Below are positions 1 through 64,000 of a stretch of 64,000 bases of DNA, piece after piece. The DNA lies in NCBI GenBank assembly GCA_027486835.1, contig JAIXOJ010000044.1, positions 1-64,000 of the forward strand. Reading direction: 5' to 3'. The notes beneath the pieces were generated by a model, which saw nothing but the letters and a program-made list of their open reading frames with translations, was not told the DNA's origin and made no database searches. The first letter of the stretch is position 1. Each line of letters starts with the position of its first letter. The translations under genes and the position numbers were made by a program. This DNA is from Chitinophagaceae bacterium. Lineage in GTDB: Bacteria > Bacteroidota > Bacteroidia > Chitinophagales > Chitinophagaceae.

Positions 1-4
1 AAAT

Positions 5-88
5 AACTCTGTTTGGCTTCTAAACAACTCTGTTTGGCTTCTAAACAACTCTGTTTGGCTTCTAAACAACTCTGTTTGGCTTCTAAAC
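5..88. repeat. 21-bp tandem array A (at least 4 units, cut by window edge)
   Basis: Four identical 21-bp units begin at 5, 26, 47 and 68. Each contains the core CTGTTTGGCTTCTAAAC. The bases at 1-4 look like the end of a further unit, so the array probably continues to the left of the window. On the plus strand one frame reads as a heptapeptide (N-S-V-W-L-L-N) and ends at a TAA at 95-97. No start codon is visible. Perfect identity of the units suggests recent amplification or homogenisation. Confidence 0.9.
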
Positions 89-157
89 AATTTCTAAAAA
101 CTAATTAATAACCGCTCCATATTGATTAGAGGGATAAAAAAGTTGTTGCTGGGCTAA

Positions 158-212
158 ATTGATTTATTGCATTAAGGCGATTGGGAGATTTGCAGACGAT
201 GTGACGTAGTCG
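158..212 (+). repeat. Dispersed element, left copy
   Basis: This stretch contains GGGAGATTTGCA followed by GATGTGACG and AGTCG. The same words recur in the same order at 1499-1556, with roughly three quarters of positions matching by eye. The two copies are direct repeats around the gene at 463-1419. Nothing else is recognised in 89-462 apart from this element. Confidence 0.55.
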
Positions 213-462
213 AGAGACTAACTTCAGAGCAAATACTCTTTTCGGTATCAACCTGCTGCCAAGTCTCAACCAAATCTGAAGAAATTCAAATGTTGATATC
301 ACCTCTGTTTTCTAAAGCTTTATTGTATTTACTCCAATTGCGTACTTTATATTTATCGTTGCTCAAAATAAAAAGAAGCTTTTTAGTACTTCTAACATTA
401 TTGAACGTTTGGATTACCTTATTTATTGCCTATTCACGAAACAAAGCCCTTTTAAATTAATT

Positions 463-1419
463 ATGATGGATACGAATAGTACAAACAAACCTAAAGTGGA
501 TATTAAGTCTTTTATCTTGGAAATTTTCAATAAAGCGCTCATCTCCTCAACGCCAAGAATAGTTATTACCTTATCAATTCTCTTTTTAAGGTTTATGGCA
601 GTTCCCCTTTTTTTACAACTAACCTGGCACAAAAACACCGATTCCTATTATGGATTAAAAGAAAAAGCTTCCTATGAATCACTCATGAGATTTTATGCCC
701 TTATAGGTGAGTTTGTATTATTTATAGTGCTTGTAATTAAATCGCCAAGAGAAAGTACATCGAAAAGGAAATTTGCTAAATATATTCTGTTAATTCTGTT
801 GATTTATATCTGGTTTGTTTCCGAAATAGTTGTAGATATAGCCTCTGTTGATGAAAAAAACAAAGGAGAACTATCCATAAAGTCCTTTGCCGAAAATAGC
901 CATCCTGTTTACGGGAAAATTGTTTTTGCTTCTTATATGAGAGAAAAAAGAAGCATTCATAATAACCGCTCTACTATTCCATTTGCCGATACATTATCTC
1001 CTGAAACAAGCGGGATTATAGTAATTGTTCAAATGGATACAGCTGGAAATCAATTGCAAGGAATTGAAAATAATTTAGCTAATTACAATAGTTTTTCTAA
1101 GTTAGATGAGGATTCTAACAATATCGCTACCATCAATCCTGATATTCCTAATTGTTTAAAGTTTGTCATTATGTTTTCAGGATCAATTAAAAGTTATCCT
1201 ACCTTGCCTCAAATTGGCAAATTTGTGAAATTTAAGTACGATCCTATAGAAAACGGAATTGGTATTTCTACTAATATCAATAATACCGGCATGGCATTTC
1301 TTTCAATGGATAGACAAGGTTTTGATCAATGGATTGCTAATGATTCAACCACAGTTGTACTTCCTACTTATGACAGTATTCAAGCGACCAATTCTAAAAG
1401 TTTGGGGCCTAATTTGTAG
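463..1419 (+). CDS. Unrecognised membrane-anchored protein
   Basis: The function is not recognised. From ATG 463 the product is 318 residues. The frame is open upstream to a TTG at 409, but 463 or the next codon (466) is the better start because it gives an ATG and a short polar N-terminus. Three hydrophobic segments lie at about 33-53, 76-93 and 106-126. The remaining 190 residues are hydrophilic with no motif I can name and presumably form a soluble domain on one side of the membrane. The gene stands alone between two direct copies of a short dispersed element, so it may be accessory. Confidence 0.6.
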   Translation: MMDTNSTNKPKVDIKSFILEIFNKALISSTPRIVITLSILFLRFMAVPLFLQLTWHKNTDSYYGLKEKASYESLMRFYALIGEFVLFIVLVIKSPRESTSKRKFAKYILLILLIYIWFVSEIVVDIASVDEKNKGELSIKSFAENSHPVYGKIVFASYMREKRSIHNNRSTIPFADTLSPETSGIIVIVQMDTAGNQLQGIENNLANYNSFSKLDEDSNNIATINPDIPNCLKFVIMFSGSIKSYPTLPQIGKFVKFKYDPIENGIGISTNINNTGMAFLSMDRQGFDQWIANDSTTVVLPTYDSIQATNSKSLGPNL

Positions 1420-1498
1420 GAGGATACTCGGCAATATTGAAATGAATTTGTTGGGCTACAATAATTGGGGCTACTACGCCAAGCTAGGTGGTATTTCA

Positions 1499-1556
1499 AT
1501 TTGATTTGTTGCATCGTCAGCAAATCGGGAGATTTGCAAATGATGTGACGAAGTCG
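1499..1556 (+). repeat. Dispersed element, right copy
   Basis: It shares GGGAGATTTGCA, GATGTGACG and AGTCG in order with 158-212 and lies in the same orientation, between the two unrecognised genes. Together the copies bracket about 1.3 kb that holds one gene. Confidence 0.55.
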
Positions 1557-1608
1557 GACACACCTACGCCAAACAGGAAAAAATTGCCAATAAAAAAACT
1601 TAAATTCA

Positions 1609-2058
1609 ATGGCTCATTTGGATAGCTCAAATATATTGCTACTTGCAAAAGTATTATCGCAAATACATTGTAAATCATTAATTCCTTTTTATGATGACGG
1701 TGACAATTTCGTTTTTTGGGAAGAATTAGATGATATAACCTCAGGTGATGAGGATGAATTAAGCAAACAATTTTTTATTGAAATGGCTGTCTGTGTAATT
1801 CAAAAAATAAATAGTCATAATCCCCAAAATATTATTGAAGTATTTGCAAAACTGCTTTATGAAATCCATGCAAGTCGTTTGGTTCCATTTTACATTAATG
1901 AATCAGATCTTGAAAAATTCAATAATGACCCAGAAGATAGTTCAAGATTATATACTTGGGAAAATTTGGAGTACCATTCAGTAGAGAGAGAAATAGTTGA
2001 TAAGTCGTTTTTTCTAGAAATGGCTTCGCATGTTCTTATTTCAATCTTAGGTTGCTAA
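1609..2058 (+). CDS. Unrecognised 149-residue protein with an internal duplication
   Basis: The function is not recognised. The protein is acidic and soluble-looking, with no signal peptide. It consists of two related halves. Residues about 9-65 carry LLAKVLSQIH, SLIPFYDD, a Trp-Glu pair and QFFIEMA. Residues about 78-147 carry VFAKLLYEIH, RLVPFYIN, a Trp-Glu pair and SFFLEMA. This duplication within the reading frame supports a real gene and suggests a two-repeat fold. It may be co-directional with the membrane protein at 463-1419, but the gap of 190 bp holds a dispersed repeat, so an operon is unlikely. Confidence 0.6.
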   Translation: MAHLDSSNILLLAKVLSQIHCKSLIPFYDDGDNFVFWEELDDITSGDEDELSKQFFIEMAVCVIQKINSHNPQNIIEVFAKLLYEIHASRLVPFYINESDLEKFNNDPEDSSRLYTWENLEYHSVEREIVDKSFFLEMASHVLISILGC

Positions 2059-2229
2059 CCTTAGAAGTGAGAGGTGTTCCAAAGGGGATTTTACATAAAC
2101 ATAAAGAGGGGATTTCAAAATCCCATTTCCCCACTTGACGTAAACAATCGCCAAAAGACCAATGATATTTTTTAAGCTCCTAATCAAAGCAAGTAACTAT
2201 TCTCTACCAATCATCCAATACACCGTCTC

Positions 2230-4236
2230 CTAAAAATGTAGCAGCTTTTGAATAGATGCCCCCAATTGGTTTTTTGCTAAAAACTGTTGTTCCAATACTG
2301 TATTAAAGGGAACAGGCGTGTCTAAACTGCCACATCGAAGCACTGGTGCGTCAAGAATATGGAAACAATGTTCGCCAATCCAAGCGGCAATTTCGCCCCC
2401 GATACCCCCAAAAAGGGTGTCCTCATGCAGTACCAATACCCTTCCTGTATGTTGTACCGCTAGGTGAATAGCAGGATAATCTAGCGGTAGCAACGTTCTA
2501 AGATCTAGAATATGTATCGATAACTCTGGGTGCGCTTGTTGGTATTCCAAAGCCCAGTGTACTCCAATTCCATAGGTGATTATCGTAAGGTCGTCGCCCA
2601 CATTCACTAATTGCGCTTTGCCAATTTCCACTTCATAGTATTGGTTTGGCACATTGCCAGTGATACTTCTGTACAATGCTTTATGCTCAAAAAAGATAAC
2701 GGGGTTTGGGTCATTAATAGCAGCAACCAACAGGCCTTTTGCATCGAAGGAATTAGATGGATATACCACTTTCAACCCTGGAACATGGGTAAGCCAAGCC
2801 TCATTGCTCTGGCTATGAAATGGCCCCGCACCGGTTCCTGCCCCTGTTGGCATACGGATAACTACATCTGCGTTTTGCCCCCATCTATAATGAATCTTAG
2901 CCAGATTGTTCACTATCTGATTAAAGCCAACACTTACAAAATCGGCAAACTGCATTTCCACCATACTCTTATACCCCTCCAAGCCAAGCCCTAATGCTGC
3001 CCCCACTATAGCACTCTCGCAAATGGGGGTGTTGCGTACCCGCTCCTTGCCAAATGCCTCAAGAAAACCTTCCGTCATTTTAAATACCCCACCATACTCC
3101 GCAATATCTTGACCCATCAAAATCAAATTGCTATGCTGCTCCATCGATTGGTACAATCCTTCTTTAATGGCATCTAAAAATCTTAGATTGCTAGCAGGCA
3201 CTTGGGCTAGTTGCGTGGCCGATTGTACCATTGGCCAATTGCATTGCTGATAATCCCGAGGGGCATACACATCCTCTAATTCTTCCTGAACACTCATTTG
3301 AAAGGGTACTTGCAGTGCAGCCACTTCCCATTCACTATCTACAAAAGCTTTCAACTCCGCCTTTATGCCGCTCATTTGTGCTGCTGTAAGCACTTGTTCC
3401 TTCGCTAAAAACTGCTCGTAATTGCTAATCGGATCTTTTTCCGCCCATTCTGCCAATAATTCTTTTGGTACATATTTGGTGCCGCTCGACTCTTCGTGGC
3501 CACTCATTCTAAAGGTCTTGCATTCAATTAAGTAGGGCTTTTGGTCTCGAATACACGCCGCACGTACACTTTTAATGGCATCATACACCTGCAAAATATT
3601 GTTGCCATCCACTATCTCGCCTTCCACCCCATAGCCCTTTGCACGGTCCACCAAATTTTCGCAATGGTATTGCTCCGAAGTAGGGGTGCTAAGTCCATAC
3701 CCATTATTTTCTATGATAAATATTACTGGCAAGCCCCATACAGAAGCCACATTTAAGGCTTCGTGAAAGTCTCCTTCGCTGGTGCCGCCATCGCCTGTAA
3801 ATGCCACGGCTACTTTGTTTGCTTTTCTCAATTGATTGGCTAGTGCAACCCCGTTAGCAACGGTCAATTGAGGCCCCAAATGCGAAATCATACCGCATAT
3901 GTGGTGTGCCCTGCTGCCAAAATGAAAACTCCTTTCCCTGCCTTTACTAAATCCATTTTTTCCCCCCTGCCATTGGCTAAACAATTGCCTCAAGGGCACC
4001 TGACGGGTGGTAAATACCCCCAAATTCCGATGTAATGGCATCATCCACTCATCGTTTTCCAGTGCTAGCGTTGCGCCAACACTAATGGCTTCTTGGCCAA
4101 TACCACTAAACCATTTGCTCACTTTCCCTTGACGGTATAGCAGTAACATCTTCTCCTCAATCACCCTTGGAAGCAATAGGTGTTTATAAATATCCACCAA
4201 TTCCTGATTATATAAACCCAAACGATTGAAATACAT
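2230..4236 (-). CDS. 2-oxoisovalerate-type dehydrogenase E1, alpha and beta subunits fused
   Basis: This is the thiamine-diphosphate-dependent E1 component of a 2-oxo acid dehydrogenase complex, most likely for branched-chain 2-oxo acids. The alpha part spans about 1-345 and has the ThDP motif GDGGTSEGDF at about 148-157 with the downstream NN pair. The beta part starts near 350 and has GQDIAEYGGVF, an E-S-A-I-V-G-A segment and PTGAGTGAGPFHSQS. In many bacteria these are two genes; single-chain fusions are common in Bacteroidota. I chose ATG 4236 (668 residues), since alpha-subunit homology starts directly after it. The frame is open 40 codons further upstream, but that stretch looks non-coding. 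No E2 or E3 gene is nearby. Confidence 0.88.
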   Translation of the reverse strand: MYFNRLGLYNQELVDIYKHLLLPRVIEEKMLLLYRQGKVSKWFSGIGQEAISVGATLALENDEWMMPLHRNLGVFTTRQVPLRQLFSQWQGGKNGFSKGRERSFHFGSRAHHICGMISHLGPQLTVANGVALANQLRKANKVAVAFTGDGGTSEGDFHEALNVASVWGLPVIFIIENNGYGLSTPTSEQYHCENLVDRAKGYGVEGEIVDGNNILQVYDAIKSVRAACIRDQKPYLIECKTFRMSGHEESSGTKYVPKELLAEWAEKDPISNYEQFLAKEQVLTAAQMSGIKAELKAFVDSEWEVAALQVPFQMSVQEELEDVYAPRDYQQCNWPMVQSATQLAQVPASNLRFLDAIKEGLYQSMEQHSNLILMGQDIAEYGGVFKMTEGFLEAFGKERVRNTPICESAIVGAALGLGLEGYKSMVEMQFADFVSVGFNQIVNNLAKIHYRWGQNADVVIRMPTGAGTGAGPFHSQSNEAWLTHVPGLKVVYPSNSFDAKGLLVAAINDPNPVIFFEHKALYRSITGNVPNQYYEVEIGKAQLVNVGDDLTIITYGIGVHWALEYQQAHPELSIHILDLRTLLPLDYPAIHLAVQHTGRVLVLHEDTLFGGIGGEIAAWIGEHCFHILDAPVLRCGSLDTPVPFNTVLEQQFLAKNQLGASIQKLLHF

Positions 4237-4468
4237 AAACGCACTTTTAGTTTTCGATGCACCCAAAATATAGGTTTTGGTTAAAACAATTGATTTCACC
4301 CAATAAAAAAGATAAAAACAACCTAAATCATTGTAAGAATCTGATAGAATTTTCAAGATTACTGTATGGAAAAACGCAAATGAAAATGCATTTTAACCAT
4401 TAGGAAAATAAAGAAAATGGCTTGGATACTTTTCTCCTTTATTTTAGCCTTCTAAAAATTATAAAACG

Positions 4469-4792
4469 ATGAAAAAAATTTATTGCTTGTTGCTAAGTGG
4501 GGTAATTTTTGCTTCCGCTTCATTTGCCCAAACGGCCACAAAACAGAAACCTGCCAAAGCAAAGCTGGAAGAGAAAGCTGCTGTGGTTGAACCATCTCAA
4601 GAACCTGGCAAAGTAAAATTGGCGCCACACAAAGCGATGCATGGCGAAACTCCAGGTAAAAAGCTGTTGAAAAAAGACGGCACACCCGATTTGCGGATGG
4701 CCGAAAACAAGGAAAAGAAAGATACCGCTAGAAGGCTAAAAAAAGACGGAACGCCCGACCTGCGTTTTAAAGAAAACAAAAAGAAAGCCTAG
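4469..4792 (+). CDS. Small secreted basic protein with a repeated KKDGTPDLR motif
   Basis: The product is 107 residues. The first 20 or so form a signal peptide ending S-F-A-Q. The mature part is rich in Lys, Glu and Ala. Near the C-terminus it has two copies of the motif LKKDGTPDLR followed by an N-K-rich tail, at about 70-86 and 89-105. From memory, short Bacteroidota proteins with K-x-G-x-P-D-x-R motifs are sometimes annotated as PBCV-specific basic adaptor domain proteins; I cannot verify this here. The function is unknown. The gene stands alone and is followed by a strong terminator. Confidence 0.72.
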   Translation: MKKIYCLLLSGVIFASASFAQTATKQKPAKAKLEEKAAVVEPSQEPGKVKLAPHKAMHGETPGKKLLKKDGTPDLRMAENKEKKDTARRLKKDGTPDLRFKENKKKA

Positions 4793-4816
4793 TGCTTTCA
4801 TTTTTTGTAGCCAAAT

Positions 4817-4861
4817 AAAAAAAGGTGCAGCCACATAATTAATGTAGCTGCACCTTTTTTT
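4817..4861 (+). terminator. Intrinsic terminator after the small secreted protein
   Basis: The arms AAAAAAAGGTGCAGC and GCTGCACCTTTTTTT pair around an ACAT/ATGT inner stem and end in a T run, 25 bp after the stop codon of the 107-residue gene. Confidence 0.9.
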
Positions 4862-4950
4862 ATTAGCGAATAAACCTTCGATTAACGATTTTAAAAGAAG
4901 TTTGGCAGAGAGTACCCATTCTTGTAGCAGTAATCAAAACTTAATTTTTA

Positions 4951-4983
4951 GCCTTCGGCAAATGAGTCTCACGAGCAAATAAA
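4951..4983 (+). repeat. Dispersed 33-bp repeat, copy 1
   Basis: GCCTTCGGCAAATGAGTCTC and the next 13 bases match 57961-57993 at 30 of 33 positions. A shorter match to its first 15 bases lies at 27825-27839. The surrounding 4862-5140 holds no gene that I can support. Confidence 0.7.
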
Positions 4984-5149
4984 ATTGGCCCAGACTTAAA
5001 GAATAAAAATTCTATCCCCTCCCATTGTTTACTAACTAGAACAAAATATAGTGCATCAGCTTCCCTAAAGTTTAACTGCTAGTATGTCGAGTGCCTCTTA
5101 TTATCGTGTTTAATGTACAATAGCAACTAGTTGGCTCGTTTTTCTGAGG

Positions 5150-5395
5150 AACTTGGCTGAAAAAAGTTTTTTTGGGGAATTTGGTGGCCAAATTGGCCGA
5201 CAAAATTTTTTTTGAGGAAATTGGTGACCAAATTGGTTGAAAAAATTTTTTTTGAGAAAATTGGTGGCCAAATTGGTTGAAAAAACTTTTTTTGAGAAAA
5301 TTGGTGGCCAAATTGGCTGAAAAATTTTTTTTGAGGAAATTGGCGACCAAATTGGCTGAAAAAACTTTTTTTGAGGAAGTTGGTGGTCAACTCCT
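5150..5395. repeat. 40-bp tandem array (about six units)
   Basis: The motif GGTGGCCAAATTGG or a close variant recurs at 5183, 5223, 5263, 5303, 5342 and 5383, so the period is 40 bp give or take one. Each unit carries a run of seven or eight T residues after a run of A residues. The unit length is not a multiple of three, so successive units rotate through the frames. The long minus-strand open frames over this array are therefore not convincing genes. It lies between the convergent genes at 4469-4792 and 5623-6600. Nothing else is recognised from 5396 to 5622 except a short dispersed word at 5563-5580. Confidence 0.9.
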
Positions 5396-5622
5396 CATTC
5401 AAATAGTTGGTTTCAGTAAGTGAAAAACGGGAGAGAAAAAGAAAAATTGTTGAAAGTGAGGGCTACTATTTTGGTACTGTTTGTGGTCTAAAATATTTTT
5501 CTTGGGAGGGTTTCTTTATTTACGGCAATTCACTATTTCCCTCGGTTGATGCATGGCTGTAGATGGTGCGATTCGCTAAGGTCTTCGCGATATTCTATAA
5601 AATGCTAAATTAACAACCACCA

Positions 5623-6600
5623 CTAATGCTGTAATGGCCTTTTTTTAATCATGCCACCTTTTGTGTCTTTTACGCTGTTCATCACCATGAAAACGGAGGG
5701 TTCTATTTTCTCTATTTCTGTGGTTAGTTTATTTAGTTCGAGGCGGGTAATTACGGTGTAGATAATATCCACTTTTTGCGTTTCTCCTCTTTTGCCATAT
5801 CCTTTTTTGCCACTGTACACCGTTACTCCACGCCCCATTTTATTGATAATCATTTGTCGGATAGCTTCACTACGCACGGCAACAATGGTTACGCCTATGT
5901 ATTCCTCAATGCCCTCCACAATAAAGTCTAAAGTTTTGGAAGCAGCGAGGTAGGTAATCATGGAGTACAGCGCAATTTCCACCCCAAGCAGATAGGCGGC
6001 TGCCCCAAAAATGAGTACGTTTATTATGATAATAACATCCCCGATAGTGGTGCCAAATTTTCTACTTAGAAAAATGGCCAACACCTCTGTACCATCAATA
6101 ACAGCACCACCCCTGATGGAAAACCCAATGCCAGCACCCAAAAAAAAGCCGCCAAACACGGCCACCAAAATATTGTCGTTCGTAACATTAGGGAAGGTAA
6201 CCGTGGCCAAAACAATGGCAAGACCAGAAATGGCTAACGCGGTTTTGATGGCGAATGTGCGCCCCATTACCCCATAAGCAAGTGCAATAAATGGAATATT
6301 AATGGCAATGATGAGGATGTGTATTGGGGTTTTGGTTACAGCGGAAATAAGCAGGGAAATGCCTGTGGCACCACCATCGATAAAATGATTGGAAAGTAGA
6401 AACCCTTTAAAGCCAAAAGCTGCGCAAAAAATGCCAATCGAAATCAGAACCGCATCTTTTAGAAACCCTTTTAAGGTGATGATTAAATTACGGTAGCCTT
6501 TAGCAAGTTCAAAACGAGAATAACCCTCATTGGGTTGGGGCACCGTTGGGGCATCGCTTTGGATGGTGTCAATAATAATTTTTTTCCAAAATGAATTCAT
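5623..6600 (-). CDS. YitT family membrane protein (DUF2179 C-terminal domain)
   Basis: The product is 325 residues. A hydrophobic core at about 45-225 has five or more membrane segments with glycine-rich turns such as NHFIDGGATGISLL and RGGAVIDGTEVL, which are characteristic of the YitT/DUF161 family. The last 90 residues form a soluble alpha/beta domain of the DUF2179 type (GRGVTVYSGKKGYG). The biochemical role of the family is not established; it is an inner-membrane protein. The gene appears monocistronic, and the 337 bp between it and ispG must hold both divergent promoters. Confidence 0.85.
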   Translation of the reverse strand: MNSFWKKIIIDTIQSDAPTVPQPNEGYSRFELAKGYRNLIITLKGFLKDAVLISIGIFCAAFGFKGFLLSNHFIDGGATGISLLISAVTKTPIHILIIAINIPFIALAYGVMGRTFAIKTALAISGLAIVLATVTFPNVTNDNILVAVFGGFFLGAGIGFSIRGGAVIDGTEVLAIFLSRKFGTTIGDVIIIINVLIFGAAAYLLGVEIALYSMITYLAASKTLDFIVEGIEEYIGVTIVAVRSEAIRQMIINKMGRGVTVYSGKKGYGKRGETQKVDIIYTVITRLELNKLTTEIEKIEPSVFMVMNSVKDTKGGMIKKRPLQH

Positions 6601-6937
6601 TTGACTGGTTTAAGAGTGTCAAAAAAGGCATCGCGCTGGGGCTAAATGGTAAAGCTGGGCTTTGTTTTCAAAACTATTGTAAAAATTGGGTTAGTAACAT
6701 TGGCCCAATAAATTCACCATTTAATAATTAGTTCCAAAACCGCTAACAACCTACTTCCTTGAACTTATTACCTACTACTTACAACGCTTCTACACTTTGT
6801 TTCCAACATTCAAAAATTCATTTCCATTTAATTCTGTGTTTATTTGCAATAGCAGTATCGGTCAACCAATTGACAACAGGGATTGTTGGATTAATCGGTT
6901 GGCCTATTTAATTATCCATTTTATCAAAATAATACTT

Positions 6938-8959
6938 ATGCAATTTTATAGTAAATCGCTTACTCATTACGCCAGATTAATCACCAGTGAGGTAAACGTT
7001 GGAGGTCTTTTAATTGGCAATGGCCACCCCATTCGCCTTCAAACAATGACCACCACCGACACCATGGATACGATAGCCACCGTGGAACAATCCATTCGCT
7101 GTATAGAAGCAGGTGCAGAACTGATACGAATCACTGCACCCAGTAAAAATGAGGCAGAAAACCTACTCAATATTAAAAATGAACTACGCAAACGAGGCTA
7201 CAACACACCAATAGTTGCAGACATCCATTTCACCCCCAATGCGGCTGAAATTGCAGCGAGAATTGTGGAAAAAGTGCGTATTAATCCAGGTAATTATGTT
7301 GACAAAAAAAAGTTTGAGCAAATTGAATATACCGATGCCGAATATGCCGAAGAAATAGAACGCATCGCGGAACGCTTTACACCACTGGTACAAATCTGTA
7401 AAGAATACGGTACTGCCATGCGCATTGGCACCAACCATGGCAGCTTGAGCGACCGAATCATGAGCAGATATGGGGACACTCCCATGGGTATGGTGGAAAG
7501 TGCTATGGAGTTTTTGCGTATAGCACGGGAAGAAAACTATCATAACATCATTCTAAGCATGAAAGCGAGCAATCCACAAGTGATGGTGCAAGCTTACCGG
7601 CTATTAGTAAAACAGATGTATCAGGAATTTGAAGGGTGTTACCCGCTGCATTTGGGTGTTACCGAAGCTGGTGACGGGGAAGATGGAAGGGTAAAAAGTG
7701 CTATCGGCATTGGCACTTTATTAGAAGATGGCATTGGCGATACCATTCGAGTAAGCCTTACGGAAGACCCTGAATTGGAAATACCGGTGTGCAAGGATTT
7801 GGTAAAAAGATACTACCACAATGCTGACCATACCAAAGGCGGCGTCCCTAGTTTAAAAAGCCTGAACTACGACCCTTTCCAATACACCCGAAGAAATACT
7901 TTAGCGGTAAACAATATCGGCCACCAACAGGTACCCATTGTTATTGCAGATTTAAGCAAGCTACCAGCCATAACCAAAGAAAGTTTAGCATCCATTGGCT
8001 ATACCTATGATGCTGCTTCTGATAAATGGAACATAGCGGAAGCTGCGGCAGATTATGTATTTGCAGCCGACAAACCAGTACATTTTTCACTTCCCAGCAC
8101 TTTAACTGCCATTATTCCTTTTGAACTTTGGTTGAAAGAATTGGATAAAACACCCTTCCTCCCCTTGGTTTCTGCATCGGAGTATGTGCTGAGCAGAAAA
8201 GTGTTGCTGCCATCACCACATTTTGTGATGATAGAATGTTATTCGGAGAGCATTACCCGACCTACCCATCCCAGATTACTTAAAGAATTAAAAGATAATC
8301 CAAACGCCATTCTTTGTCTATATTCTACTAATAAGAACAATGTTCAAAGTATCAGACGCTTTATTGTGGAATTAGAAAAAGCGCAGATAAAAAACCCCGT
8401 AATCATTCATATAGAAAGCAATTGGAAAACACCAGATGAACACTTGATTCATTATGCCACTGAAGCAGGAGCTATTTTCTTAGATGGGTTAGCCGATGGC
8501 ATTTCTTTGGGAATTACTGACAGTAGTTATCAGTTACAAAAGGAGGGATTGAGAAATACTAGTGGAAGAAATTATGCCAGTAACACCACACCAGAACAAT
8601 TTATCAATTCAACTGCTTTTTCCATTTTGCAAGCAACAAGAACACGGATTTCCAAAACGGAATACATCAGTTGCCCAAGTTGTGGAAGAACCTTGTTTGA
8701 CTTGCAAGAAACAACTGCAAAAATCAGGGCGGTTACTAACCATCTAAAGGGCGTAAAAATTGCTATCATGGGTTGCGTCGTAAATGGCCCAGGGGAAATG
8801 GCGGATGCCGATTTTGGATATGTGGGCAGTGGTGTAGGGAAAATAACGCTGTACAAAGGCAAAGAAGTAGTAAAGAAAAACATTGATAGCAACATAGCTG
8901 TAGATGAACTGATTCTTTTGCTCAAGGAAAGTAATGTTTGGGTAGAACCGATTGTGTAA
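6938..8959 (+). CDS. ispG: 4-hydroxy-3-methylbut-2-enyl diphosphate synthase, large form
   Basis: IspG (GcpE) is the penultimate enzyme of the MEP isoprenoid pathway and uses a [4Fe-4S] cluster. I chose ATG 6938, giving 673 residues; the frame is open to a TTG at 6797, but homology (GNGHPIRLQTMTTTDTMDT) starts soon after 6938. The order is an N-terminal TIM-barrel domain, an inserted middle domain at about 290-560, and a C-terminal cluster domain with SCPSCGRT near 578 and GCVVNGPGE near 611, which supply the three Cys ligands and the conserved Glu. The middle insert is typical of Bacteroidota, Chlamydiae and plant enzymes; the E. coli type lacks it. Confidence 0.95.
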   Translation: MQFYSKSLTHYARLITSEVNVGGLLIGNGHPIRLQTMTTTDTMDTIATVEQSIRCIEAGAELIRITAPSKNEAENLLNIKNELRKRGYNTPIVADIHFTPNAAEIAARIVEKVRINPGNYVDKKKFEQIEYTDAEYAEEIERIAERFTPLVQICKEYGTAMRIGTNHGSLSDRIMSRYGDTPMGMVESAMEFLRIAREENYHNIILSMKASNPQVMVQAYRLLVKQMYQEFEGCYPLHLGVTEAGDGEDGRVKSAIGIGTLLEDGIGDTIRVSLTEDPELEIPVCKDLVKRYYHNADHTKGGVPSLKSLNYDPFQYTRRNTLAVNNIGHQQVPIVIADLSKLPAITKESLASIGYTYDAASDKWNIAEAAADYVFAADKPVHFSLPSTLTAIIPFELWLKELDKTPFLPLVSASEYVLSRKVLLPSPHFVMIECYSESITRPTHPRLLKELKDNPNAILCLYSTNKNNVQSIRRFIVELEKAQIKNPVIIHIESNWKTPDEHLIHYATEAGAIFLDGLADGISLGITDSSYQLQKEGLRNTSGRNYASNTTPEQFINSTAFSILQATRTRISKTEYISCPSCGRTLFDLQETTAKIRAVTNHLKGVKIAIMGCVVNGPGEMADADFGYVGSGVGKITLYKGKEVVKKNIDSNIAVDELILLLKESNVWVEPIV

Positions 8960-8990
8960 GCTGTACAGTCAATTGGGTTAACAATATCTG

Positions 8991-9016
8991 TTTAGAGGGT
9001 CAAGTGACCCTCTAAA
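8991..9016 (+). terminator. Perfect hairpin after ispG
   Basis: TTTAGAGGGTCA and TGACCCTCTAAA pair perfectly over 12 bp around a two-base loop, 31 bp after the ispG stop. There is no strong T run, so it may act as a terminator or as an mRNA end-protecting hairpin. Confidence 0.7.
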
Positions 9017-9056
9017 TTAAAAAATGAGCGAATGAAAAGTAAGAAACGAATAAAGA

Positions 9057-9088
9057 CAAATCAATCCATCAGTTGGTGGGTTGATTTG
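9057..9088 (+). promoter_or_regulatory. Hairpin in the nadB upstream region
   Basis: CAAATCAATCCA pairs with TGGGTTGATTTG (one G-T pair) around an 8-base loop. It ends 36 bp before the nadB start and lacks a T run. It could be an operator or a leader structure. No known nadB regulator motif is recognised. Confidence 0.4.
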
Positions 9089-9124
9089 AGATGATGAAGC
9101 ATTTTGTACTACTTAAATTAATTT

Positions 9125-10729
9125 ATGCAAACGGACTTTTTAATTATAGGCAGTGGCATAGCAGGGTTAACCTATGCCTTAAAAATGGCCAAGCATTTTC
9201 CTGAAAAAAGGGTCATAGTAATTACGAAAACACAAGCCGATGAAACCAACACCAAGTATGCACAAGGAGGGATAGCAGGTGTGTGGGACGAAGAAAAAGA
9301 CAGTTTTGAAAAGCATATTGAAGATACCCTCATTGCAGGGGATGGTCTTTGTAATGAAAAAATTGTGGAGATCGTAGTGAAAGAAGGCCCTGAAAGAATT
9401 AGGGAAATAATTAACTATGGTGCCCGCTTTGATAAAACAGATTCTGGCGAATACGCCCTAGGCAAAGAAGGTGGGCACAGCGAGAACCGGATACTACACC
9501 ATAAAGACATTACCGGGCAAGAAATGGAGCGTGCACTGTTAGAAGAAGTGTCTCAAACCAACAACATCTTGCTAATAAACCATTGTTTTGTCATTGACAT
9601 TATTACGCAGCACCATTTAGGGTACTTAGTTACAAAATCTACCAACGATATCACTTGCTATGGGGTATATGTGCTGAATGTAAATTCCAAACAGATAGAG
9701 AAAATTACTGCCAAGATTACTTTGTTGGCCACAGGCGGCAATGGGCAGGTATATAGAACCACCACCAATCCCCGTATAGCCACAGGTGATGGAGTAGCAA
9801 TGGTATATCGAGCCAAAGGAAGGATAGAAAACATGGAATTCATTCAGTTTCACCCCACGGCTTTATATGAACCTGGTGTTTCGCCATCTTTCCTCATTAC
9901 CGAAGCAGTAAGGGGCGATGGGGGTATTTTGCGTAATAAGCAAGGCGAAGCATTTATGGAAAAATACGACCCCCGCAAGGACTTAGCGCCTCGCGACATC
10001 GTAGCAAGAGCTATTGATAATGAGATGAAAAAGAACGGTACAGAGCATGTGTATCTCGACTGTACGCACATGGACAAGGAAAAATTTGTTCATCATTTCC
10101 CCAATATTTATGAAAAGTGTTTGCAAATAGGAATAGATGTGGCCAAACAACCGATACCTGTTGCCCCAGCAGCTCATTATAGTTGCGGTGGCATCAAAAC
10201 AGACGAGATGGGCAGAACTTCGATTAAACATTTATATGCCTGCGGCGAATGTGCAAGCACTGGTCTGCATGGAGCAAATCGATTGGCGAGTAATAGCCTC
10301 TTAGAGGCCATGGTGTTTGGCGAAAGGGCATATTTAGATAGCCTTGATCTAATCCAAGAAATCAATGGAACTATTCGTGTTGAAGATATCCCCGACTGGA
10401 AGGCAAAAGGAACTGGCGAACCAAAAGAAATGATTTTGATTACCCAAACCCGCAAAGAGTTAGAACAAATCATGAGTGATTATGTCGGCATCGTTAGAAC
10501 CGATGTGCGGTTAACGAGAGCCATGCGTAGATTAGACCTCTTGTACGAAGAAACAGAAGAGCTATACCGTGCGACCAAGGTGTCCCCTCAATTATGCGAG
10601 CTGAGAAACCTGATTACCGTAGGCTACCTAATTGTGAAAGGCGCCCAGTTTAGGAAAGAAAGTAGAGGGCTGCATTACAACACAGATCATCTAGAAAAAA
10701 GCAGTTTACTACAAAACATTATCTTATAA
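9125..10729 (+). CDS. nadB: L-aspartate oxidase
   Basis: NadB oxidises L-aspartate to iminoaspartate, the first step of de novo NAD synthesis, using FAD. The 534-residue product has the dinucleotide-binding GSGIAG at 9-14, the substrate-region TKYAQGGIAGV, and the flavoprotein motifs EFIQFHPTALY and HYSCGGIKTD. It also has HGANRLASNSLLEA and the helical C-terminal domain of the succinate dehydrogenase/fumarate reductase flavoprotein family. Length matches the family. The partner genes nadA and nadC are not in this window, so it seems to be transcribed alone. Confidence 0.95.
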   Translation: MQTDFLIIGSGIAGLTYALKMAKHFPEKRVIVITKTQADETNTKYAQGGIAGVWDEEKDSFEKHIEDTLIAGDGLCNEKIVEIVVKEGPERIREIINYGARFDKTDSGEYALGKEGGHSENRILHHKDITGQEMERALLEEVSQTNNILLINHCFVIDIITQHHLGYLVTKSTNDITCYGVYVLNVNSKQIEKITAKITLLATGGNGQVYRTTTNPRIATGDGVAMVYRAKGRIENMEFIQFHPTALYEPGVSPSFLITEAVRGDGGILRNKQGEAFMEKYDPRKDLAPRDIVARAIDNEMKKNGTEHVYLDCTHMDKEKFVHHFPNIYEKCLQIGIDVAKQPIPVAPAAHYSCGGIKTDEMGRTSIKHLYACGECASTGLHGANRLASNSLLEAMVFGERAYLDSLDLIQEINGTIRVEDIPDWKAKGTGEPKEMILITQTRKELEQIMSDYVGIVRTDVRLTRAMRRLDLLYEETEELYRATKVSPQLCELRNLITVGYLIVKGAQFRKESRGLHYNTDHLEKSSLLQNIIL

Positions 10730-10738
10730 TAATTCTTT

Positions 10739-10772
10739 TTTGGGAAGATTAAGGCACATTACTATACTTTTG
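10739..10772 (+). promoter_or_regulatory. Candidate promoter of rimP-nusA-infB
   Basis: TACTTTTG at 10765-10772 fits the Bacteroidota -7 box TAnnTTTG exactly. A TTTG at 10739-10742 could be the -33 element, with 22 bp between them. Transcription would begin near 10779, just before the leader hairpin. It is a sequence match only. Confidence 0.5.
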
Positions 10773-10789
10773 TTCAACATTACGCAAAC

Positions 10790-10818
10790 AAAGGGAACGA
10801 AAAACGTTCCCTTTTTCT
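10790..10818 (+). terminator. Hairpin with T-rich tail in the rimP leader
   Basis: AAAGGGAACG and CGTTCCCTTT pair around AAAAA and are followed by TTCTTTATTT. It ends about 10 bp before the rimP start codon and 61 bp after nadB. It can be read as the nadB terminator or, if the promoter at 10739-10772 is real, as an attenuator inside the rimP-nusA-infB leader. Confidence 0.65.
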
Positions 10819-10827
10819 TTATTTACT

Positions 10828-11301
10828 ATGGCAGTTTTATCAGAAAAGGAACAAATTGAACTTTGGATTGCAGAAATTCTAGCGGACAAGCCTAGCTTAT
10901 TTGTTGTTTCTGTAAAAGTAAAATCAACCAAGGATGTGAAGGTCTATATAGACGGCGATGATGGTTTCCCAATAGCAGAAGCGGTATCAATCAACCGTCG
11001 TTTGTATAAATTGATTGAGGAAACTGGGATGTACGAAGCTGGAACCTTTAGTTTGGAGGTATCTAGTCCGGGTATTACTGAACCATTGAAGCTTACCCGT
11101 CAATTTATAAAAAACATTGGAAGGGATATTGAAGTCATACTTAAAAAAGATGAAGTTACCCTCCTTGGAAAATTGATGGAAGCCACTGATGGGGAAGTAG
11201 TACTAGAAGTAAAAGAGGGAAAAGGAAAAAAAGCAGTTATAAAAACCGTAACTGTTTTAATTGATGAAATAAAATCTGCTATTGTACAAATTAAGTTTTA
11301 G
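10828..11301 (+). CDS. rimP: Ribosome maturation factor RimP
   Basis: RimP binds the 30S subunit and is needed for its maturation. The 157-residue product has the N-terminal alpha/beta domain with VYIDGDDGFPIAEAVSINRR and the signature FSLEVSSPGITEPLK. It ends in an Sm-like beta-barrel domain (LLGKLMEATDGEVVLEVKEG). Length fits the family. It is the first gene of the conserved rimP-nusA-infB cluster, and nusA follows after 30 bp. Confidence 0.94.
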   Translation: MAVLSEKEQIELWIAEILADKPSLFVVSVKVKSTKDVKVYIDGDDGFPIAEAVSINRRLYKLIEETGMYEAGTFSLEVSSPGITEPLKLTRQFIKNIGRDIEVILKKDEVTLLGKLMEATDGEVVLEVKEGKGKKAVIKTVTVLIDEIKSAIVQIKF

Positions 11302-11331
11302 AAAAAAGTAGCACGGTAAAGTTGTTTATTT

Positions 11332-12582
11332 ATGGCAAGTATTAATTTAATTGATGCGTTTCAGGATTTTAAAGATGCTGAAAATTTGGATCGACCAACC
11401 ATGATGAAAGTGGTGGAAGATGTCTTCAAAACGTTGTTGAGAAAAAAATTTGGAAGCGACGAAAACTTCGACGTAATCGTAAACGCTGAAAAGGGAGATT
11501 TGGAGATTATTCGCCGCCGTATGATTGTAGAAGACGGTGAGGTAATGGATGAATTGGCAGAGGTAGCTTATTCCCAAGCTATTAAAATTGAGCCCGATTT
11601 TGAAATTGGGGAAGAATTGTATGAAGAGGTAGACATGCTTGACTTCGGTAGAAGGGCTATACTAGCCGCAAAGCAAACACTGGCTAGCCGCATTAGCGAC
11701 CTGAAAAAAAATGTTCTACTAAAGAAATATAACGAAAGGATAGGGGAAATAATTTCTGCGGAAGTATATCAAGTTTGGAAAAAAGAGGTATTGTTGCTAG
11801 ATGATGAAAACAATGAGTTGATACTCCCAAAAACGGAACAAATTCCACAAGACTACTTTAAAAAAGGGGAATCTACCCGTGCGGTTATATTGAGAGTTGA
11901 CATAAAGAACAACAATCCTGTAATTATACTTTCTAGAACTAACCCATTGTTTTTGGCCAAATTGCTTGAAATTGAAGTGCCAGAAATATTTGACGGGTTA
12001 ATTTCTATCAAAAAGATTGTGAGAGAGCCTGGCGAAAGAGCAAAAGTGGCTGTAGAAAGTTACGATGACAGAATTGACCCAGTTGGTGCATGTGTAGGCA
12101 TGAAAGGGAGCAGAATTCACGGAATTGTAAGGGAATTGAAAAATGAAAATATTGATGTAATCAATTTTACCACAAATTCGCAACTTCTTATCCAACGTTC
12201 GCTTACACCTGCTAAAATAAGTTACCTGAAAATTGATGAAGACAAAATGCAGGTTGATGCTTATTTGAAGGCAGATCAGGTATCATTGGCTATCGGAAGA
12301 AGAGGAGTAAATATCAAGCTAGCTTGTGAATTAACAGGGTACGAGATTGATGTATTCCGGGAAGATGAAGAGCAGGGCAACGAGTTTGATATTGATTTGG
12401 ATGAATTTTCTGATGAAATTGAGCCATGGGTAATTGATGAATTCAAACGTGTTGGTTGCGATACTGCCAGAAGCGTATTGAACTTAACCTTGGCGGAACT
12501 AGAACGTAGAACCGATTTAGAAAAGGAAACAATAGCGGATGTAGTGAAAATTCTTAAAGAAGAATTTGAAAGGGAAGAATAA
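11332..12582 (+). CDS. nusA: Transcription termination/antitermination factor NusA
   Basis: NusA binds RNA polymerase and nascent RNA and affects pausing, termination and antitermination. The 416-residue product has the N-terminal polymerase-binding domain at about 1-125 and an S1 domain at about 130-200. Two KH domains follow, with GACVGMKGSRIHGIVRELKN near 250 and VSLAIGRRGVNIKLA near 315. A short acidic C-terminus has one helix-hairpin-helix-like segment. It lacks the long acidic repeats of the E. coli protein, as is usual outside Proteobacteria. It sits between rimP and infB. Confidence 0.95.
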   Translation: MASINLIDAFQDFKDAENLDRPTMMKVVEDVFKTLLRKKFGSDENFDVIVNAEKGDLEIIRRRMIVEDGEVMDELAEVAYSQAIKIEPDFEIGEELYEEVDMLDFGRRAILAAKQTLASRISDLKKNVLLKKYNERIGEIISAEVYQVWKKEVLLLDDENNELILPKTEQIPQDYFKKGESTRAVILRVDIKNNNPVIILSRTNPLFLAKLLEIEVPEIFDGLISIKKIVREPGERAKVAVESYDDRIDPVGACVGMKGSRIHGIVRELKNENIDVINFTTNSQLLIQRSLTPAKISYLKIDEDKMQVDAYLKADQVSLAIGRRGVNIKLACELTGYEIDVFREDEEQGNEFDIDLDEFSDEIEPWVIDEFKRVGCDTARSVLNLTLAELERRTDLEKETIADVVKILKEEFEREE

Positions 12583-12748
12583 TATTAAGAAATTGTTTTT
12601 GCAAAGGGGTTACTTTGCGGTCTTAAAAGGAATGAACAACTTATGCGTTGATATAGAGTTTCAGGAGTTGTATCGTTTTTTTCAATAAATAAAAAAATAA
12701 AAAGGGTAATGATGTTGTAGTTGTTGCCTGTGGTTTAAAAAACACTGA

Positions 12749-15700
12749 ATGTCAGAACTGAAGTTACCAAGGTTATTAGCAGCGGCTAAAGAGTTTAATG
12801 TGGGGCAGGATACCCTCATAGATTTTTTGGCTAAGAAAGGATTTAATAAAGATGAACTGAAGCCTACTGCAAAGCTTTCAGAAGAAATGTATCATGCGCT
12901 CCAGTCGGAGTTTCAGAAGGATAAGCAAGCAAAAAACAAGGCCGATTTAGTAGAAATTCCTAAAAGCCAACAGACCGAACGTAAAAGGAAGGATGAAGAG
13001 GATATGAGCTTTGGAAGAAGGGATGATAAGAAAATTAACCACCCTGCAAAAGAAGAAGCCAAAGTTGTAGAACCTATCCCAGCTCAAGTAGTTATTGAAC
13101 CAGTTGTTCCCGCTACTCCCGCTGTGGAAATTGTGAGAGAAGAAATTTCAATTGTTCCAGAGCCAATAATAGCACCTCCACCTATAATACAAGCGCCCCC
13201 ATTTGTTGAAAAAGAAATAACGCCTGTACCAGTGCCTGTTGAAACAGAGCAAGAAGTAGAAAAGGTAACTATTCAGGAAGACAAAACTCCTGAATCAAGT
13301 GCTGTTATTGTTGAACAACCAAAAGCTGAACAACCAAACGAACCAACTATTAATTCGGAGCGACCTGTTCAAATCACTAAAATAGAAGCACCAGAAATAG
13401 AAGGGCCTAGAATAGTAACTAAGATAGATTTGAATGCAATAGATTTTTCTACCAGGCCGAAGAAATTTGCGCCCAGAAAAGAGGAAATTGCTGCACCAAA
13501 AAATCAATCATCTAGTGCTTCTGAAGATGCTACGGTTGACAACACCAAAACTTCAACTCCTGAATCAGAATCTGCATTTACACCTATTCAGGAAGCGAAG
13601 CAAGTGGAGAATACGATTAATGTTGATTTAGGAGAATCAAATATTGAAGTATCAGCAGTTCCAGATGAAAAGCCTTTGCCTGTAGAAAATGAAATAATCG
13701 TTGCTAACCCAGTTGCAACTTCTGAGCGCGAAGTAGTGCAAGACTCAAAGGAAAACGAAAACGATTCTTACACTCCAGATAAATCTACAACTGAAGAAGA
13801 CAATTCAATTGTAATAGAAAACATTCAGGCTGAAAAAATTACGGGACCTAAGATCTTGGGCAAAATTGAATTGCCTGTTGACAATGATACCCGTCCAAAA
13901 CCTTTAAGTGCCGAAGACAGAAAAAAACGGAAACGTATTCCTGTTGATAATAGGCGTGTTGGAGGAAGTCATCCACAGCAGCAAGGTGCAAATCAACCTG
14001 CACAGAACAAACCAGCCCAAGCCATTGGAGGCAACCAACAGCCGCATGCTCCTCAACAAAGAGAAGGCAGACCAGGGTTCGGCCAACAGGGAGGTAGTCA
14101 TTCACCAAATATCACTCCAACAACAGGAAATAGCAGACCCGTAGTTCCAGCCAACAATAGAAATGGCGGTGCTGGTGGAGGAAACTTCAATAGAGCTAAT
14201 AACAACAACCAAAACAATAATAGGGGATCTCAAAATAATGGGTTCAATCGCAATCAAGCTCCAGGAACTGGTAATAGCAGACCTGTGGTTAGAAAAGATG
14301 ATAAAGAGATTGACGCTAAGGAGATTCAAGATAAAATTAAAGAAACGCAAGCCAAGCTTTCTGGCGGTAGTGGTAGAGGTAAGAGCTTAAAAGCCAAGTA
14401 CCGTCGTGCTAAACGTGAGGAAGCTGCTGAGGCAAATATTGGTGCAGATGGTGATGACAATAAGTTACAAGTAACAGAATTTGTCACCGTAAGTGAACTG
14501 GCGAGCCTTATGGATGTAAGTTTTGCGGATGTTATTGGCAAGTGTATGGGTCTTGGCATTATGGTTAGTATCAACCAACGTTTAGATGCAGAAGTTATTG
14601 AATTAGTAGCCAGTGAGTTTAACTATGAAGTGGAATTTATTGGGCTAGATGATGTTTCGGATGAAGACGATGATACTACAGAAATTGATTTACCAGACAA
14701 CGAATCTAGGCCACCGATAGTAACCATTATGGGACACGTGGATCATGGTAAAACATCTTTGCTCGATTATATACGTAATGCGAATGTTGTAGCAGGGGAA
14801 GCAGGTGGTATTACTCAGCACATTGGTGCTTATGAGGTTACCTTACAAGACGGCAAGGCCATTACCTTCTTGGATACTCCAGGTCACGAGGCATTTACCG
14901 CGATGAGGGCAAGAGGTGCTAAGGTTACTGATATAGCAGTAATTGTTGTTGCTGCTGACGATGCGGTGATGCCACAAACGAAAGAAGCAATTAGCCATGC
15001 TCAAGCGGCGGGGGTACCAATGATTTTCGCTGTAAACAAGATTGATAAAGACGGTGCTAACCCACAAAAGATTTACGAACAATTGGCAGGAATGAATCTG
15101 TTGGTTGAAAGTTGGGGAGGTAAATACCAAAGCCAAGAACTTTCTGCTAAGAAAGGGCTTGCCGTAGATTTACTGTTAGAAAAGATATTATTAGAAGCAG
15201 AATTACTCGATGTAAAAGCCAATGCTTCTAAATTAGCCACTGGTTCGGTTATTGAAGCTTCCCTAGATAAAGGTCGTGGGTATGTAGCTACCATATTGGT
15301 GCAGAACGGTACCTTAAGGCAAGGTGATATTATTGTTTCTGGCCAACATTTTGGGAGGGTTAAAGCGATGTTCAATGAACGTAACGTTCGAGTGGAAGAA
15401 GCACCGCCTTCTACACCAGTTGTTATTTTAGGACTTAATGGTGCCCCACAAGCTGGTGAGAAATTTAAAGTGTACAAGGATGAGGCTGAAGCTAAAGAAG
15501 TAGCCAATAAGCGAGCTCAGATTTCTAGGGAACAAGGATTGAGGGCTAGAAAACACATCACTCTTGATGAAATTGGACGTCGTTTGGCATTAGGTAACTT
15601 CAAAGAATTGAACATCATCATTAAGGGTGACGTGGATGGTTCTGTGGAAGCATTAAGCGATTCTTTACAAAAACTTTCTAATCAAGAAATTGCCATTAGG

Positions 15701-16228
15701 ATCGTACATAAAGCGGTTGGGCAAATTTCTGAAAGTGACATACTACTTGCAGCAGCTTCTGATGCAATTATTGTAGGCTTTAATGTTCGTCCTTCATCAC
15801 AAGCTAACAGATTGGCTCAAAATGAAGGGGTTCAAGTGAAATTGTACTCCATCATCTACACAGCTATTGATGAAATTAGAAGTGCAATGGAAGGCATGCT
15901 TGAACCTAAAGTGGAGGAAAAAGAAGTGGCAACCATTGATGTTAGAGAAGTGTTCAAGTTTGATAAAATCACCGTAGCAGGATGTTACGTGCAAGAAGGC
16001 AAGGTTAAACGTGATCAGAAAATAAGGGTATTTAGAGATGGTATCTTGGTCTATCCACGTCAAGAGGGTGGTTTTGCAGAGTTGGGTAGCTTGAAACGCT
16101 ACAAAGACGACGTGAAAGAAGTGAACAACGGATTTGAGTGTGGATTAACCGTTAAAGGATTTGCCGATTTGACGCAGGGTGATACCATCATCGCTTATGA
16201 AGAAGAAGAAGTAAAACGTACGTTGTAA
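12749..16228 (+). CDS. infB: Translation initiation factor IF-2
   Basis: IF-2 is the GTPase that brings initiator tRNA to the 30S subunit. The product is 1159 residues, long for the family because of an N-terminal stretch of about 570 residues. That stretch has an IF2_N domain at 1-55, Pro/Glu/Val-rich sequence, and a Gln/Asn/Gly-rich part at about 400-520. A second IF2_N domain follows near 570-630. The G domain starts near 660 with GHVDHGKTS, followed by DTPGHEAF and NKID, then the beta-barrel and C2 domains. The 166 bp gap after nusA shows no terminator, so cotranscription is likely. Confidence 0.96.
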
Positions 16229-16330
16229 TCGGACATTATGCATGGCTGCAAATAATTTATCTCAATGAATTTTATCTAAGCCTATATTCGCAACTCATGA
16301 TTTTGAATATTACTACATTTAGGACAATAA

Positions 16331-16425
16331 AGACATTCCCCTAGAGGGAAGGTCTTGTTGTTTGTGTACTTTAACTATACCAAATTCTTAACAGCCTTCC
16401 CAAACGGGGAGGCTGTTTTGTTTTT
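16331..16425 (+). terminator. Two consecutive hairpins after infB
   Basis: The first hairpin pairs around AGACATTCCC and GGGAAGGTCT at 16331-16354. The second pairs ACAGCCTTCCC with GGGGAGGCTGT at 16391-16416 and runs into TTTTGTTTTT. The second is a good intrinsic terminator of the rimP-nusA-infB transcript, and asd starts 50 bp later. Confidence 0.85.
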
Positions 16426-16475
16426 ATCAATTTAATAATTAACCAAAATACTGTAAACAGTACAAAAAAAGAAAA

Positions 16476-17471
16476 ATGAAAGTAGCCGTAGTAGGTGCCA
16501 CTGGCTTGGTGGGTACAAAAATGCTAGAAGTACTAGCAGAAAGAAATTTTCCCGTAACAGAACTTATTCCCGTTGCCTCAGAACGTTCTGTGGGCAAGGA
16601 AGTAATTTTTAAAGGGGTTAGTTACAAAGTTGTTAGCATGGCAGATGGCATAGCAGCTAAACCAGCAGTAGCCATTTTTTCTGCTGGCGGTGGTACATCA
16701 TTGGAATGGGCTCCACAATTTGCAGCAGCAGGTATCACCGTCATTGACAATAGTAGTGCATGGCGCATGGATCCAACCAAGAAACTAGTAGTACCTGAGG
16801 TAAATGCAGAGGTATTAACCAAAGAGGATAAGATTATTGCCAATCCCAACTGTAGTACCATACAAATGGTGGTTGCTTTGCAGCCGCTCCACTTAAAATA
16901 TACCATAAAGCGTGTGGTGGTTAGTACTTACCAAAGTGTAACTGGTACAGGTAAAAAAGCAGTAGATCAATTATTTAACGAACGTAAAGGCATCGAGGGT
17001 GAAATGGCCTATAAATACCCAATTGACCTAAATGTGATTCCACAAATTGATGTGTTTTTAGATAATGGATACACTAAAGAGGAGATGAAAATGGTGAAAG
17101 AAACCTGTAAAATAATGCAGGATGATTCCATAAAAGTTACTGCTACAACGGTTCGCATTCCTGTAATCGGAGGACACAGCGAGAGCGTTAATGTGGAATT
17201 TGAGAATGATTTCGAATTGGCTGAGGTAAAGGAACTGCTATCTCATGCACCAGGAATCATTGTGCAAAACAACGATGCGGAACAACTCTACCCAATGCCA
17301 CTTTGGGCACACGAAAAAGATGCTGTTTTTGTTGGTCGTTTACGTAGGGATGAGTCTCAAGAAAATACCCTAAACATGTGGATTGTTAGCGATAATCTTA
17401 GAAAAGGAGCAGCAACTAATGCTATACAAATAGCTGAATACCTTTTAAGTAAAGCATTGCTAAATGCATAA
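16476..17471 (+). CDS. asd: Aspartate-semialdehyde dehydrogenase
   Basis: Asd makes L-aspartate 4-semialdehyde from 4-aspartyl phosphate, leading to lysine/diaminopimelate, threonine and methionine. The 331-residue product starts with the NADP-binding VGATGLVGTKM and has the catalytic cysteine in ANPNCSTIQM near residue 125. It also has VSTYQSVTGTGKKA and the substrate-binding RIPVIGGHSESV. Length and motifs fit the family. It is flanked by terminators on both sides and is therefore monocistronic. Confidence 0.95.
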   Translation: MKVAVVGATGLVGTKMLEVLAERNFPVTELIPVASERSVGKEVIFKGVSYKVVSMADGIAAKPAVAIFSAGGGTSLEWAPQFAAAGITVIDNSSAWRMDPTKKLVVPEVNAEVLTKEDKIIANPNCSTIQMVVALQPLHLKYTIKRVVVSTYQSVTGTGKKAVDQLFNERKGIEGEMAYKYPIDLNVIPQIDVFLDNGYTKEEMKMVKETCKIMQDDSIKVTATTVRIPVIGGHSESVNVEFENDFELAEVKELLSHAPGIIVQNNDAEQLYPMPLWAHEKDAVFVGRLRRDESQENTLNMWIVSDNLRKGAATNAIQIAEYLLSKALLNA

Positions 17472-17492
17472 GTCGAGCATCAAAATTTGAAT

Positions 17493-17530
17493 AAAAAGGG
17501 AGGGCTTAATATTAAGCCCTCCCTTTTTAT
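17493..17530. terminator. Bidirectional terminator between asd and the beta-helix gene
   Basis: AAAAAGGGAGGGCTTAAT is followed directly by its reverse complement. The A run on one side and the T run on the other allow it to end both the plus-strand asd transcript and the minus-strand transcript of 17543-19810. Confidence 0.9.
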
Positions 17531-17542
17531 TTGGTTGTAATA

Positions 17543-19810
17543 CTAATTCCCTTTTTTGCTAGGAGCGACACCGTCTACCATCTTATCTTCTGAATCCACA
17601 TCTCCAGAAGTTCGGTTTACTAAGCCGCCAGTTTCTTTTCTGGTCGGAATTCTTGTACGAAATACATCTTTCACCAATCCAATCTGGGGGAAAACACGGT
17701 TCAACTCAGGGAATTTCTCTAGTATCTGCGGGTTATTGCTCCGCAAATCCATTTCATCATAATTAAAAAACTGCGCTTCGGGTATTGTGCTAATGCTAAC
17801 ATTTCCCTCATTAATTACTTGACCAAGTTTTGCTACATTAAACTTGCCAGAAGCCACAGCAACATTGTTTTTCATCCTGCAACCATTAGGGTATTCAGGA
17901 TGCAAGTCTGGATTCAAGGCATCGCTCCATAAATTACTGGACAAACTAAAGTCCGTTTTTAATTGTGCTGCATATTCCTTCCATGGACTTTCGTCCAACT
18001 TAAATTTGGTGAGGTTGGTTTCATATTTTGTACCCAATCGGTAATTCCTGTTTTTGCCCCTATCGTCTATACTTTGCTTTTTGCTTAAAACTAATAAGTT
18101 ATTGTCTGCAATATCATCGTGGCCGCCACCAAACATGACACCACTTAAACAGTCGTGTACAATGTTTTTGGCGTAAAAATCACCACTATCCCCATCATCG
18201 CTATAAAAACCATTGGCTCGATTGGTATGGTGGGAGAAGTTATACCGGAAAATATTGCCGTAAGTACTCCATCCACCATAGCTATAAAACACACCAGTAT
18301 CGCCTTCTTTGAGTGCAATATTGTGTATTTCATTGTATTCAAATAGGCAGTTATTAATATCGTTGGTTCTAATTGATCCTTTGGGAGTATCGTGGATTAA
18401 ATTATGGCTCACGGTTACGCCTACGCAATTATCCAAGATAATTGCTTCTTTGAAAGCCAATATTCCAATGTGATGAATGTGGTTATTGTCCACAAGCAAG
18501 TGACCAGAAGTAAGGGTATATCTGTTGCCAATGTTCTTCAACTCTATGCCCCAACCCCCCGTTTCTGATAAATCGTTAGATTGAACGGTAATGCTATCAC
18601 CACCATTTACATATACCCCAGTACCCCCAATATTTCTAATAACACAGCCTGCCACACTGGTAGCATAACAATTGGTTAGCGATACCCCATTTCCCAAACC
18701 CCCTTCCATTTGAACGCCTTCTAGCCGCACATGATGTACATCTGTAAACTGGAAAATGGGCGTTTTCCGATCGTTGATCATGATGGAAAGTTGCTGAATG
18801 GGAGCAGGTGGGTAATAATAAATTTTTTGATCTTTTACATCTAAAGCCCACTCGCCAGGTTGGTCTATTTCTTCTAGAAGATTGAGCGCATAGTAACCTT
18901 CCTTTCCAGAACCCACCCGCCATTGCGGCTTTTCTCCCGTTGCTGCTGCCGAATATTTTGAGCCCATACCTTGAGGTGGAGCCTCGTAAAACTTAATACT
19001 GTTATCTTCTTTATTGATAGATTCTACTTTCATGGTGATTGGTTCCCAAGGCGTACGCCACAAACCTTTTAGCCACAACTCATGGCCAGATTCCAACGCT
19101 TTATTCCATCTATCCGAACGGTTAGTGCCGTCTATGTCTAGTTCGTTTACGGTGTCTTTGTCCTCTGGATGTCCAAATCCGCCATAAAAGAAAGCATTAG
19201 GTGCTTTACTGCCATTGCAAGTAATCCATCCAGCATCATTTTTACCTCGAATATTCTGTCCAATATTGGGATATTGGGCTACAGGCTGTCTTTTGTTGTT
19301 TGCCAATAGATCAACAATAAACCAATCGGTAGTAAATTGATTTTTTGGCGCAAAGGATTTGGTGTTAACTAAACCAACTGATACTACGTCAAGTTCTACC
19401 AATTGATTGGCTTTTACTTTTGGGTGAATCCGCTCTAGGGCATTACTATTTAACGGTTTCCAATCTTTAGTAGCGATAGTATTACCCCCAATAAAATGCG
19501 GAACTTCTTGGTTGTATGCCCTATAAACAATGGGTGATTCTGCTGTACCTGCATCTTCCTTGGTTAATACAAATGCACTGTTTGTTTGATAATTACCACC
19601 ACGAATCATCACGGTAACACCTTCTTTTGTCAGTTCATTATTTTTCTTCCATTTTCTAATTTGGTCTCTTGCTTTTTGTAAGGTGGCAAAAGGTTTGTCC
19701 TTGCTACCATTATTGTTATCATTGCCATTTGGTGCTACAAAAATAATTTGCGCGTTGAGAGAGCCGATAAGGAAGCAATTAAAAAGGAAGCCGCTTAAAA
19801 TTTTTTTCAT
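17543..19810 (-). CDS. Secreted right-handed beta-helix protein, GH141-like
   Basis: I chose ATG 19810 (755 residues) because a signal peptide ending L-N-A-Q follows directly; the frame is open 33 codons further upstream. The N-terminus has VAPNGNDNNNGSKDKPFATL and a V-M-I-R-G-G-N-Y segment. This is the usual opening of beta-helix proteins of the pectate-lyase-like superfamily, including glycoside hydrolase family 141. Residues about 380-620 have Asn/Gly/His-rich coils such as SHNLIHDTPKGSIRTNDINN. It is probably an exported polysaccharide-active enzyme, but the substrate is not evident. No SusC/SusD pair is nearby. GH141 membership is a weak assignment from overall look. Confidence 0.7.
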   Translation of the reverse strand: MKKILSGFLFNCFLIGSLNAQIIFVAPNGNDNNNGSKDKPFATLQKARDQIRKWKKNNELTKEGVTVMIRGGNYQTNSAFVLTKEDAGTAESPIVYRAYNQEVPHFIGGNTIATKDWKPLNSNALERIHPKVKANQLVELDVVSVGLVNTKSFAPKNQFTTDWFIVDLLANNKRQPVAQYPNIGQNIRGKNDAGWITCNGSKAPNAFFYGGFGHPEDKDTVNELDIDGTNRSDRWNKALESGHELWLKGLWRTPWEPITMKVESINKEDNSIKFYEAPPQGMGSKYSAAATGEKPQWRVGSGKEGYYALNLLEEIDQPGEWALDVKDQKIYYYPPAPIQQLSIMINDRKTPIFQFTDVHHVRLEGVQMEGGLGNGVSLTNCYATSVAGCVIRNIGGTGVYVNGGDSITVQSNDLSETGGWGIELKNIGNRYTLTSGHLLVDNNHIHHIGILAFKEAIILDNCVGVTVSHNLIHDTPKGSIRTNDINNCLFEYNEIHNIALKEGDTGVFYSYGGWSTYGNIFRYNFSHHTNRANGFYSDDGDSGDFYAKNIVHDCLSGVMFGGGHDDIADNNLLVLSKKQSIDDRGKNRNYRLGTKYETNLTKFKLDESPWKEYAAQLKTDFSLSSNLWSDALNPDLHPEYPNGCRMKNNVAVASGKFNVAKLGQVINEGNVSISTIPEAQFFNYDEMDLRSNNPQILEKFPELNRVFPQIGLVKDVFRTRIPTRKETGGLVNRTSGDVDSEDKMVDGVAPSKKGN

Positions 19811-20192
19811 GGTGCAAAAATGTTGGTGGTTATTTTTCAATGATAGTACAATAAATGGAGTAACTATGTATAGTGTAGCTAAACAACCATTACAACGACG
19901 GTTAGGCAAACAATTGAATCATTGGGTACAAATTGCTTGACAAAAAAACTGGGAAGTACACGAAAACCAACACTACTAATTATAGTCGAAATCAATACTA
20001 AAGATGGTGTTGATGAGCATTAAATCTAACAACTATTAACCCCAAAGAAGAATCCCAAGCTTCGCAAATGAGTGGCACTTTTTTAAAAACAAATGGCTGC
20101 ATTTTCATTTTTTTCAAAATATTAACCAACTATCAGTACTGCTGCTTGTAAAGATGAACTTAGCTTTAACTGATAACAATACCTTCGCAACA

Positions 20193-20936
20193 ATGGAAAA
20201 ATTTGCTCACGACAGTATCGTACCTCAAAAAAATAGTACCCTTAGCAAGAAACAACAAGTTGCTGCCATGTTTGATAGCATCGCTTTCCGCTATGATTTT
20301 TTAAATCGATTTTTAAGTGCTGGTATTGATGTTTGGTGGCGTAAAAAAGCCATACAACAATTATCAAAACTTCGCCCAGGCCAAGTATTGGATGTGGCCA
20401 CAGGAACCGCAGATGTGGCATTAATGACGCATGAAATGCTGCAAACAAAAAAAATTATAGGTATAGACATTAGCGAAGGCATGCTGGAATTGGGCAGAAA
20501 AAAAATTGCTGACAAAGGTTTGCAAAACCAAATTGAACTGTTCACAGGCGATAGCGAGAACATTGGATTTGCCGACAATAGCTTTGACGCTATCACAGTG
20601 GCATTTGGTGTACGTAACTTTCAAGACCTGTTGAAAGGGTTGAAAGAAATGAAACGTGTGCTGCGACCTTCTGGCAAATTAGTGGTGCTAGAGTTCTCAA
20701 AACCTAAAAATTCCTTTTTTAAGGTTTTCTATAACCTATATATGAATATCATTGCGCCAAGCTTTGGGAAAATGGTGGCCAATAACAAAGACGCTTACCA
20801 ATACCTAAACGATAGTGTGCAAGCTTTTCCAGAAGGGGAAAGTTTCTTAACTATTATGAAAGAAGCTGGATTTATTAACACTTATTCTAAACCTCTTACG
20901 CTGGGAATATGTACCATTTATTGCGGAAACAAATAA
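20193..20936 (+). CDS. ubiE: Demethylmenaquinone C-methyltransferase
   Basis: UbiE/MenG uses S-adenosylmethionine for the last step of menaquinone synthesis, the usual quinone of this phylum. I chose ATG 20193 (247 residues); an in-frame ATG lies at 20154, but the typical N-terminus M-E-K-F-x-H-D starts here. Motifs are VAAMFDSIAFRYDFLNRFLS, the SAM-binding VLDVATGTADVAL and VTVAFGVRNFQDL. The 3' end overlaps the start of porT by 28 bp, which suggests coupled translation. The same ubiE-porT order is known from other Bacteroidota. Confidence 0.94.
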   Translation: MEKFAHDSIVPQKNSTLSKKQQVAAMFDSIAFRYDFLNRFLSAGIDVWWRKKAIQQLSKLRPGQVLDVATGTADVALMTHEMLQTKKIIGIDISEGMLELGRKKIADKGLQNQIELFTGDSENIGFADNSFDAITVAFGVRNFQDLLKGLKEMKRVLRPSGKLVVLEFSKPKNSFFKVFYNLYMNIIAPSFGKMVANNKDAYQYLNDSVQAFPEGESFLTIMKEAGFINTYSKPLTLGICTIYCGNK

Positions 20937-21655
20937 ACTTATCTATTTTATTGCTGGCCTTGGCATTAACAATCGGAACGCACTCAGAAGTGAAGGCGCA
21001 GGAAAAACAAATATACCGCCCCGAAAACGATAAAGATTTGTACTATTTCGGTATCACATTGGGTTACAATTCCACTTATCTACACCCCACAAAATCATCT
21101 AGATTCCTGCAAAACGACAGTGTTTTGGTAGCCGAACCTGGTGCGAGTGGGGGTATTTGCCTAGGATTTTTAGGTACCGTTAGATTAAGTAACCATTTTC
21201 AGTTTCGCATCAATCCGCAGTTAGTATTGGGTGGAGCCAAATATTTTACCTACACGCTTACAGATTCACTTAGAGCCTTAGACGAGCCAATCAATCCCAA
21301 AAAAACGCTCCCTTCTACGTTATTAAGCCTGCCAATCCAACTGAAATTTAATTCTGATAGGATTGATAATTTCAGGTTTTATGTACTAGGAGGTATTCGA
21401 TTCGATAAAGACATCAGTAGTAATTCTGCCTCCAGAAATGCCGAAGGACTTATTAAATTAAAAGGAAACGATTTTGGGTTGGAAACGGGTATTGGCTTTA
21501 ACTTCTTTCTTCCTTTCGTTACCATTTCCCCAGAAATTAAATTTAGTTATGGCCTAAGTAATATTCATGCAAGGGATCCTAACTTGAAATATTCAGCAGT
21601 GTTCGACAATATCCAAAGCCGGATGATTAGTTTTTCCATTCATTTTGAAGACTAA
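20909..21655 (+). CDS. porT: PorT family outer membrane protein (type IX secretion)
   Basis: PorT is an outer-membrane beta-barrel needed for type IX secretion and, in gliding species, motility. The 248-residue product has a signal peptide ending V-K-A-Q at about residue 31 and a short linker. It then has alternating strands such as YYFGITLGYNSTY, NHFQFRINPQLVLGGAKYF, GIRFDKDISS and MISFSIHFED, ending in the terminal Phe-Glu-Asp region. The start at 20909 is needed for the signal peptide and overlaps ubiE by 28 bp. The position behind ubiE supports the assignment more than any single motif. Confidence 0.8.
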   Translation: MYHLLRKQINLSILLLALALTIGTHSEVKAQEKQIYRPENDKDLYYFGITLGYNSTYLHPTKSSRFLQNDSVLVAEPGASGGICLGFLGTVRLSNHFQFRINPQLVLGGAKYFTYTLTDSLRALDEPINPKKTLPSTLLSLPIQLKFNSDRIDNFRFYVLGGIRFDKDISSNSASRNAEGLIKLKGNDFGLETGIGFNFFLPFVTISPEIKFSYGLSNIHARDPNLKYSAVFDNIQSRMISFSIHFED

Positions 21656-21815
21656 CCGCTAATTTCTAAATAATTCCATCGAGTATACTAGTCTTAATTA
21701 GATTAAGCAATAAATGCACGAATTCTGGTTGTCTTTTATTCCTACCCTATTTAACTTTCTTAGTGTTCTGTAAATAATTGCGGCAACTTACCCATTACCT
21801 GTTTATTCATTCATT

Positions 21816-22928
21816 ATGCAAAAATTAATCTGGTCAGCAGTCTGTTTAGCTTTGGCCGCTTGTACTGCTAAAAAAGGCGATGAGGCTTTTCACATCAATG
21901 GTCATTTTTCCGACAAAGCTGTTGGTGAAAAAATCTATTTAAGGCTGATGGGAGAAAAGGTGAAAATAGATACCGCCGTTGTTGCAGCCGATGGTAGTTT
22001 TAGTTTTCAAGGCAAAGTGAATGAACCAACTATAGCATCCATTTATTTAACTCCCACTCAGGATGAAAACCAGCCCTCCCTCCTGTTATTTGCTGAAACT
22101 GGCACGATAGAAATTCAAGCAAAAAGCACACGGATTGATAGCGCATCTGTTAAAGGAGGGGAAAACAATCAGGCATTGCAAGCGGTATTGAAGCTTATTG
22201 GAGGCTATAATGCAAGGCTAGCTGTATGGAGTGACAGCCTAAAAATGCTCTACGAAAGCAAACAACAAGTGGCGTTTGAAGCATTGAATGCCCGTGCAGA
22301 GCAAGTACAGAATGAAGAGAAAAAAGCCGTGGCCGACTTTATTAAGGCCAATGGTAAAACGGTGGCCGCGGCCTACATTGCCTTTCAAATAAATAGCTAT
22401 AATCCTAAACTGGAAAACGTTTCAGCAGATTATCAAGCACTGGATCCCGCCATACAAAAAACTTACTTTGGCAATAAATTAATGGAGATAATGGACAATT
22501 TAAAGTCCACATCTATTGGTACAAAAGCACCCGAATTTGAAACAACTGATTTATATGGACAGAAGGTTAGCTTATCTTCTTTTAGAGGAAAATATGTATT
22601 GCTAGATTTTTGGGCAAGTTGGTGCGGCCCTTGCAGGCAGGAGAACCCCAATGTGGTAAAGGCTTATGAACAGTACAAGAATAAAAACTTTACCATCCTT
22701 GGCGTAAGCCTTGATGAAGACAAAGAAGCATGGCAAAAAGCCATTGCCAACGATAAACTTACCTGGCACCACGCTAGCGACTTAGCAGGATGGCAAAGCA
22801 AAACTGCGCAGTTGTACAGCGTACAATCCATTCCAGCCAACTTTTTGCTAGACCCAGATGGCAAAATCATTGCAAAAGACTTACGTGGCGAAGCACTTTC
22901 CGAAGCCCTTGCATCGGTATTGAAATAA
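21816..22928 (+). CDS. TlpA-like thioredoxin lipoprotein with DUF4369-type N-terminus
   Basis: The 370-residue product starts with a lipoprotein signal peptide whose lipobox is L-A-A-C (Cys at about 16). Residues about 25-115 look like the DUF4369 domain that often precedes thioredoxin domains in Bacteroidota. The middle is helical. From about 230 there is an AhpC/TSA-TlpA domain with the redox motif WCGPC at 269-273 and the cis-Pro segment SIPANFLLDPDGKI. It is expected to face the periplasm and to reduce or isomerise disulfides, for example in cytochrome c maturation. The partner is not evident from neighbours. Confidence 0.88.
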   Translation: MQKLIWSAVCLALAACTAKKGDEAFHINGHFSDKAVGEKIYLRLMGEKVKIDTAVVAADGSFSFQGKVNEPTIASIYLTPTQDENQPSLLLFAETGTIEIQAKSTRIDSASVKGGENNQALQAVLKLIGGYNARLAVWSDSLKMLYESKQQVAFEALNARAEQVQNEEKKAVADFIKANGKTVAAAYIAFQINSYNPKLENVSADYQALDPAIQKTYFGNKLMEIMDNLKSTSIGTKAPEFETTDLYGQKVSLSSFRGKYVLLDFWASWCGPCRQENPNVVKAYEQYKNKNFTILGVSLDEDKEAWQKAIANDKLTWHHASDLAGWQSKTAQLYSVQSIPANFLLDPDGKIIAKDLRGEALSEALASVLK

Positions 22929-22951
22929 ATTCCATACTCAAATTTTTTTAA

Positions 22952-22999
22952 GAAAGAAACCCCCGATATCGCTTTGTTATCGGGGGTTTCTTTTTTAAA
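22952..22999 (+). terminator. Terminator of the TlpA-like gene
   Basis: AGAAACCCCCGATA pairs with TATCGGGGGTTTCT around a short loop and is followed by TTTTTT, 25 bp after the stop codon. Confidence 0.92.
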
Positions 23000-23236
23000 A
23001 AAATCTATTAGCTGCATCATGCTAACCCAAAATATCATTTGCGCAAGCAACTTATTTCGGTACCTAAACATTCCATTATGCCACTTTCGTGTACAAAAGA
23101 GGAACACCTTTTATCGACCAACGGTAGTACGCCATGCACCTTTTTTTTAAACGCTTTGATTATTTGGAAGACTTTGACCAGAACTGAAATTGTTGTTAAC
23201 TAGGATTCATAAATCCCAGTTAGCTGCTTAGGCTAA

Positions 23237-23374
23237 TTTTCCCACAGATCAGTCGAGCAGGCTCCAAAAAGTAAATTATCTACCACTCTCGGTGCATTTA
23301 GCAACGAGGGAGATGCGATTTATGTAAAAAACAATAGCTCATCAGGTACGGGTGTTTGGAAATGTATTTTCTAA
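23237..23374 (+). pseudogene. Probable 3' remnant of a lost gene
   Basis: A 45-codon stretch without a start codon reads as a plausible protein end: STTLGAFSNEGDAIYVKNNS, then S-S-G-T-G-V-W-K-C-I-F and a stop. It is followed about 110 bp later by a good terminator at 23484-23520 that has no other gene to serve. The upstream sequence has stops in all frames. No family is recognised. The rest of 22999-23640 shows nothing else that can be supported. Confidence 0.3.
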
Positions 23375-23483
23375 AGCCGTTTTTTTCAATGAGGCTATTT
23401 CCCATAAGCACCATTAAACAGTAGGTTTCAAATCAATCGAAACTAACCCCATTTTTCCCCATAAAAAATATTTTAGCTTACTA

Positions 23484-23520
23484 AAAAAAGCCAGCCTTTA
23501 TCGAGGTTGGCTTTTTTTAT
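23484..23520 (+). terminator. Orphan intrinsic terminator
   Basis: AAAAAAGCCAGCCT and AGGTTGGCTTTTTTT pair around TTATCG. No intact gene precedes it; the likely owner is the decayed reading frame ending at 23374. Confidence 0.8.
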
Positions 23521-23655
23521 TGCCCTATAATCATTGGTAAAACGCCATTGACCAATCGCTTTTGTTCTTTTTTTCTTTTAACTACCCCTTCTTCGATTAA
23601 TAAAAGTGAAAACCAAAACCAAAATCTAATCTTTTCCTAAATGAATGACAATTTA

Positions 23656-23802
23656 GGCATAGTAAATAGTGATTTCGGCATAGTAAATAGCCGTTTTGGC
23701 GTAGCGCATAGCCGTTTTGGCGTAATTCATAGCCGTTTTGGCGTAGTTCATAGCCGTTTTGGCGTAGTACATAGCCGTTTTGGCGTTATTTCTTTATTTT
23801 TT
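23656..23802. repeat. 21-bp tandem array B (about 7 units)
   Basis: Units begin at 23656, 23677, 23698, 23719, 23740, 23761 and 23782. The core CATAGCCGTTTTGGCG is constant in the middle units, and the first two and last are more diverged. An open frame from ATG 23641 to 23889 crosses the array and encodes heptads of the form H-S-R-F-G-V-V. No homology or ribosome-binding evidence supports it as a gene, so it is listed here only as a repeat. Confidence 0.9.
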
Positions 23803-24049
23803 GGATTCAAAAATGGAAAAAGTTTGTTTATTTTAGCATTGAAGTATCAATTGCAAGGGATGCGATTGTTCATGAATGATTCTTTTTAAGGTTTATATGG
23901 AAGATGCTGAAGTGAAAAAAGGATGAGAAAAAGCGAAATGCTGTGTTTACCAACAAAATATACTATTCATTACTTACGAATGAAGCAACAAGGCTATTTA
24001 TGGAGGTACTTACTCCATTAATTTAGATAACTCATTAAAATAAACAAAA

Positions 24050-24271
24050 ATGGCGGGCGTGTTTAAAAGGGAAGATGCAGCAGAAATAATTGAGCAGATC
24101 AATTATCCAGCTCTGATAAAGCATTACACAACAAAAAATATTGGTTTAAGTAAATTGAGCCAAAACATAGGTGAAGATGAAGGGCATATTTGGAAGAAAT
24201 TAAAAAGAAAAACCATCGATATTGCTTTGCTATATACCCTATCACCTATTCACCGTCTGTCCGCTTTTTAA
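24050..24271 (+). CDS. Short helix-turn-helix-like protein, possibly truncated
   Basis: The 73-residue product has a helical N-terminus and a segment LSKLSQNIGEDEGHIWKKL at about 35-53. It has the spacing of a helix-turn-helix unit and is followed by a V/I-D-I-A-L-L-Y-x-L-S pattern. From memory, short Bacteroidota DNA-binding proteins end in a similar way but continue for 10-20 residues. Here the frame instead runs 26 bp into the 3' end of the opposite-strand GIN-domain gene and stops. It may be a real small regulator or a truncated one. Confidence 0.45.
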   Translation: MAGVFKREDAAEIIEQINYPALIKHYTTKNIGLSKLSQNIGEDEGHIWKKLKRKTIDIALLYTLSPIHRLSAF

Positions 24272-24983
24272 TATTTGCCCCGCCGCTGGTATGGCTTTCT
24301 TTCACTACTGCTGAACCCTTGTAGTACACATTACTGCCCCCGCTAGCATCAGCACTTAATTCTTTAGAAACACTTATTTGAATGTTAGCAGCCCCACTTG
24401 CATCAGCATCGGCTATATCTGTTTTTAGATTGTATCCTTTCACGTTACTAGCACCACTAGCTTCTATTTTTGTGTTACCGGCTTTGCCTGATATTTTAAT
24501 ATTCGATGCGCCGCTGGCATCTAAATTGAGTTTCTCTACAGTCACTTCCCCCACAAAATCACTTGCGCCAGACATTTCCACTTTCAAATAATTCACTTTA
24601 ATGGGTTGGGTCGCTTTTACGTTGCAGGCCCCAGACGCTTCAATTCTTTTGAGGGTTTTAAAAGTTACATAGGCTTTCATTTTGGTATTGCCCCAGCTTT
24701 TCCAACCTCCCCAGCCTGATTCTAAATAAATGTGCAACACCCCGCTTTTTACTTCGGTCTTTATTTTACTCACTACCTCTGCCGACGAACCACTCACGGC
24801 TACGGCATCTTCCGTTCCTTGCGATAGATATAAATCGATGGCACCAGATACCTCCACCTCTTCAAAACCCGACACATTTCTTTTACTTGCATTTGCATCA
24901 TACACGATGTTCTTTTCATTTTGCGCCTGGCAGATTGTGCCAAAGGAGGCAGTAATCAATAGAGAAAGTAATACTTTTTTCAT
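24246..24983 (-). CDS. Head-GIN-domain (DUF2807) secreted protein
   Basis: The 245-residue product has a signal peptide ending C-Q-A-Q at about 21. The GIN domain follows with its hallmark V-S-G-A-I-D-L-Y opening. A ladder of repeated S-G-A-S/A-S-G-A steps (EASGACNVKA, EMSGASDFVG, DASGASNIKI, EASGASNVKG, DASGAANIQI) makes up a parallel beta-fold typical of DUF2807. The function of the family is unknown; it is envelope-located and widespread in Bacteroidota. Its 3' end overlaps the small gene at 24050-24271. Confidence 0.88.
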   Translation of the reverse strand: MKKVLLSLLITASFGTICQAQNEKNIVYDANASKRNVSGFEEVEVSGAIDLYLSQGTEDAVAVSGSSAEVVSKIKTEVKSGVLHIYLESGWGGWKSWGNTKMKAYVTFKTLKRIEASGACNVKATQPIKVNYLKVEMSGASDFVGEVTVEKLNLDASGASNIKISGKAGNTKIEASGASNVKGYNLKTDIADADASGAANIQISVSKELSADASGGSNVYYKGSAVVKESHTSGGANIKKRTDGE

Positions 24984-25065
24984 TTTTTTATCTAATTATT
25001 TGGATTTAGTAACGGGCTTCTGATAATTAAGTTACACTATCTAGCAATAAAATCCTTTTACTTTG

Positions 25066-25180
25066 CCGCAATTCCTCGGGGTGCCGAAAAGATATAGTGA
25101 GCGCGCCACCATGTTTTACTAAGCTGAGATAATACCCGTAGAACCTGAACAGGGTAATGCCTGCGAAGGGAAGGCGTACT
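25066..25180 (+). ncRNA. TPP riboswitch (THI element)
   Basis: This is a thiamine-pyrophosphate-sensing leader. The conserved parts occur in order: CCTCGGGGTGCC near 25074, GCTGAGATAATACCC near 25123, GTAGAACCTGAACAGGGTAAT and then GCCTGCGAAGGGAAGGC. It lies on the plus strand about 90 bp upstream of the TonB-dependent receptor, so it should lower receptor synthesis when thiamine is plentiful. I do not see a clear terminator in the 85 bp between aptamer and start codon, which leaves translational control as the simpler possibility. Confidence 0.95.
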
Positions 25181-25266
25181 ATTAACAACAAAACGTGCTC
25201 TCCTCTTAGCTATTGTAATTATTCTGTTCCCAAATTTTTTTTCTAACCTTTTTAAATTAAAAGAAA

Positions 25267-27642
25267 ATGAAACAATTATTGGGAACATGGGCTATTGTAT
25301 TAATTAGCCTATTGTCCATTGCGCAAGCACCAAAAATTAGTATTAGTGGTAAAGTAGTAGATGCGGCCACCCAAAAACCCATTGCTGGTGCCACCCTCAC
25401 CCTCGGCAACACCGTATTAGCCGCCAACGACGATGGCCAATTCCAGTTTGTGAAAGTGAACAAAGGCAATTACACCCTAGTAGCTTCCAGTGTGGGTTAT
25501 GCAGATGCCTCGCAAACCATTCAAGCAAGCTCATCAAGTGTCAACAACCTCGTTCTTTCCTTGCAAAGCGTACCCTTATTTCTTCAACCATTGGAGGTGA
25601 AAGCCTTGCGGGCAGCAGAATTATCGCCTTTTAGCAAAACCAACTTGGGCAAAGCCGAAATTGCCAAGACCAATTTGGGTCAAGACCTTCCCATTATACT
25701 TCAGCAAACCCCATCCACCGTTATCACTTCCGATGCTGGAAACGGAGTGGGTTATACTGGAATTTATATCAGGGGGGTAGATGCCACTAGGATTAACGTA
25801 ACGCTCAACGGTATTCCTTACAATGATGCTGAGAGCCACGGAACGTATTTTGTAAACTTACCCGACATGGCTTCCTCCCTTCAATCTATCCAGATTCAAA
25901 GAGGGGTGGGTAGTTCCTCCAACGGTACGGGTGCTTTTGGGGCAGGGATAAATTTACAAACCAATGATTTTAATGAAAAAGCTTACGCAGAGTTCAACAA
26001 CAGCTACGGCTCATTTAACACACTAAAAAATACCATCAAAGCGGGTTCTGGCTTAATTAATGGACATTTTACGGTGGATACAAGGTTGAGCCGAATAAAA
26101 AGTGACGGTTTTATAGATAGGGCTAGTTCCGACCTTCAATCTTATGCTATATCGGCTGCATACATCAACAAGACCACATCCGTTAGGGCAAATATTTTTT
26201 CAGGAAAAGAAAAAACTTATCAGGCTTGGTATGGTGTTTCAGAAGACATACTACCCTCAAACCGCACTTATAACCCCTATACTTATTCCAACCAAACGGA
26301 TAATTATCAACAGAACCATTACCAACTGTTTGTTAACCACGCTATCAACAAAAAATGGTCGTTTAACACGGCATTTTTTCTCACCCAAGGCAAAGGATAT
26401 TATGAAGAATACCTTGATTCTGCCTATTACAGCTCTTTTAACTTACCAGATATAACCATCGGTACCACCACTATTGCTAAATCAAACATGGTTCGCCAGC
26501 GTTGGTTAGACAATAAATTTTATGGACAAATTGGTGCGCTTCAATATAAAACCACCAAAGACCAATTCATTTTAGGCGGTGGCTGGAGCAGGTACGAAGG
26601 TGCCCACATTGGCTATGTGATCTGGGCAAAAGATGGAGGGGTGAATAAAGACCATCAATATTATTATAACGATGCACTAAAAGGAGAGGGAAATGTGTAT
26701 GCCAAATGGGAGCATCAATTAAACAAAAACATATTGTTCTACACCGACCTACAGTATAAGTATGTGTTTCACCGGATGAATGGCTTTGACAGCGACCCAA
26801 CTCGCTTGATAAGTAAAAACTTCAATTTCTGGAATCCCAAACTGGGCATTACCTACCACAAAAACGGATGGCAAGTGTATGCTAGCTATGCAATAGCTAA
26901 CAAAGAACCCAACAGAACCGATTTTGAAAATGCCCTCAATAACAATCCCTCTGCTGAACATTTGGGCGATGTAGAAATAGGTTTTGAAAAACGAGGCAAT
27001 AAATACAGCTATGGTGCTACCCTTTATTCGATGGACTACAAAGACCAATTGGTGCTTACTGGAAAACTTAACGATGCTGGATACCCCATTAGAATCAATA
27101 CCCCAAAAAGCTTTAGAAGAGGTATTGAACTACAAGGGACCGCCGTTATTACCAATTGGCTCAATGTAGCTGCCAACCTCACGTTAAGCAGCAATAAGAT
27201 AAAGCAGTTTACGCAATACCTGTATAAGTACGACGATAGTTACAATCTCTTAGGCGATACTGCCATAGAACATAATAACAGTACCATTTCATTTTCGCCC
27301 TCCACCATTGCAGGCGCAACCATTAATATAGAGCCCTGCCAATATGTTGAGTTCAGCCTCATTAGCAAATTTGTTAGTAAGCAATACCTAGACAATACCC
27401 AAAACGACCAACGCGCACTGTCCGATTATTACACCCAAGCCATTCGAGCAACCCTAACCCTTAAGAGCAAATGGGTAAAAGAAAGTACGTTGATAGCCCA
27501 AGTGAACAATGTGTTTGACAGAAAGTACGAATCAAATGGTGCTACTTATCCTGGCATTTACAGTGGTGCCTTAGCCAATGGCAACTACTATTTCCCCATG
27601 GCCGGTATCAATTACATGCTTGGTTTAAATATTAAATTATAG
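25267..27642 (+). CDS. TonB-dependent receptor, probably for thiamine or a thiamine precursor
   Basis: The 791-residue product has a signal peptide ending S-I-A-Q-A. It then has a carboxypeptidase-regulatory-like domain (ISGKVVDAATQKPIAGATLT) and a plug domain with GIYIRGVDATRINVTLNGIP and QIQRGVGSSSNGTGAFGAGI. A 22-strand-type barrel completes the protein and ends in an aromatic-rich strand. It is an outer-membrane active transporter driven by TonB. The TPP riboswitch upstream is the basis for the substrate guess. TPP-controlled receptors of this type were predicted for Bacteroidota before. No other thiamine gene is in the window. Confidence 0.92.
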   Translation: MKQLLGTWAIVLISLLSIAQAPKISISGKVVDAATQKPIAGATLTLGNTVLAANDDGQFQFVKVNKGNYTLVASSVGYADASQTIQASSSSVNNLVLSLQSVPLFLQPLEVKALRAAELSPFSKTNLGKAEIAKTNLGQDLPIILQQTPSTVITSDAGNGVGYTGIYIRGVDATRINVTLNGIPYNDAESHGTYFVNLPDMASSLQSIQIQRGVGSSSNGTGAFGAGINLQTNDFNEKAYAEFNNSYGSFNTLKNTIKAGSGLINGHFTVDTRLSRIKSDGFIDRASSDLQSYAISAAYINKTTSVRANIFSGKEKTYQAWYGVSEDILPSNRTYNPYTYSNQTDNYQQNHYQLFVNHAINKKWSFNTAFFLTQGKGYYEEYLDSAYYSSFNLPDITIGTTTIAKSNMVRQRWLDNKFYGQIGALQYKTTKDQFILGGGWSRYEGAHIGYVIWAKDGGVNKDHQYYYNDALKGEGNVYAKWEHQLNKNILFYTDLQYKYVFHRMNGFDSDPTRLISKNFNFWNPKLGITYHKNGWQVYASYAIANKEPNRTDFENALNNNPSAEHLGDVEIGFEKRGNKYSYGATLYSMDYKDQLVLTGKLNDAGYPIRINTPKSFRRGIELQGTAVITNWLNVAANLTLSSNKIKQFTQYLYKYDDSYNLLGDTAIEHNNSTISFSPSTIAGATINIEPCQYVEFSLISKFVSKQYLDNTQNDQRALSDYYTQAIRATLTLKSKWVKESTLIAQVNNVFDRKYESNGATYPGIYSGALANGNYYFPMAGINYMLGLNIKL

Positions 27643-27671
27643 GCTAGTTTCTCCTATACAACTAGCACAAT

Positions 27672-27724
27672 AAAAAAAACCGCAGACCCTCGCTTTTTTA
27701 GAAGCGGTGTTTGCGGTTTTTTTG
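27672..27724 (+). terminator. Terminator of the TonB-dependent receptor
   Basis: AAAAAAACCGCA pairs with TGCGGTTTTTTT, and an inner CGCTTTTTTAGAAGCG stem extends it. It starts 30 bp after the stop codon. Confidence 0.88.
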
Positions 27725-27934
27725 TTGGTATGGGTGGATAACAATTATGTATTATCCAAACCCCTACCAAACCCACACATACAGTCAAATAGTTTTCAGA
27801 CACCACGCTATTTTTTCTAATCCCGCCTACGGCAAATGATACACGCAACCCAACCATCCAATCGTCGTAGGGGGTGGAATTATGTGTCCGTCCAAATATT
27901 CCGGCACCCCTTTTTAGTTCCTTTCTCACGCAAT

Positions 27935-28039
27935 ATGCTGGATGTCATGTGTAACAGTCCGGATATCATTCGCAACAGTCTGGATGTCATGCAAACTACA
28001 CTGGAAATGTCATGAATCACGTTGGATAAGTCATGAAAG
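27935..28039. repeat. 21-bp tandem array C (5 diverged units)
   Basis: Units begin at 27935, 27956, 27977, 27998 and 28019. The shared core is CTGGATGTCATG or a close variant, and only about half the positions are conserved. A short frame from ATG 27935 to TGA 28015 reads heptads such as N-S-L-D-V-M-Q. It is too short and diverged to call a gene. Confidence 0.8.
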
Positions 28040-28321
28040 CTGTAATTTGGTTATCAATGTTAATAAAGAAACTATTCAACAACGCTATTAAAGAAATAAT
28101 CAACCCAGTTACTGTCATCGATTGACTAAGAATACACCCAAATACCAATAACTAATAGGCAGATACCCTTTGCTACTTAAAATAACAGGTAAAGCGGAAC
28201 AAATTTGATTTGGAAATTCCTTTTATCTGTTTATCGATATTAGCTAGCCTTAACAGCTCGCACAATGGCTAAGCCTGCGTTTAAAGCAAGTAATCTCGTG
28301 TTTTTGAATGCTTTTATGCTA

Positions 28322-28405
28322 TGCACGTTTACGGAATCTTCATACACGTGTAAATGACCGCTTTACATGTGTAAACGACCTCGATACACGTATAATCGAC
28401 CTCAT
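28322..28405. repeat. 21-bp tandem array D (3-4 units)
   Basis: Three units at 28343, 28364 and 28385 share TACACGTGTAAA or a variant followed by CGACCTC; a weaker unit starts at 28322. The stretch 28040-28321 between arrays C and D and 28406-28681 contain nothing that I can support. Confidence 0.75.
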
Positions 28406-28681
28406 TTTTCTATAAACATCAAATCCCAAAGGGATAAATTAAATTGAATCGTTAAGGTCAATTGTATTAAGTCGAGGGTATTTATTAAAAAGGGGATGAA
28501 TTAGAAATACGAAGAAGCTAATGATGGCAACCCCATTAAAATCTTACTTAGCCTAATGACATGGAATTCTATTTCCAAATGGGTGCAAAAAGTTTTTTTT
28601 GCAGCAATTCTACAAAACCGTCATGCAGTTAATATTTGAAATACGCTAATTTCAAAATGTGGAGTTCCATGAATCAAATAA

Positions 28682-29280
28682 TCACAGGTTGAAAAACTCT
28701 TGTAATTTATACCAGTAAAGAATTCTAGTTCCCTCTCCTTTGGCGCTACCTATTACCCAAATTTTATTCTCCCCTTTACACAATAAAATCACGTTTTTTC
28801 CGTTGTTAGTCCGATTGATTTTTTGCAACATTTCATATAGCTCCACTGCTGCCATTAGTTTTCTATATCCCCGCCAAATTACCTTTACTCCTGGTGGCTC
28901 ATCAGATTTGCGTCCTAAATGACCTCCTAGGCAACCTATGCATTTAACCGCTTCTCCTATCGTTGGCGGTTGGGTTGGTAGCGCTGTCTTTTTTGTACTT
29001 AGCATATACAGAACACCCCATTGCTCTTTAGTAAACACTAATTCACAACTTTCCTCAGGTATACATGTGACTGGACAGCAGATTCAAACCTAGCTAGTTT
29101 AACCTGTTTATTGTCCAAAAAATGATATACTTCCTTTGTTTCGTTCCAGTCTTTACATTACTGGAGGATGCTTCCGCTTGGTTTGGAAACAATGTTGTTA
29201 ACAATGGATACAAAACGATCGTTCCTTCGAATATCACCCAATTGCATATCAGGAAAATATAATAGCGTTAAATCAGTCAT
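28682..29280 (-). pseudogene. IS4-family transposase remnant with internal deletion
   Basis: Reading the minus strand, 29280 to about 29060 encodes the N-terminus of an IS4/Tn5-type transposase: LGDIRRNDRFVSIVNNIVSK, then an in-frame TAA, then DWNETKEVYHFLDNKQV. The next recognised piece is the C-terminus at 29066-28682 in another frame: T-C-I-P-E-E-S-C, EQWGVLYMLSTKKTALPTQP and GGHLGRKSDEPPGVKVIWRG. About half of the usual length, including the catalytic core, is missing. It has therefore been inactivated by a nonsense codon, a deletion and a frameshift. No terminal inverted repeats were found. Confidence 0.78.
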
Positions 29281-29423
29281 ATTCCATGAAAAAAAGTTTA
29301 CTACAAAACGGATTCTATCGAATTTTATCGTTCATGTTGATAAATATCGTTCTCTAAAATTGGGAATGTGGTTAAAAAATTTGGGTTAAGGGTAGATATC
29401 CATCTGCTACAACATGCTAAGAA

Positions 29424-29451
29424 CTTATAATTAATGTACTTTAATTATAAG
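29424..29451 (-). terminator. AT-rich hairpin after the RND gene
   Basis: CTTATAATTAA and TTAATTATAAG pair perfectly around TGTACT, about 35 bp beyond the stop codon of the minus-strand transporter. It has no clear T tail, so its role as terminator is tentative. Confidence 0.4.
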
Positions 29452-29484
29452 CAGCCTCCATAACAATTCAATTCCCACTAACCC

Positions 29485-31824
29485 CTATTTTTCTTTTGGC
29501 GACATGTGCTTAATAAGCACAGGCAGGAGTACTAAGTTGGTAATGGTACCAGTTACTAGCGTAAGCGAGGTGAGCCAGCCTAAGGCAATGGTGCCACCGA
29601 AGCTGCTGAAACAGAAAATGATAAAGCCGGCAATTAATACCAAGGACGTGTAAATAATACTAATGCCCGTGTGGCGGATGGTTTGTACCAATGTTCTATT
29701 TACCCTTCCTGCATATAAGGGTAGCTCCTGTTTATAGTTGATTAGAAAACGGATGGTTACGTCGATGGCAATTCCTAGCGCAATGCTAAACACCAATACG
29801 GTGGAAGGTTTTAGGCTAATGCCGACCCAGCCCATGACCCCTGCGGTGATAATTAGGGGGATGATGTTGGGAATTAAGGAACACACCACAATCCGCAACG
29901 ACTTAAACAGGTATAACATACACAGGGTGATGAGCAAAAAAGCCCATAAAATACTCTCCTGTAACCCTTTGATGATGAAGGAAGACCCTTCTAAAAACGT
30001 TACACAACTACCTGTGAAGGTTACTTTATAGCTGTTTGTATCAAAGATTTCGTGGCTCTTGTTTTCAAAATCTTTAAGCAAAATGGGCAGGGCTTTGCTG
30101 CCAATGTCTTTCATGTTTACGCTTACCCTAGCTATTTGTTTGTTGCTATCAATAAAGCGGTTCATCAATTTTAAGGCATTGTTGTTGGCATTTTTTCCCG
30201 TATTTGCTTGCTCACCTTTGGTGTTTAAGTAACTTCCCAAGAAGGCCATGTCCACATCGGCCGGAACATTGTAGCTGTTGCTATCCCCATCAAAATAGGC
30301 TTGTTTGGCAAATTTTAATCCTTCTACAAAACTGAGTGGACGGCCTGTTTCGGGTTTTTCGGCTATGTAAGCACTGAGTTCATCAATTTTATTGATGGGC
30401 TTGGTACTGCGAAACAGTCCTTTTTTCTTTTTGGTGTCAATCATGATTTCCAAAGGCATAACTCCTTCAAAATTGGTTTCAAACCATTTTAAATCGGTAT
30501 AAATCTTGTCCTTTTTAGGCAAATCATCTACAATAAATCCTTCACTCTTTAGCCGAAACATACCTACCACAGAAAGTCCCGTTACTACTAGTGTGATTCC
30601 ATATATCCATTTAGAATGGTTAAACACCCAATACTCTATGCGTACCAGCAAATGCTCTAATGTTTTATTACGCAGATAGCGAACGTGCTTGGGCTTGGGT
30701 GCGGGTAAATAACTTAACACGGCAGGGATAAAAACCAACGAAATAACAAACAGCAGCATGATATTAATTCCACTAACCACGCCAAATTCTTTGAGTAAAG
30801 CACTTCTTGTAAAAGCAAACACCGCAAAACCTACAGCCGCCGCAATGTTGCAGAAAAGGGTTACAATACCCATTTTGCCTACCATTACCTTGAGTGCTTC
30901 TTCTTTGTTGCCAGTGTCTTGATAGGCGGTGTGGTATTTATTTAAAAAGTAAATGCAATTGGGGATGCCAATAACCACAATCAATGGTGGAATCAATGCA
31001 GTTAACAGGGTTATTTTATATCCAAAGAGTACCATCGTTGCCAGACTCCAAACCACACCCATGCCTACCACAAATAAACTCATGACCATTGCACTGGTGC
31101 TTCGGAAAAAAAGCAGTAAGGTGATGGCCGATAATAAAAAGGAGCCAATAAGGAAATAATTCATTTCGGCCTTTATGCGGTCGCCAATGATGGTTCGTAA
31201 ATAGGGCAAGCCACTTATTTGTAGGGTAATGCCGGCCTCTTTTTCAATTTCTTGAATGGGCTGTAGCAATTGATTGATGAGCCTAGAACGACTTTTACTG
31301 TTAATGGTGTCTTTGTCAACAGTAATGCCAATAAGGTAGCAATGTGTGGCAGGATTGTATAATAAGCTACGATAGAAAGGTAGGGTTTCAAACAAGGCTC
31401 TATCGTTGTCTAGGGTTTTTTGCGATTGGTATTGCTTGCGGAAAATAGGTTCAGTTTTAAATTTCTTAGCTCCTGTATCGTTGAGTATGTTTACTGCATC
31501 GGATACGCCCAACACATCTTTTACATCTTGTACGGCTTTTATTTTTTTTTCGAGTTTTACTACCTCATTAAACAGTTTAGGGGTAAAGAATTGATTGCTT
31601 TCTATGCCTACCACTACGGTACCCACATCGTCGCCAAATATTTTTTTAAAGGTTTGAAAGTCTTGGTATTTAGGATTATCGGTAGGAATGGCTCTTGAGA
31701 AGTCATAGCTCAGCCTAATCTGCGAAGCTTTATACACTGCAAACACATTCACGAGCATCAGGGCGATGAGCAATGGAAGCCTATTTCGGAGGATAAACTG
31801 ACCTAATCTATACCACATAAACAA
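29485..31824 (-). CDS. RND-superfamily exporter of the MMPL/patched-like type
   Basis: The 779-residue product has the two-half layout of this family. There is an N-terminal membrane helix (about 14-32), a large periplasmic loop with YDFSRAIPTDNPKYQDF, and five to six helices at about 215-375. A further helix lies near 405-425, with a second periplasmic loop and a last set of helices at about 625-770. The segment GIAIDVTIRFLINY in the second half resembles the conserved G-x-x-x-D in the fourth helix used for proton transport. Substrate is unknown; Bacteroidota members are linked to lipid or hydrophobic cargo. It is not accompanied by a membrane-fusion or TolC gene. Confidence 0.85.
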   Translation of the reverse strand: MFMWYRLGQFILRNRLPLLIALMLVNVFAVYKASQIRLSYDFSRAIPTDNPKYQDFQTFKKIFGDDVGTVVVGIESNQFFTPKLFNEVVKLEKKIKAVQDVKDVLGVSDAVNILNDTGAKKFKTEPIFRKQYQSQKTLDNDRALFETLPFYRSLLYNPATHCYLIGITVDKDTINSKSRSRLINQLLQPIQEIEKEAGITLQISGLPYLRTIIGDRIKAEMNYFLIGSFLLSAITLLLFFRSTSAMVMSLFVVGMGVVWSLATMVLFGYKITLLTALIPPLIVVIGIPNCIYFLNKYHTAYQDTGNKEEALKVMVGKMGIVTLFCNIAAAVGFAVFAFTRSALLKEFGVVSGINIMLLFVISLVFIPAVLSYLPAPKPKHVRYLRNKTLEHLLVRIEYWVFNHSKWIYGITLVVTGLSVVGMFRLKSEGFIVDDLPKKDKIYTDLKWFETNFEGVMPLEIMIDTKKKKGLFRSTKPINKIDELSAYIAEKPETGRPLSFVEGLKFAKQAYFDGDSNSYNVPADVDMAFLGSYLNTKGEQANTGKNANNNALKLMNRFIDSNKQIARVSVNMKDIGSKALPILLKDFENKSHEIFDTNSYKVTFTGSCVTFLEGSSFIIKGLQESILWAFLLITLCMLYLFKSLRIVVCSLIPNIIPLIITAGVMGWVGISLKPSTVLVFSIALGIAIDVTIRFLINYKQELPLYAGRVNRTLVQTIRHTGISIIYTSLVLIAGFIIFCFSSFGGTIALGWLTSLTLVTGTITNLVLLPVLIKHMSPKEK

Positions 31825-32027
31825 ATGAAAATAATAGTTGGAAAAAATGAAGAAATGCCCTGTCTGGTTAGGGGTTATGGAATGGTAGGAAAGTGATTTG
31901 TCATGAACGATTTAATGTTGAATTAAGGGAGTTAACGCTTATCGCTTCGGTGCTAATGTTGAACTATAAACTTGTTGTTCAAAAGTGCCACAAATAATTC
32001 CCGCCATCTCTTAGAAGCAAGCTTTAC

Positions 32028-32678
32028 CTAAACAAACCACCATCCTATCAATTGACAAGCTGCGCCGAGCATTACACCTGTGAATACTTCGAAGGAGGTA
32101 TGGTTGCTTACCAATAAACGGGAAGTGCCTACAAGACCAGTTAAAAAACAAGCTATACTGATAGCCAAACCTGAAGGTGTTTGGTAATAAAAGGCAAATA
32201 AAATAATGGCTGCTAATGCTCCGCCCATCGCTATGCCATGTAAACTTATTTTGAAATAATTATTGAAAAACACACCTATTGATGCGGAAGCGAAAATGCC
32301 AAAATAAAAAAACTTTAAAACCGCTGGCTGATCGGTAAATGTGCGACTTAGGTAGTACATCCACCAATAAAAAAACATGGTAATGAAATAGGGAATGATG
32401 CGCTCTTTTTGCGTGCGCAAAAAAATGCTATCGCTAAATTTTAACCGCCACAATAGGAACACCGCAAACGCAGGAAAAAAGGCCGTCATCCAAAACACAC
32501 TGAACACCCGCATCTGGAGTTGCCAATCGGTTATCCCTGCAAACTCAAACCTAAATTCACGCCGTAAGTACAAGAATACGTAGGTAGGTATAAATAAAGG
32601 ATGAAAAATGTAGGAAATAATTTTTGCAGGAAACGTCAAAATGGGTGATTGGTAAGCGGAATCCGATGCGGTCTGCAT
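32028..32678 (-). CDS. PAP2-superfamily-like integral membrane protein
   Basis: The 216-residue product has about six membrane helices. Three spots line up with the PAP2 phosphatase signature, but with changes: R-T-Q-K-E-R-I-I-P in place of K-x6-R-P, S-L-H-G in place of P-S-G-H, and SRLLVSNHTSFE in place of S-R-x5-H-x3-D. The SR and the His with correct spacing are kept, while the Asp is Glu. It may be a divergent lipid phosphatase or a non-catalytic relative. It lies 203 bp downstream of the RND gene's start on the same strand, so the order is this gene first and then the exporter. Confidence 0.65.
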   Translation of the reverse strand: MQTASDSAYQSPILTFPAKIISYIFHPLFIPTYVFLYLRREFRFEFAGITDWQLQMRVFSVFWMTAFFPAFAVFLLWRLKFSDSIFLRTQKERIIPYFITMFFYWWMYYLSRTFTDQPAVLKFFYFGIFASASIGVFFNNYFKISLHGIAMGGALAAIILFAFYYQTPSGLAISIACFLTGLVGTSRLLVSNHTSFEVFTGVMLGAACQLIGWWFV

Positions 32679-32826
32679 AATAGTCTTAGGGGTTAGGTGT
32701 TGGGGACAAGGTGTTAGGGGTGGGTAAGCTATTTAGCTGGACACAAACGGTAAGTGTCTATTGATTGATGCGGCAATACTATTTATTGGTATTGTATCCT
32801 TCAATCTAGTCGAATAGTTTTTTTGG

Positions 32827-32868
32827 AGAGGGTGAGCAACACCATAAACGATGGTTTACTCACCCTCT
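32827..32868 (-). terminator. Strong hairpin between the M16 and PAP2-like genes
   Basis: AGAGGGTGAG and CTCACCCTCT pair, with an inner CCAT/ATGG stem. It lies 25 bp beyond the stop codon of the M16 gene on the minus strand. A poly-T tail is absent in that direction. Confidence 0.55.
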
Positions 32869-32892
32869 GATAATACCTTTTTCCTAATGCTT

Positions 32893-34131
32893 TTAATTTT
32901 TACTGAAATAAAATAGCGTATTGCTATTGTTTACATCAAAAATGGTTTTGCTGTACTGCTGAATGTCCTGTACAGTAATGGTTTGATACCTTTTTAATTC
33001 CGTATTCATTAAACTAGCATCGCCCAGCAATTCATAATTGGCCAAGCTTGTGGCACGATTTAAAACCCCCATGTCTTCAAAGGCAATACCGCTTTCAGTT
33101 TTGTTTTTTACTTTCTGCAATTCCTGTTCCTGCACCAACTCCTCTTTCATTTTTTGCAAAACCGCTTCCACCGCCTCATTGGCAGTTTCCATAGCAACAC
33201 CTTTTACCAGCTTGCCTTCTATGGTCAGTAATCCGCGTTCGATACTGCCAAAATGATAACATTCAATATTAGAAAACAACTGTTGCTCTTTCACCAAGGC
33301 TTGGTACAAACGGGAGGAGCCTCCGCCACCTAAAATCTCCGTAATCATATCCGCCACATAATACCCGTGCTCTAAACGTGCATCGATGTGCCATGTTTTG
33401 ATAAGCGCATCCAACGGCACATCGGCATATACTTTTTCTAATCTTGGTGCAGTTTGTTTGGGTTCTGTGGGTATATTTCTATTGTATTTTTCACCCATTT
33501 CAATAGGGGCAAACCATTTTTCAGCCAAAGCCTTTACTTTCTCAGTGGTAACATTTCCCGCTACTACCAAAATAGCATTCACCGGGCGGTAATGCTTAAA
33601 AAAGAAGGCTTTCACATCTTCAATAGTAGCATTTTCAATATGGCTAAGTTCACTGCCAATAGTCATCCATCTGTAAGGGTGTTGTTTGTAGGCCAATGAG
33701 CGCATTTTAAACCACACATCGCCATAAGGCTTATTAATATAATGTTCCTTAAACTCCTCGCACACCACTTTTCGCTGTACTTCTAGGCTTTTATGGCTAA
33801 AAGCAAGGCTTAACATACGGTCACTTTCCAACCAAAAAGCAGTTTCAATATTTTCAGCAGGGAGGCTGATGTAATAATTAGTTAAATCGTTAGTTGTGTA
33901 GGCATTGTTCTCACCACCAGCACGCTGCAAGGGTTCGTCATAGTCTGGAATGTTTATGCTTCCGCCAAACATTAGGTGTTCAAACAAGTGAGCAAATCCT
34001 GTTTTATTGGGATCCTCATCCCGCGCACCCACATCGTACATCACATTTACCACCGCCATTGGGGTACTTAAATCCTGGTGAACCAATACCCTTAATCCAT
34101 TCTCTAAAACAAACCTGTCGTAATGTATCAT
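32893..34131 (-). CDS. M16-family zinc metallopeptidase, catalytic type
   Basis: The 412-residue product carries the inverted zinc motif HLFEH at 48-52 (H-x-x-E-H) and a downstream Glu in S-L-E-V-Q-R-K-V-V-C-E-E. It also has the family segment GGGGSSRLYQALVKEQ in the second half. It lacks a signal peptide, so it is cytoplasmic or reaches the periplasm by an unseen route. In many Bacteroidota this type lies beside a second M16 gene without the zinc motif; here such a gene is found only at 51953-53233. Confidence 0.92.
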   Translation of the reverse strand: MIHYDRFVLENGLRVLVHQDLSTPMAVVNVMYDVGARDEDPNKTGFAHLFEHLMFGGSINIPDYDEPLQRAGGENNAYTTNDLTNYYISLPAENIETAFWLESDRMLSLAFSHKSLEVQRKVVCEEFKEHYINKPYGDVWFKMRSLAYKQHPYRWMTIGSELSHIENATIEDVKAFFFKHYRPVNAILVVAGNVTTEKVKALAEKWFAPIEMGEKYNRNIPTEPKQTAPRLEKVYADVPLDALIKTWHIDARLEHGYYVADMITEILGGGGSSRLYQALVKEQQLFSNIECYHFGSIERGLLTIEGKLVKGVAMETANEAVEAVLQKMKEELVQEQELQKVKNKTESGIAFEDMGVLNRATSLANYELLGDASLMNTELKRYQTITVQDIQQYSKTIFDVNNSNTLFYFSKN

Positions 34132-34646
34132 TCAACTATCTAATTTCTATAAAAAGAGGCCAAATATAAACCTCCACTGTTTATCTTAAATTGTTAAGTA
34201 ATAGTGGTTGGGTCGTAAGCTACAGTTCGGTTATCCTCTTTTTTATAACAATCCGTGAATTACAAAGCCTCCGTGGCTACGAACTATTAATGGCGGATAA
34301 GGTAGTTAATGCTGCTGCGCAAATTTTTTTTCAGTGTACATATAGGGGATAAATTTTTTTCGCCCCTGTGCTTATTTGCTTCACCCCCAAAAAAGTGCGC
34401 TGTCAATCTTTATATTTCATAGCGCAACAAAGCGATTTTACTGAGTACCACAGAATTTAGTAGCGCTGTGCCTTCTTGGTGAAAATATTCTTTTTACTTG
34501 CTAATAATTAAGTGTCGATAATGCTAGTAACAACTAAGCAATCTGTAATTATAATCTAGACGGAAGCTATTGTACATTGATTTTTGGCTAAATGAATGTA
34601 CAATTTGATTAATGGTCTTGACTCTGCTGATAATAATACTAAGCAA

Positions 34647-34907
34647 AATGTATCAGCGAAGGTGAAGAATATATCAGCGAAGGTGAGGAATGTATCAGCG
34701 AAGGTGAAGAATGTATCAGCGAAGGTGAAGAATATATCAGCGAAGATGAGGAATGTATCAGCGAAGGTGAGGAATGTATTAGCGAAGGTGAAGAATGTAT
34801 TAGCGAAGGTGAGGAATATATCAGCGAAGATGAGGAATATATCAGCGAAGGTGAGGAATATATCAGCGAAGGTGAGGAATGTATCAGCGAAGGTGAGGAA
34901 TATTTAG
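34647..34907. repeat. 21-bp tandem array E, homogeneous half (12 units)
   Basis: Twelve near-identical 21-bp units run from 34647, with the core GTATCAGCGAAGGTGA. Differences between units are nearly all A/G or C/T changes at a few fixed positions. A frame from ATG 34596 crosses it and encodes heptads V-S-A-K-V-K-N. The variable positions fall on codon positions 1 and 2 (V/I, S/L, V/M, K/R), none on position 3, which argues against selection on a protein. I therefore do not list it as a gene. The 460 bp between the M16 start and this array hold nothing else recognised. Confidence 0.92.
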
Positions 34908-35186
34908 AAAGCTGTAGAACGCATCAAAAACAGTCAAGATTGCATCAAGAATAGTGAGGAATGTATCAAGAATGATGAAGATTATATCAATATTGTGAAG
35001 AATTAATCAAAAATTGTAAAAAGCGTATCAATTATAGTGTATAATAAATCCAAAACCGTATTGAATGTATCACAAATAGTGTAGAATGTATCACAAATAG
35101 CATTGTTTGTATCAAGAACAATATTGATTGTATCAAAAACGATGTAGATTGTATCAAGAATGATGTAGATTGTATTTGCGAAGGAC
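34908..35186. repeat. 21-bp tandem array E, degenerate half (about 13 units)
   Basis: The same 21-bp phase continues, with the words GTATCA, AATGTATCA or GATTGTATCA returning every 21 bases. The inner bases vary and the forward frame is broken by stops. A minus-strand frame over 35003-35188 reads heptads such as D-T-I-Y-I-V-F, again as a by-product of the period. The stretch 35187-35721 has no further gene. Confidence 0.82.
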
Positions 35187-35721
35187 AATCAGAAAATGGA
35201 AATCTTATACTTTATACTAGATAAAAAATGTAATCGGAATACCTAGCAGTTAAACTTGACGAGAACTTAAAGCTTTTGAGAAGTTGATGCACGATATTAT
35301 CCCCTTTTATGAGTAAGCGGGTTTATTTGCGAAGCAGAAAAAATAAAAAGAACGTCTGTTTAGATAATCCTGTTTATGGATGGATTTATGGATTTAATGA
35401 TTGGTTTGGTTATTAGGTTTTTGCTCTGGATGATGATTGGAAACTTGTTTACGGTTAGAATGCCAATATCAATTTTCAGCAGACATTAAACATAATCATC
35501 GATTAAAGGGTGTTTCCCTTTTAAAAAAAAGGAAACATGATCAAACATAATTTCTAGCATTACGCTCATTGCTGCAATAGTTTGAAAAACAATAGGGCTT
35601 CTGTTTGAGTAACAACCAGACCACTATAGTATAACCTTTTATCATTTGCATTTTGCCGTTTCACCATTCATAGTTAGTCGGTTTCAATTTGCCTTTATCT
35701 TAGCCTCAAAATTATTTTTTT

Positions 35722-36513
35722 ATGATACAAAATCACGAAATTGACTTTAGAATTTTTGGTGAAGAGATGCAATATGTGGAGGTAGAACTAGACCCCAACG
35801 AAACGGCTATTGCAGAACCAGGTGCCTTTATGATGATGGACGATGGCATCCAAATGGAAACCATGTTTGGCGATGGAAGTACACAACAGTCTGGTCTTCT
35901 GGGCAAATTGTTTACAGCGGGTAAACGCGTGCTAGCAGGCGAAAACTTATTTATGACTGCTTTCACCAACATTAGCCATGGCAAAAGATGTGTAAGTTTT
36001 GCTTCGCCATACCCAGGAAAAATTGTGCCGTTAGATTTAAGCAGATTGGGCTATAAGGTTATTTGCCAAAAAGATGCTTTTTTATGCGCTGCAAAAGGGG
36101 TGAGTGTAGGCATTGAGTTTCAAAGAAAATTAGGTACTGGTTTGTTTGGCGGCGAGGGTTTTATCATGGAAAAGTTAGAAGGTGATGGCAAAGCCTTTCT
36201 TCATGCGAGTGGATTTGTGCAACAAAAAGAGTTGCGTGCTGGCGAAACATTGAAAATTGACACTGGTTGTATTGCTGGTTTTACAGCAAGTGTAAACTAT
36301 GATATCCAGTTTGTAGGGGGCATTAAGAACACCATTTTTGGCGGCGAAGGATTGTTTTTCGCTACACTCACTGGCCCTGGAATTGTTTGGATTCAAAGCC
36401 TCCCCATTAGCAGACTAGCTTCAAGAATATTGTCCTACGGAATTGGACGGCGCAGAGAAGAAGGTAGTGTATTGGGAGGATTAGGCAATTTGCTAGACGG
36501 CGATGGATGGTAG
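35722..36513 (+). CDS. AIM24 / TIGR00266 family protein
   Basis: The 263-residue product has the family features AEPGAFMMMDDGIQM near 30, GENLFMTAFTN near 75, FLCAAKGVSVGIEF near 115, FGGEGFIMEKLEGDGKAFLH near 143 and TIFGGEGLFFATLTGPG near 207. It folds as a beta-rich tryptophan-RNA-attenuator-like barrel in known members. Mitochondrial AIM24 is linked to inner-membrane organisation, but the bacterial role is not established. No signal peptide is visible. It is followed by a terminator and is probably monocistronic. Confidence 0.9.
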   Translation: MIQNHEIDFRIFGEEMQYVEVELDPNETAIAEPGAFMMMDDGIQMETMFGDGSTQQSGLLGKLFTAGKRVLAGENLFMTAFTNISHGKRCVSFASPYPGKIVPLDLSRLGYKVICQKDAFLCAAKGVSVGIEFQRKLGTGLFGGEGFIMEKLEGDGKAFLHASGFVQQKELRAGETLKIDTGCIAGFTASVNYDIQFVGGIKNTIFGGEGLFFATLTGPGIVWIQSLPISRLASRILSYGIGRRREEGSVLGGLGNLLDGDGW

Positions 36514-36542
36514 TTAATTGAAAATTCTTAATTCGTAACTAA

Positions 36543-36600
36543 AAAATAGATGGTTTATCCACACAGCAAAATGCAGCGGGATAAGCCATCTATTTTTGTG
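36543..36600 (+). terminator. Terminator of the AIM24-like gene
   Basis: AAATAGATGGTTTATCC pairs with GGATAAGCCATCTATTT around a 20-base loop and is followed by a T-rich tail. It starts 30 bp after the stop codon. Confidence 0.88.
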
Positions 36601-36659
36601 TGCATAAATGGGTAGGCATTACCCACACTTTTTTGAACTTTTACTCTTTACATATAATT

Positions 36660-38192
36660 ATGGCACTTGGTCAGTCTTTGCAACAAAAATTACTTCAGAA
36701 GCTATCGCCTCAGCAAATTCAGTTAATGAAACTCTATCAAATTCCTACCGCTATTTTAGAGGAAAGAATTAAGGAAGAACTGGAAGAAAATCCAGCTTTG
36801 GAGATGGGGGATGACAAAGAAAATGAGGTTATTGAAGAGGAGGATGCCCAAGAAGATATTGATGCGGAAGAGTCAATTGAAGACGAAGAGCCAGAAGAAC
36901 CCAAAACAGAAACAGAGGCGGAAGAAGAGCCTGCTACGGAAGAATTTGACAATGAACCCGACCTAAGCGAATACATATTGGACGACGAAGGGGAAATTGC
37001 CGAATACCGCATGAAGGACGATAATTATCCAGAAATGGACGACAAGCAAACCATACCCATTAAATTGGAAAGTAGTTTTTTCGATTTGGTGCTAGATCAG
37101 TTGGGTATGTTAGAATTTGACGATAGAAAATATAAAATAGCTGAACAAATAGTGGGCAGCTTAGACGATGACGGCTACCTAAGACGGGAGCTTACTTCTA
37201 TTGAAGATGATTTGGCTTTCCGTCAAAACATTATTACCAATACGCAAGAAATTGAAAGCATTATCAAACAAATACAGCAGTTTGATCCACCCGGGGTGGG
37301 TGCTAGGGATTTGCAGGAATGTTTACTTATCCAATTGAAAAGAAAACAAAGCGAAGGCATAGCAGTAGAAATGGCCATCCAAGTGCTTACCAAATATTAC
37401 GATGAGTTTATCAAGAAGCATTACGATAAAATAAAAAAAGGACTGACACTTTCCGATGATTCGCTGAAAGATGTGATTCATCAAATTATTAAGTTAAACC
37501 CCAAACCTGGTGGCAACATTGGAGAATTTAATAAGGCGGAAAGTTATATTGTTCCTGATTTTTACATTGTGAACAACAACGGAATTCTTGAATTATCACT
37601 CAATTCTAAAAATGCACCAGAACTAAAAATAAGTCAGGGTTATAAAGAAATGATGCGCCAGTATGAACATGGCGACAAGAAAGACAAACGCCAGAAGGAA
37701 GCCGTCATTTTCATTAAACAAAAAATTGACAGTGCAAAGTGGTTTATTGAAATGATTCAACAAAGGCAGATTACCCTAATGTCCACCATGGGTGCGATAA
37801 TGAAACATCAGGAAGATTTTTTTCAAACGGGTGATGTGTTGCTGATGAAACCAATGATTTTAAAAGACATTGCCGAAAAAACACACTTAGACATCAGCAC
37901 CGTAAGCCGTGTGGCGAGTAGCAAGTTTGTACAAACCGAATTTGGCACTTACCGCCTTAAATATTTTTTCAGCGAAAGCATTAGTACCGACAGTGGCGAG
38001 GAGGTGAGTACCACAGAGGTGAAAGAAATATTGAGCAATATGATAGATGCAGAGGACAAACAAAAGCCGTTGAGCGATGACGAGCTAACCGACATGCTCA
38101 ACGAAAAAGGATACAATATTGCCCGAAGAACCGTTGCCAAATACCGAGAACAACTAAACTTTTCAGTGGCTAGGTTGAGAAGAGAAGTGTAG
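36660..38192 (+). CDS. rpoN: RNA polymerase sigma-54 factor
   Basis: RpoN directs polymerase to -24/-12 promoters and needs an AAA+ activator. I chose ATG 36660 (510 residues), since region I (MALGQSLQQKLLQKLSPQQI) starts there; the frame is open 20 codons upstream. Region I is followed by an unusually long acidic stretch at about 50-130, the core-binding domain, and a helix-turn-helix with DISTVSRVASSKFVQT. The RpoN box ARRTVAKYRE lies at about 488-497. No activator gene lies in the window. Confidence 0.95.
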   Translation: MALGQSLQQKLLQKLSPQQIQLMKLYQIPTAILEERIKEELEENPALEMGDDKENEVIEEEDAQEDIDAEESIEDEEPEEPKTETEAEEEPATEEFDNEPDLSEYILDDEGEIAEYRMKDDNYPEMDDKQTIPIKLESSFFDLVLDQLGMLEFDDRKYKIAEQIVGSLDDDGYLRRELTSIEDDLAFRQNIITNTQEIESIIKQIQQFDPPGVGARDLQECLLIQLKRKQSEGIAVEMAIQVLTKYYDEFIKKHYDKIKKGLTLSDDSLKDVIHQIIKLNPKPGGNIGEFNKAESYIVPDFYIVNNNGILELSLNSKNAPELKISQGYKEMMRQYEHGDKKDKRQKEAVIFIKQKIDSAKWFIEMIQQRQITLMSTMGAIMKHQEDFFQTGDVLLMKPMILKDIAEKTHLDISTVSRVASSKFVQTEFGTYRLKYFFSESISTDSGEEVSTTEVKEILSNMIDAEDKQKPLSDDELTDMLNEKGYNIARRTVAKYREQLNFSVARLRREV

Positions 38193-38415
38193 CAATTGTA
38201 TTTTAAAGGCTAAAACGATTTGAATTGATAGAACCATCTTTTTTTGGGTGGTGTTACAACTGGCTGTGCTGGATAAAGCTTGGATTCATAGAAGCATGTT
38301 AGGATAATACCATAAGGGCTGCATGGATTTACCCAAATAAAATCGGCATTTCATGGTTAGTTTCCATAAGCCTTACCCCCTACCACAAACAACTTTATTG
38401 TTACAACTTACTAAG

Positions 38416-38450
38416 CGGCGGCGGGCATTCAATTAATATATATTTGCCGC
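38416..38450 (+). promoter_or_regulatory. aspS promoter inside a GGCGGC/GCCGCC inverted repeat
   Basis: TATATTTG at 38439-38446 is a perfect TAnnTTTG -7 box, 23 bp before the aspS start. GGCGGC near 38416 and GCCGCC near 38445 could pair around it, or could be two half-sites for a repressor. No -33 element is obvious. Confidence 0.45.
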
Positions 38451-38468
38451 CAATAAAAATATTTATAA

Positions 38469-40322
38469 ATGTATAGGACGCACACGTGTGGAGCATTACG
38501 AATAGAACAGGCAGGACAAACTGTTACCCTAGCTGGGTGGGTTCAAACTGTTCGCAAATTTGGTAGTATCACTTTCGTTGATTTAAGAGACAGGTACGGT
38601 ATTACCCAATTATTATTTAACGAATCGCTGAATGCAAAATTGGATGCCCAACCCTTGGGAAGAGAGTTTGTGGTTCAAGCTACAGGAACAGTGAATGAGC
38701 GAAGCAATAAAAATGCAAACATTCCAACAGGTGAAATAGAACTGTTAGTTACAGAATTTAGTATTCTTAACAAGAGTGCAGTACCCCCTTTTACCATACA
38801 AGACGATACAGATGGCGGGGATGATCTGCGCATGAAGTATCGTTTCTTGGATTTGCGGAGGAATGCAGTGAAGCGTAATTTAGAATTGAGGTATGCTGTA
38901 AACAGAAGTGCCAGAAACTATTTGCATGAACACCAGTTTATGGACATTGAAACTCCATTTCTAATCAAATCTACCCCCGAAGGTGCTAGAGATTTTGTAG
39001 TGCCTAGCCGCATGAATGCTGGACAGTTTTATGCACTGCCGCAAAGCCCGCAAACTTTCAAGCAATTATTAATGGTAAGTGGTTATGACCGTTATTACCA
39101 AATAGTAAAGTGCTTTAGAGATGAAGATTTACGTGCAGACAGGCAACCAGAGTTTACACAAATTGACTGTGAGATGGCTTTTGTGGAACAGGAAGACATC
39201 TTGCAAATGTTTGAGGGGTTGGTTAAACGAATTTTCAAGGATGTGAAAAACATAGACTATACGGAACAAGTAAAGCGCATTACATGGGAAGAAGCCATGT
39301 GGAATTATGGGAATGACAAGCCAGATATCCGTTTTGGAATGGAAATAGCCAATCTAAAATTTCCTAAGCACGCCTTTCCAACAAGGAATGCAGCTGTCTT
39401 TAATGAAGGGACTAATGGCGCAGAACATGCGGCACTAGCCAGTGATTTTTCCGTGTTCAACAGTGCTGAAACGGTGTTGGCTATTGCAGCCCCAGGTTGT
39501 AGCGAATACACAAGAAAACAGACAGATGAGCTGACAGAATGGGTGAAAAGGCCACAGATCGGAATGAAGGGGTTGGTGTTTATTAAGTGTAATAAAGATG
39601 GTAGCTACAAAAGCAGTGTAGATAAATTTTACCCTGAAACCCAATTGAAGGCATTGGCAGATGCAGCCAATGCACAACCTGGCGACTTGGTTTTGGTATT
39701 AGCGGGTAATGAAGAGCGCACCAGAAAAGCAACAAGCGATTTACGGATGGAAATGGCCAGTAGGCTTGGGCTTAGGAAAAATGATGAGTTTAAGTTACTG
39801 TGGGTATTAGATTTTCCTCTGTTTGAATATGCGGAAGAAGAGAACAGATGGGTGGCAAGACATCATCCATTTACCTCTCCAAAACCAGATCAAATTGAGG
39901 TGATGATTAACAACGAGCCTACAATTGCAGATGCTTCGAAATATTTGGAACATCCTTACAGTAATATCAAAGCAAATGCCTACGACATGGTGCTAAATGG
40001 CAATGAAATTGGTGGAGGCAGCATACGAATTTATCAAAGAGAATTGCAGGAGAAAATGTTTGCCGCCTTGGGCATGAGCGAAGAAGAAGCCTTGCACAAG
40101 TTTGGATTCTTGCTAGGAGCGTTTGAATATGGAGCACCTCCTCACGGCGGCCTTGCTTTTGGTTTTGATAGGCTATGTGCCATTCTTGGTGGAAGTGAAA
40201 GCATCAGAGATTTTATAGCCTTCCCTAAAAACAACAGCGGAAGGGATGTAATGCTAGATGCTCCTGGACCTATAGATCAAAAGCAGTTTAAGGAATTACA
40301 AATTAAACTGGATTTGGCATAG
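38469..40322 (+). CDS. aspS: Aspartate--tRNA ligase
   Basis: AspRS charges tRNA-Asp. The 617-residue product is a class IIb synthetase. It has an N-terminal anticodon-binding OB-fold ([20 protein letters not shown]), motif 2 around [20 protein letters not shown], and the bacterial GAD insertion domain at about 290-430. Motif 3 is [15 protein letters not shown] near 562. Length is that of the bacterial form. GatCAB genes are not seen here, so whether it is discriminating or not cannot be judged from context. Confidence 0.96.
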
Positions 40323-40397
40323 TTGAATTGGTGACTAACAAATTAATGTCCCCCAGCATTAAAAGTTAATGAAGGGATTTCTGCAATCGATAATAAG

Positions 40398-40450
40398 GTG
40401 TGTATTCATTTGCCTGCTTGCAGTGTAAATTGAGTACACACTTTTTTATT
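40398..40450 (+). terminator. Probable terminator of aspS
   Basis: GTGTGTA pairs with TACACAC around a partly paired 30-base interior and is followed by TTTTTTATTT, 76 bp after aspS. Confidence 0.55.
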
Positions 40451-40610
40451 TAAAGGTTTCAGGATTAAACTAAGGATCACTGATTAAGGGCAAAATATTT
40501 TATTTCCCACCGTTTAGTGTTGCCATCCTTCTTCAAAATGTGTTTACGAAAAGGGAAAGTAAGCGGGTTCAAACAAATTCATTTACCAAAAGCCCATTAC
40601 TTTTACCACT

Positions 40611-41642
40611 ATGGTGTATTTTAACTGGACAGACAGTATTAATTTAATAAAGAAACTAACTTTTCGAAGGCTTTGGAATGCTACACTTGTCATGTCAAGC
40701 TATCAAATAAGTAAATTCTTGAAAAAACCAGTTCAGTGGGGCTATCCAATTTCCATATCTTTTGAACCAACCACTAGCTGTAACCTTCGGTGTCCTGAAT
40801 GCCCTAGTGGACTTAGAGAATTTACCCGCCCCACTGGAATGCTAAAAAAGGATTTCTTTAGGGAGACGATTGATGATATTCACAAAGAGATTTTATACCT
40901 GATTTTCTATTTTCAAGGTGAACCCTATCTAAATCCTGACTTTTTAGACATGGTAAAATATGCAAGCAGCAAAGGCATATACACTGCCACTAGTACTAAT
41001 GCACACTACCTTACTGACGAGCGTGCAAAGAAAACTGTAGAAAGCGGATTAGATAGGTTGATTATTTCCATTGATGGAACAACGCAAGATGTTTATCAGC
41101 AATACCGAGTGGGGGGTAAATTGGAGAAAGTGATAGAGGGGGCTAAAAACATTGTGAAATGGAAAAAGGAATTGAACAGTAAAACGCCATTTATTTTTTT
41201 CCAATTCTTAGTTGTTAAGCCAAACGAACACCAAATAGAAGCCGTTAAAAAACTGGGATTGGAAGTAGGCGTAGATCAAGTTCGCTATAAAACAGCTCAG
41301 GTATATGATTTTGAAAATGACCCAAACCAATTGATTCCAACCATAGAAAAATACAGCCGCTATAAAAAAGACAAAGATGGCAAAGTGAAATCGAAAAGTG
41401 GGTTACAAAACCATTGTTGGAAATTGTGGCATGCGAATGTGATTACTTGGGACGGGCTAGTGGTACCTTGTTGTTTTGATAAAGATGCAACCCACAGGCT
41501 TGGAAATTTGAAAACACAAAGCTTCAAGGAAACATGGAACAACGATAACTACAAACAATTTAGAACAGAATTGATGACCAGCAGAAAAAACATAGACATC
41601 TGCTCAAATTGTAGTGAAGGACTAACTGTGTGGGAAGATTAA
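40611..41642 (+). CDS. Radical SAM protein with SPASM-type C-terminus
   Basis: The 343-residue product has the radical SAM cluster motif C-N-L-R-C-P-E-C at 57-64 and the GEPYLNPDF (GGEP-like) segment near 104. A C-terminal cysteine set follows: C-W-K-L-W, V-P-C-C-F-D-K near 285 and C-S-N-C near the end. These suit an auxiliary iron-sulfur cluster of the SPASM/Twitch type. Such proteins modify peptides, sugars or other substrates. No precursor peptide or partner gene is visible nearby, so the substrate is unknown. A terminator follows. Confidence 0.85.
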   Translation: MVYFNWTDSINLIKKLTFRRLWNATLVMSSYQISKFLKKPVQWGYPISISFEPTTSCNLRCPECPSGLREFTRPTGMLKKDFFRETIDDIHKEILYLIFYFQGEPYLNPDFLDMVKYASSKGIYTATSTNAHYLTDERAKKTVESGLDRLIISIDGTTQDVYQQYRVGGKLEKVIEGAKNIVKWKKELNSKTPFIFFQFLVVKPNEHQIEAVKKLGLEVGVDQVRYKTAQVYDFENDPNQLIPTIEKYSRYKKDKDGKVKSKSGLQNHCWKLWHANVITWDGLVVPCCFDKDATHRLGNLKTQSFKETWNNDNYKQFRTELMTSRKNIDICSNCSEGLTVWED

Positions 41643-41704
41643 ATGAGTTAAGAAACATTCTAGAACTAAGTCGAAAGAAAGTTGCTAAGATTGGAATAAG
41701 AAAT

Positions 41705-41750
41705 AAAAAAAGCGGCTAAAGGAAAAACCCTCTAGCCGCTTTTTTTTGTG
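41705..41750. terminator. Bidirectional terminator between the radical SAM and lipoprotein genes
   Basis: AAAAAAAGCGGCTA and TAGCCGCTTTTTTTT pair, with further AGG/CCT pairing inside. A and T runs on both sides allow use from either strand. Confidence 0.9.
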
Positions 41751-41763
41751 TTAAATGTGCCAA

Positions 41764-42432
41764 TTATAATTCGGCAACAAGTTTATCGAGGAATGTTTTA
41801 CTCATTGCAGTTATGCTAGCATCATACTGATCAAGATAATTTTTGGTGGCCACTTTAGTAGGCTCAGAGAGTGGTTGGTCAACCACTTTGTCCACATTAG
41901 GGATTGTAATTACGCCAGTTTTTACTTCTGTACTTCCATCTAATACCCTATAAGATATTATTAAACTCTTTTTCTCAGGTTTGATGTAAAGTTCTTCGGA
42001 ACCAACTCCAAAAAATTTAGACCCATTATTTATGAAACTGAAATGATGAGGGATGGTAGCAAGCGTTAATTCAATGGTTTTACCATTCAACTTTTCTTTT
42101 AACTTCTTTCTGGGTGCATAGAATAACACCGTTTTACTAAAACTTGTCAAGGGGATAACAGGATTAATGGCACAAACATTATAATAATGCCATTTGCTAG
42201 TGATACCAGTAGAAGATTTTGTTTTCTCCTTCTCTTTGGTAATAGATGCCTTACTATCGTTTGCGGCGGCAGTATCAATTACTTTAAAGGTAATGTAGCT
42301 TTTTGCAGGGGGAGGAGGCGGGAAAGACTCCACATATTTTTCTGAAACCCAGCTATCTAAATTAACAGTAGGAGCGCATCCCAAAACAAGCATGGTGCTC
42401 AATAAAAAAAAGCAAAAACGATTCATTCTCAT
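41764..42432 (-). CDS. Unrecognised lipoprotein
   Basis: The function is not recognised. The 222-residue product has a lipoprotein signal peptide with lipobox V-L-G-C (Cys at about 19). A proline run (F-P-P-P-P-P-A-K) near 40 and a Lys/Ser/Thr-rich linker follow. The domain after that is mixed alpha/beta, with SFSKTVLFYAPRKKLKEKLN and LIISYRVLDGSTEVKTGVIT. It presumably sits in the outer membrane or periplasm. It converges on the radical SAM gene at a shared terminator. The 617 bp upstream (42433-43049) are AT-rich and hold no other gene that I can support. Confidence 0.65.
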   Translation of the reverse strand: MRMNRFCFFLLSTMLVLGCAPTVNLDSWVSEKYVESFPPPPPAKSYITFKVIDTAAANDSKASITKEKEKTKSSTGITSKWHYYNVCAINPVIPLTSFSKTVLFYAPRKKLKEKLNGKTIELTLATIPHHFSFINNGSKFFGVGSEELYIKPEKKSLIISYRVLDGSTEVKTGVITIPNVDKVVDQPLSEPTKVATKNYLDQYDASITAMSKTFLDKLVAEL

Positions 42433-43049
42433 TTCTCTATTAATAGAATTTTATAAATAAAAAAGGCAGTTATAAAGATTTGGATTATTAAAGGATTAAT
42501 GCCATGTAGAAATTGAAACCATCAAGCATGGCGAATAATAATATCGTGTAAAAATAGAGTAAAATAACAATCAACAAAATAGGATACCATACATTTTACA
42601 AATCCAATTTAGAAATAGTGTAAAAAGTATAAAATCAACTATTAAATATACTAATTATGTAATCAATACTCAAGTAAACTAAACAGCAATTCAATCCGCC
42701 TTAAGAATAAAAACCAGTTATAAACCTTTGGAGGTACAAAACCAACCTAATATATAACGAGTGAAAATCCTATTTATTGTGCAAGTTTATTTTTTCAGTG
42801 ATTATTTGTTCGATTTGAGATCAGATTTTACTAATTCTAGATTTTTATTAGGATTTTAAAATACCCGAAAAAAGAAAACAACGCTCATTCGATTTGTCCA
42901 AAATTTAGTTTAAATCATTACAAATGGTTGTACTATCAATTGTTGAAAAAAAGGTACACTTTTGAAAAACCCGTTAAACTTATACCAGTATTTAATAAAA
43001 GGCTAAGCGTAAAAAGGTTAGTTCTTTTAGACTAAGATGAAGGCGCATT

Positions 43050-43178
43050 ATGTTAGCTTATTTGGAAATAGTATTCGCAATTTTAATAGCCTTCTATAAG
43101 TTTCTAGGAATTGATGTAAGCGAACAGCTATCCCCTAAAAGAATTATCCTGCTTATCTTGCGGCACTGCTATGGATAA
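43050..43178 (+). CDS. Candidate 42-residue membrane peptide overlapping the dnaX start
   Basis: The frame ATG 43050 to TAA 43178 encodes 42 residues: LEIVFAILIAFYKFLGIDVS near the N-terminus, which would form one membrane helix, then SPKRIILLILRHCYG. It overlaps the dnaX start by 8 bp. It could be a small membrane protein, a leader peptide coupled to dnaX translation, or chance. No homologue is recognised. Confidence 0.3.
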   Translation: MLAYLEIVFAILIAFYKFLGIDVSEQLSPKRIILLILRHCYG

Positions 43179-45057
43179 ATTTATTGTATCTGCACGAAAG
43201 TACCGCCCTCAAAACTTTAATACAGTAGTAGGTCAAAGCCATATTACTACCACATTAAAAAATGCCATCAAAAACAATCAATTGGCGCATGCATTTTTGT
43301 TTTGTGGACCAAGGGGAGTAGGCAAAACCACCTGCGCCAGAATTCTTGCTAAAACAATAAACTGTACCAATCAAACATCGGAAGGTGAAGCCTGCAATAC
43401 TTGTAACAGTTGTACTTCTTTTGACGCAGGAGCAAGCATGAATATTCATGAATTAGATGCTGCCAGCAATAACTCTGTTGATGATATACGTAGCCTAGTG
43501 GAACAAGTTAGGTTTGCGCCACAAGCTGGGAAATACAAGGTGTATATTGTAGATGAGGTACACATGTTAACAACTGCGGCCTTTAATGCTTTTCTTAAAA
43601 CACTTGAAGAGCCTCCAAGCTATGCCATCTTCATTTTAGCAACAACAGAAAAGCATAAGATTTTACCTACGATATTGAGTAGGTGTCAAATTTTTGATTT
43701 TAAACGTATTACCACCAACGACACTGTTGAACACCTTCAAGAAATTATTGATAAAGAACATATCCAAGCCGATAAAGCTGCATTACAAGTTATTGCACAA
43801 AAGAGCGAAGGATGTATGAGAGATGCATTGAGCATTTTAGACAAGATTGTTAGTTTCACAAGTGGCGTTGTCAACTACCAAAATACACTTGAGCACCTCA
43901 ATATTTTAGACCACGATTACTATTTCAAATTATTGGAGAAATTACTTGCACAAGATATGGCAGGTGCCATTTTGTTGTACGATGAAATAAATCGGAAAGG
44001 TTTTGAAGGGGATATGGTACTAAACGGCTTCTCCGAATTTATAAGAAATATCCTTGTATGCAAAGACGAAAGAGCAATACAACTACTTGACGTTGTAGAA
44101 GGAATGGACAACAAGTATAAAACAGTAGCCAATTCTGTAAGTACTGGTTTTCTAATAAGTGCATTAAATGTTTTAAGTGAAGGCGAGCAGAGTTTTAAAA
44201 TGGCTCGCAATAAGCGACTTCACGTTGAGCTTACTATCATTAAATTGAACTTTTTACAACAAGCTATTGATATTACCTATCAAAATGACAACATTTCCCA
44301 AAAGAAGCGAGTGGATAGAGCAATAGCTATTCAGTATAATTCAATTAAGCAGATTCAAGTAAAGATGCCCCTTAAGTCTGTCCCCTTATCAGGGTCAACA
44401 AATGGGAAATTGCTAATAGAGGAAAAAAAAACAACTCCGCCTAATCTTTCTGCAATATTGCCATCTACACCAAATTCTAACGTAGCACAGCCATCAAAGG
44501 AAAATGGCATAGAAAATAAATCAGTAACTTATTTACAAGCTGTACCCAAAATCCCCGCCTCTACAGTTGCAGAGGTATTTACTCCGAATGACAGTAGTTC
44601 TAATAAAAAAAGCGTTCTTGATTTATTAAGAGCAAAGTATGGTGATCGTTACAATATTGAGCCGGTTATAGATCCAATAGCGATAACACATGAATCTCTG
44701 TTTGAAAAGTGGAATGATTTCACGCTTGAATTAAAAGAAGAAGGGAGGAATTCCCAAAGTAGTGCCTTTGCTCAATCTGAGTTAGAAATAATAGACGATA
44801 GTACTTTCTGTGTCCATGTTAATAGTGCCCTACAACAAAAATTTATAGAACAGGAAAAAACAAAATTGCTCGATTATTTGCAAAAACAATATTACAATAG
44901 ATTGATTAGTTTTACTTTCAAAGTAGTTGAATCTGAGAAGGAAGTAGTTCCATCTGTTTTGCAACTCAATAGCAAACAGCGTTTCGAAAGAATCGCCGCT
45001 CAATTTCCTTTGGTTCTAGAACTGAAACGGCGATTAAAACTTGAGATTGATTATTAG
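43171..45057 (+). CDS. dnaX: DNA polymerase III subunit gamma/tau
   Basis: DnaX is the clamp-loader ATPase. The 628-residue product has the Walker A motif GPRGVGKTT at 46-54 and zinc cysteines at 65, 75, 78 and 81. Next come the DELDAASN-like E-L-D-A-A-S-N-N-S-V-D-D-I-R segment, Walker B VYIVDEVHML and the sensor/SRC region ILSRCQIFDF. The AAA+ and collar parts end near 370; the rest is a low-complexity linker and a C-terminal tau-like domain. I see no clear slippery site for a short gamma form, but this was not tested base by base. Confidence 0.95.
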   Translation: MDKFIVSARKYRPQNFNTVVGQSHITTTLKNAIKNNQLAHAFLFCGPRGVGKTTCARILAKTINCTNQTSEGEACNTCNSCTSFDAGASMNIHELDAASNNSVDDIRSLVEQVRFAPQAGKYKVYIVDEVHMLTTAAFNAFLKTLEEPPSYAIFILATTEKHKILPTILSRCQIFDFKRITTNDTVEHLQEIIDKEHIQADKAALQVIAQKSEGCMRDALSILDKIVSFTSGVVNYQNTLEHLNILDHDYYFKLLEKLLAQDMAGAILLYDEINRKGFEGDMVLNGFSEFIRNILVCKDERAIQLLDVVEGMDNKYKTVANSVSTGFLISALNVLSEGEQSFKMARNKRLHVELTIIKLNFLQQAIDITYQNDNISQKKRVDRAIAIQYNSIKQIQVKMPLKSVPLSGSTNGKLLIEEKKTTPPNLSAILPSTPNSNVAQPSKENGIENKSVTYLQAVPKIPASTVAEVFTPNDSSSNKKSVLDLLRAKYGDRYNIEPVIDPIAITHESLFEKWNDFTLELKEEGRNSQSSAFAQSELEIIDDSTFCVHVNSALQQKFIEQEKTKLLDYLQKQYYNRLISFTFKVVESEKEVVPSVLQLNSKQRFERIAAQFPLVLELKRRLKLEIDY

Positions 45058-45108
45058 AAATAACCTTCTATACTATTTGATCTATGGATTAAAGGCCAAA
45101 AAGTTTGG

Positions 45109-45261
45109 TTAATCTTGCTTTTTTCCAAAAATATTGTCCACAGCCCCACCTAGCATCGGGAATTTTTCTTTAACAAATGAGGCAACAGTTTCTATTGCCT
45201 TAGCCGCTTGTTCAGGAGTTAAGCCTGCTTCGGTAGTAAGTTTTTCAATTAATTCATTCAT
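45109..45261 (-). CDS. Conserved-looking 50-residue protein
   Basis: A complete small gene lies on the minus strand from ATG 45261 to TAA 45109. The product starts MNELIEKLTTEAGLTPEQAA, continues with K-A-I-E-T-V-A-S-F-V-K-E-K-F-P and ends V-D-N-I-F-G-K-K-Q-D. It is amphipathic and helical, with a glycine hinge, and resembles short proteins of the DUF2267/DUF2780-like type in style. No function is known to me. It lies 85 bp downstream of clpX on the same strand, after the clpX terminator. Confidence 0.68.
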   Translation of the reverse strand: MNELIEKLTTEAGLTPEQAAKAIETVASFVKEKFPMLGGAVDNIFGKKQD

Positions 45262-45298
45262 CTAAGTATTGTTTAAAATTTTAAAAATGAGGAACAAT

Positions 45299-45335
45299 AA
45301 AAAAGCGATGATACATTAACATCATCGCTTTTTAT
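45299..45335 (-). terminator. Terminator of clpX
   Basis: AAAAAAGCGATGAT pairs with ATCATCGCTTTTT around ACATTAAC. On the minus strand it is followed by a T run, 11 bp after the clpX stop. Confidence 0.88.
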
Positions 45336-45345
45336 AAAAGTTAGT

Positions 45346-46611
45346 CTATGCAACTTTTAGCAAACTAAGTTTGCTTTTGTTAAACATATTCTCAGCATAA
45401 TCTAAAGTGATATGCAATTTGGTTTCTCCATTCCCTGGCATTTCAAACATAGCATCCGTTAAAATACTTTCACAGATGCTTCTTAATCCTCTTGCACCAA
45501 GTTTATACTCCATTGCTTTTTCAACCATAAAATTATAAACGGCATCTTCAAAAGAGAGTTCAATTCCTTCAAATTCAAATAATCGAGCGTATTGTTTTAC
45601 TAAAGAATTTTTTGGAACTGTTAAAATACTACGCAGTGTTTCCGCATCTAACGGATTTAGGTAAGTAACAATTGGTAATCTTCCTAATAACTCTGGTATT
45701 AAACCAAAACTTTTTAAATCCTGTGCATTGATAAACTGCAATAAATTTTTTCTTTGGTACTCTTGGGTTTCCTTATTTACATTAAAGCCAATTGCATTGG
45801 TGTTGATTCTTCTTGCTATAACTTTATCGATACCATCAAAAGCTCCACCACAAATAAATAAAATGTTCTTGGTATCCATTTTAATCATTTTTTGATCAGG
45901 GTGCTTTCTGCCACCTTGGGGCGGAACCAAAACTTCTGTACCTTCCAGCATCTTTAATAACCCTTGCTGTACTCCCTCTCCACTTACGTCTCTTGTTATA
46001 GATGGATTATCACCCTTTCTGGCAATCTTATCTATTTCATCAACATAAACGATACCTCTTTCGGCTGCTTGAACATCATAATTGCAGTTTTGCAATAAAC
46101 GTGTTAGCATACTCTCTACATCTTCACCAACGTAGCCTGCCTCTGTAAATACAGTGGCATCCACAATCGCAAATGGTACATTTAATAGCCGAGCGATGGT
46201 TTTAGCAATTAATGTTTTGCCAGTACCAGTTTCCCCAACCATAACGATATTGCTTTTTTCAATTTCAACATCATCGTTCAAAAGTTTTTGGTTTATCCTT
46301 TTAAAATGGTTGTAAACCGCTACAGTGATTACTTTTTTAGCATCATCCTGACCGATTATATATTCGTCAAGAAATTTTTTGATTTCAGAAGGTTTCTTAA
46401 TATTCAATTTGAAATTAGACCCTCCATTCAAACCTCCGATACCACCATTTATTGATGCGTCTTGTTTTAAACCCAATTCTTGCGAAATGATATCTTGGGC
46501 ATGTTCTACACAGTTTTCGCATATATGGCCTTCTTGACCAGCAATTAAGATTTTAACTTCATCTCTACCCCGGCCGCAAAACGAACAATGCAAATGAGTT
46601 TGTTTAGGCAT
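45346..46611 (-). CDS. clpX: ATP-dependent Clp protease ATP-binding subunit ClpX
   Basis: ClpX is the AAA+ unfoldase that feeds ClpP. The 421-residue product has the N-terminal zinc-binding domain with Cys 9, 12, 31 and 34 and Walker A GETGTGKT at 126-133. Walker B is in [14 protein letters not shown], the pore loop is [10 protein letters not shown], and the IGF-like loop for ClpP docking is I-G-F-N-V in the A-I-G-F-N-V-N segment near 274. The last gene of the clp group, it lies 88 bp after the 212-residue clpP. Confidence 0.97.
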
Positions 46612-46699
46612 TTAAAATAAATTTTCCTTTTAAAATTGTACGATTTAATTTTCTCTAGTGTTGACAAAGTGATACGAACAATCTAGTAGCAATACTAAG

Positions 46700-47338
46700 T
46701 TATAATTGTGTCAAAATTCCATCAACTATTCCATATTCAACAGCTTCTTTAGCATCCATCCAATAATCGCGATCAAAGTCTGTCATAATCTGTTCAAACG
46801 TTTTACCACAATTTTCGGCAAGTATTCTTGCACCCAATTCCTTGGTCTTTCTAATCTGTTCGGCTTGAATTTCAATATCAGCACTTGTAGCCTGAAAATA
46901 ACCACCAATACTTGGTTGGTGTATCATTACCTCTCCATGTGGGTAGATAAATCTTCTTCCTTTTGCACCAACACTCAACAACAACGAACCCATACTTGCA
47001 GCCAATCCCATACAAATGGTACTAACCGGACTTGAGATTAATTTAATCGTGTCATAGATAACCATTCCGCTTGTAACTACTCCGCCAGGGCTATTTATGT
47101 AAAGCTTTATCTCTTCACCAGGATTGTCTGCTTCTAGTAACAATAATTTTGTAACAACTTCCTTCGCACTCTTATCATCTACTACCCCCCAAAAATAGAT
47201 TGCTCTTTTTTCAAAAAAAAGCTTCTCCATTTTTTTCATTACACCAGCACCAATTTGTTCTGGCTTGTCATTGTTTATTTTTTCTTCCTCATCGCCTTCC
47301 ATCAAATATTGATTAATAGCAAATCTTGACTGTATCAT
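46700..47338 (-). CDS. clpP: ATP-dependent Clp protease proteolytic subunit ClpP, paralogue adjacent to clpX
   Basis: The 212-residue product is a ClpP serine peptidase. Catalytic Ser115 lies in G-L-A-A-S-M-G-S, His140 in EVMIHQPSIGG, and the Asp in TDFDRDYWMDAKEA (Asp191), so the triad is complete. The N-terminal 40 residues are more polar than in E. coli ClpP and may be a propeptide or a distinct axial loop. It lies between the other clpP and clpX in one minus-strand run with short gaps (36 and 88 bp), so the three genes are probably cotranscribed. Confidence 0.95.
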   Translation of the reverse strand: MIQSRFAINQYLMEGDEEEKINNDKPEQIGAGVMKKMEKLFFEKRAIYFWGVVDDKSAKEVVTKLLLLEADNPGEEIKLYINSPGGVVTSGMVIYDTIKLISSPVSTICMGLAASMGSLLLSVGAKGRRFIYPHGEVMIHQPSIGGYFQATSADIEIQAEQIRKTKELGARILAENCGKTFEQIMTDFDRDYWMDAKEAVEYGIVDGILTQL

Positions 47339-47374
47339 TTAACTAATATTTTCGGTTAATGTTCTTTTCAATAA

Positions 47375-48073
47375 TTATTTTAGCGCAGCAGCTTTCCTCG
47401 GATTAATAAATAAAACCTCATCCACAATCCCGTATTCTTTCGCTTCTTCTGCTTTCATCCAAAAATCACGATCGCAGTCTTTTGCTACTGAGTCAATGTC
47501 TTTACCACTGTGTGCGGCTATGACCTCATACAACTCTCCTCTCAATTTTTTTATTTCTCTTGCAGTGATTTCAATATCTGTTGCTTGGCCTCCGATTCCT
47601 CCACTTGGTTGATGCAACATGATTCTACTATGTTTTAATGCAGTTCTTTTGCCTTTTACACCAGCACAAAGTAAAACAGCTCCCATACTTGCTGCTATTC
47701 CAGTACAAATGGTACTAACATCAGGGCTAATAAATTGCATTGTATCATAAACGCCTAAGCCGGCATAAACACTTCCTCCAGGACTATTGATATACATCTG
47801 TATGTCTCTTGTTCTGTCAACACTTTCCATAAAAAGTAGCTGGGCAGTAATAATATTGGCTACATAATCATTTATCCCCTCACCTAAAAAAATGATTCTA
47901 TCCATCATCAAACGGCTGAAAACATCCATTTGAGCAATGTTCATTGGTCTTTCCTCAATAATATAAGGAGTAAGATTAGTCGGGTTAAAATGTGCTTGAT
48001 AATTATGCAGGGTACCACTGCTAATACCTCTATGCTTTATAGCATATTTGTCAAATTCTTTTTTAGTATCCAT
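47375..48073 (-). CDS. clpP: ATP-dependent Clp protease proteolytic subunit ClpP, upstream paralogue
   Basis: The 232-residue product is a second ClpP with the catalytic residues Ser129 (GIAASMGAVLL), His154 (IMLHQPSGG) and Asp203 (KDCDRDFWMKAEEA). It differs widely from its neighbour at the N-terminus (about 45 residues) and in the handle region. The pair may form mixed tetradecamers, as is known for organisms with two ClpP proteins; that is inference here. The tig gene, often beside clpP elsewhere, is not upstream; a PorP/SprF gene is. Confidence 0.95.
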   Translation of the reverse strand: MDTKKEFDKYAIKHRGISSGTLHNYQAHFNPTNLTPYIIEERPMNIAQMDVFSRLMMDRIIFLGEGINDYVANIITAQLLFMESVDRTRDIQMYINSPGGSVYAGLGVYDTMQFISPDVSTICTGIAASMGAVLLCAGVKGKRTALKHSRIMLHQPSGGIGGQATDIEITAREIKKLRGELYEVIAAHSGKDIDSVAKDCDRDFWMKAEEAKEYGIVDEVLFINPRKAAALK

Positions 48074-48180
48074 TTAGTTAATTGTTTTAATAATAAAAAG
48101 GCAAAGTGAATACGGCCTTTCAAAATCTGTGCAAATAAAAATTGCTGACAATATGGCCGCATTTGGAATGTCTATAGAAC

Positions 48181-48214
48181 AAAAAAAGTAAATCTCACAA
48201 GAGGATTTACTTTA
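48181..48214 (-). terminator. Terminator of the PorP/SprF gene
   Basis: AAAGTAAATC pairs with GATTTACTTT. On the minus strand it continues into a run of seven T residues. It lies 45 bp beyond the stop codon. Confidence 0.78.
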
Positions 48215-48258
48215 ATTTTAATTATTACTTAGAGCAAGAGACTACAAGAGTGACTCTT

Positions 48259-49269
48259 CTAAAATTTAGGACAAGCAATAGGTTTGTCCTTGTTAGGATG
48301 GTAAATATAAGTTAGGGATAGCTCTATTCCACCTTGTTTTTCACTGGCTGTTTTTAGTGCAGATGTATTAAAGTCGTAACTAACACCAAGTCTCGTGTCA
48401 AAGAATTCTAACCCTAGATAAGGGATAAACGCATCTTTTAATCGAACCCAAGTTCCTACATAAACGCTTGCAGGGTAATCTTCTTCTGGATTTGCAGTAA
48501 ATTGTACTGCTGTCCCTAAAACAGTTTCGCTAGCACCACCCTGAAAAGTTTGGATACCACTAAGGTGTAATGTTGTTGATGGTGCCAATTCCAAATAACC
48601 CCCTGCATGGATGGTGGCTCGTGGGTTTAAGGTAAAGCTTGTGGAGGCGGAAAGTTTTTGGTTGGGTCTATTAATATGATATAAACTAACACCGGCGTAA
48701 TAATTATTTTTAAGGGAGGATGAACCGCTATATAGAATACCAGCATTTACATCTACATAATTAGATGATAGCGTTGACCCTGAAAAATTCTCTTGAGTTG
48801 AATTATTGGTAAATCCATTTAACGTCAATTGATCTTCAAACTTTAAAAGACTTGTGTTAATAAACATGTTCGCATAAGTGGCTTGTACACCCCCGCTAAT
48901 TTGATGATTACCATCTTCGTCTAATCCTTTGTGATAGGCTGATGAGAATGTAAAATAATTGAACTTTACCGCCCCCCCTGCACTATTGTCAGTCAAAAAC
49001 ACTGCACCAAGACCACATCTGTCATTTTCAGGCAAGGTATTTTGACCGACGTGAAAATCGACAGCCCCTGTTGTTGTTATAAAGGCATTGTTGATGGTAG
49101 GCCATTGATTACGATAATTTCCATTAAACCTAACCTCTCCATTAAATTTACCAGTAAAGGCCGGATTTAAAGTAAGCGGTGAAGCAAAAAACTGCGAAAA
49201 GTGTGGGTCTTGTGCACGTACCACAAAACTTAATAGAATAAATAGCTGGAGTGTAAATAATTTTTTCAT
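48259..49269 (-). CDS. PorP/SprF family type IX secretion membrane protein
   Basis: The 336-residue product has a signal peptide ending V-R-A-Q-D and then the hallmark PHFSQFFASPLTLNPAFTGK followed by N-Y-R-N-Q-W-P. It continues as an outer-membrane beta-barrel with GLGAVFLTDNSAGG and ends in C-P-K-F. PorP/SprF proteins work with type IX secretion, often anchoring or exporting a cognate adhesin; SprF of F. johnsoniae is needed for SprB. No large adhesin gene is in the window, so the partner is unknown. Confidence 0.93.
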   Translation of the reverse strand: MKKLFTLQLFILLSFVVRAQDPHFSQFFASPLTLNPAFTGKFNGEVRFNGNYRNQWPTINNAFITTTGAVDFHVGQNTLPENDRCGLGAVFLTDNSAGGAVKFNYFTFSSAYHKGLDEDGNHQISGGVQATYANMFINTSLLKFEDQLTLNGFTNNSTQENFSGSTLSSNYVDVNAGILYSGSSSLKNNYYAGVSLYHINRPNQKLSASTSFTLNPRATIHAGGYLELAPSTTLHLSGIQTFQGGASETVLGTAVQFTANPEEDYPASVYVGTWVRLKDAFIPYLGLEFFDTRLGVSYDFNTSALKTASEKQGGIELSLTYIYHPNKDKPIACPKF

Positions 49270-49403
49270 TTGCTATAAATTGAGTTCTAAAGTAAACATA
49301 TTGCTGTACAAAGCTTACGAAGCTTCGATTTTTTAACACAATTTCATTCTTACGACCGTATTTGAACAAAAAAAGAACGTACAAAAGGCATTTATAAATT
49401 CTT

Positions 49404-50057
49404 CTATGACTGCATTTTAATTCCAAAAGATAAATCGCCAGCGTCTCCTAATCCTGGAACGATATATCCCTTGGCTGTGATCTCTTCATCTATATCGCCG
49501 CACCATATCTGTATATCCTTTCCACATTCTCTTTGTAAATATTCAATCCCTACAGAACAGGCAATAGCACATACAACATATACCGCAGCGGGAGTACCCT
49601 CATCTTTTAGTAATTGAATTGTTTTGGCTAGTGAAGCTCCTGTGGCTAGCATAGGATCACTAATGATAATGATACGATTGTCTAAAGTTGGACAACTCAA
49701 ATAGTCAAGACTAATTTCAAAAGTTCCGTCTTGATTGTGTTTTCTATAAGCAGAAATAAAAGCATTATCTGCTTTGTCAAAAAACTGTAGCATACCATTG
49801 TGTAAGGGTAATCCTGCACGTAAAATGGTTGCTAAAACAGGTTGTTGTGACAGTACCTTACTGGTATGAATACCAAGAGGGGTTTGAATTTCAACATTAC
49901 TGTAAGGCAAAAGTTTGCTGATTTCATAGGCAACAGCACCACCAATCCTTTCCAAATTGGTTCGGAAACGTAGTCTATCATGCTGCACATTAATGTCTCG
50001 CAACTCTGAAACCCAATTGCTTACTAGACTATGTTCTTCACTTAAATTAACAACCAT
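49404..50057 (-). CDS. upp: Uracil phosphoribosyltransferase
   Basis: Upp salvages uracil to UMP using PRPP. The 217-residue product has the PRPP-binding loop IIISDPMLATGAS at 129-142 and the uracil-binding C-terminal segment GYIVPGLGDAGDLSFG. Length fits the family. It is the 5' neighbour of the PorP/SprF gene but is 134 bp away and unrelated in function. Confidence 0.95.
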   Translation of the reverse strand: MVVNLSEEHSLVSNWVSELRDINVQHDRLRFRTNLERIGGAVAYEISKLLPYSNVEIQTPLGIHTSKVLSQQPVLATILRAGLPLHNGMLQFFDKADNAFISAYRKHNQDGTFEISLDYLSCPTLDNRIIIISDPMLATGASLAKTIQLLKDEGTPAAVYVVCAIACSVGIEYLQRECGKDIQIWCGDIDEEITAKGYIVPGLGDAGDLSFGIKMQS

Positions 50058-50233
50058 TGCAAATTTTTAGATGACTCAAATGATGAAGTTGTACCAAAGA
50101 CAACCTTGCAATTATAAGTTTTTGTACGTAAAATGTGGAAAAACTAGAAAAAATGGTGCATAAATTTCTATCCCAACCGCTAAATTAGTATCTCAAAGGT
50201 TTCCTAATGTAAGAAAACTGCAACAACTTTAGA

Positions 50234-51073
50234 CTAAAACTTTGGACATTTATAACTCATGATATTCACAGATACCCCTAATTGAAAAGTGGCATAAGCA
50301 TCTTTCTGGCTACTGTTTCCACGTTGCCTTCCTTTTATGCCGATGGCTGGCCCAATCTCATAACTTCTATCTTGAAGTTTAGAACCAATATCTGCTTTTG
50401 TGAACGCATCGGGGGCATAGGTTCCGCTCACATCATCAAGATAATCTGTGTTAGTAAAATGATAGGTAACTTCTCCAAATAAATTTAACCTATCGCTGAT
50501 GTTATATTTCATACCAAAACACAATGGTATGGTCATGGCCATATTGCTATATTTCTTTTTGCCCGGATAGGCTGTACTTCCTTGACCTTCCGTACCAATG
50601 GATCTGAGAAAAACTTTCCTCCCGTTTAAGTAGGCATAAGGATCAAAAAATAGAACCCCAACCCCTAAGCTCACATAAGGGGTAAACCGATAACCCTCTA
50701 TTTCTGGATAGAATCGAAAAAAATTAAAATCACCACTTACGCTTATCTCCCATACATCAGAATTGAAACTTAAATTCCTGGTTCTTTGTACCAAATTACT
50801 ACTGTACGTATCAGAATAGGCTAAGAAAGCATAACTACCATTCACTCTCATGCCTACATAATTATTGAATTGCATTCTAAAAAAGGCACTGGCAGAAAAT
50901 TTTGGCCTTTTTAATGAACCTGCCGTGTTTAAATCTCCAAAATAATGACCCACACCTACCGATGCTCCATACTCGCTATGATGTTCAAATGTTTCCATTA
51001 ATTGAGCATTGCATACTACTTGTGTTAGCTGTATGAGGAAAAGTGTTGCAACAAACCTTGATATTATTCTCAT
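50234..51073 (-). CDS. Outer-membrane beta-barrel protein, DUF6089/PorG-like
   Basis: The 279-residue product has a signal peptide ending C-N-A-Q and then the segment EYGASVGVGHYFGDLN. This is typical of the DUF6089 group, which from memory includes the type IX secretion protein PorG of P. gingivalis. Alternating strands follow (FTPYVSLGVGVLFFDPYAYL, LNLFGEVTYHFTNTDYLDDV), and the protein ends N-I-M-S-Y-K-C-P-K-F. The C-P-K-F end is shared with the PorP/SprF protein at 48259. A role in secretion is plausible but not shown by this sequence alone. Confidence 0.75.
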   Translation of the reverse strand: MRIISRFVATLFLIQLTQVVCNAQLMETFEHHSEYGASVGVGHYFGDLNTAGSLKRPKFSASAFFRMQFNNYVGMRVNGSYAFLAYSDTYSSNLVQRTRNLSFNSDVWEISVSGDFNFFRFYPEIEGYRFTPYVSLGVGVLFFDPYAYLNGRKVFLRSIGTEGQGSTAYPGKKKYSNMAMTIPLCFGMKYNISDRLNLFGEVTYHFTNTDYLDDVSGTYAPDAFTKADIGSKLQDRSYEIGPAIGIKGRQRGNSSQKDAYATFQLGVSVNIMSYKCPKF

Positions 51074-51205
51074 TTGATTAATTGAATACTGTAGTCGGGC
51101 AAATTAAGCCGATTCACTAGCGGGTAGGTTTTTCAAGAATATATTAACCCAGTTTTTACATTTTTACGATGTCTTTTTATGAAATCGATTTTATTTGGTT
51201 TAGCA

Positions 51206-51850
51206 TTATGGGGCAAGTCTGCTTATTGTCCAAGTTTCATCTGTTTGTAATGAATACAACAGTCTGTCATGTAATCTATTGCTTCTGCCCTGCCAAAATT
51301 CTATCGATGAAGGTTTTAATAAATACCCCCCCCAATGAGCCGGACGAGGAATTTTTTCGCCAAATTTTTCTGCATATTCAATGGCGTTTTTTTCTAGCAC
51401 ATCCCTGCTTTCAATCACACTACTTTGTGGCGAACTCCATGCACCTATCCTGCTTCCTGCTGGGCGACTGTAGAAATATTCCTCACTTGCGATTTCTGGC
51501 AGCTTTTCTACTTTTCCACTTATGATAACCTGCCTTTCTAATTCTTTCCAAAAAAATAATAGGCAAGCTTGATTATTTTGAGCTAGATGTTGTCCTTTTC
51601 GGCTATTGTAATTAGTGAAAAAGACAAACCCATTAGAATCATATCCTTTTAACAATACAATTCTTGCCAAAGGGATTCCAGTAGGGCTTGCGGTTGCAAG
51701 CGTCATTGCGTTTACTTCATCAATGTTACTGGCTACTGCCTCACCCCACCAGCGGGTAAATTGGTCAAAAGCATCTGCGGCCACATCTGATTCATGTAGC
51801 GATTGAAGCTTGTAGTCTTTCCTAATGTCTGCTATACTCATACCATTCAT
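51206..51850 (-). CDS. pdxH: Pyridoxamine 5'-phosphate oxidase
   Basis: PdxH makes pyridoxal 5'-phosphate with FMN. The 214-residue product has the N-terminal MSIADIRKDY, the FMN-binding GFVFFTNYNSRKGQHLAQN and FWKELERQVIISGKVEKL. It also has SRPAGSRIGAWSSPQSS and the C-terminal signature EFWQGRSNRLHDR. Length fits the family. No other vitamin B6 gene is nearby. Confidence 0.96.
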   Translation of the reverse strand: MNGMSIADIRKDYKLQSLHESDVAADAFDQFTRWWGEAVASNIDEVNAMTLATASPTGIPLARIVLLKGYDSNGFVFFTNYNSRKGQHLAQNNQACLLFFWKELERQVIISGKVEKLPEIASEEYFYSRPAGSRIGAWSSPQSSVIESRDVLEKNAIEYAEKFGEKIPRPAHWGGYLLKPSSIEFWQGRSNRLHDRLLYSLQTDETWTISRLAP

Positions 51851-51952
51851 TTTTAAATTAGTTAACTGTTCAAACCAGCACTAGCGATTCCATCATTCTG
51901 TGGCTTTTTATTTCAAAAACAAACACATTTTTTGATGAAAGCTCCATTACTG

Positions 51953-53233
51953 CTAAACTACCACAAGCTGGTAGAATGCCTCTTCTTGCAAATATTTTTT
52001 TGCCAGTTCTTGTAATTCTTCTGTAGTTACGGTTTTAATTGTTTTAATGGCTTGTTGGAAATAAACTTCTGACAAACCATTAAGAATGTAATTTTTCCAA
52101 CGGGCAATAATTTGAAAAGGGCCATCTAAATCGCCAAGTATGCTACCCATCATAAAATTGCGTACCAAGGCTATTTCTTCTTCATCAATGATGCTTTCAC
52201 GCAATTGTTCCATTTCATAATACACTTCTTTGATGGTTGCTTTGGCTACATCCCTGCCGGCTTCTGTGGAAATAAGCCAAGCTGTAGGTTGAAGATGGCT
52301 TTGTATAAAGGAGTGGATGCCGTAAGTATATCCTTTGTCCTCTCTTATATTGCTCATTAGCCTTGAGCCGAAAAATCCACCAAATACATTGTTAAGTACC
52401 TGTACTTTGGAAAAATCTGGATGGTGCCGGTTAGGAAATGGCCTTGCCAATCTAATGGCGGCTTGAACTCCGGCTTCATCATTAATTAATTCATGTACCC
52501 TTTCAGTGGTAGGTGATGGTTCATACACTTTTTCTGGCAAAGGGTGTTGATTTAGTGGTAACAGTCCAAAAGCTTGATTGAGTAGTTCCTCTATGTTGCT
52601 TGGCAACTTACCAGCTACAAAAAGAATGCACTTTCCTTGAGTGTAATATTGACTGTAAAAAGCAGCCACATCATCTCGGTTAATGCTATCATAATCAGCA
52701 AGAGATGTGTATTTTCCGTAGGGATGATTAATGCCAAACACATATTCATCTATGAGTCTATTGGCTACGAAATCACATTTTTTTAGATTTACTGATAACC
52801 GTTGTTTTTGGTTTTGCTTGTAAATAGCCAATTCCTCTTCTGGAAAAATGCTATCAGTTATCAACTCTGCCATTACAGGCAACAATGCTGGCAAGTGCTT
52901 GGAAAGACTGTGAAGGGTTAGACTAGCTGTTTCGTTTTGGCAGCTACGGTTTAAATAGGCCCCGTAAAAATCAACATGTTCGTTTATAGCAAACGCGTTG
53001 CGGTTGGTCGTTCCGTTTTTCAATAGAAAATTAGTGGTAGCGGCAATGATATTCTTGTCTTCATACCAATTTCCTGCATAAAATACCATTTCTACCATCA
53101 CTACCTCCTGCGCTCCTGCATCTACACTATATACTTCCACCCCATTGTCTAAGGTAAACTTAGTATAGGGATTTAATTGTAAACTCAATTCTACTGCGTC
53201 CATTATTGCTGGACTCTCTGTTCTGTTTAGCAT
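51953..53233 (-). CDS. M16-family peptidase-like protein without the zinc motif
   Basis: The 426-residue product has the two-domain M16 fold (FTLDNGVEVYSVDAGAQEVV at the start; FGGFFGSRLMSNIREDKGYT in the second half). Where H-x-x-E-H is expected it has N-F-L-L-K-N-G-T, so it should be non-catalytic. M16B enzymes of this kind act as a heterodimer in which this subunit supplies the R/Y substrate-binding residues, here in R-E-D-K-G-Y-T-Y-G. Its likely partner is the zinc-motif protein at 32893-34131, 18 kb away. Confidence 0.88.
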   Translation of the reverse strand: MLNRTESPAIMDAVELSLQLNPYTKFTLDNGVEVYSVDAGAQEVVMVEMVFYAGNWYEDKNIIAATTNFLLKNGTTNRNAFAINEHVDFYGAYLNRSCQNETASLTLHSLSKHLPALLPVMAELITDSIFPEEELAIYKQNQKQRLSVNLKKCDFVANRLIDEYVFGINHPYGKYTSLADYDSINRDDVAAFYSQYYTQGKCILFVAGKLPSNIEELLNQAFGLLPLNQHPLPEKVYEPSPTTERVHELINDEAGVQAAIRLARPFPNRHHPDFSKVQVLNNVFGGFFGSRLMSNIREDKGYTYGIHSFIQSHLQPTAWLISTEAGRDVAKATIKEVYYEMEQLRESIIDEEEIALVRNFMMGSILGDLDGPFQIIARWKNYILNGLSEVYFQQAIKTIKTVTTEELQELAKKYLQEEAFYQLVVV

Positions 53234-53253
53234 CTCTTTTCTAAATAATTTCT

Positions 53254-53298
53254 ACCACTTTCTAAGCTAAAAGCTAGCTATAGAAAGTGGTTTTTTTG
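53254..53298. terminator. Hairpin between the M16-like and KdnB-like genes
   Basis: ACCACTTTCTA pairs with TAGAAAGTGGT, with an inner AGCT-rich stem, and a T run follows on the plus strand. Both flanking genes are on the minus strand, for which the tail is A-rich, so its role is unclear. Confidence 0.4.
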
Positions 53299-53420
53299 AA
53301 AGGTGGGCAACATTATAATTGTATATTCAATATCAAGGCAGAACTACAATCTCAAAAAATTCCATCTATTAATTAATGGATGGTAGGCACAGGCATAAAT
53401 TTTTAAACTAAGCTATGCGC

Positions 53421-54503
53421 TTAAAGTTTTTCGTACAATGCCCTTAGTTTCTCACGGGTCATAATTTGCTGCCAATCTTTGCCTAATGCATTTTCCCACA
53501 AGGGTTTCATGCCAAGGCTCACATTTATCATGGTATCAAATTGCGCATCTGTCAACCCTTTGCAAATTCCTGCTGGAATATCAATGTTATTGTGAGCCAC
53601 CATTTTTTTAAACTCTGCCACACCAGCTGGATAATATTCTTCGATATGATTCATTACTATACAATTACCCACCCCATGCTTGGTGCCTAACAAATAACTT
53701 AACCCATAGCTTACTGCGTGTGCCACACCCACTTGGCTGTATGCGATGCTCATTCCCCCAGCGTAGGATGCCATCATCAATTTATCATCCGAAGTATCCG
53801 ACCATGGCTCATTGGACAGAAACACTTCTCTGCATAGTTCCAATGCTTTTTCGCCAAAGCTTTTGCTAAACTCGTTTAAAAATGTACCCTCTAAGCTTTC
53901 AATACAGTGGATATAGCAATCCATCCCAGTATAAAAGCGTTGGTTTGCAGGGGCATCTTTGGTTAATTCGGGGTCAAGCACTATTTGGTCAAAAGGGGTA
54001 AAATCGCTGTTCATGCCCAGTTTGCGCTCTGGCCCAGTTAATACGGTGGTTCTTGAAACCTCGGCTCCTGTGCCACTCAATGTGGGAATGCCTACTTTAT
54101 ATACCCCTGGCACCTTCACTAAATCCCACCCTTGATAGTCGGCACTAGAACCTGGATTGTTCATCATCAAGCTAACGGCCTTGGCTAAATCCATGGCACT
54201 ACCGCCTCCAATACCTACCACACCGCTGATAGTGCCAAATTCGTCTTTAATGTCTTGAGCCAACGCATCTACCTGTTTGGTTTTGGGCTCATGGGTAACA
54301 TCTACAAAAATGATTTTATCCTCTCCTCTTAGTGGTATTTTGCTGATCAAAGGCTTGCCTTCAAAAAAGTGATCCACTAGAAATATCATTGGTGCTTGGT
54401 TCTTACGGTTGGGGGCAAGTATGGCATCAAGCTGATGGAAACATCCCCTGCCATAAACCACATAATCTACCATTTTTAAGTTGCGAAACTGCATATCGTT
54501 CAA
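53421..54503 (-). CDS. Iron-containing alcohol dehydrogenase, KdnB-like
   Basis: The 360-residue product is a group III dehydrogenase with the nucleotide-binding GIGGGSAMDLAK from 97 and metal ligands Asp195, His199, His262 and His276 (GMDCYIHCIES, G-V-A-H-A-V, K-H-G-V-G). The N-terminus V-D-Y-V-V-Y-G-R-G-C-F-x-Q-L-D resembles KdnB, which oxidises the 8-position of Kdo before KdnA aminates it to 8-amino-Kdo of lipopolysaccharide. No kdnA-like aminotransferase lies within this window. The general family is secure; the KdnB role is a reasoned guess. Confidence 0.8.
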   Translation of the reverse strand: MNDMQFRNLKMVDYVVYGRGCFHQLDAILAPNRKNQAPMIFLVDHFFEGKPLISKIPLRGEDKIIFVDVTHEPKTKQVDALAQDIKDEFGTISGVVGIGGGSAMDLAKAVSLMMNNPGSSADYQGWDLVKVPGVYKVGIPTLSGTGAEVSRTTVLTGPERKLGMNSDFTPFDQIVLDPELTKDAPANQRFYTGMDCYIHCIESLEGTFLNEFSKSFGEKALELCREVFLSNEPWSDTSDDKLMMASYAGGMSIAYSQVGVAHAVSYGLSYLLGTKHGVGNCIVMNHIEEYYPAGVAEFKKMVAHNNIDIPAGICKGLTDAQFDTMINVSLGMKPLWENALGKDWQQIMTREKLRALYEKL

Positions 54504-54786
54504 TTATTTTTAAACTCTCTAAACCACGAAAGTGAAGAATAATTACTATTCATCTACTGATAATTATTTTTTAATCGCCCGAATGTTTCTTTTTGGGTAA
54601 AATTATACCCGTCTTAACGAATTCGAAGATCAATACCCAAGAGCGATTTTCTGAAAAAACTATCTCTCTAGTGAGGAAGATTATAACAACTTGCTTTTTG
54701 ACCCTGTATACAGAGACGAATTGTTTGCTGACAAATGCTCGATGCAACTTGCAGCGACGAATTGCTCAAAAAATCGAATGAAGTCT

Positions 54787-55968
54787 CTATTTCTTTTTTT
54801 GACTACGCATGCATGCATTCCAATAGGCAAAAAAACTAGGGTACCTACCCGTAACTTCAGGAAACAACCAACTGCGCATCTCTTCATTGCCCGAATAGTG
54901 CAATGCGGTGGGATGTTCCTTGTAATAACATTTCATGGGAGAGTCGTAGTTTTTTACCAATGCTTCAAAGCTGCCTACATACACTTGGATTTGTGGAATG
55001 GTATCCTTGGCTAATTGTACAATAAATTCAATCACCTTACTACTTACCGGATACTTTTCAAAATGATCAGGCTCTAACAGCAGCACCCTGTTTCCCATCG
55101 GCCATTCTTGGTGCCATTGTGGGTCTAGCTGATATGAATTATAGACCAACAAAGGTTGATTGGGGTCTAGTGTTATTGGTTTGGCCGCTGGCAAGGTGGT
55201 GTGTAAAGAAAGATTAACCGTTGCAGACAATTCCTTTGGTACAGCCATTTGCGGCAAAACAGCATAGTCTTGGTCTAAATAACTGCCCCTCTGTTTGCTG
55301 AAAGTGTATTTGTTGATGTTTTCTTGATTGGCAAAATATTTCTTACTACTAAAGCTACCCGCCACCCACTGCCAGCTTAATGCATTACTAGCCCAATCGC
55401 CGTCGAGTAAATGGTAGTACATCCATTTAGCGGGCAGCAACCAATGGCTTTTTGCCACGTTGCAGGCTATCATGGCGGTGTACATCCTACAGTGGTTGTG
55501 CATGTATCCTGTGTCGTAAAGATGTTGTATGGCGGTGTCAATGGCTTCAATTTGGGTGGACGCATTAACGAAAGCATCTGGCATTTGATGATGCATCACA
55601 TTACCCTGTGGTTGCTTGAGATCGGTAAAAATACCCTCGCCTACCGATTGCCAAACCCGCTGAAAATATTCGCGCCATGCCAATTCCTGTAATAACTTTT
55701 CCGATTCCTGCCAAGAATAGTTTTGTAAAACCACCGTTTTTACTTGCGCTAAACTCACAACACCTCTTGCAATGTAAGGTGACAAATAGGTAACAGCACC
55801 ATTGATAAAATTGCGGGAGTAGGCATATTTCACTGGATTAATGGCATCAATGCGCGCCAATATGTCTGTGTAATTCGTGGGCCAATCTAACGCTTGAGCA
55901 ACATTCGTTTCTGGCAAATCAAACAACATTGGGGCGTCGGGTGCATGGTGTAGTTTTTTCTTTTTCAT
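54787..55968 (-). CDS. Photolyase/cryptochrome-like FAD-binding protein with an unusual domain order
   Basis: I chose ATG 55968 (393 residues), as the lysine-rich MKKKKLHHAPDAPMLFDLPE fits the family; 23 more codons are open upstream. Residues about 35-250 form the helical FAD domain of photolyases, with ELAWREYFQRVW, HNHCRMYTAMIACN and DGDWASNALSWQWVAGSFSS. The usual N-terminal alpha/beta antenna domain is absent at the front. Instead an alpha/beta-looking part follows at about 270-380 (GNRVLLLEPDHFEKYP, QIQVYVGSFEAL). It may bind FAD and act in light-dependent repair or sensing, but the activity cannot be read from sequence. Confidence 0.8.
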   Translation of the reverse strand: MKKKKLHHAPDAPMLFDLPETNVAQALDWPTNYTDILARIDAINPVKYAYSRNFINGAVTYLSPYIARGVVSLAQVKTVVLQNYSWQESEKLLQELAWREYFQRVWQSVGEGIFTDLKQPQGNVMHHQMPDAFVNASTQIEAIDTAIQHLYDTGYMHNHCRMYTAMIACNVAKSHWLLPAKWMYYHLLDGDWASNALSWQWVAGSFSSKKYFANQENINKYTFSKQRGSYLDQDYAVLPQMAVPKELSATVNLSLHTTLPAAKPITLDPNQPLLVYNSYQLDPQWHQEWPMGNRVLLLEPDHFEKYPVSSKVIEFIVQLAKDTIPQIQVYVGSFEALVKNYDSPMKCYYKEHPTALHYSGNEEMRSWLFPEVTGRYPSFFAYWNACMRSQKKK

Positions 55969-56236
55969 GATGGTCTTTTTTTTAAACAGCGATTGGCTTA
56001 CAGAACTAATGAAAGCTTGAACGATTTGTTTTGGCATGAATTCATACCAATTTCATCCTCACCCTCCAATTTCATTACAACGCTGGCTCAAAGAACAATT
56101 CCCCAGCAACGAATGTTCTACTTCTCCATTTCATTTAATAACCAATTCAAAAAAAGAATGCTAAAAAGCTTTCAAAACCTGAAGAGCTGGCATTCTAAAA
56201 ACGATTCACTAAAGCATATTAAAATAACATAACAAC

Positions 56237-56953
56237 ATGGAAATTATCAAGGGAAAAAATGTGTTAGTAGTAGGGGCTACAGGCGGCATAGGCAGTAAAG
56301 TAGCCAAGCTTTTGGGCGGCAGTGGTGCCAATGTTTTTGTTACAGGCAGAGACGCCAGTAAGCTTGCGGCCATGCAACAAGAAAATGGAATAGCGGCAGA
56401 ACGTTGTTTTGTCATGGATATTACCCAAGAAGCCAGCGTACAAAAAACAGTGGAAGCCGTGCTCGCCATTACGGGGCAAATAGATATCGTGATTAATGCT
56501 GCAGGTATTGGCATAATCAAAACGATGGATACACTTAGTACCGAAGAATTTATCCGAACCCTGCAAACCAATTTAATTGGTTCTTTTTATCTGGTAAAAG
56601 CCATTTTACCCAGTATGAAGTTGGTAAAAAAGGGATTGATTATCAATATACCAGGCGTGCTGGGCAAAGTACCCATGGCGGGCGCAGCGGCATATAGTGC
56701 TAGCAAATACGGTTTAGTGGGCATGATGCAAAGTATTCGTGAAGAGATTAAACGCACCGATATCAGGATTACCAATCTATTTCTCGGAGGAGTGGATAGT
56801 CCGTTTTGGGATAATATCGACCTAAGGGTACAGCGCGACAAAATGGTAATGACCGATGAGGCTGCAAAAGCCATCTGGTTTTTGTGCCAACAGCCTGTAA
56901 GCGGTGTAGTGAGCGAAATGGTGCTACAACCCTTTAACCACCAAGCGATTTAG
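56237..56953 (+). CDS. Short-chain dehydrogenase/reductase (SDR) family protein
   Basis: The 238-residue product has the classical SDR cofactor motif GATGGIGS at 13-20, N-A-A-G at 87-90 and the Y-S-A-S-K catalytic pair Tyr153 and Lys157. The segment 13 residues before the Tyr reads N-I-P-G, where classical SDRs have N-I-S-S, so the catalytic Ser position is Gly140. The cofactor and substrate cannot be told. It is divergent from the photolyase-like gene, with 268 bp between them. Confidence 0.88.
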   Translation: MEIIKGKNVLVVGATGGIGSKVAKLLGGSGANVFVTGRDASKLAAMQQENGIAAERCFVMDITQEASVQKTVEAVLAITGQIDIVINAAGIGIIKTMDTLSTEEFIRTLQTNLIGSFYLVKAILPSMKLVKKGLIINIPGVLGKVPMAGAAAYSASKYGLVGMMQSIREEIKRTDIRITNLFLGGVDSPFWDNIDLRVQRDKMVMTDEAAKAIWFLCQQPVSGVVSEMVLQPFNHQAI

Positions 56954-57079
56954 CTTGATGAAAACTGGCAATTACTAGAAATGCCTTTTGCAGAATCGCC
57001 TTGGTGCATATTGTAAGCCTAATTGGTGTATTTTATATCACGCTTATCTTCTAAAATAGTTATTTACTAAGCAATTCCA

Positions 57080-57130
57080 AAGCCTGCATTTGCCCATTAA
57101 TTTGATTGGTAAATGCAGGCTTTTGTTTTT
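57080..57130 (+). terminator. Terminator after the SDR gene
   Basis: AAGCCTGCATTT pairs with AAATGCAGGCTT around an inner ACC/GGT-like stem and is followed by TTGTTTTT. It lies 127 bp after the SDR stop; the sequence between holds no gene. Confidence 0.75.
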
Positions 57131-57271
57131 ACACCTATATCGTATAGTCAACTAGTTAACTTAAAAACTCCACGGTTAATTTTAATGATAATAGGTTTTA
57201 TTTCCCGATTGTAGCATCCCTATTCTCATACAACAAAACCGAAGATTACCTTCGCCCTTCAATCGCACAGT

Positions 57272-57871
57272 ATGATAACAGATATCAATCAACTAGACCT
57301 GAATAAGCAATACTCCTACGCTGATTACCTTACTTGGCAGTTTGAAGAGCGGGTGGAACTGATTAGGGGTTGGATTTGGAAAATGAGTCCTGCACCATTA
57401 CGCATACACCAAATGGTTTTTGGGGTATTGTTTAACGAAGTTTATAACTACTTAAATGGTAAACCTTGCCATGCCTATGCCGCTCCATTTGATGTACGCC
57501 TCACCAACAAAAGAAAAAGCAAGGAGGACAAAAATGTTATTTCGGTAGTTCAACCAGACATTTCCGTCATCTGCGATTCAAGCAAACTGGACGATAAAGG
57601 CTGCATCGGTGCACCCGATTGGATAATTGAAATTTTAAGTCCTGGCAATTCAAAAAAGGAGATGAGGGAAAAATTTTCCCTTTACGAAGAAAACGGGGTT
57701 CGCGAATATTGGGTCGTATCCACTGCCCAACAATATCTACAAGTGTTCGATTTAATCAACGAAAAATTCGTGTATCGCGCCACCTACCTCAACGACGACC
57801 AAATTCCAGTAGGCATCTTCGAAGGATTTTCTATTGATGGGGGAAAATTGTTTGCAGGGATGAATGAATAA
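57272..57871 (+). CDS. Uma2 family endonuclease-like protein
   Basis: The 199-residue product has the Uma2 (DUF820) layout: YADYLTWQFEERVELIRG at the start, the PD motif in VQPDISVICD near 94, and the E-I-L-S-P-G-N-S-K-K strand near 120. It also has LYEENGVREYWVV near 139. These match a PD-(D/E)xK nuclease fold. The biological role of the family is not established. It stands alone, in a gene-poor area. Confidence 0.9.
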   Translation: MITDINQLDLNKQYSYADYLTWQFEERVELIRGWIWKMSPAPLRIHQMVFGVLFNEVYNYLNGKPCHAYAAPFDVRLTNKRKSKEDKNVISVVQPDISVICDSSKLDDKGCIGAPDWIIEILSPGNSKKEMREKFSLYEENGVREYWVVSTAQQYLQVFDLINEKFVYRATYLNDDQIPVGIFEGFSIDGGKLFAGMNE

Positions 57872-57960
57872 TCCAAAATGCACTTTTGGACTTGTGCAGT
57901 TTATTGGAAAATTGTAGTGACGATGCATGAAACACCTCTAAGCAATATTGTTGATTTTAC

Positions 57961-57993
57961 GCCTACGGCAAATGAATCTCGCGAGCAAATAAA
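57961..57993 (+). repeat. Dispersed 33-bp repeat, copy 2
   Basis: GCCTACGGCAAATGAATCTC and the next 13 bases match 4951-4983 at 30 of 33 positions. A further word shared in inverted orientation with 5563-5580 (CGAAGACCTAAGCGAA) lies at about 58148-58163. The rest of 57872-58254 holds no supported gene; an open frame at 57878-58087 covers the repeat and has no protein-like features. Confidence 0.7.
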
Positions 57994-58254
57994 TCCAACA
58001 TTTATACAAATGATAAAGCGGTTTTATCGTTGTCCTATACTCCTATACATCATCTTCCTTACTGCTTATTGGTCTTCATTAATCTGAGTTATTTTTTTAA
58101 GCGATTGCCCTTCGGAAAATGTTTCGTAGCTAAAGAAGAAAAGTAGCGAAGACCTAAGCGAAAGGGACAAGCTAAAAGCTCGCATCAGTTGGGCTACGAA
58201 ACCCTAGTTATTTGGGCGTTCGGCTTTCTACTCTTCTTCAATATCTTCTTCTTC

Positions 58255-58731
58255 CTAATCCAATTTAAAAATTCTTGAATAATCTTTGAATTCTGTGTTT
58301 TTTAAATTTTCTTCAATTATATTTTTTGCAATTTCATAGTCAACAACAACACAACCAATTTCCATCGTTCCACTTCCTATACTTCCACCATCAACATTTC
58401 CAAGTCCTGTCCAAGCCAAAAGTTCATCTAAATGTTCTTCAAGTTTATGCCTTTTTTCAAGGTCATCGTCAGTACCAAACCCATCAATTACAAATTCAAT
58501 TTCTAAAAATGATTGTTCATTTTCATCAATTTCAGTATAGCCTTCATTCAATTTTTGGTCAAACTCTTTTTGTATTGTCTTACGAAAATTTGACAGTAGT
58601 CCACTTTTTACGTCTTTATGTTCTCCAAGTTCACCTACTATACCCCAGTGAACAATTCCTGTTTTATCATCCTTTTCCCAAGTCTGCCAATAATGAAGTT
58701 TGTTTTCAATGTTTTTATAAAGCTTACTCAT
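58255..58731 (-). CDS. Unrecognised acidic protein, possibly immunity-like
   Basis: The function is not recognised. The 158-residue product is soluble and acidic. The N-terminal half (KLHYWQTWEKDDKTGIVHWG, then IVGELGEHKDV) looks like a small beta-sheet domain resembling the WGR style. The C-terminal half has R-H-K-L-E-E-H-L-D-E-L-L-A-W-T-G-L-G and a VDGGSIGSGTMEIGCVVVDY strand. Proteins of this size and charge often act as immunity proteins in toxin systems, but no toxin is visible. It may be paired with the next gene on the same strand, 224 bp upstream. Confidence 0.6.
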   Translation of the reverse strand: MSKLYKNIENKLHYWQTWEKDDKTGIVHWGIVGELGEHKDVKSGLLSNFRKTIQKEFDQKLNEGYTEIDENEQSFLEIEFVIDGFGTDDDLEKRHKLEEHLDELLAWTGLGNVDGGSIGSGTMEIGCVVVDYEIAKNIIEENLKNTEFKDYSRIFKLD

Positions 58732-58955
58732 TTTTTATATGATTTATTATTTTTAATATTAAAATAATTTTATGTCTTAAATCTGTAGTGCTTTTAAGCT
58801 GACACACAACGAAGAAGGGATTAAAGAAGTTTTTAAAAAGGGGGATTAGAAGCACCACTGTTTGATAGAAGTACAACTGTATGTTAACCATTCAAAGCTT
58901 CTTTTTAAAATTCATTTTAATCTTTATGTTATCAGCGTACTCTACTTTTCTCGTC

Positions 58956-59306
58956 TCAATTTGTCCAAGGTTCTCCACTATACCATTCTGGTTTTTTAAT
59001 CTCATCACCGAAAAAGCCCCAGTCGTTTAACATTTCTATGAAAGAATCTCTATTATACTTTTGGTAGGTCTCTCCTAAGGTTGAAATACCGTAACCACTT
59101 GGCTTTATTTTCTCATTAACTAACCAATCAGATTCAACAAATACTAAAGTTCCAAGTTTGCTACCAAAGTCCTCAACCAGTAAGATAGACTCTATGAAGT
59201 TATCTCTTTCAAGTTGCAACATGAACGGGGCTTTAATTTTTACCCCTAATTCCTTGGATGCTTCTATCCATGCATTTGTTATATCTATACCTAATTGATT
59301 TGTCAT
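58956..59306 (-). CDS. Unrecognised 116-residue protein
   Basis: The function is not recognised. The product has an N-terminal helix (ITNAWIEASKELGVKIKAPF), a beta part with VEDFGSKLGTLVFVESDWLV, and a C-terminal helix and P-E-W-Y-S-G-E-P-W tail. The opening A-W-I-E-A-S-x-E-L-G resembles short uncharacterised proteins that I have met in several phyla. It is acidic and soluble and could be an immunity or accessory protein. It lies in the same orientation as the neighbours at 58255 and 59476. Confidence 0.6.
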   Translation of the reverse strand: MTNQLGIDITNAWIEASKELGVKIKAPFMLQLERDNFIESILLVEDFGSKLGTLVFVESDWLVNEKIKPSGYGISTLGETYQKYNRDSFIEMLNDWGFFGDEIKKPEWYSGEPWTN

Positions 59307-59475
59307 TTATTAATGTCTGAAGGTTCGTTCTTTTCTTGCAATCAATTTCAAGTTCGTAATACAGTTGTTCGAAGCGGAACATTTACCTCCAACTCAATTG
59401 CGTCATTCCCCTCAAAAGTAGCCGCACCAAAGCATGTTTTCAAAATCTCACCTAATCCTATAAAGTTTAAAAAAA

Positions 59476-60216
59476 CTAATACCCCAACATAGTCAGCAAT
59501 TCAGGTTTCTTTTTCAAAGCAATCACCGCATATTCCTTAAACTCAGTCATCCATTTTTGCAATGTTTTTCTGCCAGCTTTCAAGGCTTTGGTGGCGGCTT
59601 GGGCATTGCCTTTGGCTTTCTGTTGTAGCTGTAATAATTTTTCCAATTGGTCAATATTAGCAAGGCTCAACGTTAGTGTGTCGTTATCAATCCCCTTTTT
59701 CAATAGAACGGCGGCGTAATCCGAATTTTCAATCACCCCCTTGTAAAACTGTTTTGCTTGCGCAATGTATAATTCCGCCTTAGCCTTTCTTGCACCTTTC
59801 AATCCCAGGGCTACACCGGCTGCAATGTCTTCAGCAAAAGCCAACCGAGCCATTTCAACATGTTCAATATAGGTTTTGTGGCAAGTAGCTTTCCAACGTT
59901 TAAAATTGTCTGTAGCCGCATACTGTTTGCCCAAAATTTTCTGCTGTTCCGCATACAATTTATACACACTTTCGTTCTCTGCCAGCTTTTGATTCAAAAG
60001 GGCACTATTATAACCCATCTTATCTAAGTAAGGAAAAACAGCAGGCAATTGTCCGTTGGTCAATGCCACTTCATTTTTCTTCAAAAACTCATCAAGCGTA
60101 ACATAAGTCTTCCTTTTTTTCTTAGGCTCTTTAGCCGATTTCGCAACTTTCAACTCAGAAACAGTTGGGGTTTGGTCTAAAACCTTCTTAATCTTCCTTT
60201 TTTTAAGTCTTTTCAT
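59476..60216 (-). CDS. Unrecognised basic helical protein
   Basis: The function is not recognised. The 246-residue product is Lys-rich, starts MKRLKKRKIKKVLDQTPTV and is almost all helix. It has long Ala/Lys/Leu stretches such as GLKGARKAKAELYIAQAKQF and LEKLLQLQQKAKGNAQAATK, which may form coiled coils. No signal peptide or motif is evident. A short frame of 65 codons on the opposite strand nearby (59295-59492) is a shadow. It could bind nucleic acid given its charge, but this is a guess. Confidence 0.6.
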   Translation of the reverse strand: MKRLKKRKIKKVLDQTPTVSELKVAKSAKEPKKKRKTYVTLDEFLKKNEVALTNGQLPAVFPYLDKMGYNSALLNQKLAENESVYKLYAEQQKILGKQYAATDNFKRWKATCHKTYIEHVEMARLAFAEDIAAGVALGLKGARKAKAELYIAQAKQFYKGVIENSDYAAVLLKKGIDNDTLTLSLANIDQLEKLLQLQQKAKGNAQAATKALKAGRKTLQKWMTEFKEYAVIALKKKPELLTMLGY

Positions 60217-60405
60217 CCTTGAAACGGTTGGTGATTAACAAAACAGGTGTCTTCAAAGTACAAAACTAATAAAATTTGTGTACAGAAAAGATATTTTAAG
60301 GCAAGAATCAATAATTTTAATGCACGTTATAATAATTATTATGTACGATTAAAAAATCTTCTTTCAAAATGCATTTATTTTTGTGTTTGATACAATTATT
60401 TTTTA

Positions 60406-60444
60406 GTACGATATAATAATTTTAAGAAAATTTATTTATCGTAC
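60406..60444. repeat. AT-rich inverted repeat in a gene-free stretch
   Basis: GTACGATA and TATCGTAC flank an inner AATTTT/AAAATT pair. It sits inside 60217-61010, about 800 bp without a supported gene. The left part is very AT-rich; 60740-60900 is less so and may be a decayed coding remnant that I cannot identify. Confidence 0.5.
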
Positions 60445-61010
60445 TGCAAATAAATTATTACCTTAGTAAGAACTAAATTTAATTAGTAAAGCAATTTTTA
60501 TTCTTTTTTGGCTGGCTTTTTTTACTAACACCATTAATTATAGCTAACGTCATAATACATATTTGTTGCCTAAAAAATAATTAATGATTTTATTGTTGTC
60601 TGCTTTTAATGAAGATTTACACTATTTCCAAGTAATGAATTAGTGTTTATGGTAGGTGATACACTCAATAGAACCAATGCTCTAGTAACTTTTTTTCTAA
60701 CTGTAAGTGTTTGGAATAGGAATAATGAAAAAATACTGGCGCAAGCCCAAGTCTGGGCATGATTGGACATTATTTCGTTGGTAGTGTACCCATTTTACCT
60801 ATACTGGGCGTTGTCACCAATTGGCACGGCTAAAAATCACTGTGTACCTCAATTTAGCTTGGGCATTGATGGTATGGTTGATACTTTCCACAACATCAGT
60901 TAATCAACAATCCACCAAGTAAAATCTCCCCTTAGCAGAAAAGGCCCTTTAAACGACCATCAAACAGGGTAGCAAACCACCTTTAAACCAGTGAAGCATT
61001 TGTCAAAACA

Positions 61011-61060
61011 AAAACAGTCGAATCATGGGTACAGAATAGTAACCCAATGATTCGACTGTT
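61011..61060 (-). terminator. Terminator of the alpha-L-fucosidase gene
   Basis: AACAGTCGAATCATGGGT pairs with ACCCAATGATTCGACTGTT around an 11-base loop, and a T-rich tail follows on the minus strand. It lies 22 bp after the stop codon. Confidence 0.9.
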
Positions 61061-61081
61061 AGCATAAATGCCAAAACCAAA

Positions 61082-62803
61082 TTAATCTTCGCCGAAGTAC
61101 AATTGTATTTCTTTCAATTGAATGGTTTTTTTAGACTGGATAATGTTCAAGCGAAAATGCTGAGCCACTACGGGTTTAAACGCTTTAAAGTATCCTGCAC
61201 CAATCGTTTTATCCTCAAAAACAGTTTTCCATTCCTCGCCTTCTTTGTATTCCAATTTAAAGTTTTCAATGTTTTTATCAAACATGCCCGCTTCTGTCAT
61301 AGCAATACTTCCAATGCTGGCAGGTTTGCCCAAATCCACCGCAATCCATCCAGTTTTTTCACCTTCTTTACCAATCCATCCACGATGCCCATTGCCACTA
61401 AAGGCAAGAGAGGCAGCAGCGTCTTTCGCTTTTTCCGATGAAGCCGTAGCTGGTTTATTGAGCGAAGGAATGGGATCCTCCACGGTCAAATGAGGTTCAC
61501 CATCTATTTGAAGTGTTAAAACAGTAGCGATTGTATCCACCGGTTTTTTGGGTAATTGAATTTGCAAGTATTTGCCCACCTGTTTGTAAGAAATTTTGGT
61601 TTTTGGCTGCGCCAATAAAGAAGCACTCACAATTTTATTGCTCAACGGAACTTTAATGATTCCATTAGCAGGCCACTTGGTTACGTGTAAGTACAGTTTG
61701 TCTTTTTTGCGGGTGCAACGTCCAAAACTTAAATAAGCGAATGGACTAGCCGTGGTGCCATAAATAGACTTTCCATTGGTTTTAAGCCAAGTACCCACCG
61801 CTTTTAGCCTTGTTACAGAGGCATCTGGAATCAAACCCTCGCTCGTAGGGCCAACATTCAATAAGTAGTTACCACCCTTAGAAGCGATTTCAATTAAATT
61901 CTGGATCAATACTTTGGTGCTTTTCCATGCCGAATCATAGCTCTTAAAGCCCCAAGTGTTGTTCATAGTCATGCAAGACTCCCAGTTTTTGCCAGGATAG
62001 CCAGTAGCGGGTATATACTGCTCTGGGGTTTCCAAATCACCCCCATAAGCAGGCGCTAATCTATTATTGTAAATAAGGGAAGGATATTTTTTAAGCACGG
62101 TAAGAATAGTGTCAGCAAAAACCTTGGTCATGCCTGTTGGAGTATCAAACCATAAAACAGAAATAGGCCCATAGTTGGCAAGAATCTCTTTAATCTGAGG
62201 AACCGCTTTTTGGTTGATATATTTTGCCATACTGCCATTTTGGGCACTATCCCAGTGACCACCATTTGCAGCCCCACCAGGATAAGTCCAATCTTGTGCT
62301 TGAGAATAATATAAGCCCAATTTCATCCCATGTTTTTTGCAAGCAGCCGCTAGTTCTTTGATGGCATCACGCTTAAAAGGGGTAGCATCTACCAGATTAA
62401 AAGGATCAGACGACTTAAACATGGCAAATCCATCATGATGCTTACTGGTGATAATGATATACTTCATGCCCGCCTCTTTTGCTAATAGAACCCATTGCTC
62501 AGCATTGTATTTCACAGGGTTAAACTGGGCAGCATATTTTTGGTATTCGGCCACAGGAATTTTCCCCTTATTCATAATCCATTCCCCAATTCCATTGATT
62601 TTTTTTCCATTGTAGGTGCCAGCGGGAACAGCATATAAGCCCCAATGTATAAACATACCAAAGCGGGCTTCCTTCCACCAATCCATCTTTGGGTCGTCAA
62701 AGCGAGAGGAGGGTAACGTGGGCTGGGTAATGTCTTGAGAAAATAGAAAATGGCCGCATACATTCAGCATTAGCACAATAGCCAGCAAGTATTTTTTTGT
62801 CAT
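61082..62803 (-). CDS. GH29 alpha-L-fucosidase with C-terminal F5/8-type domain
   Basis: I chose ATG 62803 (573 residues), directly before a signal peptide ending L-F-S-Q-D. The GH29 catalytic domain has W-W-K-E-A-R-F-G-M-F-I-H-W-G at about 43-56, SKHHDGFAMFKS at about 120-131, and the nucleophile in VLWFDTP (Asp220). The last 130 residues form a galactose-binding/discoidin-like domain with GWIGKEGEKTGWIAVDLGKP. The enzyme is predicted to be exported and to release alpha-linked fucose from glycans. No polysaccharide-utilisation locus surrounds it, though a beta-helix enzyme lies at 17.5 kb. Confidence 0.92.
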   Translation of the reverse strand: MTKKYLLAIVLMLNVCGHFLFSQDITQPTLPSSRFDDPKMDWWKEARFGMFIHWGLYAVPAGTYNGKKINGIGEWIMNKGKIPVAEYQKYAAQFNPVKYNAEQWVLLAKEAGMKYIIITSKHHDGFAMFKSSDPFNLVDATPFKRDAIKELAAACKKHGMKLGLYYSQAQDWTYPGGAANGGHWDSAQNGSMAKYINQKAVPQIKEILANYGPISVLWFDTPTGMTKVFADTILTVLKKYPSLIYNNRLAPAYGGDLETPEQYIPATGYPGKNWESCMTMNNTWGFKSYDSAWKSTKVLIQNLIEIASKGGNYLLNVGPTSEGLIPDASVTRLKAVGTWLKTNGKSIYGTTASPFAYLSFGRCTRKKDKLYLHVTKWPANGIIKVPLSNKIVSASLLAQPKTKISYKQVGKYLQIQLPKKPVDTIATVLTLQIDGEPHLTVEDPIPSLNKPATASSEKAKDAAASLAFSGNGHRGWIGKEGEKTGWIAVDLGKPASIGSIAMTEAGMFDKNIENFKLEYKEGEEWKTVFEDKTIGAGYFKAFKPVVAQHFRLNIIQSKKTIQLKEIQLYFGED

Positions 62804-63043
62804 AAAGCAATCATTACGGTAGGGTTTTTTAGTACCGTTCATCACAAATATATCCCCGCACTCTAAATGCTATACATTTTCGTAGATCACCTTTACTTAT
62901 GGTGTAGATTTAAACTAATAAATACAATGATGGGGCAATTGCACAGTTATTTGAAAAAGCTAAAGACCACATTAAGGGAGTGTTTCTATGGAATAGTGTA
63001 AACAAGACATAAGATTTAACGCTTTATTCAAGAACCACACTGC

Positions 63044-63051
63044 TATATTTG
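63044..63051 (+). promoter_or_regulatory. Candidate -7 box of the Bax inhibitor-1 gene
   Basis: TATATTTG is an exact TAnnTTTG match, 39 bp before the ATG at 63091. No good -33 element stands out. Confidence 0.45.
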
Positions 63052-63090
63052 GGTTTATAAAATTGTTTGTAAATCTAAAAATGAATAATT

Positions 63091-63861
63091 ATGGAACTAT
63101 TTAAATCGGGTAATCCCACCTTAACAGAAAAAATTTTCAATCAAAATGCTAATGGTTATGCCTCAATGCAAGGCACTATGACCATTAAAGGTACCATGAA
63201 CAAATTTGGCTTTATGCTACTAATGGTACTAGGTAGCGCGGCCTACACTTGGCATCTAAACGAGTATGCAAACCACAGCCTCATGAGCACCTTAATGATT
63301 GTAGGTGTTTTTGGAGGATTGATTAGCGGGGTGGTAATGGTGTTTAAACCAACATTGGCTCAGTACTTAGCCCCAGCATACGGCCTATTTGAAGGGTTGT
63401 TTTTGGGCGGTATTTCTGCTTTGGTTAATGATGCTTTCAGGGTAAAATATCCTGATTTAGTGATGCAGGCAGTAGGCTTAACTTTTGGAGTTGCCATCGC
63501 CATGTTTGTGTTGTACAATTTCAGGATAATTCAAGCAACGCAACGTTTCAAGAGCATTGTTTTAACAGCAACAATGGGTATTGGTATCTTCTACCTCCTA
63601 ACAATGGTGTTAGGATTATTTGATGTAAACCTACCATTTATGCACGACAGCAGCCCATTGGGTATTGGTTTAAGCTTATTTGTGGTAGCTATTGCATCCC
63701 TTAACTTAATTCTTGATTTTGACATGATAGAACAAGGTGCAGCGCAAGGTGCCCCAAAATACATGGAATGGTATGGAGCTTTTGGTTTGTTAGTTACCAT
63801 TGTGTGGCTTTACCTTGAGATACTAAAACTATTAATGAGATTTGCTGGTAAAAGAGATTAA
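63091..63861 (+). CDS. Bax inhibitor-1/YccA-like membrane protein
   Basis: The 256-residue product has a polar N-terminus of about 35 residues and then seven hydrophobic segments. The spacing and motifs fit the Bax inhibitor-1 family as represented in Bacteroidota (APAYGLFEGLFLGGISALVN near 94, SLNLILDFDMIEQGAAQGAP near 203, and Y-M-E-W-Y-G-A-F-G-L-L near 224). The conserved Asp pair in D-F-D-M is of the kind linked to calcium leak in the bacterial homologue YetJ. Its physiological role here is unknown. Confidence 0.9.
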   Translation: MELFKSGNPTLTEKIFNQNANGYASMQGTMTIKGTMNKFGFMLLMVLGSAAYTWHLNEYANHSLMSTLMIVGVFGGLISGVVMVFKPTLAQYLAPAYGLFEGLFLGGISALVNDAFRVKYPDLVMQAVGLTFGVAIAMFVLYNFRIIQATQRFKSIVLTATMGIGIFYLLTMVLGLFDVNLPFMHDSSPLGIGLSLFVVAIASLNLILDFDMIEQGAAQGAPKYMEWYGAFGLLVTIVWLYLEILKLLMRFAGKRD

Positions 63862-63880
63862 TCAAATTAACTGTTAGCAT

Positions 63881-63917
63881 AAAAAAGCCTTTGTAATGAT
63901 TACAAAGGCTTTTTTTA
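63881..63917 (+). terminator. Terminator of the Bax inhibitor-1 gene
   Basis: AAAAAAGCCTTTGTAAT pairs with ATTACAAAGGCTTTTTTT almost without a loop, 20 bp after the stop codon. Confidence 0.92.
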
Positions 63918-64000
63918 TACCCTTATGTTTTTGGTTAATCAATGTGAGTAAACCTGTGGTAAGATTTTTAAGCGAACTAAGGAGTTGTCAAAAAGAGTGT

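Follow-up and report, generated by a model that had tools for sequence, protein, structure and literature searches.

A single gene in the stretch of DNA analysed here (64,000 nucleotides from a Chitinophagaceae bacterium, called the window below) probably encodes an inverted-order flavin photolyase, of the NewPHL / SPL kind, and most likely a cyclobutane pyrimidine dimer (CPD) photolyase with an antenna-derived cap. The inverted layout has already been published, for the NewPHL / SPL proteins and for Phr6, and the Bacteroidota protein joins that kind; a literature search aimed mostly at the inverted-order kind in general returned no publication title on the Bacteroidota clade, though one may exist. 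The gene is a single open reading frame on the minus strand (54787-55968) of 393 amino acids. Its start codon is uncertain: in most of the best 80 of 339 relatives the alignment starts only at about residue 20-32, and M14 is therefore a possible start.

The FAD domain stands first. The sequence-only reading had this domain begin near residue 35 with an alpha/beta part after it, and both Pfam and the predicted structure bear that order out, with the FAD domain at about residues 24-249 and the alpha/beta part at about 266-393. The whole-chain model has a mean pLDDT of 93.3 and a pTM of 0.90, and in structure comparison its helical FAD/catalytic domain (residues 24-249; 55222..55899, minus strand) gives a Z of 16.8 to 7ykn, aligned over residues 14..249, and of 16.3 to 1dnp_A, aligned over 24..243. 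Pfam finds FAD_binding_7 (PF03441) at residues 93-224 (55297..55692, minus strand; E 1.5e-20), covering only profile positions 2-136 of 203, and the one further Pfam match is at chance level (E 0.074). NCBIfam matches are to photolyase and cryptochrome models only, all below their own cut-offs, and the relatives in the PDB found by sequence are photolyases and cryptochromes aligned through the FAD domain. Neither Pfam nor the predicted structure places an antenna domain before the FAD domain; the N-terminal tail (residues 1-23; 55900..55968, minus strand) is mostly of low confidence, with a pLDDT <50 at residues 1-17 and 21-23.

This order is stable in the family. A scan of GTDB contigs gave 354 matching stretches, of which 339 are relatives by tblastn; the best 80 of the 339 were kept, at 51-60% identity, and in each the match runs on through the C-terminal part to end at query residue 383-393. 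Since the match reaches so far in these 80, and the C-terminal part has invariant residues, the layout is neither chance nor truncation: relatives with the same order, suggested as a check, do exist, and the truncated fusion that had been named as an alternative is contradicted by a C-terminal part kept in the best 80 of 339, with eight invariant residues in a 50-row alignment. By record title, 78 of the best 80 are Bacteroidota, one is Pyrinomonadaceae and one an “uncultured bacterium,” and such bins can be mixed. A sample of the phylum gave a match at E<=1e-25 in 32 of 296 genomes: 18, with the window's own and a split gene pair in genome G415 among them, match at E 1e-45 or better, one (G243) holds a family fragment, and in 13, whose frames measure 438-513 amino acids, the match (E of about 1e-25 to 1e-28) is confined to the FAD domain. 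In a set of 59 close genomes that counts the window's own, matches at E<=1e-30 occur in 19, and two of these matches are C-terminal fragments. None of the 32 IMG/VR stretches that fit the two patterns used was confirmed as a relative, and none of 10 matching phage records covers over 80% of the query; distant relatives in a plasmid collection are named “FAD-binding domain-containing protein.”

Two alignments were made, of the window protein with 49 (A1) and with 60 (A2) of the 80 loci, together with a wide set of 87 rows (the window, 75 of the 80 loci and 11 others) from which five over-extended loci were left out; in four of these (L008, L014, L063, L067) the open frame is of ordinary length, and in L059 there is a single longer one. 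The tree took in 8 of 30 class I loci, 6 of 30 DPRP loci and 14 Bacteroidota relatives, its rows trimmed by a rough rule that leaves some C-terminal residues in several of them; the inverted-order proteins do not form one branch in it, and holding their 25 rows together is not rejected (p-AU 0.233).

The C-terminal alpha/beta domain (residues 266-393; 54790..55173, minus strand; delimited by the model and the alignments) is antenna-like and ends in a conserved SFFxYWKK-type helix. Folded alone from a 61-row alignment, residues 262-393 give a mean pLDDT of 91.7, and D282, W285, P300, K350, H352, S378, F379 and W383 are the invariant residues of the 50-row alignment. A comparison of this part with the photolyase antenna, proposed in the sequence-only reading, divided by method. 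In VIA-align the top match is the antenna of the S. elongatus (6-4) photolyase (8ijy residues 2-127; 97 aligned, rmsd 2.5, and a Z of 7.6 that lies within the range reachable by models without kinship), the top three rows are photolyases aligned through their N-terminal domains, and photolyases or cryptochromes fill 32 of the 50 rows shown; a single protein (M. mazei class II) accounts for 16 of these 32, and in many of the 32 the alignment extends to the FAD domain, with an rmsd of 4-6. Foldseek against the PDB, on the other hand, gives no match at E<=0.001 and ranks other alpha/beta proteins first, all of them weak. Pfam finds no match at E<=10 in residues 262-393, hence no PF00875, and direct hhalign comparisons of the C-terminal profile are not significant against the classical antenna (43/150 shuffles as good) or against alphaproteobacterial C-termini (29/150). 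A comparison with universal stress proteins was likewise not significant, but counts for little, its control alignment being poor, with mixed full-length rows and a shuffle sd of 31.9. Nor did a particular resemblance to the DPRP antenna, also considered, hold up, 145/150 shuffles being as good.

Because a Z of this size can occur without kinship, intermediate sequences were sought, and they came from Deinococcus and from one genome of the window's own phylum. In Deinococcus plasmid records the C-terminal unit of FAD-first proteins matches PF00875 in two of three fused proteins (E 7e-4 and 1e-3), and in Deinococcus QL22 the antenna-like unit is a separate overlapping open reading frame (E 2.3e-4; L087 2887-3660 and 3657-4178); all three matches fall under the curated cut-off. 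In genome G415 the photolyase on the reverse strand of L194 is also split, into a Fe-S type FAD open reading frame (1933-2736, 268 amino acids) followed by an overlapping antenna-like one in another frame that contains VLVWIHADSLSVADP; the split is the same as in QL22 and in the published phr4/phr5. Relative to the FAD domain, the Deinococcus and G415 units are placed as the Bacteroidota C-terminal part is, behind it. In profile comparison the five units match 33 classical antenna domains with probability 96.3 and E 1.8e-9, and the Bacteroidota C-terminal profile matches the five units over 104 colinear columns with E 8e-4 and probability 24, its score of 27.4 standing against column shuffles with a mean of 11.6 and a maximum of 19.0 (0/150 as good). 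This comparison was made three times and was strong only at the third, when enlarged by the G415 unit; with the four Deinococcus units alone it had given E 0.074, and then 0.026, or 0.004 in the reverse direction.

Through these Deinococcus and split-pair intermediates the C-terminal part can be tied, with moderate confidence and at the level of sequence profiles, to the antenna family. Of the two explanations first offered for the layout, a circular permutation or a fusion with an unrelated domain, the former is favoured by the VIA-align antenna match and by the PF00875-like units of same-order relatives, though the direct comparison with the classical antenna lends it nothing; it is favoured as the move of a whole domain, because the order inside the C-terminal domain is normal (colinear). 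We thus take this part, again with moderate confidence from model and profiles, to be a shortened antenna-type domain moved as a whole. The fusion of an unrelated small alpha/beta domain, whose antenna likeness would be no more than a common Rossmann-like layout, is improbable but still deserves weight: universal stress proteins also score in VIA-align (1q77, Z 6.7), Foldseek alone would put other proteins first, and neither Pfam nor direct profile comparison with the classical or DPRP antenna speaks for kinship. Against it stand the photolyase N-terminal domains in the top three VIA-align rows and the link through the Deinococcus and G415 units, which no shuffle equalled and which sit equally behind a FAD domain.

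In the FAD domain the residues by which class I photolyases hold the CPD are kept. With E. coli photolyase numbered without its initiator methionine, alignment makes E95 and W98 (55675..55686) the equivalents of E274 and W277, N158 and M162 (55483..55497) those of N341 and M345, W176 (55441..55443) that of W359, and W199 and W201 (55366..55374) those of W382 and W384, all on the minus strand; D189, D191 and N195 correspond to D372, D374 and N378. In class I photolyases E274 and W277 serve CPD binding, W382 adjoins the FAD and W384 stacks on the CPD. Among the inverted-order rows W277, N341, M345 and W384 are kept in 25/25 and E274 in 24/25, whereas DPRP rows (7/7) carry Q, W, H, L and F or Y at the five CPD sites, so that four of the five differ. 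An Asn near the FAD is described as conserved in NewPHL and other classes in the available part of one report (PMC12083526).

The tryptophan chain is shorter than usual. All three triad residues are present in 11/11 class I rows; in the inverted-order rows W382 is kept in 25/25 and W359 in 24/25 (one Tyr), and W306 in 0/25 (one gap), its site in the window protein being His126, within a variable stretch of the alignment. By this alignment the electron chain of the window protein is a dyad, W199 with W176 as its second member. The four Fe-S cysteine columns are all Cys in 5/5 Deinococcus/G415 rows and complete in 0/20 Bacteroidota (the window included) and alphaproteobacterial rows, and the PF04244 N-terminal domain and the DPRP active-site letters are absent from the window protein.

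By analogy with class I photolyases, the N-terminal helical domain would bind FAD, and blue or UV-A light would excite the reduced cofactor, which would pass an electron to a CPD held by E95, W98, N158, M162 and W201 and so split the dimer; FAD may then be re-reduced by light through W199 and W176. The C-terminal domain would be a shortened antenna descendant that now follows the catalytic one, and its final helix probably packs on the FAD domain. By comparison with the characterised NewPHLs, single-stranded DNA is probably favoured as the substrate.

That the window protein is instead a light sensor, cryptochrome-like and without repair activity, seems to us unlikely. The missing third Trp of the usual triad would fit such a role, but the residues for CPD contact and catalysis are conserved throughout the clade, another photolyase gene adjoins in most of the best 80 relatives, and the D. 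shibae NewPHL is called a photolyase in the available text of PMC8948257 in spite of “containing a mere Trp dyad.” A second family of photolyase homologues, found in the same clusters (17/80 loci) and in the window's genome (contig C173; L082 655-2121), is another matter: in the two rows examined E274 is replaced by R, N341 by F and W384 by M, and the W382 site lacks a Trp, and because of these altered sites that family may be a sensor and not a repair enzyme.

The gene neighbourhood joins the short photolyase to a second one. A DPRP (PF04244) gene, which from its name we take to be of the Fe-S (6-4) type, lies nearby on the same strand in 58 of the best 80 of 339 loci, many of which end at contig ends; where the contig extends for 4 kb or more to each side it is present in 37/45 loci. 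As 30 of 99 sampled genomes have DPRP, each as a single gene, adjacency by chance would be rare. Also among the best 80 of 339, TIGR03643/DUF2805 occurs in 36/80 loci, the SDR family of the window's neighbour in 27/80 and a further photolyase homologue in 17/80. Several of the nearest loci (for example L001, L002, L004-L007 and L010-L013) carry, in this order, a divergent SDR gene, DPRP and the short photolyase, and in L008 (3546-6167) and L014 (3516-6161) the DPRP and short-photolyase genes stand in one frame with a single stop codon between them. TIGR03643/DUF2805 is a small protein of unknown function, often encoded close to the short photolyase (for example at L071 4717-5010), and its placement suggests a role in light response or photorepair.

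In the window the arrangement differs. The divergent gene next to the photolyase is the SDR gene (56237..56953, plus strand), of the family that flanks the DPRP and short-photolyase pair in relatives; no credible DPRP remnant is present between the two divergent genes (55901-56300), and the one DPRP gene found in the window's genome is on another contig. In four congeners (G001, G002, G004, G006) DPRP adjoins the short-photolyase gene, and a fifth (G011) has a distant copy with no DPRP within its 7 kb contig. Since the SDR gene adjoins the photolyase without DPRP here, while four congeners keep DPRP beside it, the pair seems to have come apart in the window lineage. A Uma2 (PF05685) family gene lies near the SDR gene (57272-57871).

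The linkage to DPRP might be read to mean that the window protein is itself a (6-4) photolyase, a role that has been suggested for the Fe-S inverted-order Phr4/Phr6 (PMC9426592, in the text available). We think this very improbable, as the five sites read E/W/N/M/W in the clade against Q/W/H/L/F-or-Y in the DPRP rows, and the Fe-S cysteines on which the Phr4/Phr6 suggestion is based are absent from the clade. A decaying or truncated class I gene, to which the partial PF03441 coverage (2-136 of 203) might point, is hardly credible given matches through the C-terminus in the best 80 of 339, invariant C-terminal residues and a separate class I photolyase gene in the same genome.

An inverted-order CPD photolyase thus remains our preferred reading, and several described proteins resemble it. 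The NewPHLs of inverted topology from Dinoroseobacter shibae and Methylobacterium mesophilicum (Emmerich et al., 2020, as presented in the available parts of PMC13274461 and PMC8948257) share with it the FAD domain first, a second domain last and a Trp dyad, and are reported to be CPD photolyases; the likeness to these named proteins is by description, the profile comparison with Bacteroidota C-termini having been made with NewPHL-like alphaproteobacterial sequences. The short photolyase-like (SPL) proteins (Xu et al., 2021, via the text available in PMC9649867 and PMC9178010) are also of the inverted kind, described as having no N-terminal alpha/beta domain and a FAD domain like that of class I/III CPD photolyases; they are described with a Fe-S cluster (PMC9649867), whereas the window protein has no Fe-S cysteines. 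According to the available portion of PMC9426592, marine picocyanobacteria have a Phr6 with FAD first and antenna last and a Phr4/Phr5 pair; both are like the window protein in this order of FAD domain and antenna-type domain, but have retained the Fe-S cysteines and a DNA photolyase domain that can still be recognised, neither of which was found in it. The Prochlorococcus Phr7 “Z-domain” protein of the same source also has FAD first and a short atypical photolyase domain last, and is without Fe-S cysteines; it belongs to another phylum than the window protein and is likened to it by description only. The class I CPD photolyase PhrB of E. coli shares the FAD domain and the five CPD residues, and differs in its N-terminal antenna domain and full Trp triad, the window protein having neither.

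How the inverted order arose is more speculative. Split FAD and antenna gene pairs are found in Deinococcus QL22 and genome G415, and split phr4/phr5 genes are described for marine Synechococcus in the available text of PMC9426592. It is conceivable, though we hold it doubtful, that two-domain photolyases arose more than once, split Fe-S FAD and antenna genes having fused catalytic-first in the inverted kind and, independently, antenna-first in class I; the Bacteroidota proteins would then be a fused branch in which the Fe-S cluster was lost and the antenna was worn down to a cap.

A conserved Bacteroidota family can now be assigned a likely mechanism, and the findings point to an antenna domain that has changed position as the source of the inverted-order cap. 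Now that split forms can be set beside fused ones, and Fe-S forms beside Fe-S-free ones, the succession of steps by which photolyases combined their two domains becomes testable. Finally, the short photolyase being linked to a (6-4)-type gene, it would seem that in many Bacteroidota two repair enzymes go together, one for each of the main UV lesions.
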